64,000 bases of DNA from a virus: the IMG/VR virus record IMGVR_UViG_3300006077_000002, positions 1-64,000 of that record; one strand, written 5' to 3'. The position numbers were made by a program, and so were the translations under genes. Of this stretch, positions 1-64,000 are shown in pieces (positions within the stretch are counted from its first letter, which is position 1; each line of letters starts with the position of its first letter). Under the pieces are notes generated by a model. That model did no database searches. It was not told the origin of the DNA and saw nothing but the letters and a program-made list of their open reading frames with translations.

Positions 1-228
1 CAGATTGCATTCAACTTTGCAAGAACTGCCGCCAATAGGCACACAGTCCAAGACAATGCTTGGCATACAATTAAATGGGGAGTAGCTGTACAGTGCCTAT
101 GGCTTGCAACAAACTACTTAGGTATCAAAGCAATGTTTGAACATGACTACTTAGTAGTCTTATTCTATGTTCTCGGAGGAGCCGTAGGAACATATCTAGC
201 ATTTAAAATAAAAATTAAGGAAAATTAA
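1..228 (+). CDS. Partial small membrane protein (5' end outside window)
   Basis: Frame 1 is open from the first base to a TAA at 226-228, giving at least 75 residues. The visible part has two hydrophobic stretches, roughly residues 26-44 and 52-68, separated by a short acidic loop, and ends in a Lys-rich tail (FKIKIKEN). This suggests a small inner-membrane protein with two or more membrane segments. The next gene starts one base after its stop, so the two are probably co-transcribed. No family was recognised, and the true start lies outside the window. Confidence 0.6.
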   Translation, partial: QIAFNFARTAANRHTVQDNAWHTIKWGVAVQCLWLATNYLGIKAMFEHDYLVVLFYVLGGAVGTYLAFKIKIKEN

Positions 229-229
229 A

Positions 230-772
230 ATGAGTTTAACACTAAGAATCGCACTACAATCAACACTAGATGAGGCAGGACTTGACCTGCTACACACAGG
301 AATTAACCAAACAACAAAAGCTCTGACAATTGTTGGGAGCTGTGGAAAACCGTTAGTAAGTATTAATGGTATTATGTTTGGGTCTAAAAATCCTACAATG
401 AAAGAGATTAGTTATGCCTCTGAGCTATTCAAACAGTTTATCACTGACTACTCTTCAGACCTTACTGATTTCATAGCAGAAAGTAAAGAGTTAAAGATGC
501 TTGAAGATTCTCTACCCACATTACCTATGGGATATACACCATCTGGTAGTGTAATCTCCTTAAGCTTAGAGGATGGTGCACAAAAAGGTTCTGTATATCC
601 TGATGGACGACTATCAGTTACTGGGCCTAGAGATATTGTCACAATACAAGCTCTGGTAACTATGAGCCAAGAACCAGTAGTTACTGAGTACTTTACAAAG
701 GCAAGAGAAATTGCAGACCGTAGAGGTGATTTACGAAAATCACAACAAAAGCTAACTTCCTGTGATATTTAA
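230..772 (+). CDS. Hypothetical protein, 180 aa
   Basis: An ATG one base after the upstream stop, preceded by AAGG about 8 bases away, opens a 180-residue reading frame. The protein is soluble, without signal peptide or membrane segment. The middle is mixed charged helix and the C-terminus is basic (RRGDLRKSQQK). I recognise no domain. It ends inside the upstream repeat of the promoter that drives the reverse transcriptase operon, so it is the last gene of the preceding transcription unit unless there is read-through. Confidence 0.6.
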   Translation: MSLTLRIALQSTLDEAGLDLLHTGINQTTKALTIVGSCGKPLVSINGIMFGSKNPTMKEISYASELFKQFITDYSSDLTDFIAESKELKMLEDSLPTLPMGYTPSGSVISLSLEDGAQKGSVYPDGRLSVTGPRDIVTIQALVTMSQEPVVTEYFTKAREIADRRGDLRKSQQKLTSCDI

Positions 773-802
773 GCAGGTTTTAAGCATAGTTTGGGTATAA
801 TG
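768..802 (+). promoter_or_regulatory. Phage promoter P1, duplicated TTTAAGCA motif plus TATAAT
   Basis: Two direct repeats TTTAAGCA at 768-775 and 779-786 are offset by 11 bases, one helical turn. They are followed by GGG-TATAAT with the -10 hexamer at 796-801. The same arrangement occurs at 18658-18692 and 58965-58999. There is no sigma70 -35 hexamer at the usual 17-base spacing, so the repeats may bind an activator or be the phage's own upstream element. P1 sits about 95 bases ahead of the metallophosphoesterase and reverse transcriptase operon. Confidence 0.65.
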
Positions 803-842
803 ATACCATAGGTTTTTTAATTATTAAATTATTTTAAAGCTA

Positions 843-876
843 TTAAGTTTCTTTCCGCTTGGTTGGAAAGCCTTAA
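843..876 (+). promoter_or_regulatory. Hairpin in the 5' leader of the metallophosphoesterase-RT operon
   Basis: CTTTCC at 851-856 pairs with GGAAAG at 865-870, and TTAAG at 843-847 pairs with CTTAA at 872-876 around it, giving an interrupted stem of 11 base pairs. It lies between promoter P1 and the ribosome-binding site (GAGGAG, about 889-894) of the first gene. There is no T tract after it, so it is more likely an mRNA-stabilising or regulatory leader structure than a terminator. Confidence 0.4.
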
Positions 877-897
877 CACAATTTTTGAGGAGAGCTA

Positions 898-1704
898 ATG
901 AAGACAATAGATTTCATAAGTGATATCCATGCAGACTTCTACAATCTTAAGACGAAACCTAAGATAGAGAAGTTTGTATTAGATAAACTAAAGCCTAAAG
1001 GTTCAAGCACTTTGATAATTGCTGGTGACTTAGGGCATTACAACAAGATGGACTTGGCAGTCCTTAAGGAACTTCGTAACTACTACGAGCATATTGTATT
1101 GGTATGTGGGAACCATGACCGTTACCTAGTAAGTAAATCTCAGCAATCTAAGTATGAATATAAAAGTCAGGCTAGAGTAGATGACATGAAAAAACTTTGT
1201 GCAGCAGAGACAGGTATCTATTACTTAGATGGAGGAGTTATAGATATAGAAGGAACTACAATTGCTGGTGTTGGCTATTGGTATGACTCACCAATTGACC
1301 AATGGCGTAAGGAGATGAATGATTCAAGACTTATTATGGAGTGTGTACCTTATTATGTACCACAAGTATATGGAGAGTCAATAGTAGAGACAGGGTTCAA
1401 TACCAAAGAACATTATTTAAAGGAGAAAGAAAAGCTCAAGGGCTTACCTAAAACTAATGTATTGGTTTCACATATATGCCCAACACTACTAGACCTATAC
1501 CAAATGCCACAGCAATATCACGATGACCCCAACAATGTATTTTTCCAGAACACAGATGGTGGCTTAGTTAAAGCTCCACTATGTATCTTTGGACATACTC
1601 ACGACATCTATGATTTTGAGGACCAAGGTACAAGATATGTGGCTAACCCATTGGGGTATCCATCAGAAAGTAAAGGAAGAGAAATAAGGAGTATAGACAT
1701 ATGA
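898..1704 (+). CDS. Calcineurin-like metallophosphoesterase
   Basis: 268 residues starting at an ATG with GAGGAG eight bases upstream. The metallophosphoesterase motifs occur in order: SDIHAD near residues 8-13, AGDLGHYN near 41-48, CGNHDRY near 70-76, VSHICPT near 189-195 and GHTHD near 231-235. All dimetal ligands appear present. The family hydrolyses phosphomono- or diesters, including nucleic acids and cyclic nucleotides, and the substrate here cannot be read from sequence. Its last codons overlap the reverse transcriptase start (ATGA), implying translational coupling. It is a candidate partner or effector of the RT/RNA system. It is not one of the SbcD-like or 414-aa phosphoesterases found elsewhere in the window. 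Confidence 0.9.
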   Translation: MKTIDFISDIHADFYNLKTKPKIEKFVLDKLKPKGSSTLIIAGDLGHYNKMDLAVLKELRNYYEHIVLVCGNHDRYLVSKSQQSKYEYKSQARVDDMKKLCAAETGIYYLDGGVIDIEGTTIAGVGYWYDSPIDQWRKEMNDSRLIMECVPYYVPQVYGESIVETGFNTKEHYLKEKEKLKGLPKTNVLVSHICPTLLDLYQMPQQYHDDPNNVFFQNTDGGLVKAPLCIFGHTHDIYDFEDQGTRYVANPLGYPSESKGREIRSIDI

Positions 1705-2426
1705 CATACAAAGAATACCTAATCCCCAAGAAAGGTGGAAAATTCAGAAAGATTGTAGCTCCAGATGCTGAACTTAAACAAGCATTAAGAGCAGAATTAC
1801 CAGACCTCAATAAGTATTTTGAAAAGTACTCAAAGATGTTTGGAGTACGTAACCAGATACATGGGTTTGTTCATAAACGAAATGTAAAGTCTGCAGCTAA
1901 AGAGCACATAGGTTATCCTCATACAATTATGATGGACATATCAGCGTTCTTTGATACTGTAACACGAGAAGATATCCCCTATTCGCTTAGGAAAGATATT
2001 ATGTTTCATAAAGAAGGATATACACCGCAAGGATTTCCAACAAGCCCAGTGCTTGCAAATATTGCAGTGGTACCAATTATGTCAAAGATTAAAAGAAACC
2101 TAAACCAAGTAATAGGTAAAGGACAATATGCAATAACTATTTATGCGGATGACATTCAAGTGTCTATCAAAACCAAAGAAGTTATTGCCTCAGTTATAGA
2201 TGTAGTCACCAAAGAATTTACCGATGGTGGCTTTAGCATCAACAAAAGAAAGACCAGAGTTAGACATGCTCAGTATGGGTATCGTAGAATTTTAGGTATC
2301 AATGTAGGAGATAAAGTTCTTCAGCCAACACGTAAGACCTTAAGAAAACTTAGGGCTGCAAAGCACCAGAAGAACTCTAATTCTGCAGGTGGTCTTGCCT
2401 CATGGGCTAGTCACATAACAAAGTAA
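1701..2426 (+). CDS. Retron-like reverse transcriptase
   Basis: 241 residues. The RT blocks are visible in order: GGKFRKIVAP (12-21), HGFVHKRNVKSAA (54-66), MMDISAFFD with catalytic Asp79 (77-85), TPQGFPTSPVLANI (108-121), IYADDI with the catalytic Asp pair 150-151, GGFSINKRKT, then ILGINV and a basic thumb-like end. The PQG..TSP..SN-like block and the LGI-V turn resemble retron RTs, which usually exceed 300 residues, so this is a compact member. No maturase, endonuclease or primase domain is fused. It overlaps the phosphoesterase by 4 bases and its stop codon lies inside the first stem of a three-unit structured RNA array. A diversity-generating or abortive-infection RT is a less likely alternative. 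Confidence 0.92.
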   Translation: MTYKEYLIPKKGGKFRKIVAPDAELKQALRAELPDLNKYFEKYSKMFGVRNQIHGFVHKRNVKSAAKEHIGYPHTIMMDISAFFDTVTREDIPYSLRKDIMFHKEGYTPQGFPTSPVLANIAVVPIMSKIKRNLNQVIGKGQYAITIYADDIQVSIKTKEVIASVIDVVTKEFTDGGFSINKRKTRVRHAQYGYRRILGINVGDKVLQPTRKTLRKLRAAKHQKNSNSAGGLASWASHITK

Positions 2427-2624
2427 TTACTAGAAAGAACTTATAGGTAGTTGTAGGGAGGCGTATCGCCCCTGTCAATTTTCCAACTACCATCGGTAAG
2501 TTCAAATTTTCCTTGAGGGGAAAAATTTGAGACTTATCCCCCAGAAACAGGGACCTGAAGAGACCAGTGGCGGAATGCCAGGGGCCCTTCAGCAGCAAGT
2601 CCTGATTCATTCGGTAGTAATTAC
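2423..2624 (+). ncRNA. RT-associated structured RNA, unit 1
   Basis: The closing stem GTAATTACTA (2423-2432) pairs perfectly with TAGTAATTAC (2615-2624). GGTAGTTG (2446-2453) pairs with CAACTACC (2484-2491) around the core hairpin GGCG-TAT-CGCC (2460-2470). The long variable hairpin runs about 2495-2512 against 2517-2538, A/T-rich with small bulges. ACAGGGACC is at 2547-2555, and CTGAAG (2556-2561) pairs with CTTCAG (2587-2592). The 5' closing arm overlaps the RT stop codon. By analogy with retrons, the outer arms would be a1/a2, the core stems the msr, and the long hairpin the reverse-transcribed msd. That assignment is inference. Confidence 0.8.
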
Positions 2625-2626
2625 AC

Positions 2627-2824
2627 CCACAAATACAGTAGCTAAGAACTATAGAATAAGGTAGGGAGGCGTATCGCCCCTGTTAACTAACATCTTATTC
2701 ACTGATAGTTCGATTCTTGCGTTACTCTACAGAATCGAACTATCCTGCTAAGGATTCCTAACGCCGCACTGGGACCCTGTTATTATACAATATAATTAAT
2801 AGCAAAATCGTACTGTATTTGTGG
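2627..2824 (+). ncRNA. RT-associated structured RNA, unit 2
   Basis: The closing stem CCACAAATACAGTA (2627-2640) pairs 14/14 with TACTGTATTTGTGG (2811-2824). GAATAAG (2654-2660) pairs with CTTATTC (2694-2700) around the core at 2664-2683. The long hairpin is a perfect 14 bp stem, 2704-2717 with 2731-2744, with a 13-base loop. CTGGGACC ends at 2776. The final hairpin is ATTATA (2782-2787) with TATAAT (2791-2796). None of the stem sequences match unit 1 although the layout is identical. The TATAAT in the last hairpin could also serve as a -10 element, but no upstream element supports that. Confidence 0.8.
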
Positions 2825-3028
2825 ACATATCTATACCATAGTAGCTACGAGCTACACGAATAGGGCAGGGAGGCGTATCGCCCCTGTTAACTAACGTCTT
2901 ATTCACTATTAGCTCATCGCCTTCACTAGCATCTACGGCGATGAGCTAATTGCATCCAGGGACCCAGCTGCTGCAGCTGGTTACCAGAACAGGATATAAT
3001 AAAAGTGCTATGGTATAGCTATGTCCAC
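2821..3028 (+). ncRNA. RT-associated structured RNA, unit 3
   Basis: The closing stem is the longest: 2821-2841 pairs with 3008-3028 at 20 of 21 positions. A 6 bp hairpin, GTAGCT-ACG-AGCTAC, follows. GAATAGG (2858-2864) pairs with CTTATTC (2898-2904), with a G-U wobble where unit 2 has A-U. The core is at 2868-2887. The long hairpin is a perfect 14 bp, 2908-2921 with 2937-2950, with a 15-base loop. CCAGGGACC is at 2956-2964, and CCAGCTG (2964-2970) pairs with CAGCTGG (2974-2980). The 3' closing arm contains the ATG at 3021 of the next gene. Confidence 0.8.
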
Positions 3029-3464
3029 ATCGGGCAATAAAGGAGAAAACATAGAAGTATTAAAAGAAATCGTTGACTGGAATATTGAGCGTTCCCTAGA
3101 CCAAAAACCACATAGCCGTTCAGGAGCTAATCGTATGCTTATTGAGGAGCTATTAGAGTTCAATGGTATAGAGGATGAGGCAATGTTAGATTCATTATCT
3201 GCACAAATTTCAGCAGGTCCTCCAGTTACAGAAGATGAAAAAGTAGATGCACTTTGTGACATAATTGTTATCGCCACAGGTGAACTACTTAAGTTGGGGT
3301 ACGACCCTCAGCTTGCAATGGCAGAAACACTACGAGAAATCAATAGTAGAACAGGAGCTTTCAACAAAGAGTCTGGTAAATGGGAGAAATATAAAACTCC
3401 AGAAGCTCAAGCACTGTGGTACACAGCTGCATATGGAACAACTAAAAGGAATGGAAATGGCTAA
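3021..3464 (+). CDS. MazG-like nucleotide pyrophosphohydrolase family protein
   Basis: 147 residues from ATG 3021. A helical protein with an EELLEF motif near residues 41-46 and DALCDIIVIATGELLKLGYD near 75-95, the pattern of the MazG / all-alpha NTP pyrophosphohydrolase family, which removes pyrophosphate from nucleotides or (p)ppGpp-like molecules. The start is uncertain. ATG 3021 lies in the closing stem of RNA unit 3 and lacks a Shine-Dalgarno sequence. A strong AAAGGAG at 3039-3045 is followed five bases later by an in-frame ATA at 3051, which would give a 137-residue protein. It heads the ribonucleotide reductase cluster and overlaps the next gene. Confidence 0.72.
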   Translation: MSTSGNKGENIEVLKEIVDWNIERSLDQKPHSRSGANRMLIEELLEFNGIEDEAMLDSLSAQISAGPPVTEDEKVDALCDIIVIATGELLKLGYDPQLAMAETLREINSRTGAFNKESGKWEKYKTPEAQALWYTAAYGTTKRNGNG

Positions 3465-3678
3465 ACGAATGGAGTTCGTAGATACAACTAACCCAGAGTT
3501 CAAAGATATGATTGGACAGACAACAGATAATTGGAGCATTGGGAATAGGGTGTGGTTTAATGACTTCCGTACCAGTGTAATCAAAGAGATTCAGTATGAG
3601 CTTGAAGAAGATATTCGGACTCAGCTCTTAACAGTTAAGACGTTATACAGCGTTTACAAATTTAGATTGGAAATATAA
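3457..3678 (+). CDS. Small hypothetical protein, 73 aa
   Basis: The reading frame is open further upstream, but ATG 3457 with AAAAGGA six bases before it is the plausible start, overlapping the MazG-like gene by 8 bases. The product begins MAKRMEFVDTTNPEF and is charged and soluble, with a C-terminal helix ending LETA-free in KFRLEI. No domain was recognised. Its position between MazG-like and nrdA, with nrdA's Shine-Dalgarno at its stop codon, makes it part of the nucleotide metabolism operon. Confidence 0.6.
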   Translation: MAKRMEFVDTTNPEFKDMIGQTTDNWSIGNRVWFNDFRTSVIKEIQYELEEDIRTQLLTVKTLYSVYKFRLEI

Positions 3679-3687
3679 GGAGAAACC

Positions 3688-5460
3688 ATTTATATAAAAA
3701 TAGAACCGAGCAGAGAAGAGAACTTTGACGAGAACTCACTACGTCTTCTCAAGGCTCATTACCTGAAGCCAACTGAAACATTGGCTCAAGAAGCATTGGC
3801 ACGTACAGCAATGTGCTACGACGGGGGAGACCCAGCATTAGCACAGAGAATTTACGATTACGCTTCCAAGAAGTACATTGGGTTCGCCAGCCCAGTGATT
3901 AGTAATGCAATTGCTAAGAAGACACCAGAAGAATTCCCTAAGATGAAAGCACTACCTATTAGTTGCTACGTACAGCACGTACCAAACAGCATCAAGGGGT
4001 TGTGTGAGCATACAACTGAAGAGCGTTATGCTTCAGTTCGTGGTGCAGGGATTGGTGCTAACTGGTCAGCAGTACAATCAACTGACAAGAAAGCACCTGG
4101 AGTTATTTCCTTTCTCCATACAGTTGACTCAGATATGGTCAGCTATAAACAAGGGAGTACACGCCGAGCTAGTTATGGTGGGTATCTTCTAGTAAATCAC
4201 CCAGAGATTATTCAATTTATTAAGATGAGAATTCCTGAAGGTGATATCAACCGCCAAAACCTTAACCTACATCACGGTGTAACTATAACAGATGAGTTTA
4301 TAGATGCAGTGGATAACGATTTGCAGATGGAGTTGATAGACCCAAATGACGGAAGAGTAACTGATACTGTTTCTGCTCGTTATATTTGGGAACTAATTCT
4401 CGATACACGATTCAGAACAGGAGAGCCTTACCTTTTCCACAAAGATGAGGCTAATCGTCACTTACCACAACTACAAAAAGATAAAGGACTGGAAGTTAAA
4501 AGCTCCAACCTATGTTCAGAAATTATGTTGGCAACAGATGATGAGCGTTCAGCAGTTTGTGTATTGTCAAGTCTTAACCTTGATAAGTATGATGAATGGA
4601 AAGACCAACCAGTTGTAGCAGATATGATTACGTTTTTGGACAATGTTCTGACAGTGTTCATAGATAATGTTGAGGATGCGTTACACAAGGCCCGTTACAG
4701 TGCCCAGAGAGAGCGTTCTCTTGGATTAGGTACTATGGGCTGGGTTGACTATTTACAACGCTCAGGGATAGCTATTGAGTCACCTATGGCAATTGGTGCA
4801 GCACACAGAGTCTTCAGTGATATTAAGAATAAAGCTGAAGAACAAACAATAAAGCTTGGACTTGAACGTGGACAGCCAGAAGATATTGTAGGGTCAGGAC
4901 GCAGAAATGCCCACCTACTTGCTGGAGCTCCAACATCAAACAATGCAGTAATTACTGGAGTAAGTCCAGCATGTGAGGTGAGACAATCCAATTGGTTCAT
5001 TCAGAAAACTCGCATTGGTTCACTGTTCATTAAAAATCCTGTACTAGAAGATGTACTTGAAGAGATGAATATGAATACGGAAGAGGTATGGGAGCAGATT
5101 AAACTTGCCAAAGGCTCTGTTCAAGACCTTGACTTCCTTACTCCAGGACAGAAAGAACTTTTCAAAACTGCTCGTGAAGTTGACCAGAGATATGTAATTG
5201 ATAATGCAAGAGTTCGTCAGTTATATATTGACCAAGGACAAAGTACAAACATTAACTTTGAATTTGGTGCTGACAAAGAGTATGTCAATCAAGTACATCG
5301 CCGAGCATTCACCCCTGTTGGAGTTGGAGCTCCACTTAAATCCTTGTATTACTGTAAGAGCGGGGCTGCATCCGATGTAGTTAACAGCTCTCAGAAAGTA
5401 ATTCGTAATCCCTTGAAAGATGGAGAAGGATTTGAGGAGTGTGTTTCATGCGGAGGCTAG
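3688..5460 (+). CDS. nrdA: Class I ribonucleoside-diphosphate reductase, large subunit
   Basis: Catalyses NDP to dNDP reduction with NrdB. The family signatures are clear: LPISCYV with a redox Cys, SSNLCSEI carrying the Asn-x-Cys-x-Glu active site, AVCVLSSLNL with the partner Cys, LYYCKSG with the radical-transfer tyrosines, and the C-terminal swivelling CVSCGG. No N-terminal ATP-cone is present. The first usual start in frame is TTG 3781, but conserved N-terminal sequence (FDENSLRLLKAHYL) precedes it. The frame opens after a stop at 3676-3678, and an ATT at 3688 sits five bases behind AAGGAG. I therefore place the start at ATT 3688, giving 590 residues. It overlaps the next gene. Confidence 0.9.
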   Translation: MYIKIEPSREENFDENSLRLLKAHYLKPTETLAQEALARTAMCYDGGDPALAQRIYDYASKKYIGFASPVISNAIAKKTPEEFPKMKALPISCYVQHVPNSIKGLCEHTTEERYASVRGAGIGANWSAVQSTDKKAPGVISFLHTVDSDMVSYKQGSTRRASYGGYLLVNHPEIIQFIKMRIPEGDINRQNLNLHHGVTITDEFIDAVDNDLQMELIDPNDGRVTDTVSARYIWELILDTRFRTGEPYLFHKDEANRHLPQLQKDKGLEVKSSNLCSEIMLATDDERSAVCVLSSLNLDKYDEWKDQPVVADMITFLDNVLTVFIDNVEDALHKARYSAQRERSLGLGTMGWVDYLQRSGIAIESPMAIGAAHRVFSDIKNKAEEQTIKLGLERGQPEDIVGSGRRNAHLLAGAPTSNNAVITGVSPACEVRQSNWFIQKTRIGSLFIKNPVLEDVLEEMNMNTEEVWEQIKLAKGSVQDLDFLTPGQKELFKTAREVDQRYVIDNARVRQLYIDQGQSTNINFEFGADKEYVNQVHRRAFTPVGVGAPLKSLYYCKSGAASDVVNSSQKVIRNPLKDGEGFEECVSCGG

Positions 5461-5654
5461 AAGACGGAGAAGAGTACTACTCAATTGGTGCTCTTCAAGC
5501 TCGTTCTGGAATTGAGGTATGGACATGGACAGGAGATAGATACGACCAAATTCGTGAGAATATGGGAATAGTATTTACAAACCTACAGGATGCAGTAGAC
5601 CTGGTTAAACTATTAAAGGAGCGTAAAGATGCGATGGATAATCTACAAGATTGA
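5448..5654 (+). CDS. Small hypothetical protein, 68 aa
   Basis: ATG 5448 with GAGGAG eight bases upstream overlaps the 3' end of nrdA by 13 bases. The product (MRRLEDGEEYYSIGALQA...) is acidic and soluble with no recognised domain. It is coupled to nrdA and followed by another tiny gene before nrdB, a common position for small reductase-cluster proteins, but no glutaredoxin-type CxxC is present. Confidence 0.6.
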   Translation: MRRLEDGEEYYSIGALQARSGIEVWTWTGDRYDQIRENMGIVFTNLQDAVDLVKLLKERKDAMDNLQD

Positions 5655-5784
5655 TGATGGCGGAAAGAGAAAGATGTATGTTATAGATAATGAAGCAGAG
5701 GCATTCGCAATAAGAGAAGACCTTGAGTCTACTAAACCTGCTAATGTGGAATATCAATTGGAGAGAAGCTATGGGGGTTTATAA
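5629..5784 (+). CDS. Tiny hypothetical protein, 51 aa
   Basis: ATG 5629 preceded by AAAGGAG at spacing 7 opens a 51-residue frame ending in TAA 5782-5784, after the nrdB start at 5771. The product (MRWIIYKIDDGGKRKMYVID...) looks like a small beta-hairpin plus helix protein. The good ribosome-binding site and the interlocking overlaps on both sides support it being real. Function unknown. Confidence 0.5.
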   Translation: MRWIIYKIDDGGKRKMYVIDNEAEAFAIREDLESTKPANVEYQLERSYGGL

Positions 5785-6718
5785 AGCAGAACCAACCTAC
5801 CTCCCGTATAAGTACCCACAGTTTGAGGACATCCGCTCCAAACATGAACTATTACACTGGGTAACAGAAGAGATTGATTGGAGTCAAGACGTACTTCATT
5901 GGGGTACGTTAATGACTGCAGATGAGAAGATTGCAATGGAGAGAGTTATCTCTCTGTTCACACAATCTGATTATCGTGTTGGAGGAATGTACCTTGATAA
6001 TCTAATTCCTACTTTTGCTAACTCAGAAATTAGAGGAATGCTTACATCATTTGCTGGACGAGAGTTTGAGCATATGAAAATGTATAGCCATGTAGGTACA
6101 ACTCTTGGATTCTCTGATAGCTATTGGAAAGAGTTCCTAGATTCAGAAGCAACTAAGGCAAAAGATGATATGATGGGTGCAGAAATTGACCCTGCCATAT
6201 CTGATGGTATTAAGTTGTGGAAGAACATTCTAAGTGAAGGTGTAAGCCTGTTTGGAATGTTTGGTATTCTTCGCTCCTTTGAAGTTCGTGGCTTAATGCT
6301 AGGAATGGCAACAGGAAATGCTTGGTCAATGAGAGATGAACAAGTGCATACAGATGGGTTAATAGAACTATTCAGAGTCTGGGCACAAGAAAATCCAAAG
6401 GCAATTACAAATAGTTTCAAAAAGATTCTATACAATATGGCACGAGAGGTAGTTCGTCTTGAACATAACTTCATTGACTATGCCCTGCTAGGTATTAAAG
6501 TTGAAGGTATCACAGAGCAAGAGCTAAAAGATTACATAGAGTTTCTATGTGACAGAAGACTTATTGAAATAGGACTTAAAGGAAACTTTAAAAGAACTAA
6601 AGACCCAATGCCTTGGCTATCCGATTTGGTTAGTGCAGATGCATCGGTGAACTTTTTTGAACAAAAACCAACAGAATACAGCGTAAATGGTATGACAGGA
6701 GAATACAAATATGACTAG
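5771..6718 (+). CDS. nrdB: Class I ribonucleoside-diphosphate reductase, small subunit
   Basis: Radical-generating partner of NrdA. The di-iron ligand and radical motif ExxHxxxY is visible as EFEHMKMY, followed by a second ligand helix with VRLEHNF. An upstream in-frame ATG at 5723 exists, but ATG 5771 (MGVYKAEPTYLPYKYP) has GGAGAG at correct spacing and gives a conventional N-terminus of 315 residues. The retained tyrosine argues for a tyrosyl-radical enzyme rather than a Tyr-less class Ic form. It ends overlapping a 32-codon zinc-ribbon frame. Confidence 0.92.
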   Translation: MGVYKAEPTYLPYKYPQFEDIRSKHELLHWVTEEIDWSQDVLHWGTLMTADEKIAMERVISLFTQSDYRVGGMYLDNLIPTFANSEIRGMLTSFAGREFEHMKMYSHVGTTLGFSDSYWKEFLDSEATKAKDDMMGAEIDPAISDGIKLWKNILSEGVSLFGMFGILRSFEVRGLMLGMATGNAWSMRDEQVHTDGLIELFRVWAQENPKAITNSFKKILYNMAREVVRLEHNFIDYALLGIKVEGITEQELKDYIEFLCDRRLIEIGLKGNFKRTKDPMPWLSDLVSADASVNFFEQKPTEYSVNGMTGEYKYD

Positions 6719-6809
6719 TGGAATTATATGGTCTGTATGTAAATTCTGTGGTGCTTTGGTTGACTCAAGAGATATGACATGCTCACGCTGTAGCAACAAA
6801 GGACCATAA
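6711..6809 (+). CDS. Tiny zinc-ribbon protein, 32 aa
   Basis: ATG 6711 lies inside the end of nrdB with AGGAG nine bases upstream, and TAA is at 6807-6809. The product has CKFC and CSRC pairs separated by about 15 residues, the four-cysteine arrangement of a minimal zinc ribbon. Such proteins often act as nucleic-acid or protein adaptors. A three-base gap leads to the next gene. The short length makes it tentative, but the paired cysteines and ribosome-binding site are good evidence. Confidence 0.5.
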   Translation: MTSGIIWSVCKFCGALVDSRDMTCSRCSNKGP

Positions 6810-6812
6810 CAA

Positions 6813-7139
6813 ATGTATGATTTTGATAACGACCAACTGGGAGTCTTTGAGTTTGAACAAACTTACGCAGAAGACTTAGAAACAATGGCAAATTTTGAGG
6901 CACAAGATGAAATCGTAGCCTCACTTGAATCACTTTATGATGATGAGCTTACAAAACTAGCAGAACTTGTAGAAGCAGAAGACGCAGGAAAACTTAGAGA
7001 ATACTTTAATGATTTTTATGGTGTGTTTGAAGTTGCTTGTGACGATGAGTTCAATGCGGAGGCTGAGATAATTATGGAGACTATCCTTACTGACAGAGGA
7101 TTACCAACTATAGAGGAGATTGAAGATGGTAGTATATGA
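6813..7139 (+). CDS. Acidic hypothetical protein, 108 aa
   Basis: A strongly acidic, helical protein (MYDFDNDQLGVFEFEQ...) with Glu/Asp-rich helices throughout and no cysteine pair or membrane segment. Very acidic small phage proteins sometimes mimic DNA or bind basic host proteins, but that is only a possibility here. It overlaps the start of the PIN-PhoH gene by 14 bases. Confidence 0.65.
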   Translation: MYDFDNDQLGVFEFEQTYAEDLETMANFEAQDEIVASLESLYDDELTKLAELVEAEDAGKLREYFNDFYGVFEVACDDEFNAEAEIIMETILTDRGLPTIEEIEDGSI

Positions 7140-8382
7140 TACTAACGTACTCCTTGACTATCCAGATATAGTCAATGATGCTAAGTGTGCTGTGTCTTTC
7201 ACCACACTACGAGAGCTGGATGGTTTGAAAAGAAAACCAGAGCTTAAGTTCATGGCACAAGCAGCCATTAAGAGTATGGAAGTAGCGTTAAGCACAGGAA
7301 ATGTTGAAATACTTGGTGCCCCAACTATTGACAATCTTAGTCCTGAAAGTCCAGATGAGAAGATTATCCTTGATGTCTTGGAAGCAGGTTACTTATTTAG
7401 CTCTCAAGATGTTGGAGCCAATGTAATTGCCGAAGCAGTTGGAGTTGAAACAGTACATAGAAAACTTGAAGATAACTATGACAGAGAATACACTGGGTAC
7501 ATTACGATTCAAGGAGACCTTAACTACGAGTCTAGATACGTTGCAATCAAAGAGATGCAGTTAATAGAATTTGAAGAAATATTCCAAGTTACTCTTAAAG
7601 AAAATCAGTATGTTATTATTGACAGAATGATTGACAAAGATGACTTATGGGTAAAGAAAGGTGACAAGGTTGAGCGTATCAGCCAAACATCTAAACCATA
7701 TCGTGCTGCAGGAATTGTAGATTTACCACTTGACTCAATACAAATGGCAGCTATGGATGCAATCTTTGATACAACTATACCACTAACTATCATTGATGGT
7801 AAGTTGGGAACAGGTAAAACTTTGCTAAGTCTTATGGCTGCTTATGCCAGAGTTAATGGACAGCATCAGCTAAAGGCTTATGACAAGGTATGTATCACTC
7901 GTCCAAATATTACCACCGACCGTAGATTTGAGAGAGGGTTCTTGCCTGGTGAAGCATCAGATAAAGACCTGCCTTGGGTTGCTGGTATTACTTCCAACCT
8001 TACATTCTTATTTGAAAAGAATGCTAAGAGTAAAGATGAAGAGCTTGGCAAAAAGGTATTCCAAGAACACTTCAGTATTATTCCACTTGAAACTATCCAA
8101 GGACTGAGTCTCAATGACTCTATCTTATTGGTAGATGAGTTCCAATTACTTGACCGAGATGGTTTACTCCTAGTACTAGGACGTATTGCCAGTGGTTCTA
8201 AAGTTGTGCTCATTGGAGATACTCGTTCACAAACGTACCATATTAACAGAGGAAATGAAGGATTCAAATTACTTCAGCCACACTATGGGAATCATGAGCT
8301 TATCAATTTCATCAGACTAGACAAGGTATATCGTTCACCTCTAGCAGAATTTGTAGCAAAACTAATGGAAGGAAACCAGTGA
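7126..8382 (+). CDS. phoH: PIN domain - PhoH-like ATPase fusion
   Basis: About 418 residues. The N-terminal 120 residues are a PIN ribonuclease domain (VVYDTNVLLDYPD with the catalytic Asp; a later acidic triad). The C-terminal half is a PhoH-type RecA-like ATPase with Walker A GKLGTGKT, Walker B LLVDEFQLL and a final GDTRSQ motif. PIN-PhoH (PhoH2-type) proteins couple ATP-driven RNA unwinding to RNA cleavage. ATG 7126 has GGAG seven bases upstream; a TTG at 7120 is too close to it. The frame overlaps both neighbours. phoH-like genes are common in marine phages. Confidence 0.9.
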   Translation: MVVYDTNVLLDYPDIVNDAKCAVSFTTLRELDGLKRKPELKFMAQAAIKSMEVALSTGNVEILGAPTIDNLSPESPDEKIILDVLEAGYLFSSQDVGANVIAEAVGVETVHRKLEDNYDREYTGYITIQGDLNYESRYVAIKEMQLIEFEEIFQVTLKENQYVIIDRMIDKDDLWVKKGDKVERISQTSKPYRAAGIVDLPLDSIQMAAMDAIFDTTIPLTIIDGKLGTGKTLLSLMAAYARVNGQHQLKAYDKVCITRPNITTDRRFERGFLPGEASDKDLPWVAGITSNLTFLFEKNAKSKDEELGKKVFQEHFSIIPLETIQGLSLNDSILLVDEFQLLDRDGLLLVLGRIASGSKVVLIGDTRSQTYHINRGNEGFKLLQPHYGNHELINFIRLDKVYRSPLAEFVAKLMEGNQ

Positions 8383-8780
8383 GATTACTAGGAAAACATA
8401 AAGATGGAGGTCCTGCATCACCTGTAGATGCTTACTTCCTCTTTGAAGTAAAGTCTATTGGTAGCATTGCATTCCTAAAGTTTAACAAAGGGAGTCGTAA
8501 AGAATTTCATACTCATGCGTTCAATGCTTTCACTTGGTTTCTATCTGGAAACTTATCAGAAGAAGACTTTGATGGTAGTACATATCAATATAGCAGAAGT
8601 ATCATTCCAAAAGTTACTAAGAAGAATAAGAACCATAAAGTGCATGCTCTAAAAGATAGCTGGTGTTTCACTATTAGAGGGCCATGGGAATCTACATGGA
8701 CAGAGGATAATAAAGAAACCAAAACAAAAACAACATTTACTAATCACAGAAAAGTGGTTGACATTATAAAAGGAAATTAA
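8379..8780 (+). CDS. Hypothetical protein, 133 aa (cupin-like?)
   Basis: GTG 8379 overlaps the PIN-PhoH stop (GTGA) behind an AAGGA ribosome-binding site. The product contains EFHTHAFNAFTWFLSG and later NKNHKVHAL, a histidine pattern and beta-rich profile resembling a small cupin-type metal-binding barrel, though I would not assign an enzyme. The C-terminus is basic and threonine-rich. It overlaps the ClpP-like start by one base. Confidence 0.6.
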   Translation: MRLLGKHKDGGPASPVDAYFLFEVKSIGSIAFLKFNKGSRKEFHTHAFNAFTWFLSGNLSEEDFDGSTYQYSRSIIPKVTKKNKNHKVHALKDSWCFTIRGPWESTWTEDNKETKTKTTFTNHRKVVDIIKGN

Positions 8781-9478
8781 TGAATTATTTAGACATAGTA
8801 CTACAAGACCCACAAGCTGTACGAGACATCGCCGAAAGAGGAATCTTTATTGGAGTTGACCAGAATGGAGCACACTCAGTAAGTTACCACCTACATGATG
8901 GTGTGGGAAACCCAATTGAGTATGCAGAATTCTTAGAAATTGCACGTTGTTTAACTGCTGAAGATGAGCTAGAGATTGTTCTTGCAGGTAATCCTGGAGG
9001 TTCACTCTATGGAGCTCAAACAGTTATTGCAGGAATGCAAGCATGTCAAGCACAGATTGACTGTATCGTTATAGGTAATATTGCCTCTGCAGCCACAATG
9101 ATTGCAATGTTTGGAGACAATCTAATTATGACACCAAACTCAAGTATGATGATTCATAATGCAAGTTATGGTTCTTTTGGTAAGGCAAGTGATATTGAGG
9201 CTCACGTAAAGTTCAGCACCAAAGAGTTGTCAGAAACTGTTAAAGAATATTACAATAAGTTCTTAACCAAGAGTGAGCTTAAGAAGCTACTTAAAGGTGA
9301 AGAGTTTTATTACGATGCTAAGGAATGTATGGAACGCTTCGGAAAAATCGTAGCCTCTCGTCAGAAGAAAGCAGCTAAGTCTCAGAAAGCTTTCTGGAAA
9401 GACCAACGAAAGGTACTCATCAAACAGATTGAGGATATGGATAAGGAGGTAGGTATTGGAAAAGTCACTTCTAAGTAG
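8780..9478 (+). CDS. clpP: ClpP-like serine protease
   Basis: 232 residues with a ClpP/SppA crotonase-type fold: AGNPGGSLYGA forming the oxyanion region, NIASAATMIAMFG carrying the nucleophilic Ser, and MMIHNASYG carrying the catalytic His. ClpP proteins form barrel proteases working with ClpX/A unfoldases. Phage copies can process head proteins or redirect host proteolysis. Here it sits in the early metabolic cluster, while a separate prohead protease (54482-55591) serves the head, so host-directed proteolysis is more likely. The C-terminal 40 residues are Lys-rich and coiled. Confidence 0.85.
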   Translation: MNYLDIVLQDPQAVRDIAERGIFIGVDQNGAHSVSYHLHDGVGNPIEYAEFLEIARCLTAEDELEIVLAGNPGGSLYGAQTVIAGMQACQAQIDCIVIGNIASAATMIAMFGDNLIMTPNSSMMIHNASYGSFGKASDIEAHVKFSTKELSETVKEYYNKFLTKSELKKLLKGEEFYYDAKECMERFGKIVASRQKKAAKSQKAFWKDQRKVLIKQIEDMDKEVGIGKVTSK

Positions 9479-9653
9479 TGGCGTACCTAGGCTATGTCCT
9501 AAGTGTAATTTCTTGGTGCATGCAATTCAGAAAGAGTCTGATAAATCAATAGTGGTTATGTATGAGTGTGGCTCAGCATGGCTATATTCAAAACTATATG
9601 ACTATCAAGAGCAGTTGGAAAACTGTGCAACTCACGCAACACCTACAAGATAG
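9456..9653 (+). CDS. Small hypothetical protein with Cys pairs, 65 aa
   Basis: TTG start at 9456 with GGAGG six bases upstream, inside the end of the ClpP-like gene. The product contains CPKC and further single cysteines (YECG, ENCA), suggesting a small zinc-binding fold. It is the last gene before a strong hairpin at 9661-9680, so it closes this transcription unit. Confidence 0.55.
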   Translation: MEKSLLSSGVPRLCPKCNFLVHAIQKESDKSIVVMYECGSAWLYSKLYDYQEQLENCATHATPTR

Positions 9654-9660
9654 GTTTACA

Positions 9661-9680
9661 GGGGAGCCAATGGGCTCCCC
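9661..9680 (+). terminator. Strong hairpin between the ClpP cluster and HNH endonuclease
   Basis: GGGGAGCC (9661-9668) pairs perfectly with GGCTCCCC (9673-9680) around a four-base loop. No T run follows, so it may be a pausing, processing or stability structure rather than a complete intrinsic terminator. It lies in the 59-base gap before the HNH gene, exactly where an inserted free-standing endonuclease gene begins. Confidence 0.55.
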
Positions 9681-9712
9681 CAACAAGCCTAATGGCTAGA
9701 TAAAGGAGATTT

Positions 9713-10219
9713 ATGGTAACACAGGATAGAGTAAAAGAACTTTTAAACTATCATCCAGATACTGGAAAGTTAACTTGGAGAGTTAATAAAGGCCCTGCTT
9801 ATGCAGGTAGCGTAGCAGGTTATATTGCTAATGGATATGTACGAATACGTATAGACGGTAAAGGCTATCTTGCACACAGACTTGTATGGTTGTATACTTA
9901 TGGTCAAATGCCTAAAGAACACTTAGACCATATAAATCATAACAGGGCAGACAATAGACTAAGTAACTTAAGGGAAGTGACTCAGGCTGAGAATAATAGG
10001 AACCTTTCAAAGAGCAAAAGAAATACCTCAGGAATTACTGGAGTTAGCTTCCATAAACTGACAGGATTGTGGGTAGCACAGATTCAGGTAAATAGCAAAC
10101 AGATAAAATTAGGAGCCTTTGGGACAATAGAAGAGGCAGCAGAGGCTAGAAAATTAGCAGATATACAATATAATTTCCATGAAAATCACGGAATAAAAAT
10201 AAAGGAAACACATGATTAA
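9713..10219 (+). CDS. HNH homing-type endonuclease with AP2 DNA-binding domain
   Basis: 168 residues. The central HNH motif is [34 protein letters not shown] (about residues 63-100). The C-terminal 50 residues carry an AP2-like DNA-binding repeat ([19 protein letters not shown], about 110-128). This architecture is typical of free-standing phage homing endonucleases that spread by cutting phages lacking them. No intron boundaries are evident around it, so it is a selfish intergenic insertion between clpP-like and ligase genes. It overlaps the ligase start by 8 bases. Confidence 0.9.
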   Translation: [168 protein letters not shown]

Positions 10220-11534
10220 ACTATTAAAACAATTGAGAGCTGACGCAAGTAAAAACAATAAGTTGGCAATCCTAAGAGAGAATATAGACAACCAAGAGTT
10301 AAAGAAGTTGTTGGCTATGACATATGATAAGGTAACTTATACTTATGGTATCACACTCAAGAACATTAAGTACACACCAGAAAGACTCTATAAAACTGGG
10401 CATAAGCTCACACTGCTTGAAGCACTTCAAGGTCTTGAGCGTTCATTCTGTACACGAGATGTCACAGGACATGATGCAATAGCAGAGCTGGAGCATATGT
10501 TGGAGTCACTACCAGTAAATGATGCAGTAATTATAGGACTAGTTCTTGGACGTGACCTTAAGATTGGACTAGGACGAACACTAATTAACAAAGTATTTCC
10601 AAAGCTAATTGTAAAACCACCATATATGCGTTGTGGTATTTACTCAGCTAAGAGTGTATCAAAGTTTACATTCCCTGCCCTAGTGCAAGAGAAGTGTGAT
10701 GGACGATATGTCTCAGTTATTGTAGAGAGTGGGGCAATCACATTCCAAAGTCGTTCTGGAGAAGAGCAAGAGTTCCCTGAACTTCGTAAAGACTTTAAGA
10801 ATGCAGAGCCAGGAGTTTACATAGGAGAACTACTAGTTGACGGAGAAGATAATAGGGCTAAAGCCAATGGGCAAATTAATAGCTCTAACCCACCACATGA
10901 GAAAATCTACATGATTGCTTGGGACTTTGTTACATTACCTGAATGGTCTAGACCAAAGGATAAAGAAGATAAGACAATGTATTCTCAAAGATTCAGAGAA
11001 CTCAAAGAGAACACAAAGGGAATGAAGAGAGTTACACCAGTGATTACCAAAGCAGTTACAAGTACTGCAGAAGCTCTTAAGTTTGCACGAAAGATTATGG
11101 CAGATGGCGGAGAGGGGGCAGTGCTTAAAGACCGTGAGAATATCTTCCGTGATTGTACAAGCCCAACACAGCTTAAGATTAAAGTATCATTTGATATTGA
11201 CGTTGAAATTGTTGGATTCACTCACGGCACCAAAGGTACTCGCAGAGAGGGGAAAGTAGGAGCCATCGTATTCAGTACTGCAGATGATAAAGAGATGATT
11301 CATGGTCAAACTAGTGGATTCTCAGATGACCTACTTGATTATATCACAGATAACCAAGCTACGTTACTTGGTACTATTATGACAGTTGAAGCAAATGACA
11401 TCACCAAGTCAAGAAGTAAATCTTATTGGGCTTTGAGTCATCCACGATTCATTGAGTTCCGACCTGATAAGAAGAAAGCAGATACCTTCACAAGAGCTAT
11501 GGAGCAGTTAAATTCTGGCAAGGAGGTAGGTTAA
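10212..11534 (+). CDS. ATP-dependent DNA ligase
   Basis: 440 residues. The adenylation motif I is LVQEKCDGRYVSV with the reactive Lys. Later nucleotidyltransferase motifs include GVYIGELLVDG, GGEGAVLKDR and LKIKVSFDIDVEIVGF, followed by an OB-fold (GKVGAIVFST...). It seals nicks between Okazaki fragments using ATP. Length matches T4-type and T7-like phage ligases. It sits in a replication block with helicase, primase and flap exonuclease. The N-terminus has the helical DNA-binding region of larger ligases. Confidence 0.93.
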   Translation: MIKLLKQLRADASKNNKLAILRENIDNQELKKLLAMTYDKVTYTYGITLKNIKYTPERLYKTGHKLTLLEALQGLERSFCTRDVTGHDAIAELEHMLESLPVNDAVIIGLVLGRDLKIGLGRTLINKVFPKLIVKPPYMRCGIYSAKSVSKFTFPALVQEKCDGRYVSVIVESGAITFQSRSGEEQEFPELRKDFKNAEPGVYIGELLVDGEDNRAKANGQINSSNPPHEKIYMIAWDFVTLPEWSRPKDKEDKTMYSQRFRELKENTKGMKRVTPVITKAVTSTAEALKFARKIMADGGEGAVLKDRENIFRDCTSPTQLKIKVSFDIDVEIVGFTHGTKGTRREGKVGAIVFSTADDKEMIHGQTSGFSDDLLDYITDNQATLLGTIMTVEANDITKSRSKSYWALSHPRFIEFRPDKKKADTFTRAMEQLNSGKEVG

Positions 11535-11776
11535 TGATTAGATATAGAGTAGTGAATAGCCCTGGGGAAAGGTATGCGTACAGGGTAGAGGTAAGAAGCT
11601 TTATATTTTGGCATTTAATTGATGCCTATGATAATTTGGAAGAAGCTGAAGAGAATATAAAAGATAGATTAAGGTGTGATAAAGAGGCTTCAATACCTAA
11701 GACAGTTATCAGAGAATATGGGATGGAGTTTATTGACAAGCCAGCCCCAAAACCACTAAAGGAAGTTTATGGCTAA
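11534..11776 (+). CDS. Small hypothetical protein, 80 aa (paralogue of the next gene)
   Basis: Starts one base inside the ligase stop. The product opens MIRYRVVNSPGERYAYRVEVRS and continues FIFWHLIDAYDNLEEAE; the following gene has the same order (KYRVYYDESKGKYWLKKKGR, FFWGQVDA). The pair looks like a tandem duplication of a small beta-strand-rich domain with a conserved aromatic FxFW core. Function unknown. Confidence 0.65.
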   Translation: MIRYRVVNSPGERYAYRVEVRSFIFWHLIDAYDNLEEAEENIKDRLRCDKEASIPKTVIREYGMEFIDKPAPKPLKEVYG

Positions 11777-12023
11777 GTATAGAGTATATTATGATGAGAG
11801 TAAAGGGAAGTATTGGCTTAAAAAGAAGGGGCGTTTCTTCTGGGGTCAAGTTGATGCTCTTGTGCCAGGGGATGGATATTTCAGAACCTACTTTACTTCT
11901 ATGGAAGAGGTTAAAGCATTTATAGATAAGGAAAAGAAATATAGGAAACCTGACTACGCTAAGTTTATCGAAGAACTTGATACAGAAACCTCATCACCAA
12001 TAAAGGACATATATGAAAAATAG
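11769..12023 (+). CDS. Small hypothetical protein, 84 aa (paralogue of the previous gene)
   Basis: Overlaps its upstream paralogue by 8 bases and the helicase by 11 bases, with AAAGGAAG as ribosome-binding site. It begins MAKYRVYYDESKGKYWL and has the FFWGQVDA motif matching FIFWHLIDA upstream, then an EEVKAFIDKEKK helix matching EEAEENIKDR. A duplicated small protein between ligase and helicase suggests a replication accessory role, which is inference from position only. Confidence 0.65.
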   Translation: MAKYRVYYDESKGKYWLKKKGRFFWGQVDALVPGDGYFRTYFTSMEEVKAFIDKEKKYRKPDYAKFIEELDTETSSPIKDIYEK

Positions 12024-13248
12024 CAACTGGGAAACGATTGCGATAGCAAAGTTAGTTAAGGAATACGACAAAGCATTAATGCTTGACCTTAGCTCTGAGC
12101 TATTCACAGGGCACCACCAGAACATCTTTAAAGTACTACAACATACATTCATCGAGATAGGAAGACTTCCTTCCTATGAGGCATTGGAAGCAGCAGTTAA
12201 AACTAAAGCACCAAGAGAAGTACTTCCAGTAATACAAGGAGTACTTAAATCAATTGGGCTAACACCAGTTGAGACTATTACACATGAAGAGATTTTATCA
12301 GGGCTTAAAGATAAACAGTTAATTCATGTTGTTGACCGTTCAATTGAAGAGCTTGTAAGCACAGCACAGAGAAAGGATGTTCCTAAACTTAGAGCTGTTC
12401 TTAATGATATTGTATCAGAAGTTGCAGGTAACAGAATTGTACCTCAGGACTTTAAAGATGCAATGTTTGCCCCAGACAACACACGTATTCTAACTACAGG
12501 AGATGTAGATGTTGATGAACACATATCAGGTATCCACGGACTAACACTTGTAGCTGCTAAGTCTGGTGCAGGTAAATCAGTTATGCTCTTACAATTAGCT
12601 ATTGAGCAGTTTCTATCGGGACTTAATGTAATGTTTATTAGTCTTGAGCTTAGTGCTAAGGTATTGGGACAGCGTATGCAATCTTATATTTCTGGAGTTG
12701 AGTTCTCAAAGATTATCAAAGGAACTACAACTAAAGAAGAAGATAAGATTATCAAAGATGCTATGGAAGAATTCTTTAACCGTGAGAATACCTTCAAAGT
12801 AGTGACAACTCCTATGGATTCTATGGAGCTTAAGTCACTTATTGCAACACAGAAAGCACTGTTTAACACAGATGCTGTTTATATTGATTACTTAAATTTA
12901 ATTGATACAACAATTCCTGGTCAGTCAGGTGCTTGGTTAGGGTTACAAACTTTGGCTCGTGAGTTGCATAAGATGACAGTAACTCGTGGTATCACAATTG
13001 TAAGTGCTGTTCAGGTAAACATTGAGAAAGCCAGTAAGCCTGGGGTACCACCTGTTATTTCTACTCGTGGTTCATCAGAACTTTTCTTCTCAGCCAGTCT
13101 AGTAGTATTCTTGGAGAGTATTGAAGATGGCGATGGAGATGAGTCAGTAATGTTATGGATTCTTAAGAATAGACTTGGACCAACCATTGCGTTACTATAC
13201 CAGAAGCAGTTTCAGTTCATGAAGCTAAACTATGTAATGGAGGTATAG
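12013..13248 (+). CDS. DnaB-type replicative DNA helicase
   Basis: 411 residues. The RecA-like helicase core shows Walker A AAKSGAGKSV, then FISLELSAKVLGQRM (motif 1a-like), Walker B AVYIDYLNLID, and SAVQVNIEKA/TRGSSE downstream (motifs 3-4), matching the DnaB / T4 gp41 family. The N-terminal 150 residues are helical and short compared with bacterial DnaB. It unwinds the fork 5'-3' with the primase encoded immediately downstream. Confidence 0.92.
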   Translation: MKNSNWETIAIAKLVKEYDKALMLDLSSELFTGHHQNIFKVLQHTFIEIGRLPSYEALEAAVKTKAPREVLPVIQGVLKSIGLTPVETITHEEILSGLKDKQLIHVVDRSIEELVSTAQRKDVPKLRAVLNDIVSEVAGNRIVPQDFKDAMFAPDNTRILTTGDVDVDEHISGIHGLTLVAAKSGAGKSVMLLQLAIEQFLSGLNVMFISLELSAKVLGQRMQSYISGVEFSKIIKGTTTKEEDKIIKDAMEEFFNRENTFKVVTTPMDSMELKSLIATQKALFNTDAVYIDYLNLIDTTIPGQSGAWLGLQTLARELHKMTVTRGITIVSAVQVNIEKASKPGVPPVISTRGSSELFFSASLVVFLESIEDGDGDESVMLWILKNRLGPTIALLYQKQFQFMKLNYVMEV

Positions 13249-13249
13249 T

Positions 13250-14164
13250 ATGTACCAACAAGCAATAGAGGCTTACTTAAAATCCCAGCACATTTCCTAT
13301 AAGGTACAGGGGGAGCAGATAGTATGCCGATGTCTTAACCCAAAGCATATTGATAGTAACCCAAGCTTCCAATTTAATACGGAAGAAGGATACTGTCATT
13401 GCTTTAGTTGTGGTTGGAAGAGTCACATATCTCGTATGGCAGACATTGAGATAGATGAGGATACCCTTAGGGCTTATGACTATGACAAGCTTATCGAACA
13501 ACTTAAGTTAGATAGTCATGAGATATCAGACGAGAACGTGGTACTACCACCAAAAGCATTTGATATTGTATGGCCTGTCCGTCATATTGGTGCTGAGATT
13601 ATGCGAGATTTAGGAGTGTACTATTGTGAAAAGGGACGTTTCAGAGGAAGACTTATTTTTCCTATTACTAATGTTGACGGCGTGTTGCTTGGTTATACAT
13701 CTTGGGTGGCAACCGCTGCAGCCTTAGGAGAATTTAAGGATAGATTAGTGGATGCTGTGAGACCAGATGCAAAATATCTGCATAGTTATAAGATGAACAC
13801 CAGTAACTTACTGTACCCAACACAGTGCTCTGATATGGACCTCAAGCATGAACAAGGACTACATCTAACCGAGGGGTTGTTTGATGCCCTCTCCCTCATA
13901 CAACTAGGCTACCCCGCTGTCTGTAATTTTGGACTGGGGGCACCATCTATTAACAAAGTTGGTGAGATGCTTAGTATGGGGTACGAAGTTCTAGTACCTG
14001 CCTTTGATAATGATAAAGCAGGAATGGAAGGATGGCAAAAGATACGAGATGATTGGGCAGAACATGTAACTATTTCTGCACCCACACAGATTCTAAGAGA
14101 TATACGAGAGTATGGCTCAAAAGATGCAAATGAATACTTAACAAAAAGGTTAACACATGATTAA
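13250..14164 (+). CDS. DNA primase (zinc finger plus TOPRIM)
   Basis: 304 residues starting one base after the helicase stop, with GGAGG upstream. The N-terminus carries a CHC2-type zinc ribbon: VCRC...PKHIDSNPSF...YCHCFSCGW. The TOPRIM region shows HLTEGLFDALSL with the catalytic Glu and VPAFDNDKAGMEGW with the DxD-like pair. This is a compact primase of the T4 gp61 / T7 gp4-N type. It overlaps the next gene by 8 bases. Confidence 0.9.
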   Translation: MYQQAIEAYLKSQHISYKVQGEQIVCRCLNPKHIDSNPSFQFNTEEGYCHCFSCGWKSHISRMADIEIDEDTLRAYDYDKLIEQLKLDSHEISDENVVLPPKAFDIVWPVRHIGAEIMRDLGVYYCEKGRFRGRLIFPITNVDGVLLGYTSWVATAAALGEFKDRLVDAVRPDAKYLHSYKMNTSNLLYPTQCSDMDLKHEQGLHLTEGLFDALSLIQLGYPAVCNFGLGAPSINKVGEMLSMGYEVLVPAFDNDKAGMEGWQKIRDDWAEHVTISAPTQILRDIREYGSKDANEYLTKRLTHD

Positions 14165-14864
14165 AAAATTAAATGAATATGGGGTGAGTTTTGGCTCACG
14201 TAGATGGGGAGGTTGGGTAGAAGACTCAGACTACGACCGCATTATTAGTATGCCAGAGTATCAAGATATGATTGCATACAGAGATGTCCGTCCAAAGAGA
14301 GACCATCAATATGATTCAAACGGAGTACTAGGAAATAGCTTTCACATTTACATAGGTGAAGACGGAAAGACTTATAACTTCTTAGTATACACAAATAAAG
14401 TGAGGTATGAGATAGCTTTAAAATGTACCAATGATTTGGATGCAGTTATGCTGACTCCAATAGGAGCTATAGTTAATACAAGTAAAAGTTTTAGATATAA
14501 GATAGTGGAGGGAATATTTAAAGGGGCTCATAAACTGTACTTTGGCAGAACCTCCACTCCATTATCAGATTTATATGAGGAAGTTACTATGGATACAATA
14601 CTAACGTCAACACCAGCCAAAGATAAAAGAGCACAAGCATCTTATACCAGAGACAGTAGACGTAACCCATTTACTGTTAGAGGAACTGCAATGAGTCAAG
14701 ATGAGATTCAACCTGTTTATGCTCAAGCAGTTGAAGACAGGAATGAAAGAGTACCAACTGCTACATGGCAACAGCTAGATGGAACTGCTGTTAGTAGAGC
14801 AGATACCATACAACCTCAAGAATTCCTAAGGGCAGATACTACTGACCAGTCAGTAAGCTGGTAA
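14157..14864 (+). CDS. Hypothetical protein, 235 aa
   Basis: Directly coupled to the primase stop. The N-terminal 140 residues look like a compact alpha/beta domain (DDSDYDRIISMPEYQDM-like helix, then alternating strands). The C-terminal 90 residues are low-complexity, Thr/Ala/Gln-rich and probably disordered. Its place in the replication operon suggests a DNA metabolism role, but no motif supports a specific function. Confidence 0.6.
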   Translation: MIKKLNEYGVSFGSRRWGGWVEDSDYDRIISMPEYQDMIAYRDVRPKRDHQYDSNGVLGNSFHIYIGEDGKTYNFLVYTNKVRYEIALKCTNDLDAVMLTPIGAIVNTSKSFRYKIVEGIFKGAHKLYFGRTSTPLSDLYEEVTMDTILTSTPAKDKRAQASYTRDSRRNPFTVRGTAMSQDEIQPVYAQAVEDRNERVPTATWQQLDGTAVSRADTIQPQEFLRADTTDQSVSW

Positions 14865-14908
14865 TTACGGCGGGCATTCTAGGATGTAAGACCCAGCAAA
14901 GGAGATAA

Positions 14909-15451
14909 ATGAAAAAGAAAGTATTACTGATTGCTGGACAAAAGCGGTCAGGAAAAGACACTCTTGCAACTCTGGTGTCAGAGGAGATGCAAAGGTTAGG
15001 GAAGACAGTAGAAATTATGAGCTTCGCCTACCCCATGAAAAAGATATTGGCAGTCACACTTGGTATCACAGATGAAGAGTTAGATGCTTTGAAGAATGAC
15101 CCAGCCAATCCACATAGAGGATATTTACAGAGGCTAGGTACAGAAGGTGCTAAGCCTTGGTTTGGTGATGATGTCTGGTCACAGCTTGCATTAAAAGCAA
15201 CTAGAAATTCAGACGCTGATGTAATTATTTTTGCTGACTTTCGTTTCCCTGAAGAGGGCAGAGGGTTTCCATACGAGTTTGAAACAAGTACTCTTAAAGT
15301 TTATAGACCAAGTCTTAAAACTGATAACAATGATAACCATATTAGCGAAAGAGCTTTAGATGATTACGAGTTTGATTACGAGGTAAATAACTCATCAGAT
15401 TTACAGGAGCTCAAAGCGTCAGCTATTGAGGTAGCACATTGGTTGTTATAG
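14909..15451 (+). CDS. Deoxynucleoside monophosphate kinase
   Basis: 180 residues opening with a P-loop, LLIAGQKRSGKDTLA, in the first 20 residues, as in T4 gp1 and T5 dNMP kinases. Later IIFADFRFPEE is a nucleotide-binding strand and loop. It converts dNMPs to dNDPs, complementing the encoded ribonucleotide reductase. ATG 14909 follows AAAGGAG at good spacing, in a 44-base gap after the previous gene. Confidence 0.85.
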   Translation: MKKKVLLIAGQKRSGKDTLATLVSEEMQRLGKTVEIMSFAYPMKKILAVTLGITDEELDALKNDPANPHRGYLQRLGTEGAKPWFGDDVWSQLALKATRNSDADVIIFADFRFPEEGRGFPYEFETSTLKVYRPSLKTDNNDNHISERALDDYEFDYEVNNSSDLQELKASAIEVAHWLL

Positions 15452-16374
15452 TAGATAGTAAACTCATCAGCTATAATGTATCTTACAATCCAGCACGTTC
15501 ACTTATTGATGTATTTGAAGTTGTTCAAAACATTTGCGAAGATTTAGAGTATGAGTGCAACGACAAAGTATCACAGATTATCTTTGCGTTTGACTATGAG
15601 AAATCAGACTACCGTCTTGGTATCTGGTCAGAGTATAAAGCTGGTAGAACATATACAACAATGCCAGCTGACTTCCAAGATAACTATAGACACAAACTCC
15701 CATTACTTGCCGAAGCACTTGGTATAAATGTTATGGGAGTTAGTGGAGTTGAGGCAGATGACTTGGCAGGTATTCTTGTTAAAGGGTACTCAGGTCCAGA
15801 AGATATTATCTGTCTTACTGGTGACCGTGACTGGATTCAACTAAGTATTGAGCATGACAATGTCAGAATCTATGACCCAAAGCAGCTTAAGTTTCTACAC
15901 TCAGAGCATTGTGGTACACCAGAAGAGTTTCTAGTTGAGAAGATTATCAAAGGTGATAGTTCAGATAATATTTTAGGACTAAAGTTCTGTGGTAAGGTAT
16001 GCTTTGAGAAGTTTCTTAATGAGAACCGTGGTTGTAAAGATTGGAAGAAAGCTTTCCTAGAACTTGCAAACAGTTCTCCTAAGTTTGTAATTCATGATTC
16101 ATATATTGAGCATGGAGTAGATACCTTTGAAGCTTTATTTGATTTCAATCTAGACCTAGGAAGGATTATGGATAGTTTAAAGTATCTATCCCCAGCTCAG
16201 GTAAAAGAGTACTTTGCTCAGAGATTAAAATTCAAAGAAGACAATTCAGGCACAACAGCAGATATTCAAAAGCTGGCAGCAGAGATTAGTGGCTCACGAT
16301 TAGGTATATTTGGAGACCCTCTGGTAATACCACAACATCAGCTTGAGTTCTATCGGAGAATTTCTAATGGTTAA
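15439..16374 (+). CDS. 5'-3' exonuclease / flap endonuclease (FEN family)
   Basis: 311 residues, TTG start inside the end of the kinase gene with GAGG seven bases upstream. Acidic metal-binding residues of the FEN/PIN-like family are visible: VDSKLI at the start, FAFDYEKSDYR, GVEADDLAGIL, LTGDRDWIQL and the helix-hairpin-helix segment KGDSSDNILGL. It removes RNA primers and 5' flaps, the counterpart of T4 RNase H or T5 D15. It overlaps the SbcC-like gene by 8 bases. Confidence 0.9.
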   Translation: MVVIVDSKLISYNVSYNPARSLIDVFEVVQNICEDLEYECNDKVSQIIFAFDYEKSDYRLGIWSEYKAGRTYTTMPADFQDNYRHKLPLLAEALGINVMGVSGVEADDLAGILVKGYSGPEDIICLTGDRDWIQLSIEHDNVRIYDPKQLKFLHSEHCGTPEEFLVEKIIKGDSSDNILGLKFCGKVCFEKFLNENRGCKDWKKAFLELANSSPKFVIHDSYIEHGVDTFEALFDFNLDLGRIMDSLKYLSPAQVKEYFAQRLKFKEDNSGTTADIQKLAAEISGSRLGIFGDPLVIPQHQLEFYRRISNG

Positions 16375-17941
16375 ATTTATATCAATTAGAATCCAGGATT
16401 ATAAGTCAGTTGGAGATGTAACAATTCAATTTGAACCTGGAATCTATAAGGTTGTTGGAGAGAGTCAAGGATACTCAAGCAATGGTGCAGGTAAAACTTC
16501 TATAACCCAAGCCATTGTTCTTGGATTGTATAATAAAGATTTTACTTCTGCTAAACTTGATGAGCTTAGTAATAGAGTTACAGGACGTGGCTTTGTAATT
16601 ACCATCCACCTAATTAAAGATGGTGTACCTTATGTCATAGTTAATAACCGACACACCAGAAAATTCACAGTACATTCAATGGATGAAAAAGTGGTATCAG
16701 GCGTTAAGGATTCTGTACTATTCGTAACTAAACTTCTAGGTATGGGTTATGATACGTTTTGCTTGACACATTTTATAACGTCAAGAACTGTAAATCATAT
16801 TACAGAAAACCTAAGTAACCCTACATTATTCAATGACATACTACAAATATCCCAACTAAAAGAGCTTGATAAACGTGTGATGCAGTATCGTCAGGTTGTT
16901 GAAGAGAAGATAAAAGAACTTGACCAAGAGTTTTCTCAAGCAAAGAGTATGGAATCTAGACAGACTATTCAAGATAAGTATGACCTACGAGCCTTAAACG
17001 AGGAGTTAGGTACACTTAAGGAGTCATATAGACAAAAGATATTAGCTCATTCTCTTGAACAATCTCAATACCAATTGGATATTGGAGAGTTAGAGGATAA
17101 GATATTACCTGCCCAAAGAAAACTTGAGGATATAAAAAACATTATCAATAGTGGGGTGTGTCCAACATGCTCATCTCTGCTAGTACAGAAATCAGCCCTA
17201 GATGAGCTTAAACAAGAAGCAGGATTCTTGCAAGAAGTAGTGGATAAGCATACACCAGCATATCTCCAGGCTAAGAAAGATTGGAAGCTTAGAGATAATG
17301 TATTAAGTAAAGAAGAGAAAGATGTCAAAGAAGAGATACGAGACATTGAAACAAGTATAACAATTGCCCAGGAAATCTCATTAATGTATAGTGAGATTGC
17401 TGGAAGAAGTTCTGAAGAGGTTATGAAAGAGTTAAAACCTAGGAAGCATATGAGTGCTCTACTTCAGTTTATCCGCTCATCAATTAAAGATGGTGTCATA
17501 GTTAAGTCCCTGCTCTCAACATTCTTTGAGATAGTCCAAATTAAAATGAACGACTACTCTGCATTAATTAATATGAATGGAACAGACGTAAAAATTACAG
17601 TCAACAAATTGGGGATGGGGATAGCACTTACTAAAGACGGAGAGTTTACACCAGTAAGCACTCTTAGTAATGGTGAGAAGACAAGACTATCAATACTTCT
17701 TCTTGTGTCTATGTTAGATGCAATGAAAGAGGTAAGCAATTCAGAGACTAACTATTTGGTTTTTGATGAAGCCTCTGCATCATTTGATGCAAGTGGTGTA
17801 ACAGAACTTGAGCAGCTCTTCAATTATATGAAGGAGCTTGGACAAAGTTCTTTCGTAATAACACATGGTAGTGAGATGGACAAGGTAGCATTTGACCACA
17901 TACTATTAATAAGAAAAGAGGAGGGCATAACATATGTCTGA
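16367..17941 (+). CDS. SbcC/Rad50-like recombination nuclease subunit (T4 gp46-like)
   Basis: 524 residues from ATG 16367 (GGAG eight bases upstream). Walker A is SSNGAGKTSITQAI near residue 36-48. Two coiled-coil arms flank a zinc hook with CPTC near the middle. The ABC signature is LSNGEKTRLSILLL and Walker B is YLVFDEASASFD near the end. With the SbcD-like nuclease at 19703-20635 it should form the ATP-dependent complex that degrades host DNA and processes ends for recombination. Confidence 0.92.
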   Translation: MVKFISIRIQDYKSVGDVTIQFEPGIYKVVGESQGYSSNGAGKTSITQAIVLGLYNKDFTSAKLDELSNRVTGRGFVITIHLIKDGVPYVIVNNRHTRKFTVHSMDEKVVSGVKDSVLFVTKLLGMGYDTFCLTHFITSRTVNHITENLSNPTLFNDILQISQLKELDKRVMQYRQVVEEKIKELDQEFSQAKSMESRQTIQDKYDLRALNEELGTLKESYRQKILAHSLEQSQYQLDIGELEDKILPAQRKLEDIKNIINSGVCPTCSSLLVQKSALDELKQEAGFLQEVVDKHTPAYLQAKKDWKLRDNVLSKEEKDVKEEIRDIETSITIAQEISLMYSEIAGRSSEEVMKELKPRKHMSALLQFIRSSIKDGVIVKSLLSTFFEIVQIKMNDYSALINMNGTDVKITVNKLGMGIALTKDGEFTPVSTLSNGEKTRLSILLLVSMLDAMKEVSNSETNYLVFDEASASFDASGVTELEQLFNYMKELGQSSFVITHGSEMDKVAFDHILLIRKEEGITYV

Positions 17942-18662
17942 TAAACACTTAACAAAGGTTGCTTTCAATCAGCTTATGCTGATAGAGGAACTTGTTGCTG
18001 AAGATAGGGATAAGTATATTGACCAACTGATTGTTGACAATGGGGTCATTGCCCATATCCTTGCCATCGCTGCAAGTGACCTTGAAGCAGCGATGCCACC
18101 TGAGGTTGGTTATGATGAGCAAGGAGTATGTAATGTAAGTAAGGTGGTTGAAGTATTTCTACAGGCTGCATTACATACCCAGATTCAAGATGTGGACTTT
18201 AATGATAGGGAAGTATTATTGTTCTCAGTCCTAAGTTCAAGTACTATGCTTGGAATATCTGCAAGGAAGCTGGCATATAACAGTATGTTACCAGAAGTTC
18301 ATGTAAGTATTCCTTATCTCTTGGCAGGAAGGTCACAGCCTACTCCAAGTAGAGAAGTACTAACTTGTGGTGTATGCCGTAGGAAGCTTAGGTCAGTATC
18401 TTCCGATGAAGGAACATGTACTTCATGTAAGGGGCTACTAGCTTCATACACAGCGTATCGTAATAGACCATTCTACCTACCACTAAATAGTCTCAACATT
18501 CCTTACATTGGTAAAGAGAAAGAGTACGAGAAAGTAGAGTATGTATATGAAGAATGGCTATTCCTTAGCGAAGCTTTAGGAATTACAGCAGAACCTGTTG
18601 TCCCAACTGACGGACGACAACCAACTTTAGAAATAAAAGAATACCAAAAGCCTATACATTAA
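17934..18662 (+). CDS. Hypothetical zinc-ribbon protein, 242 aa
   Basis: Overlaps the SbcC-like gene by 8 bases. The N-terminal 150 residues are helical. A zinc ribbon follows, LTCGVCRRKLRS...GTCTSCKG (about residues 143-165), then a mixed C-terminal region. It could be a nucleic-acid-binding or transcription accessory protein; no closer assignment is possible. It ends exactly at promoter P2. Confidence 0.6.
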   Translation: MSDKHLTKVAFNQLMLIEELVAEDRDKYIDQLIVDNGVIAHILAIAASDLEAAMPPEVGYDEQGVCNVSKVVEVFLQAALHTQIQDVDFNDREVLLFSVLSSSTMLGISARKLAYNSMLPEVHVSIPYLLAGRSQPTPSREVLTCGVCRRKLRSVSSDEGTCTSCKGLLASYTAYRNRPFYLPLNSLNIPYIGKEKEYEKVEYVYEEWLFLSEALGITAEPVVPTDGRQPTLEIKEYQKPIH

Positions 18663-18692
18663 GCAAGCTCTAAGTATGTTTATGGTATAATA
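18658..18692 (+). promoter_or_regulatory. Phage promoter P2, duplicated TTAAGCA motif plus TATAAT
   Basis: ATTAAGCA at 18658-18665 and TCTAAGTA at 18669-18676, offset by 11 bases, are followed by TATGG-TATAAT with the -10 hexamer at 18686-18691. It is the same layout as P1 and P3, with a slightly degenerate second repeat. It drives the ssDNA-binding protein gene through a leader of about 120 bases that is A-rich and free of start codons in frame with that gene. Confidence 0.65.
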
Positions 18693-18815
18693 GCGGTACA
18701 TTAAGAAAGAAAGGTAAGAATGACATAGCAATTAAAACAACAACGGCGGTAGAAACAATAGGTTAATAGTTCAACAATAAACAAACAATAACAATAATCA
18801 ATAAAGGATTAAAAT

Positions 18816-19403
18816 ATGGCAAAGCCAACATCAGCAAAACTAGGTAAATTCGTAACAGCAGCAGGACGTGCATTATTCTGTGGAGGAAATACTCCATCTC
18901 ACTTCGACGCAACAAAGATTGAAGGAACAGTAATTCTTGACCAAGAAGGGCGTGACGCATTCCAAGAGTGGTTAGACCTTAACCTACCAGAAGCTTTGAA
19001 AGCAACAGGTATTAAGGCATCTCAACTAAATAACATCTTTAAAGAAGATACAGACCGTGATGGAAACCCAACAGGTAACTACCGTGTTAAAGCTAAGACT
19101 AAGCTAGAGTTTGGTCAGAAGTTCTATGATGGTTCAGGTAACGAGTTCAAGCCAGATGGTGAGTTCAAGATTCCAAATGGTTCTACAATTCAGATGGCTG
19201 TAGGTGTTGAGGTCATGAAGACTGCAACATTTACTGGTCTTGTTCTTCGCCTCAACGGTACTAAGATTCTTGAGTTCCCTTCATACTCAACTGGTCTTGA
19301 GACAGACACAGGAGCAACTGGTGGATTCAGCTATGATGCTGCAGCAACACCTGCACAAGAAGCACCAGAGCAAGAGGCAGACAACTCAGATATTGAGTGG
19401 TAA
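18816..19403 (+). CDS. Probable single-stranded DNA-binding protein
   Basis: 195 residues. A beta-rich middle (YRVKAKTKLEFGQKF..., FTGLVLRLNGTKILEF) resembles the OB-fold of phage SSBs. The C-terminus is an Ala/Glu linker ending in the acidic-plus-aromatic tail DNSDIEW, a hallmark of SSBs such as T7 gp2.5 and T4 gp32 tails that recruit replication proteins. Its own strong promoter, long leader and AAAGGA ribosome-binding site fit a highly expressed protein. The assignment rests on tail and context, not on a unique motif. Confidence 0.65.
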   Translation: MAKPTSAKLGKFVTAAGRALFCGGNTPSHFDATKIEGTVILDQEGRDAFQEWLDLNLPEALKATGIKASQLNNIFKEDTDRDGNPTGNYRVKAKTKLEFGQKFYDGSGNEFKPDGEFKIPNGSTIQMAVGVEVMKTATFTGLVLRLNGTKILEFPSYSTGLETDTGATGGFSYDAAATPAQEAPEQEADNSDIEW

Positions 19404-19412
19404 GGAGAGAGT

Positions 19413-19715
19413 TTGACCAAAGTCTTTATAAGTCTAGGTCTACAAGAAATCAAGAGCTGCCTTAGAGGCAAGCTTGAGAGGTATGACCTAGCAACAACAC
19501 ACGACCTAGAGTTTGTACAAGAGGTTGAATTAGCTGATATAGTTCTTACTGAAGTTAATTCAATTTACAGATTTGCAGGAACACCAACAGTTGCTCTTAC
19601 AGATAACGAAAGCATTATAGATGAGTATGAGAACGTAGTTAATATAGCTATGTTCCCAACATCAGCCAATGACTTACCAGTTATCCATAGAGCTCTAGTA
19701 AAATGCTTTCAGTAG
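19413..19715 (+). CDS. Hypothetical protein, 100 aa
   Basis: TTG start at 19413 behind AAGGAGAG. The sequence alternates strands and helices (KVFISLGLQEIKS; ADIVLTEVNS; TPTVALTDNES; YENVVNIAMF), reminiscent of a small receiver- or flavodoxin-like Rossmann domain, but without a phosphoacceptor pocket I can identify. It overlaps the SbcD-like gene by 13 bases. Confidence 0.55.
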   Translation: MTKVFISLGLQEIKSCLRGKLERYDLATTHDLEFVQEVELADIVLTEVNSIYRFAGTPTVALTDNESIIDEYENVVNIAMFPTSANDLPVIHRALVKCFQ

Positions 19716-20635
19716 TATTTGCTGACATACACATTAACACAAGTAAATATCCAGACTATGAAGAGCGAAAAGTTTCTTTAATTAGAAAAGCAATTAAAGA
19801 ATCTAAAGCAGATAAAGTAGTATTTGCAGGAGACATATTTGACCGTAACCGTCCAAGTATGGAAGACATAAGATTGTTCTATCAATTAGTAGAAGGACTA
19901 CATAAGCCTATCCATATAATTGCTGGAAACCATGACCACACTACATTTGAGTTCTTACCTCAAACATCATTTACATATCACTCAGAAATTACAGTGATGG
20001 AAGATGGTGTGGTTTATATTCCTTGGACAAATATTCATGATAACTTCCCTGATGGTATAATATGCTACAGTCATGCAAGATGTAATGTACCACCACACAT
20101 TGTTGAAGAGGTAAACATTCAGAAATTCTCTGATAGATATTCTCTCACTATCCTTGGAGACATCCACTCTCCTATGGCACCCTTTGATAATGTTGTATAT
20201 ACATCAAGCCCTGTACCAATACACTTTAAAGCCTATCAGAAAAATACTTCAGGTTATTTGCTTGTAGATGAAACTTCAGCAACTTACACAAGGAAATATA
20301 TCAATGGTCTGGCAAAAATAAAGATAGTCACATCTGCATTAAAGCTTGGAGATACACTAAATAACCTTAGAACTAAGGGTGCCGTAGGTAACTTATATAA
20401 AGTAGTTGTAGAAGACTACCCAGAGAAGCTTGCTGGTATTCAAAAATGGGCAACTAAATCAATACGTATAGAGCCTAAAGTTCTTCTTAGAAAAGAAGAG
20501 GTATACGACAAGGTTAAAGAAGTGCTAGACCAGTCACTATCTATAGAAGAAGTACTATATGACTATCTGAAAGATAACTATAAGTACTTCAGTGTTGATA
20601 TGGAAAATGAACTTAAAAGGAACATTCACGAATGA
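19703..20635 (+). CDS. SbcD/Mre11-like recombination nuclease (T4 gp47-like)
   Basis: 310 residues with the metallophosphoesterase motifs of Mre11: VFADIHINTSKYPD (residues 5-18), FAGDIFDRNRP, IIAGNHDHTTFE, CYSHARC, and LGDIHSP in place of the usual GH-x-H. It is the nuclease partner of the SbcC-like ATPase two genes upstream. It overlaps the next gene by 4 bases (ATGA). The C-terminal 100 residues are a charged cap and linker, as in gp47. Confidence 0.88.
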   Translation: MLSVVFADIHINTSKYPDYEERKVSLIRKAIKESKADKVVFAGDIFDRNRPSMEDIRLFYQLVEGLHKPIHIIAGNHDHTTFEFLPQTSFTYHSEITVMEDGVVYIPWTNIHDNFPDGIICYSHARCNVPPHIVEEVNIQKFSDRYSLTILGDIHSPMAPFDNVVYTSSPVPIHFKAYQKNTSGYLLVDETSATYTRKYINGLAKIKIVTSALKLGDTLNNLRTKGAVGNLYKVVVEDYPEKLAGIQKWATKSIRIEPKVLLRKEEVYDKVKEVLDQSLSIEEVLYDYLKDNYKYFSVDMENELKRNIHE

Positions 20636-21033
20636 TTGGATGGAAATATAAACGAAAACTTTACAAAACAACTCCAGAGGAGTACGAAGCTTTCGTTTAT
20701 CTCCTTGAGTTTGAAGATGGTACTAAGTACATTGGAAAGAAAGTTTTTTATAGTATACGAAGAGTAAAAGTAAAAGGCAAGATGCGACGCCGAGTCGTCA
20801 AAAAAGATTCAGACTGGAAGACATACCTATCCTCGTCTGAAGTAGTTAAGAAGAAGTTAGAAGATGGGCATAAGCTTAAACGTCGTGACATAATTCATTT
20901 ATGTGAAACACGAGGTGAAGCTACATACCTAGAGGTTAAAGAGATGTTTGTCCGTGATGTACTATGTGACAGCATATATCTAAACCTAAATATTCTTGCT
21001 AAGTTCTTCCACGGCTACTGCAAAGGAACCTAA
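20632..21033 (+). CDS. Putative GIY-YIG-like nuclease, 133 aa
   Basis: The N-terminal half has VYLLEFEDGTKYIGKKVF, which fits the GIY-YIG pattern (Y-x-x-x-F...KYIG-K), followed by a basic stretch KVKGKMRRRVVKK and a helical end. The later conserved Glu (CETRGEATYLEV) would be the metal ligand. Small proteins of this kind occur beside recombination genes in several phages. I regard nuclease activity as plausible rather than certain. Confidence 0.6.
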   Translation: MIGWKYKRKLYKTTPEEYEAFVYLLEFEDGTKYIGKKVFYSIRRVKVKGKMRRRVVKKDSDWKTYLSSSEVVKKKLEDGHKLKRRDIIHLCETRGEATYLEVKEMFVRDVLCDSIYLNLNILAKFFHGYCKGT

Positions 21034-22277
21034 TGAACCAACTAGATAGATTAAAGAAATCACTTGAAGAAAGCTATGGCATTAACATAGATGATTTTCT
21101 AGTGCAATACACAGATGGAATTACAAAAGAGGAGATGATGGCAATACATAATTGTACATCATTCAAACTAAGACAGATTGCAAGTACACTAAACCTTCGA
21201 TGGGCATCAAGATATCGTGCAAGTGATTATCAATTAATGCTGACTCGTGAAGATTCAGACACAACAGGAATGGCAGATGAGATTATTAAACTACAAGAAG
21301 ATGTGGTGGCATATGAACATGAGCTTGGCCTACGTGACAGAGCATTGGTTAGAACCCGAAGAGAAGCAAATCGTCTGCGTAAAACCATGCGAGAGGAAGC
21401 TGTAGAGGATGTTATCACAGGTATCGTTGCTGATGCAGTGGCAGACCTTAAGAATGTTAAGGGTAAGCTAGTCCCTACCCCAGCTCCAACAATGGATGGT
21501 ACAGACTTCATTCTGTTATCTGATATTCATGCAGGAGCTACAGTTGTTGAAGGTGATGTTCCAGATAACCAATTCAGTTGGGAGATAATGGAAAGAAGAT
21601 TATCACAACTGTTTATGCAAGCAGCGGCTAACCTTAAGAATAACCATCTACACCTCTACCTACTTGGTGATATGGTTGATGGTATTATTCATGACTCTCT
21701 TGAGTCTGCAGATAAAAGTCCTGCAGAAGCAGTTAAAGATTTGGCAGCTTTGCTGAGTGCCTACATCTTAGCATTTGTGGATGCCTACGAAACTGTTAGT
21801 GTATACTGTCTTAACGGTAATCATTCAAGACTCTCAGAGAATATCAAACGTAATGCAAAAGGTTTTGACCTTGAGTTCTTACTCTATTCAATTATGGAGG
21901 CTCAACTAGGTTCAGCAGTAAGTCATTTTGAGTTATCAACAACAGGTATGATAGCAGCTGAGGTAGGCGTAGGAGTATTTGCAGGTCTTCACCACGGAGA
22001 TAACTTCAGAGGCTCTGGAGGGATGACTCGTGACCTACAAATTCAAGAACGCTTCCGACAGATAGGACAAGACGTAAGTCACTTGATTCAAGGACACACT
22101 CATATCTATGAGAGCCGTGTCATGAATACAGGAGGCTTTGCAATTACCAATGGTTCTGTAATAGGAACCAACGGTTATGTACATACATCAGGACTCATAC
22201 CAGTACCAGCAGTTCAGGTACTTGGTTCATGGGACTTAGACGGTCAATTAGACTCAATCACACCAGTTATTTTATAA
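21033..22277 (+). CDS. Metallophosphatase-domain protein, 414 aa
   Basis: The N-terminal 130 residues are helical with a coiled coil (LQEDVVAYEHELGLRDRALV...), possibly a DNA-binding part beginning with an HTH-like TKEEMMAIHNCTSFKLRQIA. The C-terminal part has the phosphoesterase motifs LLSDIHAGA, LLGDMVDGI, LNGNHSRL, GLHHGD and QGHTHIYE. Comparable large metallophosphatases are encoded in replication modules of T5- and SPO1-like phages; the biochemical role is not settled. It is the third phosphoesterase of the window. Confidence 0.8.
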   Translation: MNQLDRLKKSLEESYGINIDDFLVQYTDGITKEEMMAIHNCTSFKLRQIASTLNLRWASRYRASDYQLMLTREDSDTTGMADEIIKLQEDVVAYEHELGLRDRALVRTRREANRLRKTMREEAVEDVITGIVADAVADLKNVKGKLVPTPAPTMDGTDFILLSDIHAGATVVEGDVPDNQFSWEIMERRLSQLFMQAAANLKNNHLHLYLLGDMVDGIIHDSLESADKSPAEAVKDLAALLSAYILAFVDAYETVSVYCLNGNHSRLSENIKRNAKGFDLEFLLYSIMEAQLGSAVSHFELSTTGMIAAEVGVGVFAGLHHGDNFRGSGGMTRDLQIQERFRQIGQDVSHLIQGHTHIYESRVMNTGGFAITNGSVIGTNGYVHTSGLIPVPAVQVLGSWDLDGQLDSITPVIL

Positions 22278-22299
22278 CTGCACACAAAAGGAATTTAAA

Positions 22300-22593
22300 A
22301 TGGTAGCATGGAAAAAATTACACAAAGCAGACTCACTTGGAGAGTATGTAGAAAAGATGTCAGAAGAGCAGTTTATGGCGTTCTCAATTGGAGACGTACT
22401 TGATTACTCCACGTTCTTAATTATGCAGTCAAACTTTAACATTGACAAACTAGCAATTAACAGAGAAAAGTTTAGTAAGCCCAGCGTAGTTGCAGAGCTT
22501 GTTTATAAGAAGTTTAAAGGTGATAAGGCAGCTATGGAAGCATTCATTGAGTCATTCAATGAGTATGGGCAAGATGCTGAAGCTGCAGAGTAA
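22300..22593 (+). CDS. Hypothetical protein, 97 aa
   Basis: Helical protein with an AAAGGAA ribosome-binding site in a 22-base gap. It contains repeated short amphipathic helices (EYVEKMSEEQFMAFS; KAAMEAFIESFNEYG). No domain was recognised. Its stop overlaps the next ATG (TAATG). Confidence 0.6.
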   Translation: MVAWKKLHKADSLGEYVEKMSEEQFMAFSIGDVLDYSTFLIMQSNFNIDKLAINREKFSKPSVVAELVYKKFKGDKAAMEAFIESFNEYGQDAEAAE

Positions 22594-22742
22594 TGGAAAA
22601 GGCTAGAGAGAAACTTCAAACTAAACTAGACAAGGTTGATGCCTGGCTAGGGAAGACTGGAGAAACAACTAACCAGAATACGTTAGCAATGGTTGGGGTT
22701 GGGATGCTTATTGGAAGTGTCCTTACATCATGGCTGTCGTAG
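22593..22742 (+). CDS. Tiny membrane protein, 49 aa
   Basis: ATG 22593 overlaps the previous stop and the frame ends TAG 22740-22742, inside the next gene. A basic helix of 30 residues is followed by one hydrophobic segment, TLAMVGVGMLIGSVLTSWLS, at the C-terminus: a tail-anchored or small single-span membrane protein. The tight overlaps on both sides support it. Function unknown. Confidence 0.5.
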   Translation: MEKAREKLQTKLDKVDAWLGKTGETTNQNTLAMVGVGMLIGSVLTSWLS

Positions 22743-22939
22743 GAGCCTACGAGGCACAAGCTCAAAAGCTTGGTATCACTGTAAAGTTTATGAGGAAAGA
22801 TGAGGTACATCAGGAAGTAGTTCTTGGTGTAACTTTTGTAGATACAGGAAAAAATCCTTATGAACTTAGAGTACCAACCAGGTTTATCAATAGCATGGAA
22901 GATGCCTATAAGGCAGCTCTTCTAGATAGCATGGCTTAA
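22730..22939 (+). CDS. Hypothetical protein, 69 aa
   Basis: ATG 22730 lies in the end of the tiny membrane-protein gene. The product (MAVVGAYEAQAQKLGITVKF...) looks like a small alpha/beta protein. It is the last + strand gene before the convergent junction and the bidirectional hairpin at 22942-22961. Confidence 0.55.
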   Translation: MAVVGAYEAQAQKLGITVKFMRKDEVHQEVVLGVTFVDTGKNPYELRVPTRFINSMEDAYKAALLDSMA

Positions 22940-22941
22940 GT

Positions 22942-22961
22942 GGGGGACCCAAAGGTCCTCC
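22942..22961. terminator. Bidirectional hairpin between convergent transcription units
   Basis: GGGGGACC (22942-22949) pairs with GGTCCTCC (22954-22961) with one G-T wobble around a four-base loop. It lies exactly between the last rightward gene (stop 22939) and the last leftward gene (stop 22961). It has no long T tract on either side, but its position suits a shared terminator that limits antisense read-through. Confidence 0.6.
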
Positions 22962-23383
22962 TATAAACGTCTATACGTGTTTAAAGCCCAAGCACCTTCA
23001 CCAGGTTTATGGATGAAATCATAGAACTCTATAATTTCGAGGATGTACTTACAGAGTATAGCTTCGTGATTATCCGAAACGTGTTCCATTAGTAACGCAG
23101 AGGACTTACCAGTCATCGCCATACCACATACTTTCTGCAACTTACTAATCGCTTTCTTCTTACCCTGCAAGGTAGCAAAATTCATTACCAACTCTTCGAG
23201 AACATAGTTCTCAATCAAGTCCAGCTTCAAAGCATAGTAAAAATATGTTGTATAGAAGCGTTCAACGGCTTCCTCTTTATTCTCCAACTCCCAGCCTTCC
23301 CACTTAGGGAAAAACTTTCGGCTGATACCTCTGTACTTACCTTCTTCAATTGAAGAGTATACTTCAAGTGCTCTAACATCCAT
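22961..23383 (-). CDS. Hypothetical protein, 140 aa
   Basis: The last gene of the leftward late block. Helical, with GISRKFFPKWEGWELENKEEA and ALLMEHVSDNHEAILCKYIL segments, no signal peptide and no membrane segment. Not recognised. It follows the endolysin by 15 bases and may be transcribed with the lysis genes. Confidence 0.6.
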   Translation of the reverse strand: MDVRALEVYSSIEEGKYRGISRKFFPKWEGWELENKEEAVERFYTTYFYYALKLDLIENYVLEELVMNFATLQGKKKAISKLQKVCGMAMTGKSSALLMEHVSDNHEAILCKYILEIIEFYDFIHKPGEGAWALNTYRRL

Positions 23384-23398
23384 CTAAAATCCTTTTAA

Positions 23399-23743
23399 TT
23401 ACCAACGTGCCTTCTCAGAACGCACATCAAAATGAGTAAATGTATTATATTTACCAATACCATGAGAGTCTGGAAACATTTCATCCAGAAACTCATAAAC
23501 AATTGAAGGGAGAATACCCTTCACCACTACATCTGCAGCAATACCTCTTACGTGTTTAGACTTAGGTTTACCACCAACATCTTTATTGTGCTTCTCACAT
23601 CTACACGCAGAGTTAATTGTGACAGGAGCATTGAAATGAGCACGCAACATATTTAATATCTGCACAAGCTCAGCATCAACTGCTTCAAATCCACAACCAC
23701 ACTTACAGGCAAATTCATGCCGTTTAAAAAATCCAAAAATCAT
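23399..23743 (-). CDS. M15-family peptidase endolysin
   Basis: 114 residues, a VanY/M15A-type metallopeptidase: FKRHEFACKCGCG near the start, INSACRCEKHNKDVGG, then SKHVRGIAADV (zinc ligands His and Asp) and TFTHFDVR (second His and catalytic region). Such enzymes cut L-Ala-D-Glu or D-Ala links in peptidoglycan, like the T5 endolysin. No signal peptide or wall-binding domain is present, so export depends on the holin encoded nearby. It overlaps its upstream neighbour by one base. Confidence 0.88.
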   Translation of the reverse strand: MIFGFFKRHEFACKCGCGFEAVDAELVQILNMLRAHFNAPVTINSACRCEKHNKDVGGKPKSKHVRGIAADVVVKGILPSIVYEFLDEMFPDSHGIGKYNTFTHFDVRSEKARW

Positions 23744-24084
23744 TACTTACCTTTCTTAAAAGCTTTGCATCCAAATAACCTTACTGCCCAGTAATATACC
23801 AGCACCAGTAATCTACGCTCTCTTATAAGAAACCAATCTCCAACAGACACAAGCTCTCTCATATTTTGTAGAAACATTTCATCAGCAAACTTTCTATCTT
23901 CAGAAGTCTTCCCTTCGTCATACATAAAGTCATGTACATTACAAGCCTCAGAAACACTTACACCAAGCAAAGAGTTTGGAATATTAAATCCATCTCTAGC
24001 CCCACAACCATTACAAATTTCTTTGCAGATATCATCAGGGACCATTAAGTAATTCTTAGGGTAGTACATTTGTGAACTCCGCAT
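23743..24084 (-). CDS. Phospholipase A2-like protein
   Basis: 113 residues. The sequence CKEICNGCGARDGFNIP (a Ca-loop-like region) is followed by SEACNVHDFMYDEG, matching the C-x-x-HD-x-x-Y active-site helix of the phospholipase A2 superfamily, in which the His-Asp pair attacks glycerophospholipids. A hydrophobic, basic C-terminus (RRLLVLVYYWAVRLFG) could bind membrane. It is embedded in the lysis cassette between the endolysin and spanin genes. A membrane-degrading role in lysis is an inference from motif and location. Confidence 0.7.
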   Translation of the reverse strand: MRSSQMYYPKNYLMVPDDICKEICNGCGARDGFNIPNSLLGVSVSEACNVHDFMYDEGKTSEDRKFADEMFLQNMRELVSVGDWFLIRERRLLVLVYYWAVRLFGCKAFKKGK

Positions 24085-24367
24085 TGTATTCTGTTACTTG
24101 TTCTCTATAGTAGTTGTCTGACTTACGCATCATCTTCATCCACTCAAATAATTTATGAGCGTCTTTACCACATATAGAACTATTGTTCTCAGAAGGTTCT
24201 AGGCGTATACACATCTCACTTCCACTCTCAGTAGGTGATAGATATGCTGTAATAGAAATAGGAGCCACCTTATTTATAGGCTTTATCTGAGGACATACAG
24301 TGGGCTCACGCTCACCACACCCACTTAGACTAAATAGTATAAGTGCCAACGCTAATATCTTTAACAT
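24056..24367 (-). CDS. Outer-membrane spanin lipoprotein (o-spanin)
   Basis: 103 residues with a lipoprotein signal peptide, MLKILALALILFSLSGC, and a lipobox ending in Cys17. The mature part is short, Pro/Ser-containing, with a C-terminal helix. The gene overlaps the inner-membrane spanin gene by 38 bases in another frame, the classical overlapping spanin arrangement, and overlaps the PLA2-like gene by 29 bases. It should sit in the outer membrane and join the i-spanin across the periplasm. Confidence 0.8.
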   Translation of the reverse strand: MLKILALALILFSLSGCGEREPTVCPQIKPINKVAPISITAYLSPTESGSEMCIRLEPSENNSSICGKDAHKLFEWMKMMRKSDNYYREQVTEYNAEFTNVLP

Positions 24368-24560
24368 CTTGTGCCTCCGCTTTAGCTGCAGCTTCTACGT
24401 TCTGCTTTTCAAAGTCTTGTGCTTTGTCTTTTGCTTCATGGTACTCAACGTCACTCTCTAGTTTATCTATCTTCATACCACGATACTTAAATACTGCGGC
24501 AAATCCTGCCACAACTATAGCTACAAACGCATAGAAGTAAACTTTAAATTGGTCAAACAT
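24330..24560 (-). CDS. Inner-membrane spanin (i-spanin, Rz-like)
   Basis: 76 residues: an N-terminal membrane anchor (YFYAFVAIVVAGFAAVF), a basic turn, then a coiled-coil periplasmic domain rich in Lys, Glu and Ala (KLESDVEYHEAKDKAQDFEK). With the overlapping o-spanin it should fuse inner and outer membranes as the last lysis step. It is shorter than lambda Rz. Its position directly after the holin-like gene supports the call. Confidence 0.75.
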   Translation of the reverse strand: MFDQFKVYFYAFVAIVVAGFAAVFKYRGMKIDKLESDVEYHEAKDKAQDFEKQNVEAAAKAEAQDVKDISVGTYTI

Positions 24561-24766
24561 TATGTACCCTTTGGGGTTGTTGCAAAGTTACCAATGATTA
24601 ACGCCGAGAATGTAGCAGCACTGGTTGCAAATATTCCAGCAGCAGGACTTGGGTCAACACCATATAGTAGAAGCCCAAGGGATGCTGCTGGTATAATACA
24701 CATCATCGCAAATGCTGCGGCAACGTACCTACGTCGTGCCTGTATCTTATCATTTAGAGTTGTCAT
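24560..24766 (-). CDS. Holin-like protein, 68 aa
   Basis: 68 residues with a charged N-terminus (MTTLNDKIQARRRY) and two hydrophobic segments, AAAFAMMCIIPAASLGLLLYG and AAGIFATSAATFSALIIGNF, joined by a short Pro-Ser turn: the layout of class II holins. It sits one base from the i-spanin gene and beside the endolysin. Another candidate is the adjacent 182-aa membrane protein, so holin and antiholin roles cannot be distinguished from sequence. Confidence 0.65.
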   Translation of the reverse strand: MTTLNDKIQARRRYVAAAFAMMCIIPAASLGLLLYGVDPSPAAGIFATSAATFSALIIGNFATTPKGT

Positions 24767-25298
24767 AATTTTCCTTTATTGAGATTTTCATCTCTTGTAG
24801 AGATTGTTCAGCATGGCTGATATTCTGCTTATTAGCAATAACAATTTCCTTAATCTCAGTAACATCGTCATGAATACTTGAGGCGTCCTCTTGAGTGGAG
24901 GTAAATAATGTCATAATTACTGTGGCTATAACACTTATGGAAGCAAAGTTAATTGTTATAGCAAGACCTAAGCCCCACTTTAATCTAGCATCTCCACGCT
25001 TATCAATCTTAGTATCTATCTCTTCCATTTCTTTCCTAAAACTATTCAAAGCATTTTCAGTCCTATCATAATTACGTGCATGATTAGCAACAGAAGCTGC
25101 TGACTCACGAGCCAACGCCTCTCTTACCTCAATGAGGCTTTCCGCATTTCTTAAGGTACGGTCAGCAATTACATTGTAATCACCCATAGTTTCTGTAAGA
25201 GTTTTAACTGAGTTAGCCAGAGACTCAACACTAACTTCCATTCTACCAAGATTATTTTCAATGTCTCTTAGCCTCATTTCGTCAGTTTCATTGGTCAT
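24750..25298 (-). CDS. Coiled-coil membrane protein of the lysis region, 182 aa
   Basis: A long N-terminal coiled coil (residues 1-105), a single membrane segment WGLGLAITINFASISVIATVIM (about 112-133), and a second coiled coil at the C-terminus. Overlaps the holin-like gene by 17 bases. It could be a tail-associated membrane protein, an antiholin or an exclusion factor; location suggests lysis timing. No family was recognised. Confidence 0.6.
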   Translation of the reverse strand: MTNETDEMRLRDIENNLGRMEVSVESLANSVKTLTETMGDYNVIADRTLRNAESLIEVREALARESAASVANHARNYDRTENALNSFRKEMEEIDTKIDKRGDARLKWGLGLAITINFASISVIATVIMTLFTSTQEDASSIHDDVTEIKEIVIANKQNISHAEQSLQEMKISIKENYDNSK

Positions 25299-25837
25299 TA
25301 CATTACTCCCATCTGGAGAATTATACCAGCAAAATCTGGTCTAGTATAGTACACTGTCATAGTTACTACATCCACATGAATCTGTCTTCTAGAAGTACCA
25401 CTATCATTTGAGTATTCCATATGTGCTCCAAAATTAGCATTGTTAATATCAGAGTATGTCCAAGAAGCTCCCCACAAGTCTGTAGGTCCTCCAAAAGTTT
25501 TCCATGTAGGACTTGTTGGAATACCAGAGCCAGTGGCATAGTTACTGCCTTTATGCCCACTTGCTGTATCAAGAAGATATACTTGAGAATCAGAAACATT
25601 TCCACTATTTTCAGAGTAGTGGTATACATCCATCTTGATACCTACTATGGTAGCATCAGACTCAATATTAAAACCATATTGCTGTGGTTGTAGCCATTGT
25701 GTTACATCATTTTTACCTATATCTGATGTTGCATAGTTACCATCTTGAATTCCAGCATAGCTTGGATTACTCCATGCAGTGCCGCCTCCACTACTTTGAA
25801 CTAAAGTAGGATTTCTTGTTGTATTAAAATCAGCCAT
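25298..25837 (-). CDS. Putative virion or tail-tip accessory protein, 179 aa
   Basis: Start taken at ATG 25837 (MADFNTTRNPTLVQS), which has GGGAG seven bases upstream, rather than the ATG 18 bases earlier. Ser/Gly/Thr/Tyr-rich with beta strands (VGIKMDVYHYSENSGNVSDS, QIHVDVVTMTVYYTRP), the composition of phage fibre-tip or lectin-like domains. It lies between the fibre genes and lysis cassette. A role in receptor binding is possible. Confidence 0.6.
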   Translation of the reverse strand: MADFNTTRNPTLVQSSGGGTAWSNPSYAGIQDGNYATSDIGKNDVTQWLQPQQYGFNIESDATIVGIKMDVYHYSENSGNVSDSQVYLLDTASGHKGSNYATGSGIPTSPTWKTFGGPTDLWGASWTYSDINNANFGAHMEYSNDSGTSRRQIHVDVVTMTVYYTRPDFAGIILQMGVM

Positions 25838-26231
25838 TAGAAAACTCCCATTCACCTTTGCGTTCTATTGTTGGTAAAGTACCTCTAATATTTTCAATGA
25901 TAAGGTATTTACTCTCAGTAGGAACTAATGGCGTATTTTTAAGTTTACGCCACAATAAGAGTATCTGCATATTTCCAACTTTATGCTTAAATAGTATTTC
26001 AATAACCCATGCGTTAATGTCAGGACTGTTATCTTTACCAAGAAGCACTGCGTTATTTAGCATCCAAGATACTGCATATTCATCAGTACTCTCAGCGTCA
26101 ATTTTAGCAATAGCCTCACCGTAAGTGAGGTGCATATAGTCTGAAAAGAAAGCCTCTACATCTGCACAGAAACCTTCTCTTGCGAGTAGAGCTTGCTTTA
26201 TGTAATATAATTCTGTATCTTTAGTAAACAT
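25830..26231 (-). CDS. Hypothetical protein downstream of the long fibre, 133 aa
   Basis: A helical protein (ELYYIKQALLAREGFCADVEAFF...) immediately downstream of the 2064-residue fibre gene, 11 bases away. This is the usual place of a fibre chaperone or assembly protein, but the sequence does not match a chaperone family I know. It overlaps the next gene slightly. Confidence 0.55.
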   Translation of the reverse strand: MFTKDTELYYIKQALLAREGFCADVEAFFSDYMHLTYGEAIAKIDAESTDEYAVSWMLNNAVLLGKDNSPDINAWVIEILFKHKVGNMQILLLWRKLKNTPLVPTESKYLIIENIRGTLPTIERKGEWEFSNG

Positions 26232-26242
26232 CTGCTACCTCC

Positions 26243-29200
26243 TTAAGATAGATTTTGCATTAACTCAAATACATAGTTACCAGAACCATAGTAGTGAATC
26301 ATTAGCATATCGTGTGCATTAGCTGTAGCTGTTACAGTCTTAGCAAGCCCATTCACCCACTTACCTGTAGGGAAAGTAAGCGTGCGTCCTCCTGTAGCAT
26401 CCTGATGGATGTGTAAGTAGAAGGTTGTAGGACTAGCTGGCTGAGTTACAGCCAACGTGCTATTAGCTGTAAGAGTTACACTTTGGTATTGGCCATCATC
26501 CAAGTTCACAAGGATACTTGTAGCAGATGGAACTGCGTGAAGTGCTTCAAAACGTACACTCTTAAATGTAGTCTGTCCTTCAAGCTTTAGTGTCTGGGCA
26601 GCAAAGTCACCAGTAATCAACTCAGCTACAGAGTTACTAATTACAAGCTGGTTAGATGCAGTTGTAAGAAGTCTTCCTGCATTGCCACCTAGTAGAACAT
26701 TATGCCCACCACTTGTAAGGTCAGCTCCTGCATTTTCACCTATGGCAACATTTGAGCTACCAGTAAGTGTGTTTGTAATGTCACTCTCTAATGCTTGAGT
26801 ACCGATACCGATATTGCCATGTCCTGAACTTAAATACATTCCTGTATTATTTCCAGACATAATGTTTCCAGTACCTGTAGTAATAGCTGCTCCACTTGTA
26901 CCAGTAGTATCATGGACAATGTTTGAACCTATGTACTTACCTACACCAAGAGGAGGAATAACCATAGAAGCTACAGCATCTCCAGCAGTATTAACAACTA
27001 GCATCTCATTAGCATTGTAAGAAGATGGAGTATCTCCAAGTTCTAGGAATGTAACATTATGAGGGTTGCTTGTAACATCAGAGATATGAGACTGAATGTT
27101 ACTATTAGCTGGTTCATATACTCCAGTATGTAAGTGGTTAGTATCAGACTTACCACTTAAGGCTGTTGCTGTTGCATTGCTTACAGGTTTGTTGAGGTCA
27201 GAAGTATTATCAACATTTCCTAATCCTACGTCTGCCTTTGCAATAGTAACTGCTCCAGTCTGCCCATTAACACTAGTCACAGGATATGTGATAGCACCTA
27301 TGCTACTACTTATCTCATTGTCAATCTTAGTGCTTGACCAAGTTTTACTTGTAACAGTAGTATTGTCATCAATTACTCCGCTAAGTCTTGCATCAACTCT
27401 TCCATCAGTATAGTAGAGGTTAGTTACACCTTCAGCAATATCATCAGAACCGAGTACTACTGTGCCTGTCTTACTATTAACAGAGTCAACAGGGTGAGTA
27501 ATACTTGCAAACCCATTACTAATCTTAGAAGCAGACCAAGTTTTACTAAGAGCAGTTGAGTTATCGTCAATTACTCCACTTAATCTTGCATCAACTCTAG
27601 CATTAGTGTAGTAAAGGTTTCCATTTTCAGTAATATCTCCTGAGTCCAGGACAACTGCACCTGTCTGAGTATTAACACTTGTTACATCTGATACAGAGCC
27701 AAAGTCCTCAAACACAGAACCATTGTGAATAACATCATCACCTACATTGAATGTAATGACTCCTGAACCTAAGTCTCTTGTTCCACCAGTACCTACTTTG
27801 TAGTAGTCTCCTTGAGCACCAGTAGCATCACTAATTGATGGACTATTGGTATCCGCATTCCAACTACCTTTGTAGTTAAGAGAACCTGAAATTAAGCTAT
27901 CTACTTTAGAAGAACTGTAGAGTGTTGTACTAGATGATACTGTATCAAGAATTGTACCTTGAATACGATTATCAGCTCTAGTATCTGTGTAGTACAAATG
28001 GCTACCTTCTGCGATATCACTAGTGGTTAGAACTACAACTCCAGTCTTAGAGTTAACACTATCAACTGGGTGGTTAATGCTAGCTATTGCATTTGATACC
28101 ACATTCTCAGTTTTAGTTGAACTGTATAGAGTGGTAGCACTTGCAGTAGTATCGTTTATAGCCGCCTGTACTCGTGAGTCAGCTCTAGCTATCGTGTAGT
28201 ACAGGTTACCATTCTCACTGATGTCACTTGTATCAAGAGTAACAACACCAGTAGCACCGTTAACACTTGTGACTCCAAGAGTACTCGCATCAAACCATGT
28301 GCGGTTACCAGCAGTATCACTTGCCAGCACATAGTTGTTACCCGCAGGTACTCCTAAGTTAGGCTCAAGAGTATCGCCATAATCGTCTACATACTTCTTG
28401 TTCACTAAGTGACTATCAAGTGTAGGAATAGGAGTAGTCTCAGTAGGTCCAGCAAGAAGCTTGACGTTACCAAGAGTATCAAGTCTAAGTGTACCTTCAA
28501 CTGTACCAGAAGAATCTATACGAGTAATTCCAGCATCTCCAGTAGTTGTATCAACTCCAAAGATTGCACGAGGAACAGAGTTAGAATCTGTAAGGTGTAG
28601 CTGAGGTTGTCCTCCACTAACTGTGGACTGGATGTTAAGCTTAGCTCCAGAACCACTTACTATGTCAATATCACCAGTAACAGTTCCACCAGTCTTATCC
28701 AGCTTACCATCAAGTGCAGTATTCAAGTCACTCTGATTACTAAGTGTACCAGAGATATTACCCCATACAGCACTAACATCAGTATTTTGAATTGTAGTCC
28801 AACTACGTATACCAGTGATAGTAGATACAAGCACATCGCCATCATTGCTAGGATTTCCTAGTCCATCCTCTTTGGCATCTAGGGCATTTTGTAGGTCAGT
28901 CTGATTACTGATTGAGCCAGTTAATGAGCCCCACGAAGCACTTCTCTGAGACCAACTACGTACACCAGCGGCAGTGGATACTAGTACTTCTCCATCTGTA
29001 GCTGGGTTACCTATACTGTCTTCCTTAGCTAGGTCAAGGATACGTCCTTGGTTAGCAGATAGAGCAGCAGTTGCATCTGTACTATTGAGGCTATCAATAA
29101 CATCAATTGTAGGAGTTGCAGCCCCTCCTCCTCCACTAGAAGAAAGAGATAGTAAATCCCAGTCAGCACTTACTACAGCTTCTTGGAATTCTATATCTAT

Positions 29201-32200
29201 ACCATAAGCATTAGTATTAGAGTTTGGTTGGTCAACTCCATCAAGCTGTAAAAATCCTACAACAGTGGCGAATGACGGTTGAGCACTCCAGTATCCTGAT
29301 TTTTCAACATACTTAGTTGCAGCAGCTACAGGAATTGCAAAGGCTCCTGAAGTATTCTCAGTCTCGTCAATCTCTCCACCAGACCCTACGTTAATACGTG
29401 AAACAGAATACTCATAGTAAGTACCCATATCAGTAGGTGCCGAGTCAACTCTATATCTCTCACTTTTAGTAGAGTCAGAGGCTTGTATAAAGTTTATAAC
29501 AGACTCAGGAATAATAGCTGCAAGGTCAGTACTTCTATCCACAGCAGCACCATCAGTTTTATTTATCCTAAGTATTGTACGGCCAAAGTTAGTACTCCAA
29601 TTTCCAGCAGCAGGAATCACACTATTGCCATTGTCGTCATACATCCAATCACCATTGAATGTAGTGTACGAGCTTGAGTTAGAAGCTTCTACTTCCAATT
29701 GAATTACTCGTCCTGCAGGAATTACAGCAAGTCCAGCTTTGATTGTATTCCATTGACCTGCAACTAATCCAGAAGTTTCTACAACCTCACTAATAGGGTT
29801 ATTAGGGTCAGTAATGTCAGATAAGACAAAACGATAAGAGATATTGGTACCAACTTCAGGTACCCATACTCTAACTTCTTTAATCCAACCATTCTTTGTC
29901 AACGTATATTGATGTCCTGAATATACAGAAGAGACATTGTCCAGTGTTGAAAACTGAGGGTCCTCTGTAGGTATAGCGAACTCTGGTGTTCCACTAGGTT
30001 GAGGAGCAGGTCTATCAGAGGTATCTTTGTTAGCTACCATAGACCATGCACCATCTAGCACAGTGTCATTCTTAAGGTATGAACCAGTTGTCCAGTAACC
30101 TTTCCATTGCATACGCTCTGCATCTCCTGCCGCCATAGCTGTTGCTGTGGCTGTACTTACAGGTTTGTCTAGGTCAGCTGTGTTATCAACATTACCAAGA
30201 CCAACTTGTGCTTGAGTTACAGCATGTGGGTTATTTGTTGCTCCATTATGACTTGTTACAACTACCCCAATATTCCCAATATCAGTAGTGTTAGTGCCAA
30301 TATTAGTTGTATTAGTTGCAATATTGGTTGCATTAGTTCCTATGTTAGTTGCATTAGTTCCTATGTCTGTGGTATTAGTTGCAATATTAGTTGCATTAGT
30401 TCCTATGGCTGTGGTGTTGTTACCTATGGCAGTTGTATTAGTATTAACATCTGCCTGTACATTGCCAATAGCTGTTGCTGTGGCAGTACTAACTGGCTTG
30501 TCTAGGTCAGCTGTGTTATCAACACTACTAAGACCAACATCTCCTTTGGCAAGTACTACATCTCCTGTACGTCCAGCAACGCTAGTTACAGGGTGAACAA
30601 TGGCACCAACTGCAGCGGCAATAGACGTATTAATTTTTGTAGAACTCCAAGTCTTATCAGAGACAGTAGAATTATCTGCGATAATACCAGTAAGTCTTGC
30701 ATCAACTCTTGCATCTGTATAGTATAGATTAAGAGCACCTTCATTGATATCATCAGAACCAAGGACTACTGCACCAACCTTACCATTAACTGAGTCTACA
30801 GCATTAGTAGAACCAAAGCGTTCAAATTGTGTTCCATTATGGATAACATCATCACCCTCTGAAAATACAATTGAGCCTGAGCCTAAATCTTGAGTACCTG
30901 CAGTAGTGACTTTATAGAAGTCACCATTTGACCCAGTATTGTCAGCGATTGCTGGTGTATTAGTATTAGCATCCCATCCACCTTTATAGGTCAATGAACC
31001 TGAAACAATAGCATCAATCTTAGCTGAACTATACAGTGTAGTTGTGCTTGATACAGTATCTTTAATAGCTGCTTGTATTCGTGCATCTGCTCTAGCATCT
31101 GTAAAGTACAAGTTAACACTCTCAGCAATATCAGATGAGTCAAGAGTTACAACACCAGTCTCACCATTAACTGAAGTAACACCTAGTTGGTCAGGTGCAA
31201 GCCAAGTACGAGTCCCTAAGTTATCTGAGATAAGTACATAGTTAGCACCTGCAGGGTTACCAAGTGAGTTCTCTTTACCAGCCAATGCCGTAACAGTAGC
31301 AGTACTAATTGGCTTATCCAAGTCAGCTGTGTTGTCTACGTTCTCAAGACCTAGCTGAGTCTTAGTAACACCATGAGGATTACTTACATCAGCTACATGA
31401 TTTGAGATAGCTGTAGTGTTATTCTGAACAGGAGTGTCATTATACACAGTATCTGTAAATAATGCACCTGTAGGAACAGATGTTTCCACAGTAAGTCCAT
31501 TAACTTTTTCTGCGTCATCCACGACACCACTATCATTAGTATCATAAGCAGCCTTAGACATATCTCCAAAACCACTTGTAGCTAGTTCATTTTCAGTAAC
31601 AAGTTTATTCGTAAGGGTTACTGCACTGGCAGTATCAGCATCTTTCAATACATCACTATCATCATATACAGTATCAGTGAATAATGCACCTGCAGGTACA
31701 GCAGTTTCTACTGTTAAGTTATTTACTTTCTCTGCGTTGTCAACAATACCACTTAGGTTAGTATCATATACAGACTTCTGCATAGCATCAGCAGCATTAG
31801 CCTGAGTAAGAATTTTATTAGTTGGAGTTACTGGGCTTACGGTATCCGAATCTTTCAGCACAGCTGAATCATCATAAATAGTATCAGTAAATACTGCACC
31901 AGAAGGGACAGCAGTTTGAACTGTCAAACCATTAACTTTCTCTGAGTCATCAACAGTACCACTATTGTTCTGGTCGTAAACAGCCTTAGTCATATCTCCA
32001 GTTCCTGCAGTGGTAATCTCAGCCATTGTAGCAACTTTATTAGAAGATGTAACAGGACTTTGAGTATCTGCATCTTTCAATACATCAGAGTCATCATAGA
32101 CAGTATCAGTAAATACTGCACCCGCAGGGACATTGGTAAGTACCTGACTATCATCCACCTTACCATCAAAAGAATTCTGAAGGTCAACCTGTGTTGTGAT

Positions 32201-32437
32201 ATCACCTAGGATTGCTCCCCAATAAGTACCACCAATATTAGAGTCTACGAACTCCATACCTTGACCATCAATAGTTACTACAGGAACTTGTCCTGGAGTA
32301 CCAAGAGTAAGCGGAGTGTCTGTAAGGTCTACAAAAGCACCAGCTTTAAGTATAGGCCCAGCTACAACTGTAGTTGCTACTGTAAGGTCTTCAACTGTTA
32401 CTTTTCCATTTTGCTCTTCTATTACTATAGTGCTCAT
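26243..32437 (-). CDS. Very long tail fibre protein, 2064 aa
   Basis: Built of repeats. The N-terminal 350 residues contain five rounds of a module of about 50 residues with GALFTDTVYDDSDVLKDADT and EKVNGLTVET. Then come repeated DVDNTADLDKPVSTATATA and VTSVNGxTGVVxLxxxDI modules, a low-complexity NTTxIGTNATNI stretch (about residues 655-735) and a putative carbohydrate-binding middle. The C-terminus has SGGHNVLLGGNAG-type YadA-head-like strands and a Gly/Thr-rich end. Such trimeric fibres bind the host receptor. It overlaps the next upstream gene by 4 bases. Confidence 0.88.
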   Translation of the reverse strand: MSTIVIEEQNGKVTVEDLTVATTVVAGPILKAGAFVDLTDTPLTLGTPGQVPVVTIDGQGMEFVDSNIGGTYWGAILGDITTQVDLQNSFDGKVDDSQVLTNVPAGAVFTDTVYDDSDVLKDADTQSPVTSSNKVATMAEITTAGTGDMTKAVYDQNNSGTVDDSEKVNGLTVQTAVPSGAVFTDTIYDDSAVLKDSDTVSPVTPTNKILTQANAADAMQKSVYDTNLSGIVDNAEKVNNLTVETAVPAGALFTDTVYDDSDVLKDADTASAVTLTNKLVTENELATSGFGDMSKAAYDTNDSGVVDDAEKVNGLTVETSVPTGALFTDTVYNDTPVQNNTTAISNHVADVSNPHGVTKTQLGLENVDNTADLDKPISTATVTALAGKENSLGNPAGANYVLISDNLGTRTWLAPDQLGVTSVNGETGVVTLDSSDIAESVNLYFTDARADARIQAAIKDTVSSTTTLYSSAKIDAIVSGSLTYKGGWDANTNTPAIADNTGSNGDFYKVTTAGTQDLGSGSIVFSEGDDVIHNGTQFERFGSTNAVDSVNGKVGAVVLGSDDINEGALNLYYTDARVDARLTGIIADNSTVSDKTWSSTKINTSIAAAVGAIVHPVTSVAGRTGDVVLAKGDVGLSSVDNTADLDKPVSTATATAIGNVQADVNTNTTAIGNNTTAIGTNATNIATNTTDIGTNATNIGTNATNIATNTTNIGTNTTDIGNIGVVVTSHNGATNNPHAVTQAQVGLGNVDNTADLDKPVSTATATAMAAGDAERMQWKGYWTTGSYLKNDTVLDGAWSMVANKDTSDRPAPQPSGTPEFAIPTEDPQFSTLDNVSSVYSGHQYTLTKNGWIKEVRVWVPEVGTNISYRFVLSDITDPNNPISEVVETSGLVAGQWNTIKAGLAVIPAGRVIQLEVEASNSSSYTTFNGDWMYDDNGNSVIPAAGNWSTNFGRTILRINKTDGAAVDRSTDLAAIIPESVINFIQASDSTKSERYRVDSAPTDMGTYYEYSVSRINVGSGGEIDETENTSGAFAIPVAAATKYVEKSGYWSAQPSFATVVGFLQLDGVDQPNSNTNAYGIDIEFQEAVVSADWDLLSLSSSGGGGAATPTIDVIDSLNSTDATAALSANQGRILDLAKEDSIGNPATDGEVLVSTAAGVRSWSQRSASWGSLTGSISNQTDLQNALDAKEDGLGNPSNDGDVLVSTITGIRSWTTIQNTDVSAVWGNISGTLSNQSDLNTALDGKLDKTGGTVTGDIDIVSGSGAKLNIQSTVSGGQPQLHLTDSNSVPRAIFGVDTTTGDAGITRIDSSGTVEGTLRLDTLGNVKLLAGPTETTPIPTLDSHLVNKKYVDDYGDTLEPNLGVPAGNNYVLASDTAGNRTWFDASTLGVTSVNGATGVVTLDTSDISENGNLYYTIARADSRVQAAINDTTASATTLYSSTKTENVVSNAIASINHPVDSVNSKTGVVVLTTSDIAEGSHLYYTDTRADNRIQGTILDTVSSSTTLYSSSKVDSLISGSLNYKGSWNADTNSPSISDATGAQGDYYKVGTGGTRDLGSGVITFNVGDDVIHNGSVFEDFGSVSDVTSVNTQTGAVVLDSGDITENGNLYYTNARVDARLSGVIDDNSTALSKTWSASKISNGFASITHPVDSVNSKTGTVVLGSDDIAEGVTNLYYTDGRVDARLSGVIDDNTTVTSKTWSSTKIDNEISSSIGAITYPVTSVNGQTGAVTIAKADVGLGNVDNTSDLNKPVSNATATALSGKSDTNHLHTGVYEPANSNIQSHISDVTSNPHNVTFLELGDTPSSYNANEMLVVNTAGDAVASMVIPPLGVGKYIGSNIVHDTTGTSGAAITTGTGNIMSGNNTGMYLSSGHGNIGIGTQALESDITNTLTGSSNVAIGENAGADLTSGGHNVLLGGNAGRLLTTASNQLVISNSVAELITGDFAAQTLKLEGQTTFKSVRFEALHAVPSATSILVNLDDGQYQSVTLTANSTLAVTQPASPTTFYLHIHQDATGGRTLTFPTGKWVNGLAKTVTATANAHDMLMIHYYGSGNYVFELMQNLS

Positions 32438-32748
32438 ACTTTTCTCTCCACATCCACGTCACCTCTAAGGATACGTGTAGTTGTAGCTCCAAGTGTATAG
32501 TCTGCTTGGTAAGTACCACACAGTCCATCATACACCTGAGTCTCATCAATATTAAACGTAATTGAGTTTCCATTTACAGAACCAACTACGTTAAGAATAG
32601 AGGTAAGAAACTTAATTCTTAACTCTGCGGTAGCTCCAGTAAGGTCTACTGGTAATCCATCATCATCCAATATACTAAAGACGATACGATAATCCGTTCC
32701 CTCTTGAATACATAAGTTGTATGTTGGTAAATCACATGTTGTTGCCAT
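32434..32748 (-). CDS. Small beta-sandwich baseplate/fibre-adaptor protein, 104 aa
   Basis: The sequence TDYRIVFSILDDDGLPVDLTG followed by AELRIKF and TVYDGLCGTYQADY is typical of small BppU-N-like or Ig-like domains that attach fibres to the baseplate. It is coupled to the long fibre by a 4-base overlap and has AGGAGG upstream of its ATG. A joint between baseplate and fibre is a reasonable inference. Confidence 0.6.
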   Translation of the reverse strand: MATTCDLPTYNLCIQEGTDYRIVFSILDDDGLPVDLTGATAELRIKFLTSILNVVGSVNGNSITFNIDETQVYDGLCGTYQADYTLGATTTRILRGDVDVERKV

Positions 32749-32768
32749 TTTATCCTCCTAAGGATGTG

Positions 32769-32786
32769 CTAGGGTTGCAGCCCTAG
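32769..32786 (-). terminator. Hairpin between fibre genes
   Basis: CTAGGG (32769-32774) pairs with CCCTAG (32781-32786) around six bases, in the 49-base gap between two fibre genes on the leftward strand. It sits just in front of the AGGAGG ribosome-binding site of the downstream adaptor gene. No T tract, so attenuation or mRNA processing is as likely as termination. Confidence 0.4.
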
Positions 32787-32797
32787 TTAATTGTTTG

Positions 32798-35700
32798 CTA
32801 TCCTACTTTCGTGATAACCATTGCACAAGAGCCGCTATCTACATCCATTCGGTCATCATTTGTATTATACACGCTGGTCATAGTAAGTTCAACTCCAGCT
32901 GTGAAGTACTTTCTATTAGTAGCTGATGCAGGAACATATGTCCATCCAGTAGGAGTTACAGAATTATCTCTGCCAACACTCTCAACATGAACTATTCTTG
33001 TGCTCCCATCTTGTACAATAGTAGCATCGGTAAGTCCAACAGTAGCAGAAATATGTCTAAAAATAGCTCTAAGTTCTACCTCATATATTCCATCAACTGG
33101 GATGGTATAGATAGTTCTAGCAGCATTGAAACCACCTGCTGTATCCTCTAACTGTGCAGGAGAGAATGTAATAGGTGTTGAAGTGTGGTCATATACTTTG
33201 GCATAGAATCTAATAGCTGGTGTAGCTCCGCCAGGAACTTCCGTCCATAGACCATCTTGCCTTGCATATTGTTTAGTATCAACTGGGGCTTCTAAGAAAC
33301 CACCAACAGCTGTATCAGTTGCATCAGGTACTAGTAAACCATTTTGCTGATACCCAGGAATTATATCAGGAGCTCCACCCATTACTCCATACTTATAAGA
33401 ATATATATTACCTTGAGCCAATGTGATTGGGGCAAAAAGTGTAAAGGTATTAGTTACCACACCATTCTTATCATAAAATGCTATACTATCTATGGTGGCT
33501 GACGAGTCTGCCTTAAATGCAAAGATAATATCAGCAAGTATATTGGAGGCAAGGTCATTTGTAGAGTTAACATCCAGCAACCCTGGTGAAGTTCCTTCCA
33601 TAACTGTTTGGTCATAAGGGACAATAGATGCTGCAGAAAAGATAGAAGCTACATCATGTAACACATCATATCCTATAGTGGTAACTTCGCTCCACGCACC
33701 ATCTTGCCGTGCATACTGTTTAGTATCAACTGGGGCATCAGATAAGACATGTGCATCCACATACTCCTTAGTAGTTAATGCTTTCGTATCTACAATCTCT
33801 GCAAGTACAGAAGATTCAGCATAGACTTGACCATCATCATCCACTCTCAGAGCATTACTTCTGTTAACTTCATTGGAACCATTACCAACTTCAAATAACG
33901 CATTTGCTGAAACATTATTATACTCACCAACAGCAAGCCCATTTTCTCTTGCTATATTAATACCAGTACCTAAGGCTGTGGAGTCAAAGGCATTTTCTCG
34001 TGCAATATACAATTGGTTTTTACTTTGGTAAAAGCTATAATATTGTAAGTCAGGAAAAAATCTAAGTTGTCTAGTTAGCCCACCAGAATATTGGTATGCC
34101 ACTACATACTCACTACTCATTGGGAGTATTCCATTAATACTTATAGCCTCAGAGTATACTACCTCTGCTGCAAGTAAAGCACTATTAGTATTCACTTTAA
34201 TTATTTTAAGAGTAGCGTTACTTCCATTTGCAAATGTAGTGTAGAAATACCCATCATCAGAAATGTAACCATTAGCTCTTTCCCAAGTATATTGGTCCTC
34301 TTCTGCTTTTTGAAAATTAGTAAAATCAGTATCTGACTTAGCTATCCAAGACCTAAATATTGCATAGTTTGCACCACCATAATAAATTTGCCCATTACCA
34401 TATGCTAGACATGTTACTAAATCGAACTGAGTAGTCTCTCCTATATAGGTGAGAGAGTTATTACTTACATCATATTTCATAGATGCTAGTCCAACATTAG
34501 GCATACTTGAAACTATTACAAACTCTGTACCCTGCATATAAGATACAAAAGTTCTAGCTGAAAGGTCCATAGTCCCTGTAAATCCTAGAGAGTTTGCAGT
34601 AGAACTTAGTATGGTGAACAGCAGAGTTCTTGTAGTTGCAGTGATATTATACTCTGAAACTTCTATACCACCAGCACTATAATTCCCCTGAAATACATAG
34701 AATATATTAGGGTCATCTGAAGCACAAGCACTAACAGATGAAGTAGATGAGCCAGGCATACCTAACCATTGTGCAACAATGGTTTCTCCACCATCATCAG
34801 TAACAAGTATATCTAGTGTACTTGTACCAGCTGGAAATATTGACCTACCAAGAGAGTCAATACTTCCACTCTGCTTTTCTGATATAACATTGAAACCATA
34901 TCCTGGGTCTTTAATCTCAGGTGGTCTAGTGGTAGAAGTGTTCTTAGAGAACACACCAATATCTGCATCAATACCTTCGGTAACTGGAAGCTCAGACCAA
35001 TCAGCATCTTTACGAACATACTGCTTACCATCTATAGGAGCTTCCTCCATCACACTAGAATCCACGTAGTCAACTACTGGCTGTGCAACAGATGAGAACC
35101 ATACATCTGGTATAGGAAATCTTAATAATCTTTTTTCTCCATTATCTGGAACATAAAGAGTGGTAGAGTTTACCACAGCACCTATTGGATAGTAATTACC
35201 TGTAGGAGAGTGTGGCAACATAAAGTACTCAGTGTTGGTGTGCAGGTTATATAATGTGCTACTACACTCATCACTGCATGAATATCTACCAATTCCTACA
35301 ATATCATTATCATTAATACTTACACGGAATCCAAAGTATGTGCCTCTACCATTTTTATTATATATTGTTTTGTGGAGAGAACCATCAGAGATATTGTATA
35401 CATCTACCTTTCCAATGTTACTAGTAGTTCCATCCCAATAATTAGACATCCCGATAATTATGAAATTCTCATTAGAATCCATACTACTAATAGAGTTATA
35501 GTCCCTAGGTATCTCATATAATAGATTACCTTGAAGGTCAAAAACGTACACAATATAATTACCTATGTCAGTTATAACAATACGAGTTTCTGTAATACTA
35601 GCATGAGACCCAAAAGAAGAAGAGCTGCTTGCAGGTTTACTAAAAGAACTTCTAATAGTTCCATCCATATTGTACAAGTAAGTATCTGCACCCCTGCTAG

Positions 35701-36379
35701 TAACAAGAATAGTGTCAGAATTCATGGATAGGTCCTCTGCAAAGTAAGAGGTGATACCAGCAGGTCTTGGAACTTTTGTAAGAGTAGTAGTAGCTAGATT
35801 CCATAAATAGAATTCAACATCATTAAATCCAGCAGCTGTAGCATATTGTCCTCCAGTAGCTACCCTTTCTCCAATGCCTGTACCAGAACCGTCGTCATAA
35901 CCAGTTACTAAAGTATTAGTAGCAACATCATAAATCTTTACATCATTATAATCATCTGTACCTGTAATATAATAAAGGTCAGAAGCATCACAACTCTCAG
36001 CATACACATCAATTCTACTAGTAACTCCTTGGACATACCCAGTAGTGTCAGGGTTTCTTGGTAAAATACTTGCTGACTCCAATGATTCTAATGATAGTTG
36101 TACATTAACATCTGTGTCAGAAAGTATGTCTCCAGAAAAACCAGCAGTGTCTGTAGAAACAGCAGCCGCAGTAACCTCTAAAGGTTCCCATTCTTTCCCT
36201 TGTCTTACATACATATCACCATCATCAGGTGCTTCTTCTAGACCATCACCAGCGGCATTATCAACGTAACTCTTCGTAGCAATACTATCATCCCCAGTTG
36301 GGGCATAACCAACTGGTAGTTCTGGATTGTCTGAAGTGAGTGCTAGTTTTGCAATCTCAGCTATACTTTTGTTATTCAT
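32798..36379 (-). CDS. Tail fibre / receptor-binding protein, 1193 aa
   Basis: Contains at least four copies of a short linker of the form APxDxxxYxRxDxxWxxxP (for example EEAPIDGKQYVRKDADWSEL, SDAPVDTKQYARQDGAWSEV). These separate larger domains: a beta-propeller-like region of YDVATN/VYNISDGS repeats (residues about 110-430), a second repeat region, and a C-terminal beta domain (VYDHTSTPITFSPAQL...) with a C1q/TNF-like feel. Probably a modular side fibre. Confidence 0.82.
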   Translation of the reverse strand: MNNKSIAEIAKLALTSDNPELPVGYAPTGDDSIATKSYVDNAAGDGLEEAPDDGDMYVRQGKEWEPLEVTAAAVSTDTAGFSGDILSDTDVNVQLSLESLESASILPRNPDTTGYVQGVTSRIDVYAESCDASDLYYITGTDDYNDVKIYDVATNTLVTGYDDGSGTGIGERVATGGQYATAAGFNDVEFYLWNLATTTLTKVPRPAGITSYFAEDLSMNSDTILVTSRGADTYLYNMDGTIRSSFSKPASSSSSFGSHASITETRIVITDIGNYIVYVFDLQGNLLYEIPRDYNSISSMDSNENFIIIGMSNYWDGTTSNIGKVDVYNISDGSLHKTIYNKNGRGTYFGFRVSINDNDIVGIGRYSCSDECSSTLYNLHTNTEYFMLPHSPTGNYYPIGAVVNSTTLYVPDNGEKRLLRFPIPDVWFSSVAQPVVDYVDSSVMEEAPIDGKQYVRKDADWSELPVTEGIDADIGVFSKNTSTTRPPEIKDPGYGFNVISEKQSGSIDSLGRSIFPAGTSTLDILVTDDGGETIVAQWLGMPGSSTSSVSACASDDPNIFYVFQGNYSAGGIEVSEYNITATTRTLLFTILSSTANSLGFTGTMDLSARTFVSYMQGTEFVIVSSMPNVGLASMKYDVSNNSLTYIGETTQFDLVTCLAYGNGQIYYGGANYAIFRSWIAKSDTDFTNFQKAEEDQYTWERANGYISDDGYFYTTFANGSNATLKIIKVNTNSALLAAEVVYSEAISINGILPMSSEYVVAYQYSGGLTRQLRFFPDLQYYSFYQSKNQLYIARENAFDSTALGTGINIARENGLAVGEYNNVSANALFEVGNGSNEVNRSNALRVDDDGQVYAESSVLAEIVDTKALTTKEYVDAHVLSDAPVDTKQYARQDGAWSEVTTIGYDVLHDVASIFSAASIVPYDQTVMEGTSPGLLDVNSTNDLASNILADIIFAFKADSSATIDSIAFYDKNGVVTNTFTLFAPITLAQGNIYSYKYGVMGGAPDIIPGYQQNGLLVPDATDTAVGGFLEAPVDTKQYARQDGLWTEVPGGATPAIRFYAKVYDHTSTPITFSPAQLEDTAGGFNAARTIYTIPVDGIYEVELRAIFRHISATVGLTDATIVQDGSTRIVHVESVGRDNSVTPTGWTYVPASATNRKYFTAGVELTMTSVYNTNDDRMDVDSGSCAMVITKVG

Positions 36380-36388
36380 ATCAACTCC

Positions 36389-39358
36389 TTAAAGTGTTGC
36401 TTTGTATCTATAGAATGTTCCGCCTAAGCTCACAAACATATATGTCCCATCTTCGCTAAAAGATAGAGAGTATAATGGGGAAGTTCCATATTCAGAGTGC
36501 CAACTATTTCCAGAGTAAGACATTCCATTAGTTACATCAAATGGATTCGTAAGTGAGTATTCATATACTCTATCATCATCATATCCACCGATAAAAAGTT
36601 TAGTTCCATCAAGATTAAATGCCATGTTCTCCATCCATAAATCTTGAGGTCCTACGTTGTAGCTACCTTCAGCAACCTTTCCTAACAACGTCCAAGGAGT
36701 TGGTAGGTGGAATTGATGAATAAGAGCACTTGAAGAAAGTAGTTCTAGTACATACACCTTAGTACCATCTCTATTAAAGATAAGTCCTCCAGGCATGAAA
36801 CCAGTACTGACCCAGAAGTCTTCTTGGTAGAATGCATCAGCTCCCGCAAAAGACCAAGCATCTGTAAGCTCAATAGTTAGTACTCTATCAGGGTCAGCAT
36901 TAAGTCCTGTATTAGTTCCTACAAAACATTTCTTTCCATCAGCTGACATAAAGATTCCTCTAGGTCCCTGAGAGTAACTTACAATGGAAATAGAATTTCC
37001 TGAGTACGTCATCGTGGTCAAGTCCCAAGGAGTAGTTAAGTTATACTGTCTGACATAATCACCATCAGCGTCAACCAAAAACATACGGAGTCCATCAGGT
37101 CTCCATACATGTTGCAGTGGTTGGACAGCAGGTGATAAAGACCCTGTCTGTTGAGAAGGACCAGTTGCAGATAGTTCCCACCCAATAACAGGAGGAGCAT
37201 AATTAGTTGCATACTCTAATAATATGGTATCTGCAGTTGCTGCAGTATATCTAAATACATCAATAGCTCCACCTCCAGAAGTAAGTGTTGGCTGCCCTCC
37301 TTGAAGTTTAAAATCATTATCAAATGTAACTGGATTATCTGCGTATGTTTGTCTAAGAGTAATTGTTCCAGTATCTCCAAGGGTCATTCCACTGGTTGTA
37401 ATGGTTGTACTTTGGTCTATTGAAAAATCAAAGTAATTACCAAGAGAGCCATCAACTACTAGAGTTGGTGAACCACCATCCGTAACTACTCCACCTCCTG
37501 AAGAGCCTCCACCATCAAGTACCCAAGCACCATTAGTGTTGGTATAATATGTAGCAGTCTTTGCAACTCCTGGAGTTAATGTAAGAACTGCAGAAGAGCT
37601 AATAGAAGTCATTGTTGCTCCCACTGCATTTAGAAAAGTTACTGCAGCTGGGTCCATATCAGAGGTAATACTAACATTAAGTACTGGAGTTGCATTCTCA
37701 TCAGTAATTTCATCTACCTCTACCGTACTACCTGGAGTAAGTGTAAGAGATACACCATTAACTTCAATAGTAGCATCAATAAATTTATCAGTATTTAAGT
37801 CAGAGATTATAAATCCAAGACCAGACATAGGTCTTCCATCAGGTTCTCCAGCAACATCATACCCAATAAATACTAAATTAAAACTAGATTCATTTGGACT
37901 AGGAGAAATTGTTCCAGATACAGGGGCAGCAGAAAAAGTAAGAGTACCATCACTTACATAGAAAGATGCAGGTTCTCCTACTATCTGAGCGTACCCTGAA
38001 GTGGTAACTGTTTCCTCTGGTGTGGATACTCCAGAAGTTATAAGTGCAAACTTATCTCCTGCAGTTGTTCCAGTAACAGGAATTAGTGTATCACCAGAAT
38101 GTGTGACAACTTGTCTAGTCCAAGCTCCATCATACTTTGCGTATCTATCTGCAATTTTACCTACAGTACCACCAACATTAGTGACCTGCCCGTCAAAGCC
38201 ATCTAGGTCATCAGGAGCTGTAGCACTCCAAACAACTGCATTACCTGAAGTTCCAAAAGTATCTTCAGCATACTTCTTTGTAATTAAGGCATTGTCCTCA
38301 GTGAACGTAGGATTAGGAGCAATAATCTCTCCAGATTGTCTAACCTCAATACCATTTTTATCTGCTAATGTATTACCTATACCAAGTACAAAAGCTGTAC
38401 TGGCAGGGGGAGTGACATTAAAATTTCCCAATACTGTTTGTGTGTGGTCATTATCTATAGATGCTGTAAGATGCTCACCCACCAATAAGGTGTTACCAGT
38501 GCTTGCAGTATTATAATTACCAACAATAATAGAAGAAAAGTTTCCAGTGGTAGTTGTATTATTACTACCAAATACTGTAGCCAAACCTAAAGGTGTACTA
38601 TTTGTGCTTCCAACTACTGTGGAATGTATACCAACATCATTACCACTTCCAACAGCTATTGATGCTGAATTAGTAGTATTATTAACTCCATACATTATTG
38701 CAGAAATATTAGCACTACCTATATATTCATTTGAAGAACCTATGGAAACACCAGAACCATTGGACATATCATTACTGTAACCAATAGCAACTACAGAAGT
38801 ACCGTTAGAGTTTCCTGCAGTATTGCTTGAACCAATAGTAATAGCTTTTGAATTATTTGCTGTGTTGGCAGAGCCTACTGCAATAGTATCAGGAGCTAAG
38901 GCTGAACTACTATATCCCATAGCAATTGAATAATCACCAGCTGCAGTAGTATTTTGCCCACTAGAAAACGAATAGTCTCCTGTTGACCCTTGAGTTCCTG
39001 CAGAAGATTGTACTGATAAGTCAACTGCACCGTTACCTATATCACCATGATTAGCTGCTAATTCTTGAACTAGCCTCCAACCGTAGCCTACACTATCATC
39101 AGAAATATAGTCTAATCCAGAACCTGTGCTTGATGTAGGAAGGGAAACCCATGCTGCATCTTTCCTTACATACTCAGTACCATCGCTTGGTGCTTCACCA
39201 ATACCTGCTGCTGGCATAGGAATCCATGTACCATTCTGTCTTACATATGGAGTATTGTCACTGATACTATCTTTTATAAATCCAGCATTAGTGACTACAG
39301 TTTCAATTGTCGGTGCATCCTCCCCTAGGAGGACATCTGTTAAGTTAATAGTTGCCAT
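36389..39358 (-). CDS. Tail fibre protein with YadA-like head and propeller domain, 989 aa
   Basis: The N-terminus carries a KTYVRQNGTW-type linker and GEAPSDGTEYVRKDAAWVSL. Residues about 140-340 are YadA/haemagglutinin-head repeats (AMGYSSSALAPDTIAVGSAN, ITIGSSNTAG), which form left-handed beta rolls in trimeric adhesins. A glycine-rich joint leads to a C-terminal propeller-like region of GTKVYVLE/DGTKLFIGG/DGTYMFVS repeats. The three neighbouring fibres share the same linker modules. Confidence 0.82.
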   Translation of the reverse strand: MATINLTDVLLGEDAPTIETVVTNAGFIKDSISDNTPYVRQNGTWIPMPAAGIGEAPSDGTEYVRKDAAWVSLPTSSTGSGLDYISDDSVGYGWRLVQELAANHGDIGNGAVDLSVQSSAGTQGSTGDYSFSSGQNTTAAGDYSIAMGYSSSALAPDTIAVGSANTANNSKAITIGSSNTAGNSNGTSVVAIGYSNDMSNGSGVSIGSSNEYIGSANISAIMYGVNNTTNSASIAVGSGNDVGIHSTVVGSTNSTPLGLATVFGSNNTTTTGNFSSIIVGNYNTASTGNTLLVGEHLTASIDNDHTQTVLGNFNVTPPASTAFVLGIGNTLADKNGIEVRQSGEIIAPNPTFTEDNALITKKYAEDTFGTSGNAVVWSATAPDDLDGFDGQVTNVGGTVGKIADRYAKYDGAWTRQVVTHSGDTLIPVTGTTAGDKFALITSGVSTPEETVTTSGYAQIVGEPASFYVSDGTLTFSAAPVSGTISPSPNESSFNLVFIGYDVAGEPDGRPMSGLGFIISDLNTDKFIDATIEVNGVSLTLTPGSTVEVDEITDENATPVLNVSITSDMDPAAVTFLNAVGATMTSISSSAVLTLTPGVAKTATYYTNTNGAWVLDGGGSSGGGVVTDGGSPTLVVDGSLGNYFDFSIDQSTTITTSGMTLGDTGTITLRQTYADNPVTFDNDFKLQGGQPTLTSGGGAIDVFRYTAATADTILLEYATNYAPPVIGWELSATGPSQQTGSLSPAVQPLQHVWRPDGLRMFLVDADGDYVRQYNLTTPWDLTTMTYSGNSISIVSYSQGPRGIFMSADGKKCFVGTNTGLNADPDRVLTIELTDAWSFAGADAFYQEDFWVSTGFMPGGLIFNRDGTKVYVLELLSSSALIHQFHLPTPWTLLGKVAEGSYNVGPQDLWMENMAFNLDGTKLFIGGYDDDRVYEYSLTNPFDVTNGMSYSGNSWHSEYGTSPLYSLSFSEDGTYMFVSLGGTFYRYKATL

Positions 39359-39382
39359 AAGGCTCCTTTTTAAATAATCCCA

Positions 39383-40522
39383 TTAGGGGCTTGGAGTTAC
39401 CACAATGTTCCCATTGTTTGTAACAATTCTTGTAAACGCATCATTTACAACATATAGTAGCTGAGGTGCTAAAGTATTACTACGAGCTTTTCTCATCTCA
39501 AAGGTAGCAGTAACTACGTACCTACCAAAACCAGCAGCTTTGGCAGAGTATCTTCCTATAAACTTAAATAAGTAGGTGTTGTAGTCAATGATAAACCAGT
39601 CAGCTTTAAATAGTGACATACCATTATTACATATATCCTCATAAAAATATCTAAACTTCATCATATCATCTCTATCCGCCATAAGAAATGTCAGAGTGAC
39701 AATAGGATTAGCCCCAAATCTTTCAACTTGGTACGGAGCTATTAGCCCAGCTTCCTTAGTTGCTGCGTCAGAAGATTTAAAAGACGCAGAAGAGTAATTA
39801 GGTGCTCCTAATTCTTCAGGATATTTTTTAGGAAGTACTTCTGCAGAACTCATATTAAAAAGAATATCTACTTCTTCTGAAGTTATAGCCCTATTAAAGA
39901 TTCTAAGTGTTTGTACTTGAGCTCCACTACCACTAAAGGCATTTCGTATCTCAAATATAGGAGTAATTCCAGAGTTAGGTGAAGGATTCCAATCTCCTAA
40001 CTGCCGATAGGTAGCGTCACTTCCTATATAGGCCCTATAGAATCCATCATCGGTATATGATACTGCTATTGCATAGTCACCTGCAGGATTACCAGTAGAC
40101 GAGAAGCTTTGGAAAGTTCCATCTCCCCAACAACTTATGTCTATAGTCCCTACAGTATTATTAGTTACTCTAATACCATGACTTGCTTGTGAGTTAAACA
40201 ATGTAGCTGCTGCAGAATTTGTTAGACTTACTACCATAAAATAAGAAACAGCAACACTATTAGGGGTAGTAGGATATCCTAAGAATCCAGGAGTTGAAAC
40301 ATCTACAACAACCTTTTGTGAATCAGCTATTGAGTTATATCTTAAATCTATTGAATCTCCGTATGCTCCAGGAGCATACTTAATATCTTCTTCTGGAATA
40401 GGTACACCATACCCATCAGTTACTCCACCCATGCCAGAGAAAATATCTTTACCATTCTCAAACATAGGAATATAGAATATCTGAGAGGCATCATTAAATG
40501 GGTTATTTGTATCTCTAAGCAT
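39383..40522 (-). CDS. Tail protein with LamG-like lectin domain, 379 aa
   Basis: The N-terminal 220 residues have the pattern of a concanavalin/LamG jelly roll (FMVVSLTNSAAATLF, GTIDISCWGDG, RAYIGSDATYRQLGDW, LRIFNRAITSEEV). The C-terminal 120 residues (VTLTFLMADRDDMMKFRYFY...VVTATFEMRKA) resemble the whole of the next upstream gene product, a small tail domain. So this looks like a tail-tip domain fused to a carbohydrate-binding module. Confidence 0.65.
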   Translation of the reverse strand: MLRDTNNPFNDASQIFYIPMFENGKDIFSGMGGVTDGYGVPIPEEDIKYAPGAYGDSIDLRYNSIADSQKVVVDVSTPGFLGYPTTPNSVAVSYFMVVSLTNSAAATLFNSQASHGIRVTNNTVGTIDISCWGDGTFQSFSSTGNPAGDYAIAVSYTDDGFYRAYIGSDATYRQLGDWNPSPNSGITPIFEIRNAFSGSGAQVQTLRIFNRAITSEEVDILFNMSSAEVLPKKYPEELGAPNYSSASFKSSDAATKEAGLIAPYQVERFGANPIVTLTFLMADRDDMMKFRYFYEDICNNGMSLFKADWFIIDYNTYLFKFIGRYSAKAAGFGRYVVTATFEMRKARSNTLAPQLLYVVNDAFTRIVTNNGNIVVTPSP

Positions 40523-40883
40523 TTGGTGTCCTACTAATAATTTCTACATCTATGTTTACTTTATATAGTGACCCAGGAAGTGGAACTCCAGAGTACCCAC
40601 TAGTAAATCTATAGGCTCCATAGATTAGCTCACCATCAAACTCCCATGAAGCATTAAATGATAATGAACCTTTAAGAAGATTTACTTCATAGAAGTTTCT
40701 AAAAATTTCATAAGAACTAACTGATTCAAACAAAAAAGAGGCAGCATACCTAGGGGTTCCTTCAAACCCTCTACGTATTCTATTTCCTTGGTCAAACTGT
40801 ATGTAAATATTTGTGTTAGGTCTAGTCATAGCCCCAGTATCTAATGAGGGGCTTGGGAGTGTTAGTGGATAATCGATAGCCAT
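40515..40883 (-). CDS. Small tail-tip protein, 122 aa
   Basis: Beta-rich protein with FLFESVSSYEIFRNFY and YKVNIDVEIIS. The same layout is present at the C-terminus of the 379-residue neighbour (residues about 265-370), so the two are paralogous. It overlaps that gene by 8 bases and follows the J-like tip protein. Probably part of the tail tip that anchors fibres. Confidence 0.6.
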   Translation of the reverse strand: MAIDYPLTLPSPSLDTGAMTRPNTNIYIQFDQGNRIRRGFEGTPRYAASFLFESVSSYEIFRNFYEVNLLKGSLSFNASWEFDGELIYGAYRFTSGYSGVPLPGSLYKVNIDVEIISRTPNA

Positions 40884-40893
40884 AGTTCCTCCT

Positions 40894-43800
40894 TTAGGTA
40901 ATGGTTACACTATAGTTAGGTGAATACTCAGATGATGCTGATACTGCTTCATACTTTCTTCTAAGCACTAGCTTGAAGTTCCAAGTACCTGTAATACTAA
41001 ATGGATGAGTATATGGTGAAGGAATATCTTGTGCTTCTGCTGAAATTTCATTTTCAAAATACAAGTCTACAGCGTAGTCATTACTTGCAGTTCTTGCATA
41101 TGTGGCTGTAACACTGCCTGTACCACCAACTATATTAGTTGACGTGAAGGTAGATGGAACATCCATAACTGGCTCAATTAGTGTATCACTATAAATATCA
41201 CCATATAGGTTACTAGCTAATAGTTTGAACTCATGTAAGTCTCCTGGAGACAGTCCAGTTACAACATGTCCTGATGTAATAGCTCCTTGAGACACTCCAT
41301 CAACTATAAGCACTACTTGTTGAGCACCAGCAGCACTTAATGAATATGTAACAGTAGCTTCTCCTACGCTCTCTGACACAGCAAAAAAGTCCAAGAACTT
41401 AACAGGATTAGTGTATAAATCTGTGTCATAATTACCTGCAGTAATAGAGTAAACTCCTTGCCCATCCGAGGTAACTTCAAGCACTTTATAGTCTTTAACT
41501 ACGTGGTCTGTAATACCAAGAGATAGGTAAGCACCTTGCTCACTACCTTCAGCTACCGCTAAATAGTTTGGAAGCCCTGTGGTATCATCAAACTGTATTT
41601 GGTTATCAGATATCTTTGTCATATTATACTCTGGTGATGCAATTCCTGTAGGTGACCTAAATATAGCCACTAAAGAAGTTTGTCCAGCAAGTCCTCTTGA
41701 GTCACTTAAGTAATAATCATCTAATGTAATAGTTCTGTTAATAACATCATAGTGTATAACTTGAGCACTATCTCCCCAGTTAGCAAACCTATGAGTAACA
41801 CCAATTCTATCCTTAATATCAGGAATCATTGCTTGTATATCAGAGGAGAACTTAACAGTTTTCGTAGAAAGTTGCTGGTTATTATATGTAAACTTCGCTG
41901 ACTTTAAAGCAACAGCCTCATCAGTACAGCCAACCAACTCTCTAGTTTGTGGATTAACCGCATCTATTGGATGACGCACAGTAGCTTCTTTAAACGTATA
42001 AGGGTCTCTATACTTTACTAGCTGACCATCATATGTTGTATTTCTATTAAACAAGTATGAGATAGTTAGACTATCTTTAACAATATTTGTCTCGTTAAAC
42101 AATGAGCTTCGTATATCTTGAATCTCTTCTATTCGACCTCTAACAGTTGGACCATCAAGAAAGATAGTCATTTGTGCTGGAGTTGCAAGGAGCTTTAAAG
42201 CATCCATAACAACCATAGGTCTATCTATAACTCCATTGAACTCTGCCTCATGATAGTTAGGTCTTAAGGCTTCTGTGAGCATTTCATATTTATAATAGTT
42301 ATTAAGTAGCCCTGTGTATGGAGTTCCAAAAAAGTACCCAGCATATGGTGAGTCTATAGCAATACATGGATACCCAACATTTGGGATTAATGGTTCGGTA
42401 GAATCAACTACCAGAAATCCATTATAATAAACTCTCCATTTAAGAACTGAGTCTACTTCCTTAGTATAAAAACTTCCAAGTGTAAAATGAGTACTTGGAT
42501 ATAGTACAGTATCCTTAGTACTTTGTATAATTAAGTCTGAGGCAGGTAGTCCTGCTCCGTAATCTGACCTTGTATAAATATCTCTGATACAGTCAGAAAC
42601 ATACTTATCAGGAGCTTCTGCCCAACAGTTAATTGTTTGATTATTCAAAGCAGAAGTCTCAGCACTTGAAGTTGTCTTAGTCCAAAGCACAGTTATATCA
42701 CCGTAGTCTTCCGTATCAATACGCTTATCTACAATAGCCTTTACTTTCTCAATAACTAAATCATCTTTAACATAGTTAGATTGTGAATCTGGAGAACGTG
42801 TTATTTTCAAAGTTGCAACTAGACCCTCAGTTGGTGCACCATACTGTGGTGGTATACGGTATCTAAAGGTTTTACGAATTGCTTGTTTACTAGTTCCTGT
42901 AATGCTTTCAGTAAAAAATTGATTAGATACAGTACCATTAGGCTCAGTCTTTCTAAGTATAAAATTGATATCTACAGTGTATGGTGTGAGATTTCCTGTA
43001 GTCTGATTTGCCTCATACAATCCTCTAGGAAATACAACATCTACTTCAAAATATGTTGAAGCTTCTTGTGTAGCATTAATTATTTCAAAAGGTCCATAAG
43101 CTGTTGTTAGGTCAATAGTAAATCCAGTCTCTTCAAGATACCCATAGGATTCAGTATTAACACCTTCAGATACAATACTTTGGTTTAACCAATTCTCTCC
43201 ACCTTGTTGGTACGGAGGATTTGAACAAGATTTAGTTGATGCAGTATTACGTATTACTCTTAAGTTATAGAAGATACCTGCAGAGATATGAAAGGTTATT
43301 CTAGCTTGTCCAGAAGGATTAATACGTTTGTTCCATGCCCAGAAAGTTTCATTATACTCACAGTACTGTATTCCAGTGACTACATGATTTCCAGAAACAC
43401 TAACTGACATCTTACCATTACTATTATCAGTAGTATTATTAGGTTCTAAGTTAAAGCTAGTTGTAATAGTAATAGTATGTGCTAGGTTATCGACAGCTGC
43501 TACAGTATATGCTCCATTATTACGAATAGAATCTCTAACATTAAATACTGACCCAATTAGAACAAAGGATAAATCAATAAATGACCCATCATCTTCTGCT
43601 GAAAAGGTAAGTGTATTCCCAGAGAATGTACCACTTCTTTTAGCAACTACAGGAGATTGTCTTACTTCTAGATTGTGGATAGTAGGACAGTCATAGACTC
43701 TCATATTATAATCTGGGTCTATCGTATCATTAATTTCTTGCTGAATGTCATCAAATGAATCTTGATACAATATCTTACTTATCATAGGAGGGCTAACAAG

Positions 43801-44388
43801 GTTATTCATGTTAGTATCTCCAAGGAGGGTATCTGTTACAGTAACACTTCCAGCAGCTACACACATCAAGTTATATACAACTTTATTATTATCAACATAC
43901 TTTGTATATGATTTTTCAATAATAGTTGGATATATTCTAGCTCTACCATATAGAACTGGGATAGGATTTCCAAGTTTAGGTGAGTTTGATTTTATATTTA
44001 GATTGTATGCAACTGACCCAGATTCTGAATTCTTATTTTGGTAGTTAACCTCGTACTCTGTTGGAGGTACCTCGGCAAACTCTTCTATAATATAATCAAT
44101 TACCCAGTTAATAATCCACCCAACTACATAAGCAACTATTGCACCAGCAAGAGCTTCTACTCCTGGATGGTGGATAATAGTGTATGTAATATCTTTATCT
44201 GAAGAAAACGCAATATCATAGTCATCTAACTCTACTATATTACTGCCTTCAAATATGGTAGTTGGTTGTCCTTCAAATCCTTTAGGAAACTCTTCTTGTA
44301 AAAATTCTATAAGAGTACTTTGTGGTGCATCTAGAAAAGTGTAATCACTTGGATGCATAACATTTTTTACAACTTTAATCTTTCGCAT
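40894..44388 (-). CDS. Tail tip / central fibre protein (lambda gpJ-like)
   Basis: 1164 residues. The N-terminus has a hydrophobic segment (AGAIVAYVVGWIINWVIDYI) and then GNPIPVLYGRARIYP, the signature of gpJ and tip-attachment proteins. A long middle follows with the DALKLLATPAQMTIF and RDPYTFKEATVRHP segments, and fibronectin-type III-like C-terminal repeats (EATVTYSLSAAGAQQVVLIV...). It forms the tip that contacts the receptor and plugs the tail. It follows NlpC/P60 and L-like genes in lambda order. Confidence 0.85.
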   Translation of the reverse strand: MRKIKVVKNVMHPSDYTFLDAPQSTLIEFLQEEFPKGFEGQPTTIFEGSNIVELDDYDIAFSSDKDITYTIIHHPGVEALAGAIVAYVVGWIINWVIDYIIEEFAEVPPTEYEVNYQNKNSESGSVAYNLNIKSNSPKLGNPIPVLYGRARIYPTIIEKSYTKYVDNNKVVYNLMCVAAGSVTVTDTLLGDTNMNNLVSPPMISKILYQDSFDDIQQEINDTIDPDYNMRVYDCPTIHNLEVRQSPVVAKRSGTFSGNTLTFSAEDDGSFIDLSFVLIGSVFNVRDSIRNNGAYTVAAVDNLAHTITITTSFNLEPNNTTDNSNGKMSVSVSGNHVVTGIQYCEYNETFWAWNKRINPSGQARITFHISAGIFYNLRVIRNTASTKSCSNPPYQQGGENWLNQSIVSEGVNTESYGYLEETGFTIDLTTAYGPFEIINATQEASTYFEVDVVFPRGLYEANQTTGNLTPYTVDINFILRKTEPNGTVSNQFFTESITGTSKQAIRKTFRYRIPPQYGAPTEGLVATLKITRSPDSQSNYVKDDLVIEKVKAIVDKRIDTEDYGDITVLWTKTTSSAETSALNNQTINCWAEAPDKYVSDCIRDIYTRSDYGAGLPASDLIIQSTKDTVLYPSTHFTLGSFYTKEVDSVLKWRVYYNGFLVVDSTEPLIPNVGYPCIAIDSPYAGYFFGTPYTGLLNNYYKYEMLTEALRPNYHEAEFNGVIDRPMVVMDALKLLATPAQMTIFLDGPTVRGRIEEIQDIRSSLFNETNIVKDSLTISYLFNRNTTYDGQLVKYRDPYTFKEATVRHPIDAVNPQTRELVGCTDEAVALKSAKFTYNNQQLSTKTVKFSSDIQAMIPDIKDRIGVTHRFANWGDSAQVIHYDVINRTITLDDYYLSDSRGLAGQTSLVAIFRSPTGIASPEYNMTKISDNQIQFDDTTGLPNYLAVAEGSEQGAYLSLGITDHVVKDYKVLEVTSDGQGVYSITAGNYDTDLYTNPVKFLDFFAVSESVGEATVTYSLSAAGAQQVVLIVDGVSQGAITSGHVVTGLSPGDLHEFKLLASNLYGDIYSDTLIEPVMDVPSTFTSTNIVGGTGSVTATYARTASNDYAVDLYFENEISAEAQDIPSPYTHPFSITGTWNFKLVLRRKYEAVSASSEYSPNYSVTIT

Positions 44389-44734
44389 GGTAGTACCTTA
44401 CTGCAGGATATTTTGCTAGTATCTTGTCTAGTGGGGTATACATTACAGAAGGGATTGTGGCATGTATCATACCTCCCTGATAGTATACTCCAGCATGGTA
44501 AAAAAATCCCTCATCTCTACCTAGCATTATAATATCTCCATCAGTAGGAGTATCTACAATTTCAAAATCTTTCCAATACCTTTCATCACTAAAGTACTTA
44601 ACACTTGCTGTCAGTGATGCAGGAATTTCTAACCTATACGCTTTAGGTGCTAGTTCTGTAACTAGATGCCAGCAATGAAAGTGTCTATCATCATATGGTT
44701 TACCTATTAATTCTCCAGCCTTTTTAACATCCAT
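44375..44734 (-). CDS. NlpC/P60-like tail peptidase (lambda gpK-like)
   Basis: 119 residues. DRHFHCWHLVTEL carries the catalytic Cys at the helix start and FFYHAGVYYQGG the catalytic His, with DGDIIMLGR before it. This arrangement is the CHAP/NlpC fold of tail-tip peptidases such as gpK that open peptidoglycan during infection. It overlaps the J-like gene by 14 bases. Confidence 0.78.
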   Translation of the reverse strand: MDVKKAGELIGKPYDDRHFHCWHLVTELAPKAYRLEIPASLTASVKYFSDERYWKDFEIVDTPTDGDIIMLGRDEGFFYHAGVYYQGGMIHATIPSVMYTPLDKILAKYPAVRYYHAKD

Positions 44735-45222
44735 TATGCTACTCCTTTAAATATCCAAGCATCATAATTTCTTGCTGGAACTTTTATACCAAACAGGTCT
44801 GTACGTACAGCTGTTGTGGTTATTGTTGTTGAGGTAGCAGAGACATTTGCTAATTCAAGCGTTAAAATATCAGACTGAGGTCTGGGATTACCTTCTAAAT
44901 ATGAAGCGTATTTCAGAATAATTGGTGTATTAATATCTTCTACCGCTCTCTCTAATTCTGTAATTGCTCTACCGCCAACATCACCTATTACCAATTGTAA
45001 ATCTTGCTGGTTACTTCCTTTTGTAGGCGTAGTAACTGTAAAAGATGCAGGAAGAAACGACTGAGTAGTTCCATCAGAGCTTTCTAAAAGTAGCACTTCT
45101 GGGTTAGCTACTAAGTAGATAGTTCCAGTGAATAAGTAATGATGTAGTTCTATCACCTCTATAGCTCTAACAGCTATAGGGTTATTAACGTAGATGGACT
45201 TTAGCTCTTCTGAAAGGCTCAT
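44734..45222 (-). CDS. Minor tail protein (DUF1833 / gpL-like)
   Basis: 162 residues in the position of lambda gpL between the tape measure and the NlpC-type protein. It begins with a conserved helix (IAVRAIEVIELHHYLF) and contains TITTTAVRTDLFGIKVPARNY, both typical of DUF1833 tail-tip proteins. It overlaps the tape measure gene by 4 bases. Likely part of the ring joining the tube to the tip. Confidence 0.75.
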   Translation of the reverse strand: MSLSEELKSIYVNNPIAVRAIEVIELHHYLFTGTIYLVANPEVLLLESSDGTTQSFLPASFTVTTPTKGSNQQDLQLVIGDVGGRAITELERAVEDINTPIILKYASYLEGNPRPQSDILTLELANVSATSTTITTTAVRTDLFGIKVPARNYDAWIFKGVA

Positions 45223-48200
45223 CTTGACACTCCAAATGTTGATTGAATAGATGTACCGACAGGGCCAGTACCTCTAGCTATTCCAGAAGCAATTGAATTA
45301 GTAACAGTATCTATAATAAATTGGATATTACCCTCATCATCAGTTGCTGTAGTAACTTCTGCAGATGAATTATTTATAACTGAAACATTAACTACTGGAC
45401 TTTGAGCTTTGACTCCTAAGTCTCCGCCACTTGTTCTTGTTAGTGGGACAATGGCTTCAGGCCCTGCCTCACCCATCATACCTGTACCTGAAGACATTGG
45501 GAATAGCGTAGGGGAGCTTACAACTCCACCTTTAGCATACGCTGTAAGTTGGCTACCACCAGAAAAGGCATTACCCTTCTCATTAAATAGGCTTACAACA
45601 AAATCTCCAACAGCACTTCCAATACTGCCAGAAGCACCATCTCCCATACTTTTCTTTATAGCTTCAACAATCGGTCCCATAACTAGTAACTCTATAATAA
45701 TTCTATTTAGTGCAGTTCTGAAACCTTTAGCAGCATCTGCCCAACTATCAATACCCTCCAACGAATCAGCTAATGCTGAAGACATTGAGGAATTGAATGC
45801 ATCAAGAGCTCCTACCATTAATTTAGTATTTATTGATACTTGCTTAGCTTGTCTATCATAAAGTACATTTTGTTTTGCTATAAGTGCAATCTTCTGTTCT
45901 TCTGTTAGCTTAAATTTATCAGCCTCTATAGATAACGCCTCGTTAGCCGCCAACCTATTGGCCTCAATAACTTGTAGCTCTTTGGCAGAGCCTGTCATAA
46001 GAGTCATTGCATCTAATTGCTTTTGTAAAGATGCATCACGTTTATTATAATTACTATTTTGAGCAAGTGCTACCTGCTCTGTAACTTTAATTACATTAAG
46101 ACGTGCTTCTTCTTCTTTAGTCTTATCCTTAAGAGCTTGTAACGTAGATTTCTCTGTCTCAGCAGTAGCTCTAGAAACATTATGAATAGCAATAGCTGTT
46201 TGATATTGTTGTTCTGCTACAGTAATCTTATCATTTTGGTCAATAAGTGCCTGAGCATCTATACCAATTTGTTTAACTTTCTCTTGACTTGTTGATGTTT
46301 CTAGTTTTAATATACGGTCTTTGGCTGATAACTCAACATTTGCTAATTCAGTAAGATACTTAGCTAAACCAATTTTTTCAATAATGATTTTGTTAGCAGA
46401 TTCAAGTGTTCTGGTAATCTTATTGTGTTCACCAAGTTCCTTCCCACTAAGAGCTGCACTCTCTTGTTTACGAGAAACTATCTCTTTCTGTATAAGTGCA
46501 GAGTTCTTCTGAAGTGTGATAGCCTCATTACCATCAGCAAGCCCTTGAAGAAATCCTCCACTATCGTTATTATTTTTAATAGCGTTATACTGTTGGTCAA
46601 TACCTCTAAGCTGCTCATTAATCTGAGCAAGAGGTTTAGTATCAACTGCGAAGTCAAATAGTGAATTATCTTTAAAGAACTCTTTAGTTGCTGCCACAAG
46701 ATTACGAACATCTTGTGTTGCAATCTTAAGATGTCCAATAGTATTTTTACCTACTATTGGTTTTTTACTGGCACCATCTTTAGCTTGATTTAGGTCTGTA
46801 ATAGAGCGATTAAGAAATTTAATCTTCTTAGTAGACTCAACGATAATAGCTTGTTCTTCCTTAAGCCTTTTATCATAGAAGCCTGTTTTTATTTCTTTAC
46901 CCTGGCTCTTCAGATATGCAATACGTTTTGCTTTCATCTTTTCAAAGTGAGCAATTTGTGATTTAGCATCTAGGATAAACTGTGTATGTCTAGCAACTGC
47001 AGCAATTGCTTGCTTCTCAGTTAACTTATCTTGTTCTGCAAGTACTTTAGATTGATTTCTATATACTCCAGATTCATCTTCTAAAGCCTTCCGTTTATCT
47101 TCATGTGCTTTTTTAAGTTTAATTAATGAAGTAAGTTGTACAGCAGAAGTAGCTACTAAAATCTGTTCATCAATAATAGCTATCTTATTGCTTTCTTCTC
47201 TAGCCTCTGCAAGTTTTTGATGGGCTTTCCACATTTTAGCATAAGCTGCTGGACCACCATCTATGAGGGCAGCCATACGTTCAAGACCTTCAAACAGGCC
47301 TCTGGAAGCACCTGCTGCAGTATCCATTTCTATAACTAAGTCTACTAGAGTTAGTTTGAATTTTTCCCATGTAGCAACATATCCTAGTAGGATTTTATCT
47401 GCTGCTTTAATTCCTTCATGTGTACCATCAGTAAGCGTTTTGATATTTTCAGAAATACCTTCAGACTGTTGTCTTAATAGTGCCAATGAGTTACGCTGTA
47501 GGATATTCATACTTGCAGTTATACGGTTAAACTCTTCACGAGTAAGCCCTGCAAGTTTCTTACTTAGCCCGATAAGAGCTGCATTGGAACGCTCTCCACC
47601 AGCAGCTAGTTCAGCCTGGAAGTTTCCTTGTACAACACCAAGCTCTGTGAAGAATTTGTTAACACCCTTTGAACCATCAAGGAATGTTTTCGTAAGTGAA
47701 CGAATCTGTGTACCAATTGTTGATGCGTTAACACCTGCTTTGGAAAACTGAGTTGCAACTGCAGATACAGCATCAACTGTAAGTCCTGCAGCATCTGCTG
47801 CGGCCAAAGCGTAGTTTGAGAATGTTTGAATATCTTGAGTTGATAGTCTTGATTCATTAGCCATGAACGCAAGTTTATCTCCTAAAGTTTCAACAGTCTC
47901 TCCGTACTTACCAAATACTTCAAGGTAAGATACGATAGCCCCACTAGATACTTCAAGAGTATCACCAGTAAGTTTTGCTAACTTAATAGTAATCTCAGTT
48001 GATTTAGCTAGTTTGTCTTGAGCAACACCAGCACGTCCAAGTAGGATTGCTGCCTGGTTAATACCTTCAAAAGTACCACCATATGCTTTACCAAGACCTA
48101 TTAGTTGGTCTTCAAGCTCTTTTGCAGCTGGGATAGATAGTCCATTAATTACTGCGGCCATTGTACGGCTTGCAGTATCAAACTCTACAATTGCTAGAGC

Positions 48201-49304
48201 ACCATCACGAGCTGCATTAGCAACAGCAAATAGTCCTGCGGCTGCTGCAGAGTATTGTGCAGTAGTCTTTACTTTGTGAGCAAACGTAGTGTTACCACCA
48301 GTTCCTCCTCCAGGTCTAGGAGCACTATTTGTAGCTTGCCTACGTGCCTGAGCGTTTGCTGCAGCGGCTAGAGCAAGCTGTGTTTTAGCCTGTTGTACTT
48401 GACGATTATTCTCAAGAGCAATCTTATTCTTTATTCTTAGAAGCTCAGCAGCTTCTTGAGTAAGACGTTTAGCATCCTGAACAGTTGAATCATTAAGAAC
48501 AGCTTGTTTTCTATTCTCAGTATTTATCGCATGGTCAATTGCTAATTGTTGTTTTTTAGCTAGAAGTGTTTTATCATTAGCAAGCAAAGAGACTTTATCA
48601 AGACGTGCCTGTTCTTTATCTAAAGCAAGTTGGTTTCTCTGTGCAGTTAGTGTTGAATTATTGAGTCTAGCCTGTTGTGAAGCCAGTGATATTGCTTCCT
48701 TGTCAACTGCAAGCTGAATCTTCTTAGCTATAATAGTTGCATCATTTGCGATAGCTGTTTGTGATACTAGAGAGTTGCGTGCTTTATCTATAGCAAGTTG
48801 TGTTCTAGCAGTCTGTAAGCTTTTATCATTGGCAATTAGTGCCTGAGCTGCAAGGCGTGCTTTCTCTGCTGCTATCTTAGCTGCTGGAGAGTTTTTACGA
48901 ATCTGCTCTTCTTCTCTAACCTTCTTAGTAATATCAGATTGGGCTTTTGAGATTTCAATAAGAGAGACTTTAAGTTCTTTTTGTAATCTCTTTAACTTAT
49001 TCTTAGTCCTCTCTTCAAGCTTCCAGCCCTTAGCATTCCTATTACGAATTAGTTGTAGCTGTGCATCAACTGCCTTAGCAGCAGCACGAGCTTTATCAAG
49101 AGCTGCAGTATAACCAGCTGCACCATTAGGTCCTGCAAGTTCTTTAAGCTTATTTAGTATAGAAGAATAACGAGAGTCTTGCTTAGAGAGTCCTTTAAGT
49201 AAGTTCTCAGCCTCCTTCTCTACTTCTTTTGCAGACTGCTTATCAACAGTAAACACTGTTTGGTATTCAACCTTATATACTTGACCTGTACCTGTAACTG
49301 GCAT
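45219..49304 (-). CDS. Tail tape measure protein, 1361 aa
   Basis: The N-terminal 330 residues are coiled coil built of about six imperfect repeats of some 30 residues (LANDKTLLAKKQQLAID-like). Residues about 340-600 are the TP901 tape measure domain (AAGLFAVANAARDGALAIVEFD, AAILLGRAGVAQDKLAKSTE). Long coiled coils and a hydrophobic Gly-rich C-terminus follow (IIELLVMGPIVEAIKKSM). Its length sets tail length; 1361 residues implies roughly a 200 nm tail by the usual 0.15 nm per residue rule. Confidence 0.93.
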   Translation of the reverse strand: MPVTGTGQVYKVEYQTVFTVDKQSAKEVEKEAENLLKGLSKQDSRYSSILNKLKELAGPNGAAGYTAALDKARAAAKAVDAQLQLIRNRNAKGWKLEERTKNKLKRLQKELKVSLIEISKAQSDITKKVREEEQIRKNSPAAKIAAEKARLAAQALIANDKSLQTARTQLAIDKARNSLVSQTAIANDATIIAKKIQLAVDKEAISLASQQARLNNSTLTAQRNQLALDKEQARLDKVSLLANDKTLLAKKQQLAIDHAINTENRKQAVLNDSTVQDAKRLTQEAAELLRIKNKIALENNRQVQQAKTQLALAAAANAQARRQATNSAPRPGGGTGGNTTFAHKVKTTAQYSAAAAGLFAVANAARDGALAIVEFDTASRTMAAVINGLSIPAAKELEDQLIGLGKAYGGTFEGINQAAILLGRAGVAQDKLAKSTEITIKLAKLTGDTLEVSSGAIVSYLEVFGKYGETVETLGDKLAFMANESRLSTQDIQTFSNYALAAADAAGLTVDAVSAVATQFSKAGVNASTIGTQIRSLTKTFLDGSKGVNKFFTELGVVQGNFQAELAAGGERSNAALIGLSKKLAGLTREEFNRITASMNILQRNSLALLRQQSEGISENIKTLTDGTHEGIKAADKILLGYVATWEKFKLTLVDLVIEMDTAAGASRGLFEGLERMAALIDGGPAAYAKMWKAHQKLAEAREESNKIAIIDEQILVATSAVQLTSLIKLKKAHEDKRKALEDESGVYRNQSKVLAEQDKLTEKQAIAAVARHTQFILDAKSQIAHFEKMKAKRIAYLKSQGKEIKTGFYDKRLKEEQAIIVESTKKIKFLNRSITDLNQAKDGASKKPIVGKNTIGHLKIATQDVRNLVAATKEFFKDNSLFDFAVDTKPLAQINEQLRGIDQQYNAIKNNNDSGGFLQGLADGNEAITLQKNSALIQKEIVSRKQESAALSGKELGEHNKITRTLESANKIIIEKIGLAKYLTELANVELSAKDRILKLETSTSQEKVKQIGIDAQALIDQNDKITVAEQQYQTAIAIHNVSRATAETEKSTLQALKDKTKEEEARLNVIKVTEQVALAQNSNYNKRDASLQKQLDAMTLMTGSAKELQVIEANRLAANEALSIEADKFKLTEEQKIALIAKQNVLYDRQAKQVSINTKLMVGALDAFNSSMSSALADSLEGIDSWADAAKGFRTALNRIIIELLVMGPIVEAIKKSMGDGASGSIGSAVGDFVVSLFNEKGNAFSGGSQLTAYAKGGVVSSPTLFPMSSGTGMMGEAGPEAIVPLTRTSGGDLGVKAQSPVVNVSVINNSSAEVTTATDDEGNIQFIIDTVTNSIASGIARGTGPVGTSIQSTFGVSR

Positions 49305-49313
49305 TTGCTACTC

Positions 49314-50009
49314 CTATTTAGTATCTTCTGATTGTCCTTCATAGTACTTAGCAACCTCAGACATCTTCTGGGAAGCTACTATGAAAAATACAGTTTGATT
49401 ACGAATACCTCCATCTTCTGGAAGTAATGATTGGTTCCTAAAAATATATGCCTCCATTGCTCTGTTACTCATCAGAGTATCAACTAACCCTATTGGGCAT
49501 ACAGTTGATACTCCATCAATAGTATCATAACGAATGTCAGGACTATATCCCTCTTTATTAAGGAATGGACAGTTCCTTAATCTATCTAATTTTCTGGATT
49601 GACAGGTCTCACAGTTCCAACTTTTATCTGAAAACCTTGGGTTGTGTTGAGTGTATAACGACGTACTAAGTGTAGCTATTGACTCTGGTGTATACATTGA
49701 TATTTTAAATATAAACTCAAGTAGTTCCCCAACCATCTCTGCAGGAAGTACTGATATAATATCTTTAGGTTTAACGGGTAAACCTTTAGCATCTATAATA
49801 TTCCTATAGTCAACTATACAATATTCAAAAAGAGTTCTCTCAATAGAATTAGAGTGTACTCCAGAAAGCTTACTGATTTCATCGGATAGGTGGTATGTAG
49901 AAAGAAAGTGGTAGGGGAATGTACGAATTAAGAACTCAGCTGGAGATGTGTCTCCTCGCTGAGCCTCTGGAGTATACCAGAGTTCGGTATGAAAGATTGC
50001 AGGTAGCAT
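49314..50009 (-). CDS. Putative tail assembly protein with Cys cluster, 231 aa
   Basis: Located between the tape measure gene and the 136-residue protein that looks like a tail assembly chaperone, the place usually held by the frameshifted chaperone partner. It has its own ATG five bases after the upstream stop, and no slippery heptamer leads into it. NCETCQSRKLDRLRNCPFL and VCPIGL form a four-cysteine cluster probably binding zinc or iron-sulfur, unusual for a chaperone. Confidence 0.6.
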   Translation of the reverse strand: MLPAIFHTELWYTPEAQRGDTSPAEFLIRTFPYHFLSTYHLSDEISKLSGVHSNSIERTLFEYCIVDYRNIIDAKGLPVKPKDIISVLPAEMVGELLEFIFKISMYTPESIATLSTSLYTQHNPRFSDKSWNCETCQSRKLDRLRNCPFLNKEGYSPDIRYDTIDGVSTVCPIGLVDTLMSNRAMEAYIFRNQSLLPEDGGIRNQTVFFIVASQKMSEVAKYYEGQSEDTK

Positions 50010-50014
50010 TGGAG

Positions 50015-50425
50015 CTACTCTTCAACGTCTGCAAAAAACAATTGGAATGTAGATGGGTCTCTACTAATTGCTGAGATTGCGTTTGAGATTTCAGTAATCA
50101 TGTCTGAAGGAATAATTCCAACTGACTCTGCTGCTGCTTCTCCGCTGATATCTTTTACCAGCACATGCTCTTTGCCATCATCATCATTAATGTTTTCCCA
50201 AGAGACGAGAGTCTTTTGAACAACTTTGAATGAGTATGAACCTGACGCAAGGAACATTGTATCTTCACCTTTTTTAACTACTACTTCATCTTCAAGTAAC
50301 AATAGGTCACGAGAATCAAGAGGTTTAAGATATACTGTGAATGGGTTTTCTTGGCCCTTCTGAGAAGAAGGGATAAACTTATGTCCACCTTGTGGAGCTG
50401 AATTAACTACTAATGCCATGAGCAT
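50015..50425 (-). CDS. Putative tail assembly chaperone, 136 aa
   Basis: Small acidic protein just after the tail tube gene, with FTVYLKPLDSRDLLLLEDEV near residue 29-48 resembling the first tail assembly chaperones of siphophages. It ends at TAG 50015-50017, six bases before the next start. The start might be the internal ATG two codons later (MALVVNSAPQGG). Role inferred mainly from gene order. Confidence 0.55.
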   Translation of the reverse strand: MLMALVVNSAPQGGHKFIPSSQKGQENPFTVYLKPLDSRDLLLLEDEVVVKKGEDTMFLASGSYSFKVVQKTLVSWENINDDDGKEHVLVKDISGEAAAESVGIIPSDMITEISNAISAISRDPSTFQLFFADVEE

Positions 50426-50464
50426 TCCTTTTATTGTAATACTATATTTTTGTATAGCTTAAGT

Positions 50465-50484
50465 GGTAGGCCCGAAGGCTTACC
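50465..50484 (-). terminator. UUCG-type hairpin downstream of the tail tube gene
   Basis: On the leftward transcript GGTAAGCC-TTCG-GGCCTACC forms an 8 bp stem (one G-U) closed by the extra-stable UUCG tetraloop, with a further CTTA/TAAG pairing outside. It lies between the tail tube stop (50491) and the chaperone start (50425). It probably trims or partially terminates transcription so that the abundant tube protein is made in excess. Confidence 0.6.
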
Positions 50485-50490
50485 TATAAG

Positions 50491-51645
50491 TTATACTGTT
50501 GGGAAGTAAACTGTAATTGTACGCTCGTTACCAACACAGTCAGGTGACTCAGCTTCAAAAGAAACCTCGTCGTATAAGATACCTGCATCATCAGTACGAG
50601 TTACTGTTACAAATTTCATTTGTGGAATATAAACACCACAAAGGATAGGAGCACCAGCATTACCGTCACGAAGTTCTAAACTGAACTCTCCACGGACAGA
50701 GTTAAGAAGAGCATCAAAATTTGTTGTACCAACGTACTCAGTTTTGAATGTTCCACTTACAACTTTTTCTGTACCAACTTTGTTAGTGATACCATCAGTT
50801 GTAATACTAAGGATATCAGTGTTAGTTGTAGCAACATCTACTGCCAAGTCTTGAGCCGTATAAGGAACTCCAAGAATTGTAACAACAGCATTCTTACCAA
50901 TTACTGGAGTAAGAATATCACAGTCAAGGTTAATTGCTGGTGCTGGAGTAGTTGTTCCAGAACCTGCACCTGCAACTGAGAAGTCAGCAGTAGCAATACC
51001 ACCAACTGGGAAAGCCAGTGCAGCAGTCTCAATCATACAACCACGATAGTCATAATCAATGTTATCGCCAGCAGTAGGCTTTAGGTGCTCACGGATAAGA
51101 AGTGATTTTACTTCAGTATCTGGGCGAGGCAAGATGAATGAAAGAACACCACTTGCTGATTCTCCACCTGTAGGAACTGCAGAAAGTGCTGGAGTTACAA
51201 CCAAGTCGTTAGTAGAAACTGAAACAACTTGTACATACTCTTTAGCACCACCAACAGTTACCTCAAGCATCTGACCACCAACGATACCAGTAGCATCAGT
51301 TAGTGTAAAGTTACTACCATCAACAGCACTTGCGATAGTTGTTGCAGTTGTGCTTGGAAGCTCAACACCAATACCATTTTTGTATAGGAGTTCAGCGTTA
51401 AGTACACCACCTACTAGACCTGAAATCTCAGTAGTAATATTTCCTGAGCTAGTTTCTTGTCCAGCAATAGATGCTAGTTTAACGAGTGAGTTACGAATAA
51501 CTGAGCGTTCAATTTGTTCGATATCAATCGAAATATCTCCAGCTGTGTAATCAAAATAGTCTGCGTCTGTAATGACGGTTGCTGGGTCTGCGTATGTTGC
51601 CTCTTCTTGAGCGGCGAGGCTTCGGCCTTTAGTTAAGAAAGCTAT
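50491..51645 (-). CDS. Major tail tube protein, ATA start
   Basis: 384 residues if started at the ATA codon at 51645-51643, which follows AAAGGA at six bases. The N-terminus then reads (M)AFLTKGRSLAAQEEATYAD, a normal tube-protein start. The frame is open up to a stop at 51712-51714 with no ATG, GTG or TTG before an internal ATG at 51270, which would remove 125 residues including conserved sequence. Beta-rich protein with GGVLNAELLYKNG and a C-terminal domain. Gene order (between tail terminator and chaperone) supports the major tail protein. Confidence 0.75.
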   Translation of the reverse strand: MAFLTKGRSLAAQEEATYADPATVITDADYFDYTAGDISIDIEQIERSVIRNSLVKLASIAGQETSSGNITTEISGLVGGVLNAELLYKNGIGVELPSTTATTIASAVDGSNFTLTDATGIVGGQMLEVTVGGAKEYVQVVSVSTNDLVVTPALSAVPTGGESASGVLSFILPRPDTEVKSLLIREHLKPTAGDNIDYDYRGCMIETAALAFPVGGIATADFSVAGAGSGTTTPAPAINLDCDILTPVIGKNAVVTILGVPYTAQDLAVDVATTNTDILSITTDGITNKVGTEKVVSGTFKTEYVGTTNFDALLNSVRGEFSLELRDGNAGAPILCGVYIPQMKFVTVTRTDDAGILYDEVSFEAESPDCVGNERTITVYFPTV

Positions 51646-51691
51646 GATAAGTCCTTTAAGTTTATATTGGGGATGGGTAGGCCCTAAGGCA

Positions 51692-52117
51692 TCAGGTACA
51701 TGGGTCCATTTTTACACGGACTTCAAGTACGATTGTGGCTCCACGTACGGGTGCCATCTCAGCATGGTCATAGTTAACAGATACAATATCTCTATCAACT
51801 ATATATTTCCAAATTTTGTTGTCATTTAAGATAGATGACTCAAGAGAGTCTACAATATCCATAAGAACTAAATTATCTTCACCAACATTGGCAGCAACAT
51901 AGACACTAAATAACATAGTTCTTAGGTATCCAGCCCTGCCAGCAGAGTTTGAGTCAAGTGTAAATACAACTGTCTCAAGGGTAACATCTACTGCAAGGTC
52001 TTCAGTAAGTTCTGAAAGTGGAGTAATATCATTCACAGTTACTTTAGGTTGTTGTGAGCTTGCCGAAATTAATTGGGAAAGCTCTTCAATAATTTGTCTA
52101 GTAAGTTGTGTACTCAT
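51692..52117 (-). CDS. Tail terminator / completion protein, 141 aa
   Basis: 141 residues between the head-tail connector block and the tail tube gene. The layout begins with a helix (QLTRQIIEELSQLISASS) and continues with alternating strands such as DVTLETVVFTLDSN and GATIVLEVRVKMD, typical of gpU-type tail terminators. It overlaps the preceding gene by 4 bases. Confidence 0.6.
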   Translation of the reverse strand: MSTQLTRQIIEELSQLISASSQQPKVTVNDITPLSELTEDLAVDVTLETVVFTLDSNSAGRAGYLRTMLFSVYVAANVGEDNLVLMDIVDSLESSILNDNKIWKYIVDRDIVSVNYDHAEMAPVRGATIVLEVRVKMDPCT

Positions 52118-52605
52118 TCAAATCCTCCATACTGAAGTCCCTCAACAGGTTGTAGAAGTTTCTCTACTCGTTTGCTAAGTTCCTTATAAATTTTCTGCTT
52201 AAAGTTAAAGAACCTACCTTGGATGTTATCATTATGATATTCTCCATAGTTAAAATCTCTTACAGTAAATGGCACAAACTCAGCGTATGCACCTGCTTTA
52301 ACTATTGGGTGAGTTCCACTTTTAGAAACTCGTGTATATGTTCTATGACCCAATGACCTCTCAAGGAGTCCAGAACATCTACCAGGGTACCCACCTGATG
52401 CTGAGTTCTGTGGACCATTCTTAGTTGCACAAGGGCTACTTAGTTTTACCTTAGCCCACTGTCTCCATAACGCAGCAGAGGAAGCTAATTGAGAACGAAG
52501 TTTAAGAGCATATTTTTTGGCTACACCTACATTAACTGCTTCCGCAATATCTAATAGCGTTTTACCTTTACCTATCTTTGTCTTCTTCTCAAAATGCATT
52601 AACAT
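52114..52605 (-). CDS. Head-tail joining protein (HK97 gp10-like), 163 aa
   Basis: Basic protein with a helical start (FEKKTKIGKGKTLLDIAEAVNV) and a C-terminal part with AGAYAEFVPFTVRDFNYGEY, fitting HK97 gp10-like neck proteins. A second ATG two codons later (MHFEKKTK) may be the true start. Coupled by overlap to both neighbours. Assignment relies chiefly on the conserved order of connector genes. Confidence 0.55.
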   Translation of the reverse strand: MLMHFEKKTKIGKGKTLLDIAEAVNVGVAKKYALKLRSQLASSAALWRQWAKVKLSSPCATKNGPQNSASGGYPGRCSGLLERSLGHRTYTRVSKSGTHPIVKAGAYAEFVPFTVRDFNYGEYHNDNIQGRFFNFKQKIYKELSKRVEKLLQPVEGLQYGGFE

Positions 52606-52943
52606 TAGATAATCACTGATGCTGTAGGGGAATACATTCTATAAGTACTTGTGATGATATCTGGAAACTTATCTGAATAAGTAACTGAACCACCACCAGG
52701 ATTTTTTACAGAGTCAATAGTTGGTACGCTTTTTGTCTGTTGCTCATACTTAAATTTAGCATGAGAGTACATTGCGTATACTAGGTCAATAGGAATATCA
52801 TCAGGAGTTTCGTACTCATCAATATCAATTGCATGAACTGTCTTAACGTACTGAAAGACCATCTTAAGAATCATTGAATAAGTTTCTTCAGAGATATCAG
52901 AGATGTTCATCACTGACTTGAATTGTGTGAAAGAGAAACTCAT
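52605..52943 (-). CDS. Head-tail connector protein (gp6-like), 112 aa
   Basis: Short helical protein (FTQFKSVMNISDISEETYSM, VDEYETPDDIPIDLVYAMYSH-like) with the layout of gp6/gp15 adaptor proteins, which attach below the portal. One base overlaps the next gene. Identification is by helical pattern and gene order. Confidence 0.55.
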   Translation of the reverse strand: MSFSFTQFKSVMNISDISEETYSMILKMVFQYVKTVHAIDIDEYETPDDIPIDLVYAMYSHAKFKYEQQTKSVPTIDSVKNPGGGSVTYSDKFPDIITSTYRMYSPTASVII

Positions 52944-52946
52944 CGG

Positions 52947-53162
52947 CTACTCCTCTGTGGGAACAGCTTTCTTAGTTCTCTTTTTACGGACAGGTTTAGC
53001 TGGTTCTACAGCCTCTGCCTCTACGACTAGTGTGAATGTTTTCTCACCAAATGTCTTGATATAATACTCAGCAATGCCATCTTCTAGCTCATACTCAGTA
53101 CCTGGCTCAAAACGCTTACCATTGGAATTCATGGCACCTGTACCATTATAAATAACTTTCAT
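52947..53162 (-). CDS. Small hypothetical head-region protein, 71 aa
   Basis: 71 residues: a small beta domain (MKVIYNGTGAMNSNGKRFEPGTEY...) followed by a Lys/Arg-rich disordered tail (KPVRKKRTKKAVPTEE). Lies directly after the major capsid gene terminator-like hairpin. A decoration or DNA-neutralising role is conceivable, but no family was recognised. Confidence 0.55.
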   Translation of the reverse strand: MKVIYNGTGAMNSNGKRFEPGTEYELEDGIAEYYIKTFGEKTFTLVVEAEAVEPAKPVRKKRTKKAVPTEE

Positions 53163-53180
53163 GTTTATCCTTTGTGTTAA

Positions 53181-53215
53181 GTTCCAGTGGGAAGCCCGAA
53201 GGCTGCCCTAGGAAC
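53181..53215 (-). terminator. UUCG-type hairpin downstream of the major capsid gene
   Basis: On the leftward transcript GTTCC-tA-GGGCAGCC-TTCG-GGCTTCCC-act-GGAAC forms a two-part stem closed by a UUCG tetraloop. It follows the capsid stop (53228) by 13 bases and precedes the next ribosome-binding site. It is the same design as the hairpin after the tail tube gene, so both high-copy virion genes are followed by a matched structure, which suggests differential expression within the operon. Confidence 0.65.
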
Positions 53216-53227
53216 CTAATCGTTAGA

Positions 53228-54460
53228 TTAGATACGGTTTACGTTGATTCCAACAACAATGTTCTTGCGAGTTGCGTCGATTGCAGTAGGGTTACTGTCA
53301 AGACGGTCGAAGCGAGAGTTGAAGCCAGCACGTACACTACCAGTAGTGATGATGTGTTGGTTTACAATGTTACGGTCAATTTCCATAAGTGGTGTACCAG
53401 TTGCGTAGTAAACACAAGTCTCACGGTTAACCATTACGATTGAACTGAAGTCATCAGCAGTTCCACCAACTACACCAGTTGCATCAACTTGTGGTAGGTA
53501 CGGAGTCATAACAACAGGAATGTTGAATACAGAGTCTACTGGAGAACCAAATAGAGTTGCTGCACCAGCTGCTTTGTCACGAGTCAAGAATGCTGGAAGC
53601 ATACGTAACTGGTTATAAGAGTTTTGGTCAACAAGAATAACTACGTTACCCATTGATACTTCAAGGTCGTCTAGATAAACGCCACCAGCCTCTTGCATTG
53701 CAGAGATGTTTTTCAACCAATCTTCTTGAGCCAATGCTGCACCACCAAAGTCTACAGTTTGCTTGCCAAGTCCTAGTTTACGAAGACCTTTGAAAGCTTT
53801 CTTGTAAGAGTTAGCTGCAACACCTGCATCCATATGAGTAGCTGTATCGTCACCATTGATTACTGCTTGTTCGATTGCACGAGCAAGAGCGTCAACGATA
53901 CCGTTACGTACTTCAGTTGCAAGGTCAATCAATGCATCATCAAGAGCTTCGTATGATTTACGAACAACAGCCATACACTTGCTTACTAGGTAAATCATAG
54001 TGATGTAGCTTTCTGCCGAGTCAGTTCCGTCAGTAGCTTCGTTAGTTAAGAAACCTTCGATACCATGAACGGCAATTGAATCGTACTGACCTGGAGAAGT
54101 TTGCTTGAACGGGAACAATGCAGTAACAACTAGGCGAGACTGGATGTCTTGCCATAGTGTTCCAGTGAATCCACTTGGTAATAGTTCAGCGATATCAGTT
54201 GTTACACCAACAGCTTTGATACGAGAGTTAAGAGCATCAGATTCTACTTTAAGTAGAGGTGCTCCACCACGGATTGTTTTGATAATCAAACCAAGTTCAG
54301 CAGCACGTTGTGCATCAGCAGGAGCACCTTTAAGTGCAGTTGTAAGTGCGTCAGCAGGAGCTGATACAGCAGGGTTAGATGCAAGCTCTGCACCAGCAGA
54401 ATCAATCTCAGTTTTCATAGACTTAATAGCGTCAGCTACTAATGATTTAAGTTTAGACAT
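53228..54460 (-). CDS. Major capsid protein (HK97 fold)
   Basis: 410 residues. The first about 70 residues are helical and Ala-rich, resembling an HK97 delta/scaffold domain. The capsid body shows HK97-type features: LPSGFTGTLWQDIQSRL (N-arm/E-loop start), SYITMIYLVSKCMAVVRKSYEALDD (spine helix), VVILVDQNSYNQLRML and FSSIVMVNRETC (P-domain strands). The downstream UUCG hairpin and the upstream protease/portal order support it. Confidence 0.9.
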   Translation of the reverse strand: MSKLKSLVADAIKSMKTEIDSAGAELASNPAVSAPADALTTALKGAPADAQRAAELGLIIKTIRGGAPLLKVESDALNSRIKAVGVTTDIAELLPSGFTGTLWQDIQSRLVVTALFPFKQTSPGQYDSIAVHGIEGFLTNEATDGTDSAESYITMIYLVSKCMAVVRKSYEALDDALIDLATEVRNGIVDALARAIEQAVINGDDTATHMDAGVAANSYKKAFKGLRKLGLGKQTVDFGGAALAQEDWLKNISAMQEAGGVYLDDLEVSMGNVVILVDQNSYNQLRMLPAFLTRDKAAGAATLFGSPVDSVFNIPVVMTPYLPQVDATGVVGGTADDFSSIVMVNRETCVYYATGTPLMEIDRNIVNQHIITTGSVRAGFNSRFDRLDSNPTAIDATRKNIVVGINVNRI

Positions 54461-54481
54461 AGTCTTCCTTTGTGTTTGGGT

Positions 54482-55591
54482 TTATTGCTCTTCATCGAAC
54501 ATAGCTGCGGCAATCTCTGCTACAACTTTCTTCTCTACAGCTTCTGCAAGCGTAGACACGGTTTCAAATACCTCTTCCAACTCTTCGTCGTTAAGGTCTT
54601 CAATTTTGATTTTAGAAAGAAGGTCAATTGCATCAGATAATGTCAACTGGACTTCTTCAGGTTCAGTAACTTCAGGCTCTACCTCAGGTTCTACCTTAGG
54701 CTCCTCTTCCACTACATCTTCCGAAGTCTTTGAAGGCTCTTCAGTTTCCTCGGTAGCAGGTTCTACTACCTCTTCAGGTTCAGGCGTTGCTTCTGCAACT
54801 TCTGCAGGAACGCTATCTGAAACTGCAGGTTCAGTAGAAGTGTCTTCCACGCCATCCTCAGTTCCATCTTCAGTTCCTGATACTGACTCTCCGTCAGGTT
54901 CAGTGTTATCAACCACGGTTGGCACTTCTTCATTCTCAATCTCTTTAATTACATCCACTGGCGAATCCTTTTTAGTAGATTTAAGAAGGCAACCGAGCGT
55001 ATCACATAGCTCAGGATTGTCTGCCTTCAAAGCGTCTGGTGAGACAACAGCTTTAGTAGTTACACCGTCTACACTTTTAATGACGGTTGAACTAAAGGTT
55101 GCTTCTGCCAAAGCTGGTGTTGAAACTACGGATAGTTCAAACAAATGAGATTTGGTAATCTCAATCATGTCATCCTCTGTCCAATCAATCTCTTCAACCA
55201 TAAGGCCCACTGAGAATGAATTAAGTAAACCAGCCTTAACGGCTTCGTATACATAGTTAGTCATTGAATCACCTGGAAGTTTTGTAACTTCAGCTGATAC
55301 ATAAAGTCCCTTAGCATCGTAAGACGCTGAGGTAACCTTACCAATAATCTTTGATTGGTCATGTTGGAAAAGTAAGGGGATGTTTCCAGTTTCAAGCCGA
55401 CTAACATCAATACCATATTGATTGATAGTCTCTCCGTCCAAGTCCACTGCTTTGTGTCCTGTGTCGGTAAAGCCTCTGGAAGCATACCCATTTAGCATTA
55501 TTGTTGGTAGTTCTCGTTGGTCTGTATCCATCATCTTAACTGAGTCAAGAGTGAAGGATTTAACCAGAGCGACTGCCTTGTCTAATTTCAT
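54482..55591 (-). CDS. Prohead protease fused to acidic scaffold-like domain
   Basis: 369 residues. The N-terminal 200 residues match S78-type caudovirus prohead proteases: GYASRGFTDTGHKAVDLDGE, IPLLFQHDQSKIIGKV with the catalytic His, NSFSVGLMVEE with the catalytic Ser, and ELSVVSTPALAEATF. The C-terminal 150 residues are Glu/Pro/Thr-rich and disordered, then end in an amphipathic helix (DAIDLLSKIKIEDLNDEEL). This looks like a protease carrying its own scaffold segment, an arrangement known in some siphophages. A 29-base motif shared with the terminase leader precedes it. Confidence 0.88.
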   Translation of the reverse strand: MKLDKAVALVKSFTLDSVKMMDTDQRELPTIMLNGYASRGFTDTGHKAVDLDGETINQYGIDVSRLETGNIPLLFQHDQSKIIGKVTSASYDAKGLYVSAEVTKLPGDSMTNYVYEAVKAGLLNSFSVGLMVEEIDWTEDDMIEITKSHLFELSVVSTPALAEATFSSTVIKSVDGVTTKAVVSPDALKADNPELCDTLGCLLKSTKKDSPVDVIKEIENEEVPTVVDNTEPDGESVSGTEDGTEDGVEDTSTEPAVSDSVPAEVAEATPEPEEVVEPATEETEEPSKTSEDVVEEEPKVEPEVEPEVTEPEEVQLTLSDAIDLLSKIKIEDLNDEELEEVFETVSTLAEAVEKKVVAEIAAAMFDEEQ

Positions 55592-55618
55592 GGTATCTCC
55601 TCTTATAGAAAGTACATT

Positions 55619-55647
55619 CAGGTATCTTGTGCAGGAATGTTGGGATT
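55619..55647 (-). repeat. 29-base leader motif, copy ahead of the prohead protease
   Basis: On the + strand CAGGTATCTTGTGCAG is followed by GAATGTTGGGATT. The same 29 bases occur at 58938-58966 ahead of terL with a single mismatch. In the leftward sense each copy sits 28-39 bases upstream of a start codon (prohead protease 55591, terL 58899). This copy overlaps the portal stop codon. Conservation suggests a shared promoter or regulator site for late genes. Confidence 0.55.
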
Positions 55648-56992
55648 ACTCTTTAGGAGCGTTCTCAGCACCACCTGTAGACCCAGAGCCTGTACCATCT
55701 TGGTTCATACCATCTGTTGCATCGTTAGGAGCACCATCGGTAGGAGCAGCTATATCTGCACGAAGTGAGTCTTTAATGTCTGCGTATTCTTCAATAGGTA
55801 CAGGACTTGAACTCACAAGGTAAGCAGGTAGGAAGTGTAGGTTAGCATCTTCAGTTTCAAGAGGGTCCATCTCAAGGTATCCACGAGCTTCGTTAATTGA
55901 CATCAGGCCTAGCTTGTAGGCTTTCTCTGCAATCTCCATCTTAGTCTGAATAGAATCACTAAGAATATCAATGTCAGCAAAATCAAATACCACTTCAGCG
56001 TTTTGTAGCTTCAGGGTATTGCGAAAGTACTTAGTCATTTGATGGCCAAGGCTCTCGAAGATAGGACGAATCTGAATCTGGAAGAAAATCTGACTGGCTT
56101 TAACAACTGCTGCGTCAGATACATATCCCTGGTAATCACCTAGCAAGTACTCTGGCATACCAAATGCTCTTAGTACCTGTGTATTAATCTTAGTGATAGC
56201 TGTCATTACTTCCATAGGGTTCTGAGCTGTACTAACAGACTTTACATCTATGTCAGCGTTAAGATACATTGCTGTAGTCTTAGAACTTTGAACAAACTGT
56301 TGGAATGCTGCATGGATAGGAGCAATCTTTTCATCTGCAATTGGCTCTTTGGGAGTTACGATTACAGAGTCTTTAGCTCCAGAGCCATAGAACTCTTTCT
56401 GGTTAAGTACTAGGAAGCCTTGCATCTGCAGGATATCGTTCAGTGCTTTAAGACGACTGATTGGGTACACCAGGTTTGTTATATCAATTGTATTGTTAAC
56501 GTAGATTACATCTTTGGGTTTGAACTCAAGCTCATTACCCGCTTCAGTTGAATAGGTAAACTTACTTATCGTTGCCTTGGCAGTTGCATCAATCTCAAAC
56601 TTAGTTGTGTCGTAAGGATAGAAATTAATGTTACTACTTGGGCCTTTCTCAGCAATGATGATTGCTGCACCCTGTGTAAAGATACTTGAGAAAGTCTTGC
56701 GAAGGAAATCAGATTGACTGTCGGTCTCGTTAATGTCATACTTTAGGTCAATGTTCTTAATCTTGTAGGGCTTCATATCACCCTTAGAGTCTACTTTCAT
56801 AACCTCCATCTTAGCCATTGAGGCAATGTTAGCACACGTACGTATTACAGAGTCAAGTGTTTCAGCACTCTGTACATACTCATCATAGACTTTCTCAAAG
56901 GTTTTATTACCACCGTTCTCATACGCTGTGTAATCTTCTTTGACTGTTGGATTTTTTGTTCGTGTAAACATCTTTGTAAAAAAGTTTGCCAT
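55646..56992 (-). CDS. Portal protein (HK97 family)
   Basis: 448 residues. N-terminal helix-rich clip region followed by DVIYVNNTIDITNLVYPISRL, YLLGDYQGYVSDAAVVKASQIF and LQNAEVVFDFADIDILSDS, a pattern typical of HK97-type portals. The C-terminal 40 residues are Gly/Thr/Asn-rich and disordered. It forms the dodecameric DNA channel and sits between the 118-aa protein and the protease in standard head-gene order. Confidence 0.88.
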   Translation of the reverse strand: MANFFTKMFTRTKNPTVKEDYTAYENGGNKTFEKVYDEYVQSAETLDSVIRTCANIASMAKMEVMKVDSKGDMKPYKIKNIDLKYDINETDSQSDFLRKTFSSIFTQGAAIIIAEKGPSSNINFYPYDTTKFEIDATAKATISKFTYSTEAGNELEFKPKDVIYVNNTIDITNLVYPISRLKALNDILQMQGFLVLNQKEFYGSGAKDSVIVTPKEPIADEKIAPIHAAFQQFVQSSKTTAMYLNADIDVKSVSTAQNPMEVMTAITKINTQVLRAFGMPEYLLGDYQGYVSDAAVVKASQIFFQIQIRPIFESLGHQMTKYFRNTLKLQNAEVVFDFADIDILSDSIQTKMEIAEKAYKLGLMSINEARGYLEMDPLETEDANLHFLPAYLVSSSPVPIEEYADIKDSLRADIAAPTDGAPNDATDGMNQDGTGSGSTGGAENAPKE

Positions 56993-56994
56993 GC

Positions 56995-57351
56995 CTATCC
57001 TTTCACTTGATACTCAAGTTCATAAACAAAGGCCGAGCGACTCGTCACCTTCATCTTTAAAACAATTGATTTATTCTCCTGCCAGTCAGCGAGAGCAATT
57101 GTGAAGATGGCGTTAACCAACCCACAAGAACCCATCTGCATTGTAACCAGAGTGTTAGGGATAACTTCTTCGTTACGCCCATCCTTATAATACAGCTGTC
57201 CTGTGACACCTGCCATTTTATCAACGCCTACTGCGTCGTATATCTCCAGCTTAATAAAAGTCTGTACGTCAGGGTCTATACTAAATGTGTTTCCACCAGC
57301 ATCCCTAACCTCAAACTTCGAGTAGTTGAAGAAGTCATCTATAGTACTCAT
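56995..57351 (-). CDS. Hypothetical head-region protein, 118 aa
   Basis: The first gene after the consensus promoter. Beta-rich (FKLEIYDAVGVDKMAGV-like, LVTMQMGSCGLVNAIFTIAL, VLKMKVTSRSAFVYELEYQV), suggesting a small beta-sandwich such as a decoration or neck protein. It begins 121 bases inside the promoter transcript, and its stop is two bases from the portal start. No family was recognised. Confidence 0.55.
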   Translation of the reverse strand: MSTIDDFFNYSKFEVRDAGGNTFSIDPDVQTFIKLEIYDAVGVDKMAGVTGQLYYKDGRNEEVIPNTLVTMQMGSCGLVNAIFTIALADWQENKSIVLKMKVTSRSAFVYELEYQVKG

Positions 57352-57471
57352 ATGAGTTGCTCCTCTAAAATTGTGTTAACTTCCTTCAGCCAAGGGGAAA
57401 GAATTAATTAAATGATTTAAACAATAAGTATTTAATACATAAAACATTTAATAATTAAATACTTAATGTAT

Positions 57472-57500
57472 ATTATACCTGAATTCCCCTTAATTGTCAA
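57472..57500 (-). promoter_or_regulatory. Consensus sigma70-type promoter for the late leftward operon
   Basis: On the leftward strand TTGACA (57500-57495) and TATAAT (57477-57472) match both consensus hexamers exactly with a 17-base spacer. It lies in the 180-base gap between the terminase stop and the 118-aa gene, pointing at portal, protease, capsid and tail genes. The gap is otherwise very A/T-rich with repeated ATTTAAT/ATTAAAT runs. A perfect sigma70 promoter inside a phage late block implies transcription by the host holoenzyme. Confidence 0.8.
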
Positions 57501-57531
57501 GGCCTTTTTGAACTAGTTCATTTCCTTAAGC

Positions 57532-58899
57532 TTACGCTAAGAATATAGTTCCTGCTGATGATTGTCTTACATATGTATAAATACAATACCGCAAAGCAGC
57601 GATGAGGTCCCAGTGGTGAGACCTGTCAGGTGGTGGTGCGAATAAGTCTCCGCCAGTTGCAGCAGAGGCAGCTCCGTTCTTGTACTCCACGTTAGATATC
57701 TGATGGATTAGTTCGGTAAGCTCACTGCTAATATAAAGTTTAGGTCTACGATTCATACCCTGAGGTGCGAACATATCGTTAAGACACTGAAGGCCAGGTG
57801 CAACTTTGTTGGTGGCCTTACCTATAAAGTAGTTGTAGGTTGACGCAAGGTCAAGCAATGTTTGTGCAGCTGAAGGGTCACCATAGCGACCAGCACACAC
57901 AGCATCTCCAAACCACTCATCTTGCTTCCTGAAGTTTTCCAAGTGTTTCTTAGTTGGCAGTTGGTTCTTCATATAAGCTTTAGCTACATACATATCTCCA
58001 GCAGAGTTTACATAAGCTGATATCTGTGCAGTGGAGTCACTTAGTCCAAAGTCATAGCCACTAATATATTTGCACCCACTAAGGTCAATGCTATCAGGGT
58101 CATAGATATTAATATCTTGGTCAAATGCATGGAATACTCCAGAACCTGTGCTAACCCACTCGGCTAATATTTCCTGACGATATGTTAGGTCAGGCAACAA
58201 GTCCTTCTGTGCTTCCAAATAAGCTGCTGGAAGCAAGGGGTTACAAGTGCTGGGTGAAGAGTAAGAGCGGTAGTTGGAAAACTTACCAAGTTCTGCTCTC
58301 TCAAACAATGTGTGGAACTCTGTGTTCTTACCACGAGGTGTGCCAAGGAATACAATGTTAGCATATAGGATGCCAGACGCTCGCAGTCCGTAGTCCAAGA
58401 GCATTGGTCCCAACTCTTGGTTAAGGATTTCAAGTACTCCACTTACAGATTGTGTCTCGTCCACAACCAACAGAGAACAACGTGAACCTAGGGCTGACGA
58501 AATGTTAGACTGTGTGAAAGAACCAAAGGCAGCTCCGTTCTCCAATGTAATTGTAAAGGCACCCTTATTAATTTCCGCCACGGGAAGTTCAAGTTCGTGT
58601 ACAAATTTCAATACTTCTTTAAATAGAATCTTCGAGTTCTTATAGGATGGAGTAAGGAGGATAGTGTTGGAGAATGGTATAAGAAGTTCTCTTAGTACAA
58701 TAAGTGCTGTACTTAAGGACTTACCTGAACGACGACCCAGACAAACAACAAATACATTGGCTGAATTGTCCTCATCGAAGTCTTTAATGATGGGAGATTG
58801 TCCCGAATGTGGTGTCATATTGACTAAATCCCACACCTTTTGTAGAGAAATCTTATCAGAAACCTGCTGATATATCTCTATTTCTTTATTAATAAGCAT
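57532..58899 (-). CDS. terL: Terminase large subunit
   Basis: 455 residues. Walker A is VVCLGRRSGKSLST near residues 50-63, Walker B SLLVVDETQSV near 136-146, followed by LGTPRGKNTEFHTL (coupling motif). The C-terminal RNase H-like nuclease shows GYDFGLSDST with the first Asp and later acidic residues. It packages DNA through the portal. It is separated from the portal by a promoter and lies divergent to the probable small terminase. Confidence 0.93.
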   Translation of the reverse strand: MLINKEIEIYQQVSDKISLQKVWDLVNMTPHSGQSPIIKDFDEDNSANVFVVCLGRRSGKSLSTALIVLRELLIPFSNTILLTPSYKNSKILFKEVLKFVHELELPVAEINKGAFTITLENGAAFGSFTQSNISSALGSRCSLLVVDETQSVSGVLEILNQELGPMLLDYGLRASGILYANIVFLGTPRGKNTEFHTLFERAELGKFSNYRSYSSPSTCNPLLPAAYLEAQKDLLPDLTYRQEILAEWVSTGSGVFHAFDQDINIYDPDSIDLSGCKYISGYDFGLSDSTAQISAYVNSAGDMYVAKAYMKNQLPTKKHLENFRKQDEWFGDAVCAGRYGDPSAAQTLLDLASTYNYFIGKATNKVAPGLQCLNDMFAPQGMNRRPKLYISSELTELIHQISNVEYKNGAASAATGGDLFAPPPDRSHHWDLIAALRYCIYTYVRQSSAGTIFLA

Positions 58900-58937
58900 A
58901 AATTAAAACCTTTTACTTGCTATATGTGTAGAAAATA

Positions 58938-58966
58938 CAGGTATCTTGTGCAGAAATGTTGGGATT
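58938..58966 (-). repeat. 29-base leader motif, copy ahead of terL
   Basis: Matches the copy at 55619-55647 at 28 of 29 positions. It lies in the 120-base divergent region between terL and the rightward gene at 59020 and abuts the first TTTAAGCA repeat of promoter P3. It contains no consensus -10 in either direction. Confidence 0.55.
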
Positions 58967-58999
58967 TAAGCAGGGTTTAAGCATACTTATGGTATAATG
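58965..58999 (+). promoter_or_regulatory. Phage promoter P3, duplicated TTTAAGCA motif plus TATAAT
   Basis: TTTAAGCA at 58965-58972 and 58976-58983, offset by 11 bases, then TTATGG-TATAAT with the -10 hexamer at 58993-58998. It matches P1 and P2 in layout and nearly in sequence. It drives the rightward operon that starts about 20 bases later. Confidence 0.65.
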
Positions 59000-59019
59000 T
59001 CTGTATAAATTAAGGAGAT

Positions 59020-59397
59020 ATGATGGAATTATCAGAGACAATTAGAGTTAAGTACGCTTCAGGGCTGTACTCAAATACAGAATTGGTGCTAGAATACAGC
59101 CCTTTGGTTGGTGCTATGAAGGTACTGGAGATATTAAACTATGCGGTGGATAAAGATGTGCGTCCTGACCTACAAGGTATCATTGAGGACATGCCTAAAG
59201 TGCATACGATAACCTCTTTATACCATCGAGAGCTTCGTGAGAGTCATACACAGATTGAAGGAACCACTGAGACAACTGCTTGGAAAGACCGTGAGTTTGC
59301 AATTGATAAGCGTAGGTTAGACTTTAAGCTACGAGAAGAGTTGAGAGCGTATCCTTGGGTAACCCCAGATGTCTTGTCAAAGCTATATCATGACTAA
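59020..59397 (+). CDS. Hypothetical protein, 125 aa
   Basis: First gene after promoter P3, with AAGGAG. Two ATGs stand in tandem (59020, 59023); the second has better spacing. Helical and charged, with a C-terminal basic region (DREFAIDKRRLDFKLREELRAY). No domain was recognised. Its stop overlaps the next ATG. Confidence 0.6.
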   Translation: MMELSETIRVKYASGLYSNTELVLEYSPLVGAMKVLEILNYAVDKDVRPDLQGIIEDMPKVHTITSLYHRELRESHTQIEGTTETTAWKDREFAIDKRRLDFKLREELRAYPWVTPDVLSKLYHD

Positions 59398-59965
59398 GAC
59401 CTGTACCAAATGTGGTGTTACAGCCACAGGTCAGGGCCAGATAATTAAAGAATTCGTTAAGAGTTCTGGGTATAAGTACGGGATAGAAGCTACGTGTAAG
59501 CGTTGTCATAACCTAGGGAAGACTGCCAATGATGTTGTTGGCCCATACTCACTCCTTACGGAGAAGCCTAGCCCTAAGGTATGTGCTTGTTGTGGTAAGG
59601 AGAGCTATGTATATGGTAGAGACTTCCGCCATGTTAGGTCAACCAGAGCAAGTTCCTCAGCATATCTTCCTATATGTAAGGGATGTGAGCAGGTTGCTTG
59701 CTTGGTATTGGGAGAGTTTCAACACTTAATACGTGAAGGTAAACACCTGGAAGGTGGACCAGAAGACCCTTGGTATAAGGAGCTGTTATCAGCCTTCTAT
59801 TTAATGACGTTGGGTCATATACCAGACCGTGATGTACTGAGCTTCCCAGCTCGCTACGCATTACCAAATGGAACGCCGTGTGTACGGTCAGCAAAACGCA
59901 TCTGGCAAATCAAGCTTGATGTTGGTTATTCTCAAAAGGAGATTGTAGATGAAAGTGGATTCTAA
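59390..59965 (+). CDS. Zinc-finger protein, 191 aa
   Basis: ATG 59390 overlaps the upstream stop. Four Cys pairs are visible: CTKC (about residue 4), CKRC (about 36), CACC (about 64) and CKGC (about 91), consistent with two zinc sites. HNH or endonuclease-VII-like folds have such patterns, but I do not see a clear catalytic His-Asn-His, so nuclease function is open. Overlaps the next gene by 17 bases. Confidence 0.6.
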   Translation: MTKTCTKCGVTATGQGQIIKEFVKSSGYKYGIEATCKRCHNLGKTANDVVGPYSLLTEKPSPKVCACCGKESYVYGRDFRHVRSTRASSSAYLPICKGCEQVACLVLGEFQHLIREGKHLEGGPEDPWYKELLSAFYLMTLGHIPDRDVLSFPARYALPNGTPCVRSAKRIWQIKLDVGYSQKEIVDESGF

Positions 59966-60386
59966 TATTGTAGGTACGGATGGTTCAGATAAACTGTTGC
60001 CAAACTTTACTGAACTCGAAACTAAGATACTGGTGGCCAGCCTAGAGGGCGGCTCAACAAAACAAATTGCGGCTATGCTTAGGGTTCCCCCTACGTTCAT
60101 CCGTACGTTCTTGAACAAGGGGAAGGTTAAAGAATACCTTAGAGAACAGAAAGAACTGGCCGCAGAATTAGTACAGCTTAAGATTCAAGAGCTTCTTACT
60201 GGAGTTGTTGAACAGCGTATTGAAGAAGCGGATGGTGATATGTCAAAGATAACTAAGAAGGATACTCTTGAAGTTATTAAGGTGTTGCAAGACATCAGCT
60301 CTGGAATTGTTAAAGGTGCCCAGAAGAGTGAGAGCGAGGATAAGTATGCTGCTATCCTTGGGTTGGTGATGAAAGATGAGGACTGA
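59949..60386 (+). CDS. Probable terminase small subunit
   Basis: 145 residues. A helix-turn-helix region (LPNFTELETKILVASLEGGSTKQIAAMLRVPPTFIRTFL, about residues 15-55) is followed by long coiled-coil helices and an acidic tail (ESEDKYAAILGLVMKDED). This is the layout of DNA-recognising small terminases. It would sit on the strand opposite to terL and 1 kb from it, an unusual but not unknown arrangement. A transcription regulator is the alternative. Confidence 0.55.
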   Translation: MKVDSNIVGTDGSDKLLPNFTELETKILVASLEGGSTKQIAAMLRVPPTFIRTFLNKGKVKEYLREQKELAAELVQLKIQELLTGVVEQRIEEADGDMSKITKKDTLEVIKVLQDISSGIVKGAQKSESEDKYAAILGLVMKDED

Positions 60387-60555
60387 GTGGCAGGACTTTG
60401 TCCGCTCCAATTATAAGGTGATGACAGTTGAGCATATGGCTTATCTCTTGGGTGTTACCCGCACAGAGATACTTCAGGAGTTTCCTATGCTTCAAAGAAA
60501 TAGTCCAGATAGAAGTATTCAAACACTGGTAATTATTAGGCCTAGACATGACTAA
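60376..60555 (+). CDS. Small HTH-like protein, 59 aa
   Basis: ATG 60376 inside the end of the preceding gene; TAA 60553-60555 lies in the next. Contains MTVEHMAYLLGVTRTEILQE, which reads as a helix-turn-helix pair. Double overlap with neighbours and a GAAAGATG context support translation. Possibly a small DNA-binding partner of the preceding protein. Confidence 0.5.
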   Translation: MRTEWQDFVRSNYKVMTVEHMAYLLGVTRTEILQEFPMLQRNSPDRSIQTLVIIRPRHD

Positions 60556-61324
60556 GAGACAGCGTTGGGTTTACAACTATAAGTCCCCCGTCCCTCGTTT
60601 AGGAAAGGAAGGTGCTGGAATAGAACCACCTCTAATAGTTCCTGGAGTTGAACAGTTGATATGCCTAGGCTGTGGCACTGAGATTAATATCCTTAGAGCT
60701 AAGAGTAGGTTCAAAGATGATACCAATCGTATGCTGAAGACATTCTCTGGGTTCTACCCTAAGCAGCCTGAGGCTTGTGCATGTGACCTTATGGAAATTG
60801 AGGTTAGTCTTGAGGGTCAGCTCACAGTACGGTCAGACAGCCCAGAACTAATTAGGTGGCAGGTACGAAGTCCTAAGGGGTTGGTCCTTACGCTTGCCCG
60901 TTCATTGGGAAATGATATTCCTACATACATCTCCCCACCACTGGAGGAGTATTCCAAAACTGTGTACAAGAATCCCAAATGGGAAATCGAGATGTTAGAC
61001 CACTTGGATATGCACCAGTTCAAACCTAAGGAGCGAGAGGTTGTACTGCCAGGCACTGATGCTGACAGAGATTTCTTCCTTCGTTGTTATGCCTACACCT
61101 ACAAGGTGTGTGTCTCAGAGAACCAAAGTACATACCTACCAACAGGTCATAGGGTTTCTTACAATCCTGACCTTAAGGGCGAGAGGTCTTACCCAGAACA
61201 CCTCATAGCCAACCTTCACCTTCGTTCCCTCTCGCCCCTGCGGTTAGAACTTGAAGGAATAACAGACCCTTTCCATAGGGCAAACCTCACACTGCAATAT
61301 GCTAAAACTTTGAGGGTTCCATAA
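60548..61324 (+). CDS. Hypothetical protein, 258 aa
   Basis: Last gene before the 2 kb repeat-rich region. A CLGCG pair near residue 38-42 and CACD near 75 suggest a zinc-binding N-terminal part. The middle is mixed alpha/beta (EVSLEGQLTVRSDSPELI...) and the C-terminus helical. Not recognised. The ATG overlaps the stop of the small HTH gene by 8 bases. Confidence 0.6.
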   Translation: MTKRQRWVYNYKSPVPRLGKEGAGIEPPLIVPGVEQLICLGCGTEINILRAKSRFKDDTNRMLKTFSGFYPKQPEACACDLMEIEVSLEGQLTVRSDSPELIRWQVRSPKGLVLTLARSLGNDIPTYISPPLEEYSKTVYKNPKWEIEMLDHLDMHQFKPKEREVVLPGTDADRDFFLRCYAYTYKVCVSENQSTYLPTGHRVSYNPDLKGERSYPEHLIANLHLRSLSPLRLELEGITDPFHRANLTLQYAKTLRVP

Positions 61325-61420
61325 CCTCCCCCAGAATAACCTCCCCCAGAATAACCTTAGGGGAACCCCCAGAATAACCTTAGGGGAACCCCCAGAATAA
61401 CCTTAGGGGAACCTTAGGGG
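61325..61420. repeat. Tandem repeats of a 23-base unit
   Basis: CCCCCAGAATAACCTTAGGGGAA recurs in tandem (three full units plus truncated lead-in units CCCCCAGAATAACCT), starting directly behind the last gene. Each unit contains the palindrome CCTTAGG next to G/C tracts, so it can form short hairpins. Possibly terminators, recombination sites or part of a replication or packaging region; nothing decides this. Confidence 0.6.
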
Positions 61421-61530
61421 ACTTTCAAAAACCTCCCGCAAATTTCTGGCTATGGGCCCTGGGGTTTGAACCTTAAGTATACCTTAACCCTCCCCCTCTA
61501 CCCCCTAAGTGTTACTAATAGTTACACCTC

Positions 61531-61548
61531 TGTTACCTTTCGTAACAC
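61531..61548. promoter_or_regulatory. GTGTTAC-N5-GTAACAC-type palindrome, copy 1
   Basis: TGTTAC-CTTTC-GTAACAC (61531-61548), an inverted repeat with a five-base spacer, the first of three in this region. Palindromes of this size are typical dimeric-protein operators. A related half-site pair, GTTACTAATAGTTACAC, lies just before it. Confidence 0.5.
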
Positions 61549-61567
61549 TTCAACAATTCTTTTCCTA

Positions 61568-61596
61568 TTTAAGCAAGACTTAAGAAAGAACTCACC
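61568..61596. repeat. TTTAAGC-type repeat, copy 1
   Basis: TTTAAGCAAGACTTAAGAAAGAACTCACC begins with the same TTTAAGCA octamer as the promoters. Similar copies occur at 61722-61749 and 62524-62550 in which TTTAAGC is followed by ten bases later TTAAGxAAGAA. No -10 follows, so these are probably protein-binding sites. Confidence 0.5.
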
Positions 61597-61622
61597 TCAG
61601 AAACTCCTTATATTTAATATAA

Positions 61623-61641
61623 GTGTTACCATTCGTAACAC
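61623..61641. promoter_or_regulatory. GTGTTAC-N5-GTAACAC palindrome, copy 2
   Basis: Perfect inverted repeat GTGTTAC-CATTC-GTAACAC, followed by AACAGAAA, a context repeated exactly after copy 3 at 62474. Operator-like. Confidence 0.55.
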
Positions 61642-61721
61642 AACAGAAATAAACAGGTGTACCTAAGGTCACGCTTAAGGTCTATCGAAGGTTACATCTG
61701 AGTGAAAAATTCTTTTTGTGC

Positions 61722-61749
61722 TTTAAGCATATCTTAAGGAAGAACTCGC
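61722..61749. repeat. TTTAAGC-type repeat, copy 2
   Basis: TTTAAGCATATCTTAAGGAAGAACTCGC. Same layout as 61568-61596, keeping TTTAAGCA, TTAAG and AAGAACTC. Confidence 0.5.
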
Positions 61750-62473
61750 ATAGGCTAAAAAGAGGCTCCTTCATAACATACCTTCAAATAAGCTTAAAGT
61801 CTAAATGATAATGATTATCATAGTCACTTTCATTTCACTTTTTGACTCTTAAAAGGGTAAAAAATACACCCCTAAAAACAGGGCTATAAACGCCCTAAAA
61901 TCGCTTAAAGGCACGAAAAAACGGTATGAATATATTGATGTACTAAACAGCGTTATACACGTACAGACCCCTTAAAAGGCTTTTAAAGGTGATAATGATA
62001 ATCAATACGGACTGTATAACTTTTAACCAATTTGTTGTATAAAAAGTAATCAATAAGAAAAACTTATACTGATAACGATAATCAATACCATAAAGGGACG
62101 GCACGCTAAATGATAACGATAACCAAAATCAAAACCAAAGGACTCCTAAAGTTAATTGATAACGATACTCAATATCATAACCGCTATTCTAATTGATAAT
62201 GATAACTAATATCATAACCAAAGGACTCTAAAGCTAATTGATAACGATAACCAAAATCAAAACCAAAGGACAATAAGGGCTAATTGATAATGGTTATCAC
62301 TATCAGAACACTTTAGGTCACGCCCTAAATGATAATGACTATCAATATCGCCCCTGAGAACTCTTCTAATTGATAATGATTATCACTATCGCACCCCTGA
62401 AGTAGGACTAAATGATAACGATTATCAATACGGCTAGTGACGATGAAATTCCAAATTAAAGCGTCAATTCAGG

Positions 62474-62492
62474 GTGTTACGAAAGGTAACAC
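62474..62492. promoter_or_regulatory. GTGTTAC-N5-GTAACAC palindrome, copy 3
   Basis: Perfect inverted repeat GTGTTAC-GAAAG-GTAACAC, with AACAGAAA behind it as in copy 2. It lies after the main iteron array and before the terminal iteron, suggesting one protein bound to several sites. Confidence 0.55.
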
Positions 62493-62523
62493 AACAGAAA
62501 AAAACATTGCTTGAAAAAGGCGA

Positions 62524-62550
62524 TTTAAGCTTAGATTAAGAAAGAAGTGG
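62524..62550. repeat. TTTAAGC-type repeat, copy 3
   Basis: TTTAAGCTTAGATTAAGAAAGAAGTGG, the third copy of the TTTAAGC/TTAAG pattern of this region. Confidence 0.45.
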
Positions 62551-62618
62551 GTACTCTCGCACGTTGCGTGTTTCTATATACTTTTTAAGGGCAACTAAAT
62601 GAGAATGATTATCAACTG

Positions 62619-63221
62619 AAAGTAATCTTAAGAAAAAATATTAATTTAAAATCCATAGGAAACTCTTTTTTATACACGTTATAATTTCGACGTTCCAAAT
62701 ATGAAGATTGATTTTTAACTTTTCTCTTTGGACGTGATTTTTTAAAACGTGAAACAAATGGTAAACGAACGGTAAATGAAGTTCGTGCTATACTTTCACT
62801 GTTCGACTGATTAAGCCTGAGAGTAAAATCTCTAAATCAGATAACATCTTTTTTTGTAACAATCTCCCTGCTAGTCTACTTCAATTTAGGAGTAGGTGAT
62901 AAGGGTAACACCTCAAAAAATACCATTGTCAAAAATCTCAAAATATGAAAAATTTGAGTATCCATAAAAAAAGTTGAAATTTTAGAATTTCATCTGTTTA
63001 TATAGGGCGGTTGTAAAATCTTTGTTAGTTAAAAGTAATGTATTGCCTATAACATTTTGATAACATTAGTTATCTGTAAATGGCGGTATAACACTATATA
63101 AACGGTTGATATTATTATAGGAAGATAAATGCTTTCTATCTATTCATTAAAAAACTAATATAACGTAAAACGTATTGGATAGCACTTCGCTTTGTAACTA
63201 GGGCTAAATCTATGAAGTGTG
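62619..63221. other. Non-coding stretch without recognised genes
   Basis: An A/T-rich stretch with no convincing reading frame. I see GTTCG runs (62760-62815) near a TGCTATACT that could be a weak -10 without a good -35, and several short inverted pairs. It leads into the terminator-like hairpin at 63222. The function is open; it may be the leader or origin region of the gene at 63358. Confidence 0.4.
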
Positions 63222-63257
63222 AACGGGTGATAATAAAAATCATAAAGCCCGTTTTTT
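63222..63257 (+). terminator. Rho-independent-like terminator
   Basis: AACGGG (63222-63227) pairs with CCCGTT (63248-63253) around a 20-base A-rich loop, followed by a run of T. The stem is short but the T tract makes it a plausible intrinsic terminator. It lies 100 bases before the last gene and would separate it from upstream transcription. Confidence 0.5.
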
Positions 63258-63357
63258 AATTTGCTTTCACCGTTTCAAAAAGTATCTTTTTAGGTATTTT
63301 TTGAAGTGGTAAAACACTCAAATTTCCCGCAATTAAGCGGACAAAAAAGGGCTTATT

Positions 63358-64000
63358 ATGGCTAAAAATACTACAAAAAACACGGCAACTACACCTGCGA
63401 TTGAAACTGAAACTACTCTAATCACTGATGAAAACACGGTTATTGGTACGGGTATTCTTAATGAATTAGCGGATAATTTGGTAGCGGTTGATACATCATC
63501 AATTAAATTTTTCAAATGGGCGAAACAGGTTTACACTGACGGCGGTTCAAAAAACAGTGAGGCTAGTTTTGCAGAAGTTGAAAAGCTAATTGCAAAAACT
63601 TTAAGTGATGTTCACGTTAAAAGCATTGTAAACCGTGTTAAGAAAATTAACGGCATTGTGTATGATGTTTACAAAAATGGTTTGATGTTTGAAGTTGATT
63701 TGGTAACTTTTGGAAATATTGAGAGTGCTACACAATTTATAACAAGCCGTACTAAGGCGGTAACTGAGGGAAATCCGATTTTCAAAAAAGTTGATGGGAA
63801 ATTAACTCCAACCACTCTAAAAATTGCAAAGGGTGCAATGACTAAGGCGGTGAATAAAGCGTATAAAGAAACGTGTAAAGCAAATGGAGTTAAAAAATTG
63901 GTAGCCTCACATCACCGTCAATATAACAATCTTTTAACAGATTTGGTTGATGATGTTACAAAAATGTATGTAACTGAAAAAGACGAAGAGGCAAAATTTG
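63358..64000 (+). CDS. Hypothetical protein, partial (runs off the window)
   Basis: ATG 63358 with AAAGGG-like ribosome-binding site; the frame stays open to the last base (at least 214 residues). The N-terminus is Thr/Ala-rich (MAKNTTKNTATTPAIETE) and the rest mixed alpha/beta with a basic C-terminal stretch (FKKVDGKLTPTTLKIAKGAM, KAYKETCKANGVKKL). GCG, ACG and GGC codons are more frequent than in the rest of the window, so its origin or expression may differ. Not recognised. Confidence 0.65.
   Translation, partial: MAKNTTKNTATTPAIETETTLITDENTVIGTGILNELADNLVAVDTSSIKFFKWAKQVYTDGGSKNSEASFAEVEKLIAKTLSDVHVKSIVNRVKKINGIVYDVYKNGLMFEVDLVTFGNIESATQFITSRTKAVTEGNPIFKKVDGKLTPTTLKIAKGAMTKAVNKAYKETCKANGVKKLVASHHRQYNNLLTDLVDDVTKMYVTEKDEEAKF

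What the first reader, a model, noticed from the sequence alone, without database searches (positions are those of the whole stretch)
51643..51660. Major tail tube gene appears to start at ATA
On the - strand the 384-residue frame carries AAAGGA followed by ATA at 51645-51643. From there the product reads (M)AFLTKGRSLAAQEE, a normal tail tube N-terminus. No ATG/GTG/TTG occurs in the 125 codons before ATG 51270. With the nrdA and MazG-like cases, this suggests repeated use of ATT/ATA starts in this phage, for one of its most abundant proteins.
Basis: partly seen in the sequence, partly recalled or inferred. Interest (0 to 1): 0.6.

Follow-up and report, generated by a model that had tools for sequence, protein, structure and literature searches.

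The report
Phage tail tube gene starting at ATA
In a small group of uncultured phages, the gene for the main tail tube protein almost certainly begins at the rare start codon ATA instead of ATG, and the same choice is conserved in a second phage, so this is a real use of a weak start codon and not a sequencing slip.

Summary
In the - strand frame of the tail tube gene (stop-to-stop 406 codons) there is no ATG/GTG/TTG until residue 126. AAAGGA (51657-51652), a 6-nt spacer and ATA (51645-51643) stand exactly where a start belongs. The decisive evidence is comparative. A relative at 72% protein identity (G001, another metagenome) has the same AAAGGA-N6-ATA, with an in-frame stop 14 codons upstream. 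A second relative (G002, 62%) has ATG at the same alignment column. Protein-level constraint begins at the codon after ATA and is absent before it. A second gene shows the reverse swap: ATA in G002, ATG in G000 and G001. In the window, nrdA (ATT 3688) is well supported. The MazG-like case is ambiguous, because an in-frame ATG lies upstream. AUA is read as Ile internally, and the tube gene has no internal ATA among 28 Ile codons. No tRNA gene and no initiation-factor gene was found in the 93.8-kb record. Most likely mechanism: ordinary fMet-tRNA initiation at AUA, helped by a strong SD at optimal spacing, as in S. aureus infC/ccpN/citZ. Efficiency, first residue and regulatory purpose are inferred. 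New member of a known kind.

The parts
51643..51645 (-). ATA start codon of the tail tube gene
   Evidence: same codon at the same place in G001, ATG in G002
51652..51657 (-). Shine-Dalgarno AAAGGA, 6-nt spacer CTTATC to ATA
   Evidence: AAAGGA also conserved in G001 and G002; spacing 5-6 is modal for ATG starts in this genome
50491..51645 (-). Tail tube protein CDS, 384 residues from ATA, stop 50493-50491
   Evidence: PF18906, PHROG 290; 72% and 62% identical relatives
51646..51691 (-). Leader between the upstream gene's stop and the ATA; includes most of the minimal frame ATG CCT TAG (51692-51684) that overlaps the upstream TGA
   Evidence: fold predicted
51692..52117 (-). Upstream gene, 141 residues, conserved in both relatives (47% and 45%)
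53228..54460 (-). Major capsid protein, ATG start; shares the avoidance of internal ATA
   Evidence: PF05065; 0 ATA of 28 Ile codons
3688..5460 (+). nrdA-like ribonucleotide reductase large subunit with ATT start behind TAAGGAG
   Evidence: the KZY1 homologue's annotated start aligns within one residue
3051..3053 (+). Candidate ATA start of the MazG-like gene (AAAGGAG, 6 nt); alternative ATG at 3021
   Evidence: undecided
59017..59397 (+). Homologue of the G002 gene that starts at ATA; here it starts at ATG

Best explanation
The tail tube protein is translated from the AUA at 51645-51643. The ribosome is positioned by the AAAGGA SD six bases upstream, and the ordinary host initiator fMet-tRNA(CAU) pairs with AUA through a third-position C-A mismatch, so the protein begins fMet-Ala-Phe-Leu-Thr-Lys. 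Shown by sequence: SD, spacing, lack of any other start, conservation, onset of protein constraint. Inferred: Met as first residue, reduced efficiency relative to AUG, and the host's tolerance of AUN starts. Why this group keeps AUA at a gene whose codon usage looks highly expressed is not known. The simplest view is that strong SD contexts make AUA good enough, or tune the tube-to-capsid ratio, so AUG and AUA can swap over evolution.
For: AAAGGA-N6-ATA in G000 and G001, ATG at the same column in G002. In G001 an in-frame TAA 14 codons upstream, no ATG/GTG/TTG/CTG before ATA, and a first GTG only at residue 24. G000 versus G001: codons before ATA 3 same, 0 synonymous, 11 nonsynonymous; after ATA 9, 4, 3. 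G000 versus G002: 1, 0, 13 before and 4, 8, 4 after. Pfam tube model matches from residue 9 (profile position 5). Second gene with the reverse swap, ATA in G002 and ATG in G000 and G001. nrdA ATT. ATA avoided inside the tube gene (0 of 28 Ile; genome 24%, chance about 0.0005). AUA aligns with Ile, not Met, inside genes (83 I, 4 M). Precedent: S. aureus infC, ccpN and citZ start at AUA, infC and ccpN noted with extended SD, reporters at about 10-30% of AUG (PMC13009471).
Against: No protein or ribosome data. AUA is a weak start in E. coli (established knowledge), odd for an abundant structural protein. Only two relatives were found, both metagenome contigs. The AlphaFold model was too poor to test the N-terminus (mean pLDDT 35).
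Confidence: 0.88

Rival explanations
1. Sequencing or assembly error, or a minority variant: the true codon is ATG.
For: One transition separates ATA from ATG, and G002 has ATG at the same column.
Against: The same ATA stands in G001, a different metagenome at 72% protein identity. A second gene shows ATA in a third assembly, and nrdA has ATT with a full SD.
Confidence: 0.04
2. Initiation at the preceding ATC (51648-51646) or another upstream near-cognate codon.
For: ATC directly precedes ATA in both G000 and G001.
Against: ATC lies only 3 nt from AAAGGA while ATG starts here mostly use 5-7. ATA, not ATC, aligns with G002's ATG. Residues before ATA are not conserved.
Confidence: 0.05
3. The tube is made as a fusion with the upstream gene, by frameshift or by ribosome hopping over the leader, so no start codon is needed.
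For: In G000 the tube frame is open back to 51711 and overlaps the end of the upstream gene; tiny ATG-X-stop frames stand in the leader of G000 and G001.
Against: In G001 an in-frame TAA separates the two and the leader frames are not equivalent. G002 has a plain ATG after a stop. The SD is conserved.
Confidence: 0.02
4. Truncated start at ATG 51270.
For: It is the first standard start codon.
Against: It would remove 125 residues conserved in three phages and part of the Pfam tube domain, and there is no clear SD before it.
Confidence: 0.01

Closest known systems
Staphylococcus aureus infC, ccpN and citZ AUA starts (PMC13009471)
   Same: AUA start directed by a strong SD, conserved across relatives in ccpN
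   Different: Regulators, a translation factor and a metabolic enzyme; here a phage structural gene, and relatives swap AUA for AUG
E. coli infC and pcnB AUU starts (pcnB is in the reference list of PMC13009471; infC from general knowledge)
   Same: AUN start that lowers initiation and is sensitive to IF3; like the nrdA ATT here
   Different: No sign here of autoregulation or of an initiation factor as the product
Phage_tube_2 tail tube proteins (PF18906)
   Same: The protein belongs to this family by profile match
   Different: Its gene starts with ATA

Membership tests
Phage tail tube proteins, PF18906 | Profile match above the curated cut-off | tested here: met
   30.3 bits against cut-off 27, E 4e-7
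Phage tail tube proteins, PF18906 | Position between head genes and tape measure | tested here: met
   Terminase, portal, protease, capsid, four small genes, tube, two genes, tape measure-like PF10145
Phage tail tube proteins, PF18906 | Tube protein fold | tested here: inconclusive
   AlphaFold model with mean pLDDT 35
Natural AUN (non-NUG) start codons | No usable NUG start in the conserved frame | tested here: met
   G000 first at residue 126, G001 first at residue 24 inside conserved sequence
Natural AUN (non-NUG) start codons | Strong SD at proper spacing | tested here: met
   AAAGGA, 6 nt, in both
Natural AUN (non-NUG) start codons | Conservation of the codon in relatives | tested here: met
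   ATA in one of two relatives, ATG in the other
Natural AUN (non-NUG) start codons | Experimental initiation at the codon and lower yield than AUG | not testable with these tools
   Needs N-terminal peptides or reporters
Altered genetic code (AUA = Met) | Internal AUA aligned with Met | tested here: not met
   83 Ile, 4 Met

The most novel reading that the evidence does not exclude
These phages, or their unknown host, have a relaxed or infection-regulated start codon discrimination (for example IF3 becoming limiting late in infection), and AUN starts on nrdA, tail tube and other genes are a timing or dosage device, not drift.
Probability: 0.12. Interest if true: 0.75.

Novelty: new member of a known kind. 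Interest (0 to 1): 0.5.

Why it matters
Gene callers that accept only ATG/GTG/TTG would cut this tail tube protein to its last 259 residues. If abundant virion proteins can be made from AUA, start-codon rules used for phage annotation are too narrow, and the AUG/AUA swap among close relatives offers a natural experiment on how strong SD contexts offset weak start codons.

Tried and rejected
Searches for more relatives with the tube protein, its alignment, the capsid protein, its alignment, the terminase and a DNA pattern in IMG/VR gave only the same two contigs. Tube or capsid searches of GTDB genomes, and tube searches of GenBank phages and plasmids, gave no relative. tRNA genes: none. Pfam scan of most other genes of the record listed no initiation factor or lysidine synthetase; two minor families were not listed, and ORFs under 80 codons, a few very long ones and two that cross locus borders were not scanned. 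AlphaFold with three sequences failed. PDB search of the alignment: none. Folding gave moderate exposure of the SD-start region in all cases and does not separate ATA from ATG sites. Literature searches found no paper on an AUA-started phage structural gene in the open library held here, which does not prove absence.

Full report
The observation. On the minus strand the sequence reads AAAGGA CTTATC ATA GCT TTC TTA ACT AAA GGC, with ATA at 51645-51643. The frame is open for 406 codons to the stop at 50493-50491, and the first ATG/GTG/TTG is ATG 51270, residue 126. In a genome-wide codon-score scan this gene stands out: the coding signal before its first standard start was 39 log units, the largest of 142 genes called in the three phages; the next were 11.4 and 6.7 (the latter is the G001 tube gene), and nearly all others were below 4. 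The protein is a tail tube protein by Pfam (PF18906, residues 9-334) and lies between capsid and tape measure genes.

Context. The window is the first 64,000 bases of a 93,817-base IMG/VR virus record. Two relatives exist in IMG/VR: G001 (24.8 kb, tube 72% identical, capsid 87%) and G002 (43.6 kb, tube 62%, capsid 83%). None was found in GenBank phages or plasmids with the tube query, or in GTDB genomes with the tube and capsid queries.

The decisive comparison. G001 has AAAGGA TCCATC ATA TCT TAC TTA ACT AAA GGC, with an in-frame TAA 14 codons before ATA and no standard start or CTG in between. G002 has AAAGGA ACCTT ATG GCA TAC TTA ACT. Thus the ATA is shared by two phages from different samples and is replaced by ATG in a third, at the same alignment column. 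Before ATA the G000 and G001 codons share little but the SD and one ATC (3 same, 0 synonymous, 11 nonsynonymous). From the next codon on the protein is conserved (9 same, 4 synonymous, 3 nonsynonymous); against G002 the counts after the start are 4, 8, 4. Constraint on the protein therefore begins at this codon. A sequencing error is very unlikely, and a fusion with the upstream gene is blocked by a stop in G001.

More cases. A scan for SD plus 5-7 nt leading into a frame of 60 or more codons outside called gene bodies and without a nearby standard start found, at exactly 6 nt, only ATA, three times: the two tube genes and G002 11597 (minus strand). Three other phages (150 kb) gave no ATA under the same scan. 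The G002 gene is homologous to a gene that starts at ATG in G000 (near 59017) and G001, so here the swap runs the other way. In the window nrdA starts at ATT 3688 behind TAAGGAG; the first standard start would remove part of the ribonucleotide reductase N-terminal domain, and the annotated start of the phage KZY1 homologue aligns within one residue. The MazG-like gene (PHROG 715) has ATA 3051 behind AAAGGAG but also an in-frame ATG at 3021 without an SD, and is undecided. A 76-codon frame at 89789 of the record starts best at ATC behind AAAGGAG, without homology support.

Mechanism. AUA keeps its Ile meaning inside genes (83 Ile, 4 Met in aligned positions), so the code is standard. No tRNA gene was found in the record, and no initiation factor or lysidine synthetase was listed by Pfam among the genes scanned. 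Ordinary initiation by fMet-tRNA at a weak codon, supported by a strong SD, is therefore the simplest account. It has direct precedent: S. aureus infC, ccpN and citZ start at AUA and cvfC1 at AUU; the sites of ccpN, citZ and cvfC1 gave about 10% of AUG expression in reporters in poor medium, up to 30% for ccpN in rich medium (PMC13009471). What is unusual is the gene. The tube gene avoids ATA entirely among its 28 internal Ile codons, as does the capsid gene, against 24% in the genome, which suggests adaptation for high expression. Whether AUA lowers tube output on purpose, is IF3-sensitive, or is nearly neutral behind this SD cannot be told from sequence; the ATA/ATG swaps favour near-neutrality or mild tuning (inference).

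Verdict. Observation confirmed, interpretation supported, mechanism known in kind. Interest is moderate: a conserved AUA start on a major virion gene is uncommon and easily missed by annotation, but not a new principle.

Noticed in passing
L005:1604-2830 (+), record position 81604-82830: Phage-encoded glutamyl-tRNA synthetase-like protein, 409 residues (PF00749 E 4e-53; best NCBIfam TIGR00464 gltX 268 bits, below its cut-off 290). Relatives in the phage collection are under 60% identity, the listed ones about 28-34%.
   Followed up: partly
window 1701-2426 (+): Reverse transcriptase (PF00078, E 8e-21) with best NCBIfam similarity to the retron St85 family, well below cut-off; could be a phage-borne retron or other RT system.
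   Followed up: partly
window 50465-50484 (-): Inverted repeat GGTAAGCCTTCGGGCCTACC just after the tube gene; the leader before the tube gene holds the similar GCCTTAGGGCCTACC. Possible mRNA end or processing signals around an abundant transcript.
   Followed up: no
L005:9789-10016 (+), record 89789-90016: 76-codon frame whose best start is ATC behind AAAGGAG; another possible AUN start.
   Followed up: partly
G002 (L012) 11597-11217 (-): Gene starting at ATA behind AAAGGA with a TATAAT-like box close upstream; its homologues in G000 and G001 start at ATG.
   Followed up: yes
G002 record 13471-14678 (+): The portal gene is split into two adjacent frames in G002 relative to G000 and G001; an assembly frameshift or an insertion not examined.
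   Followed up: no
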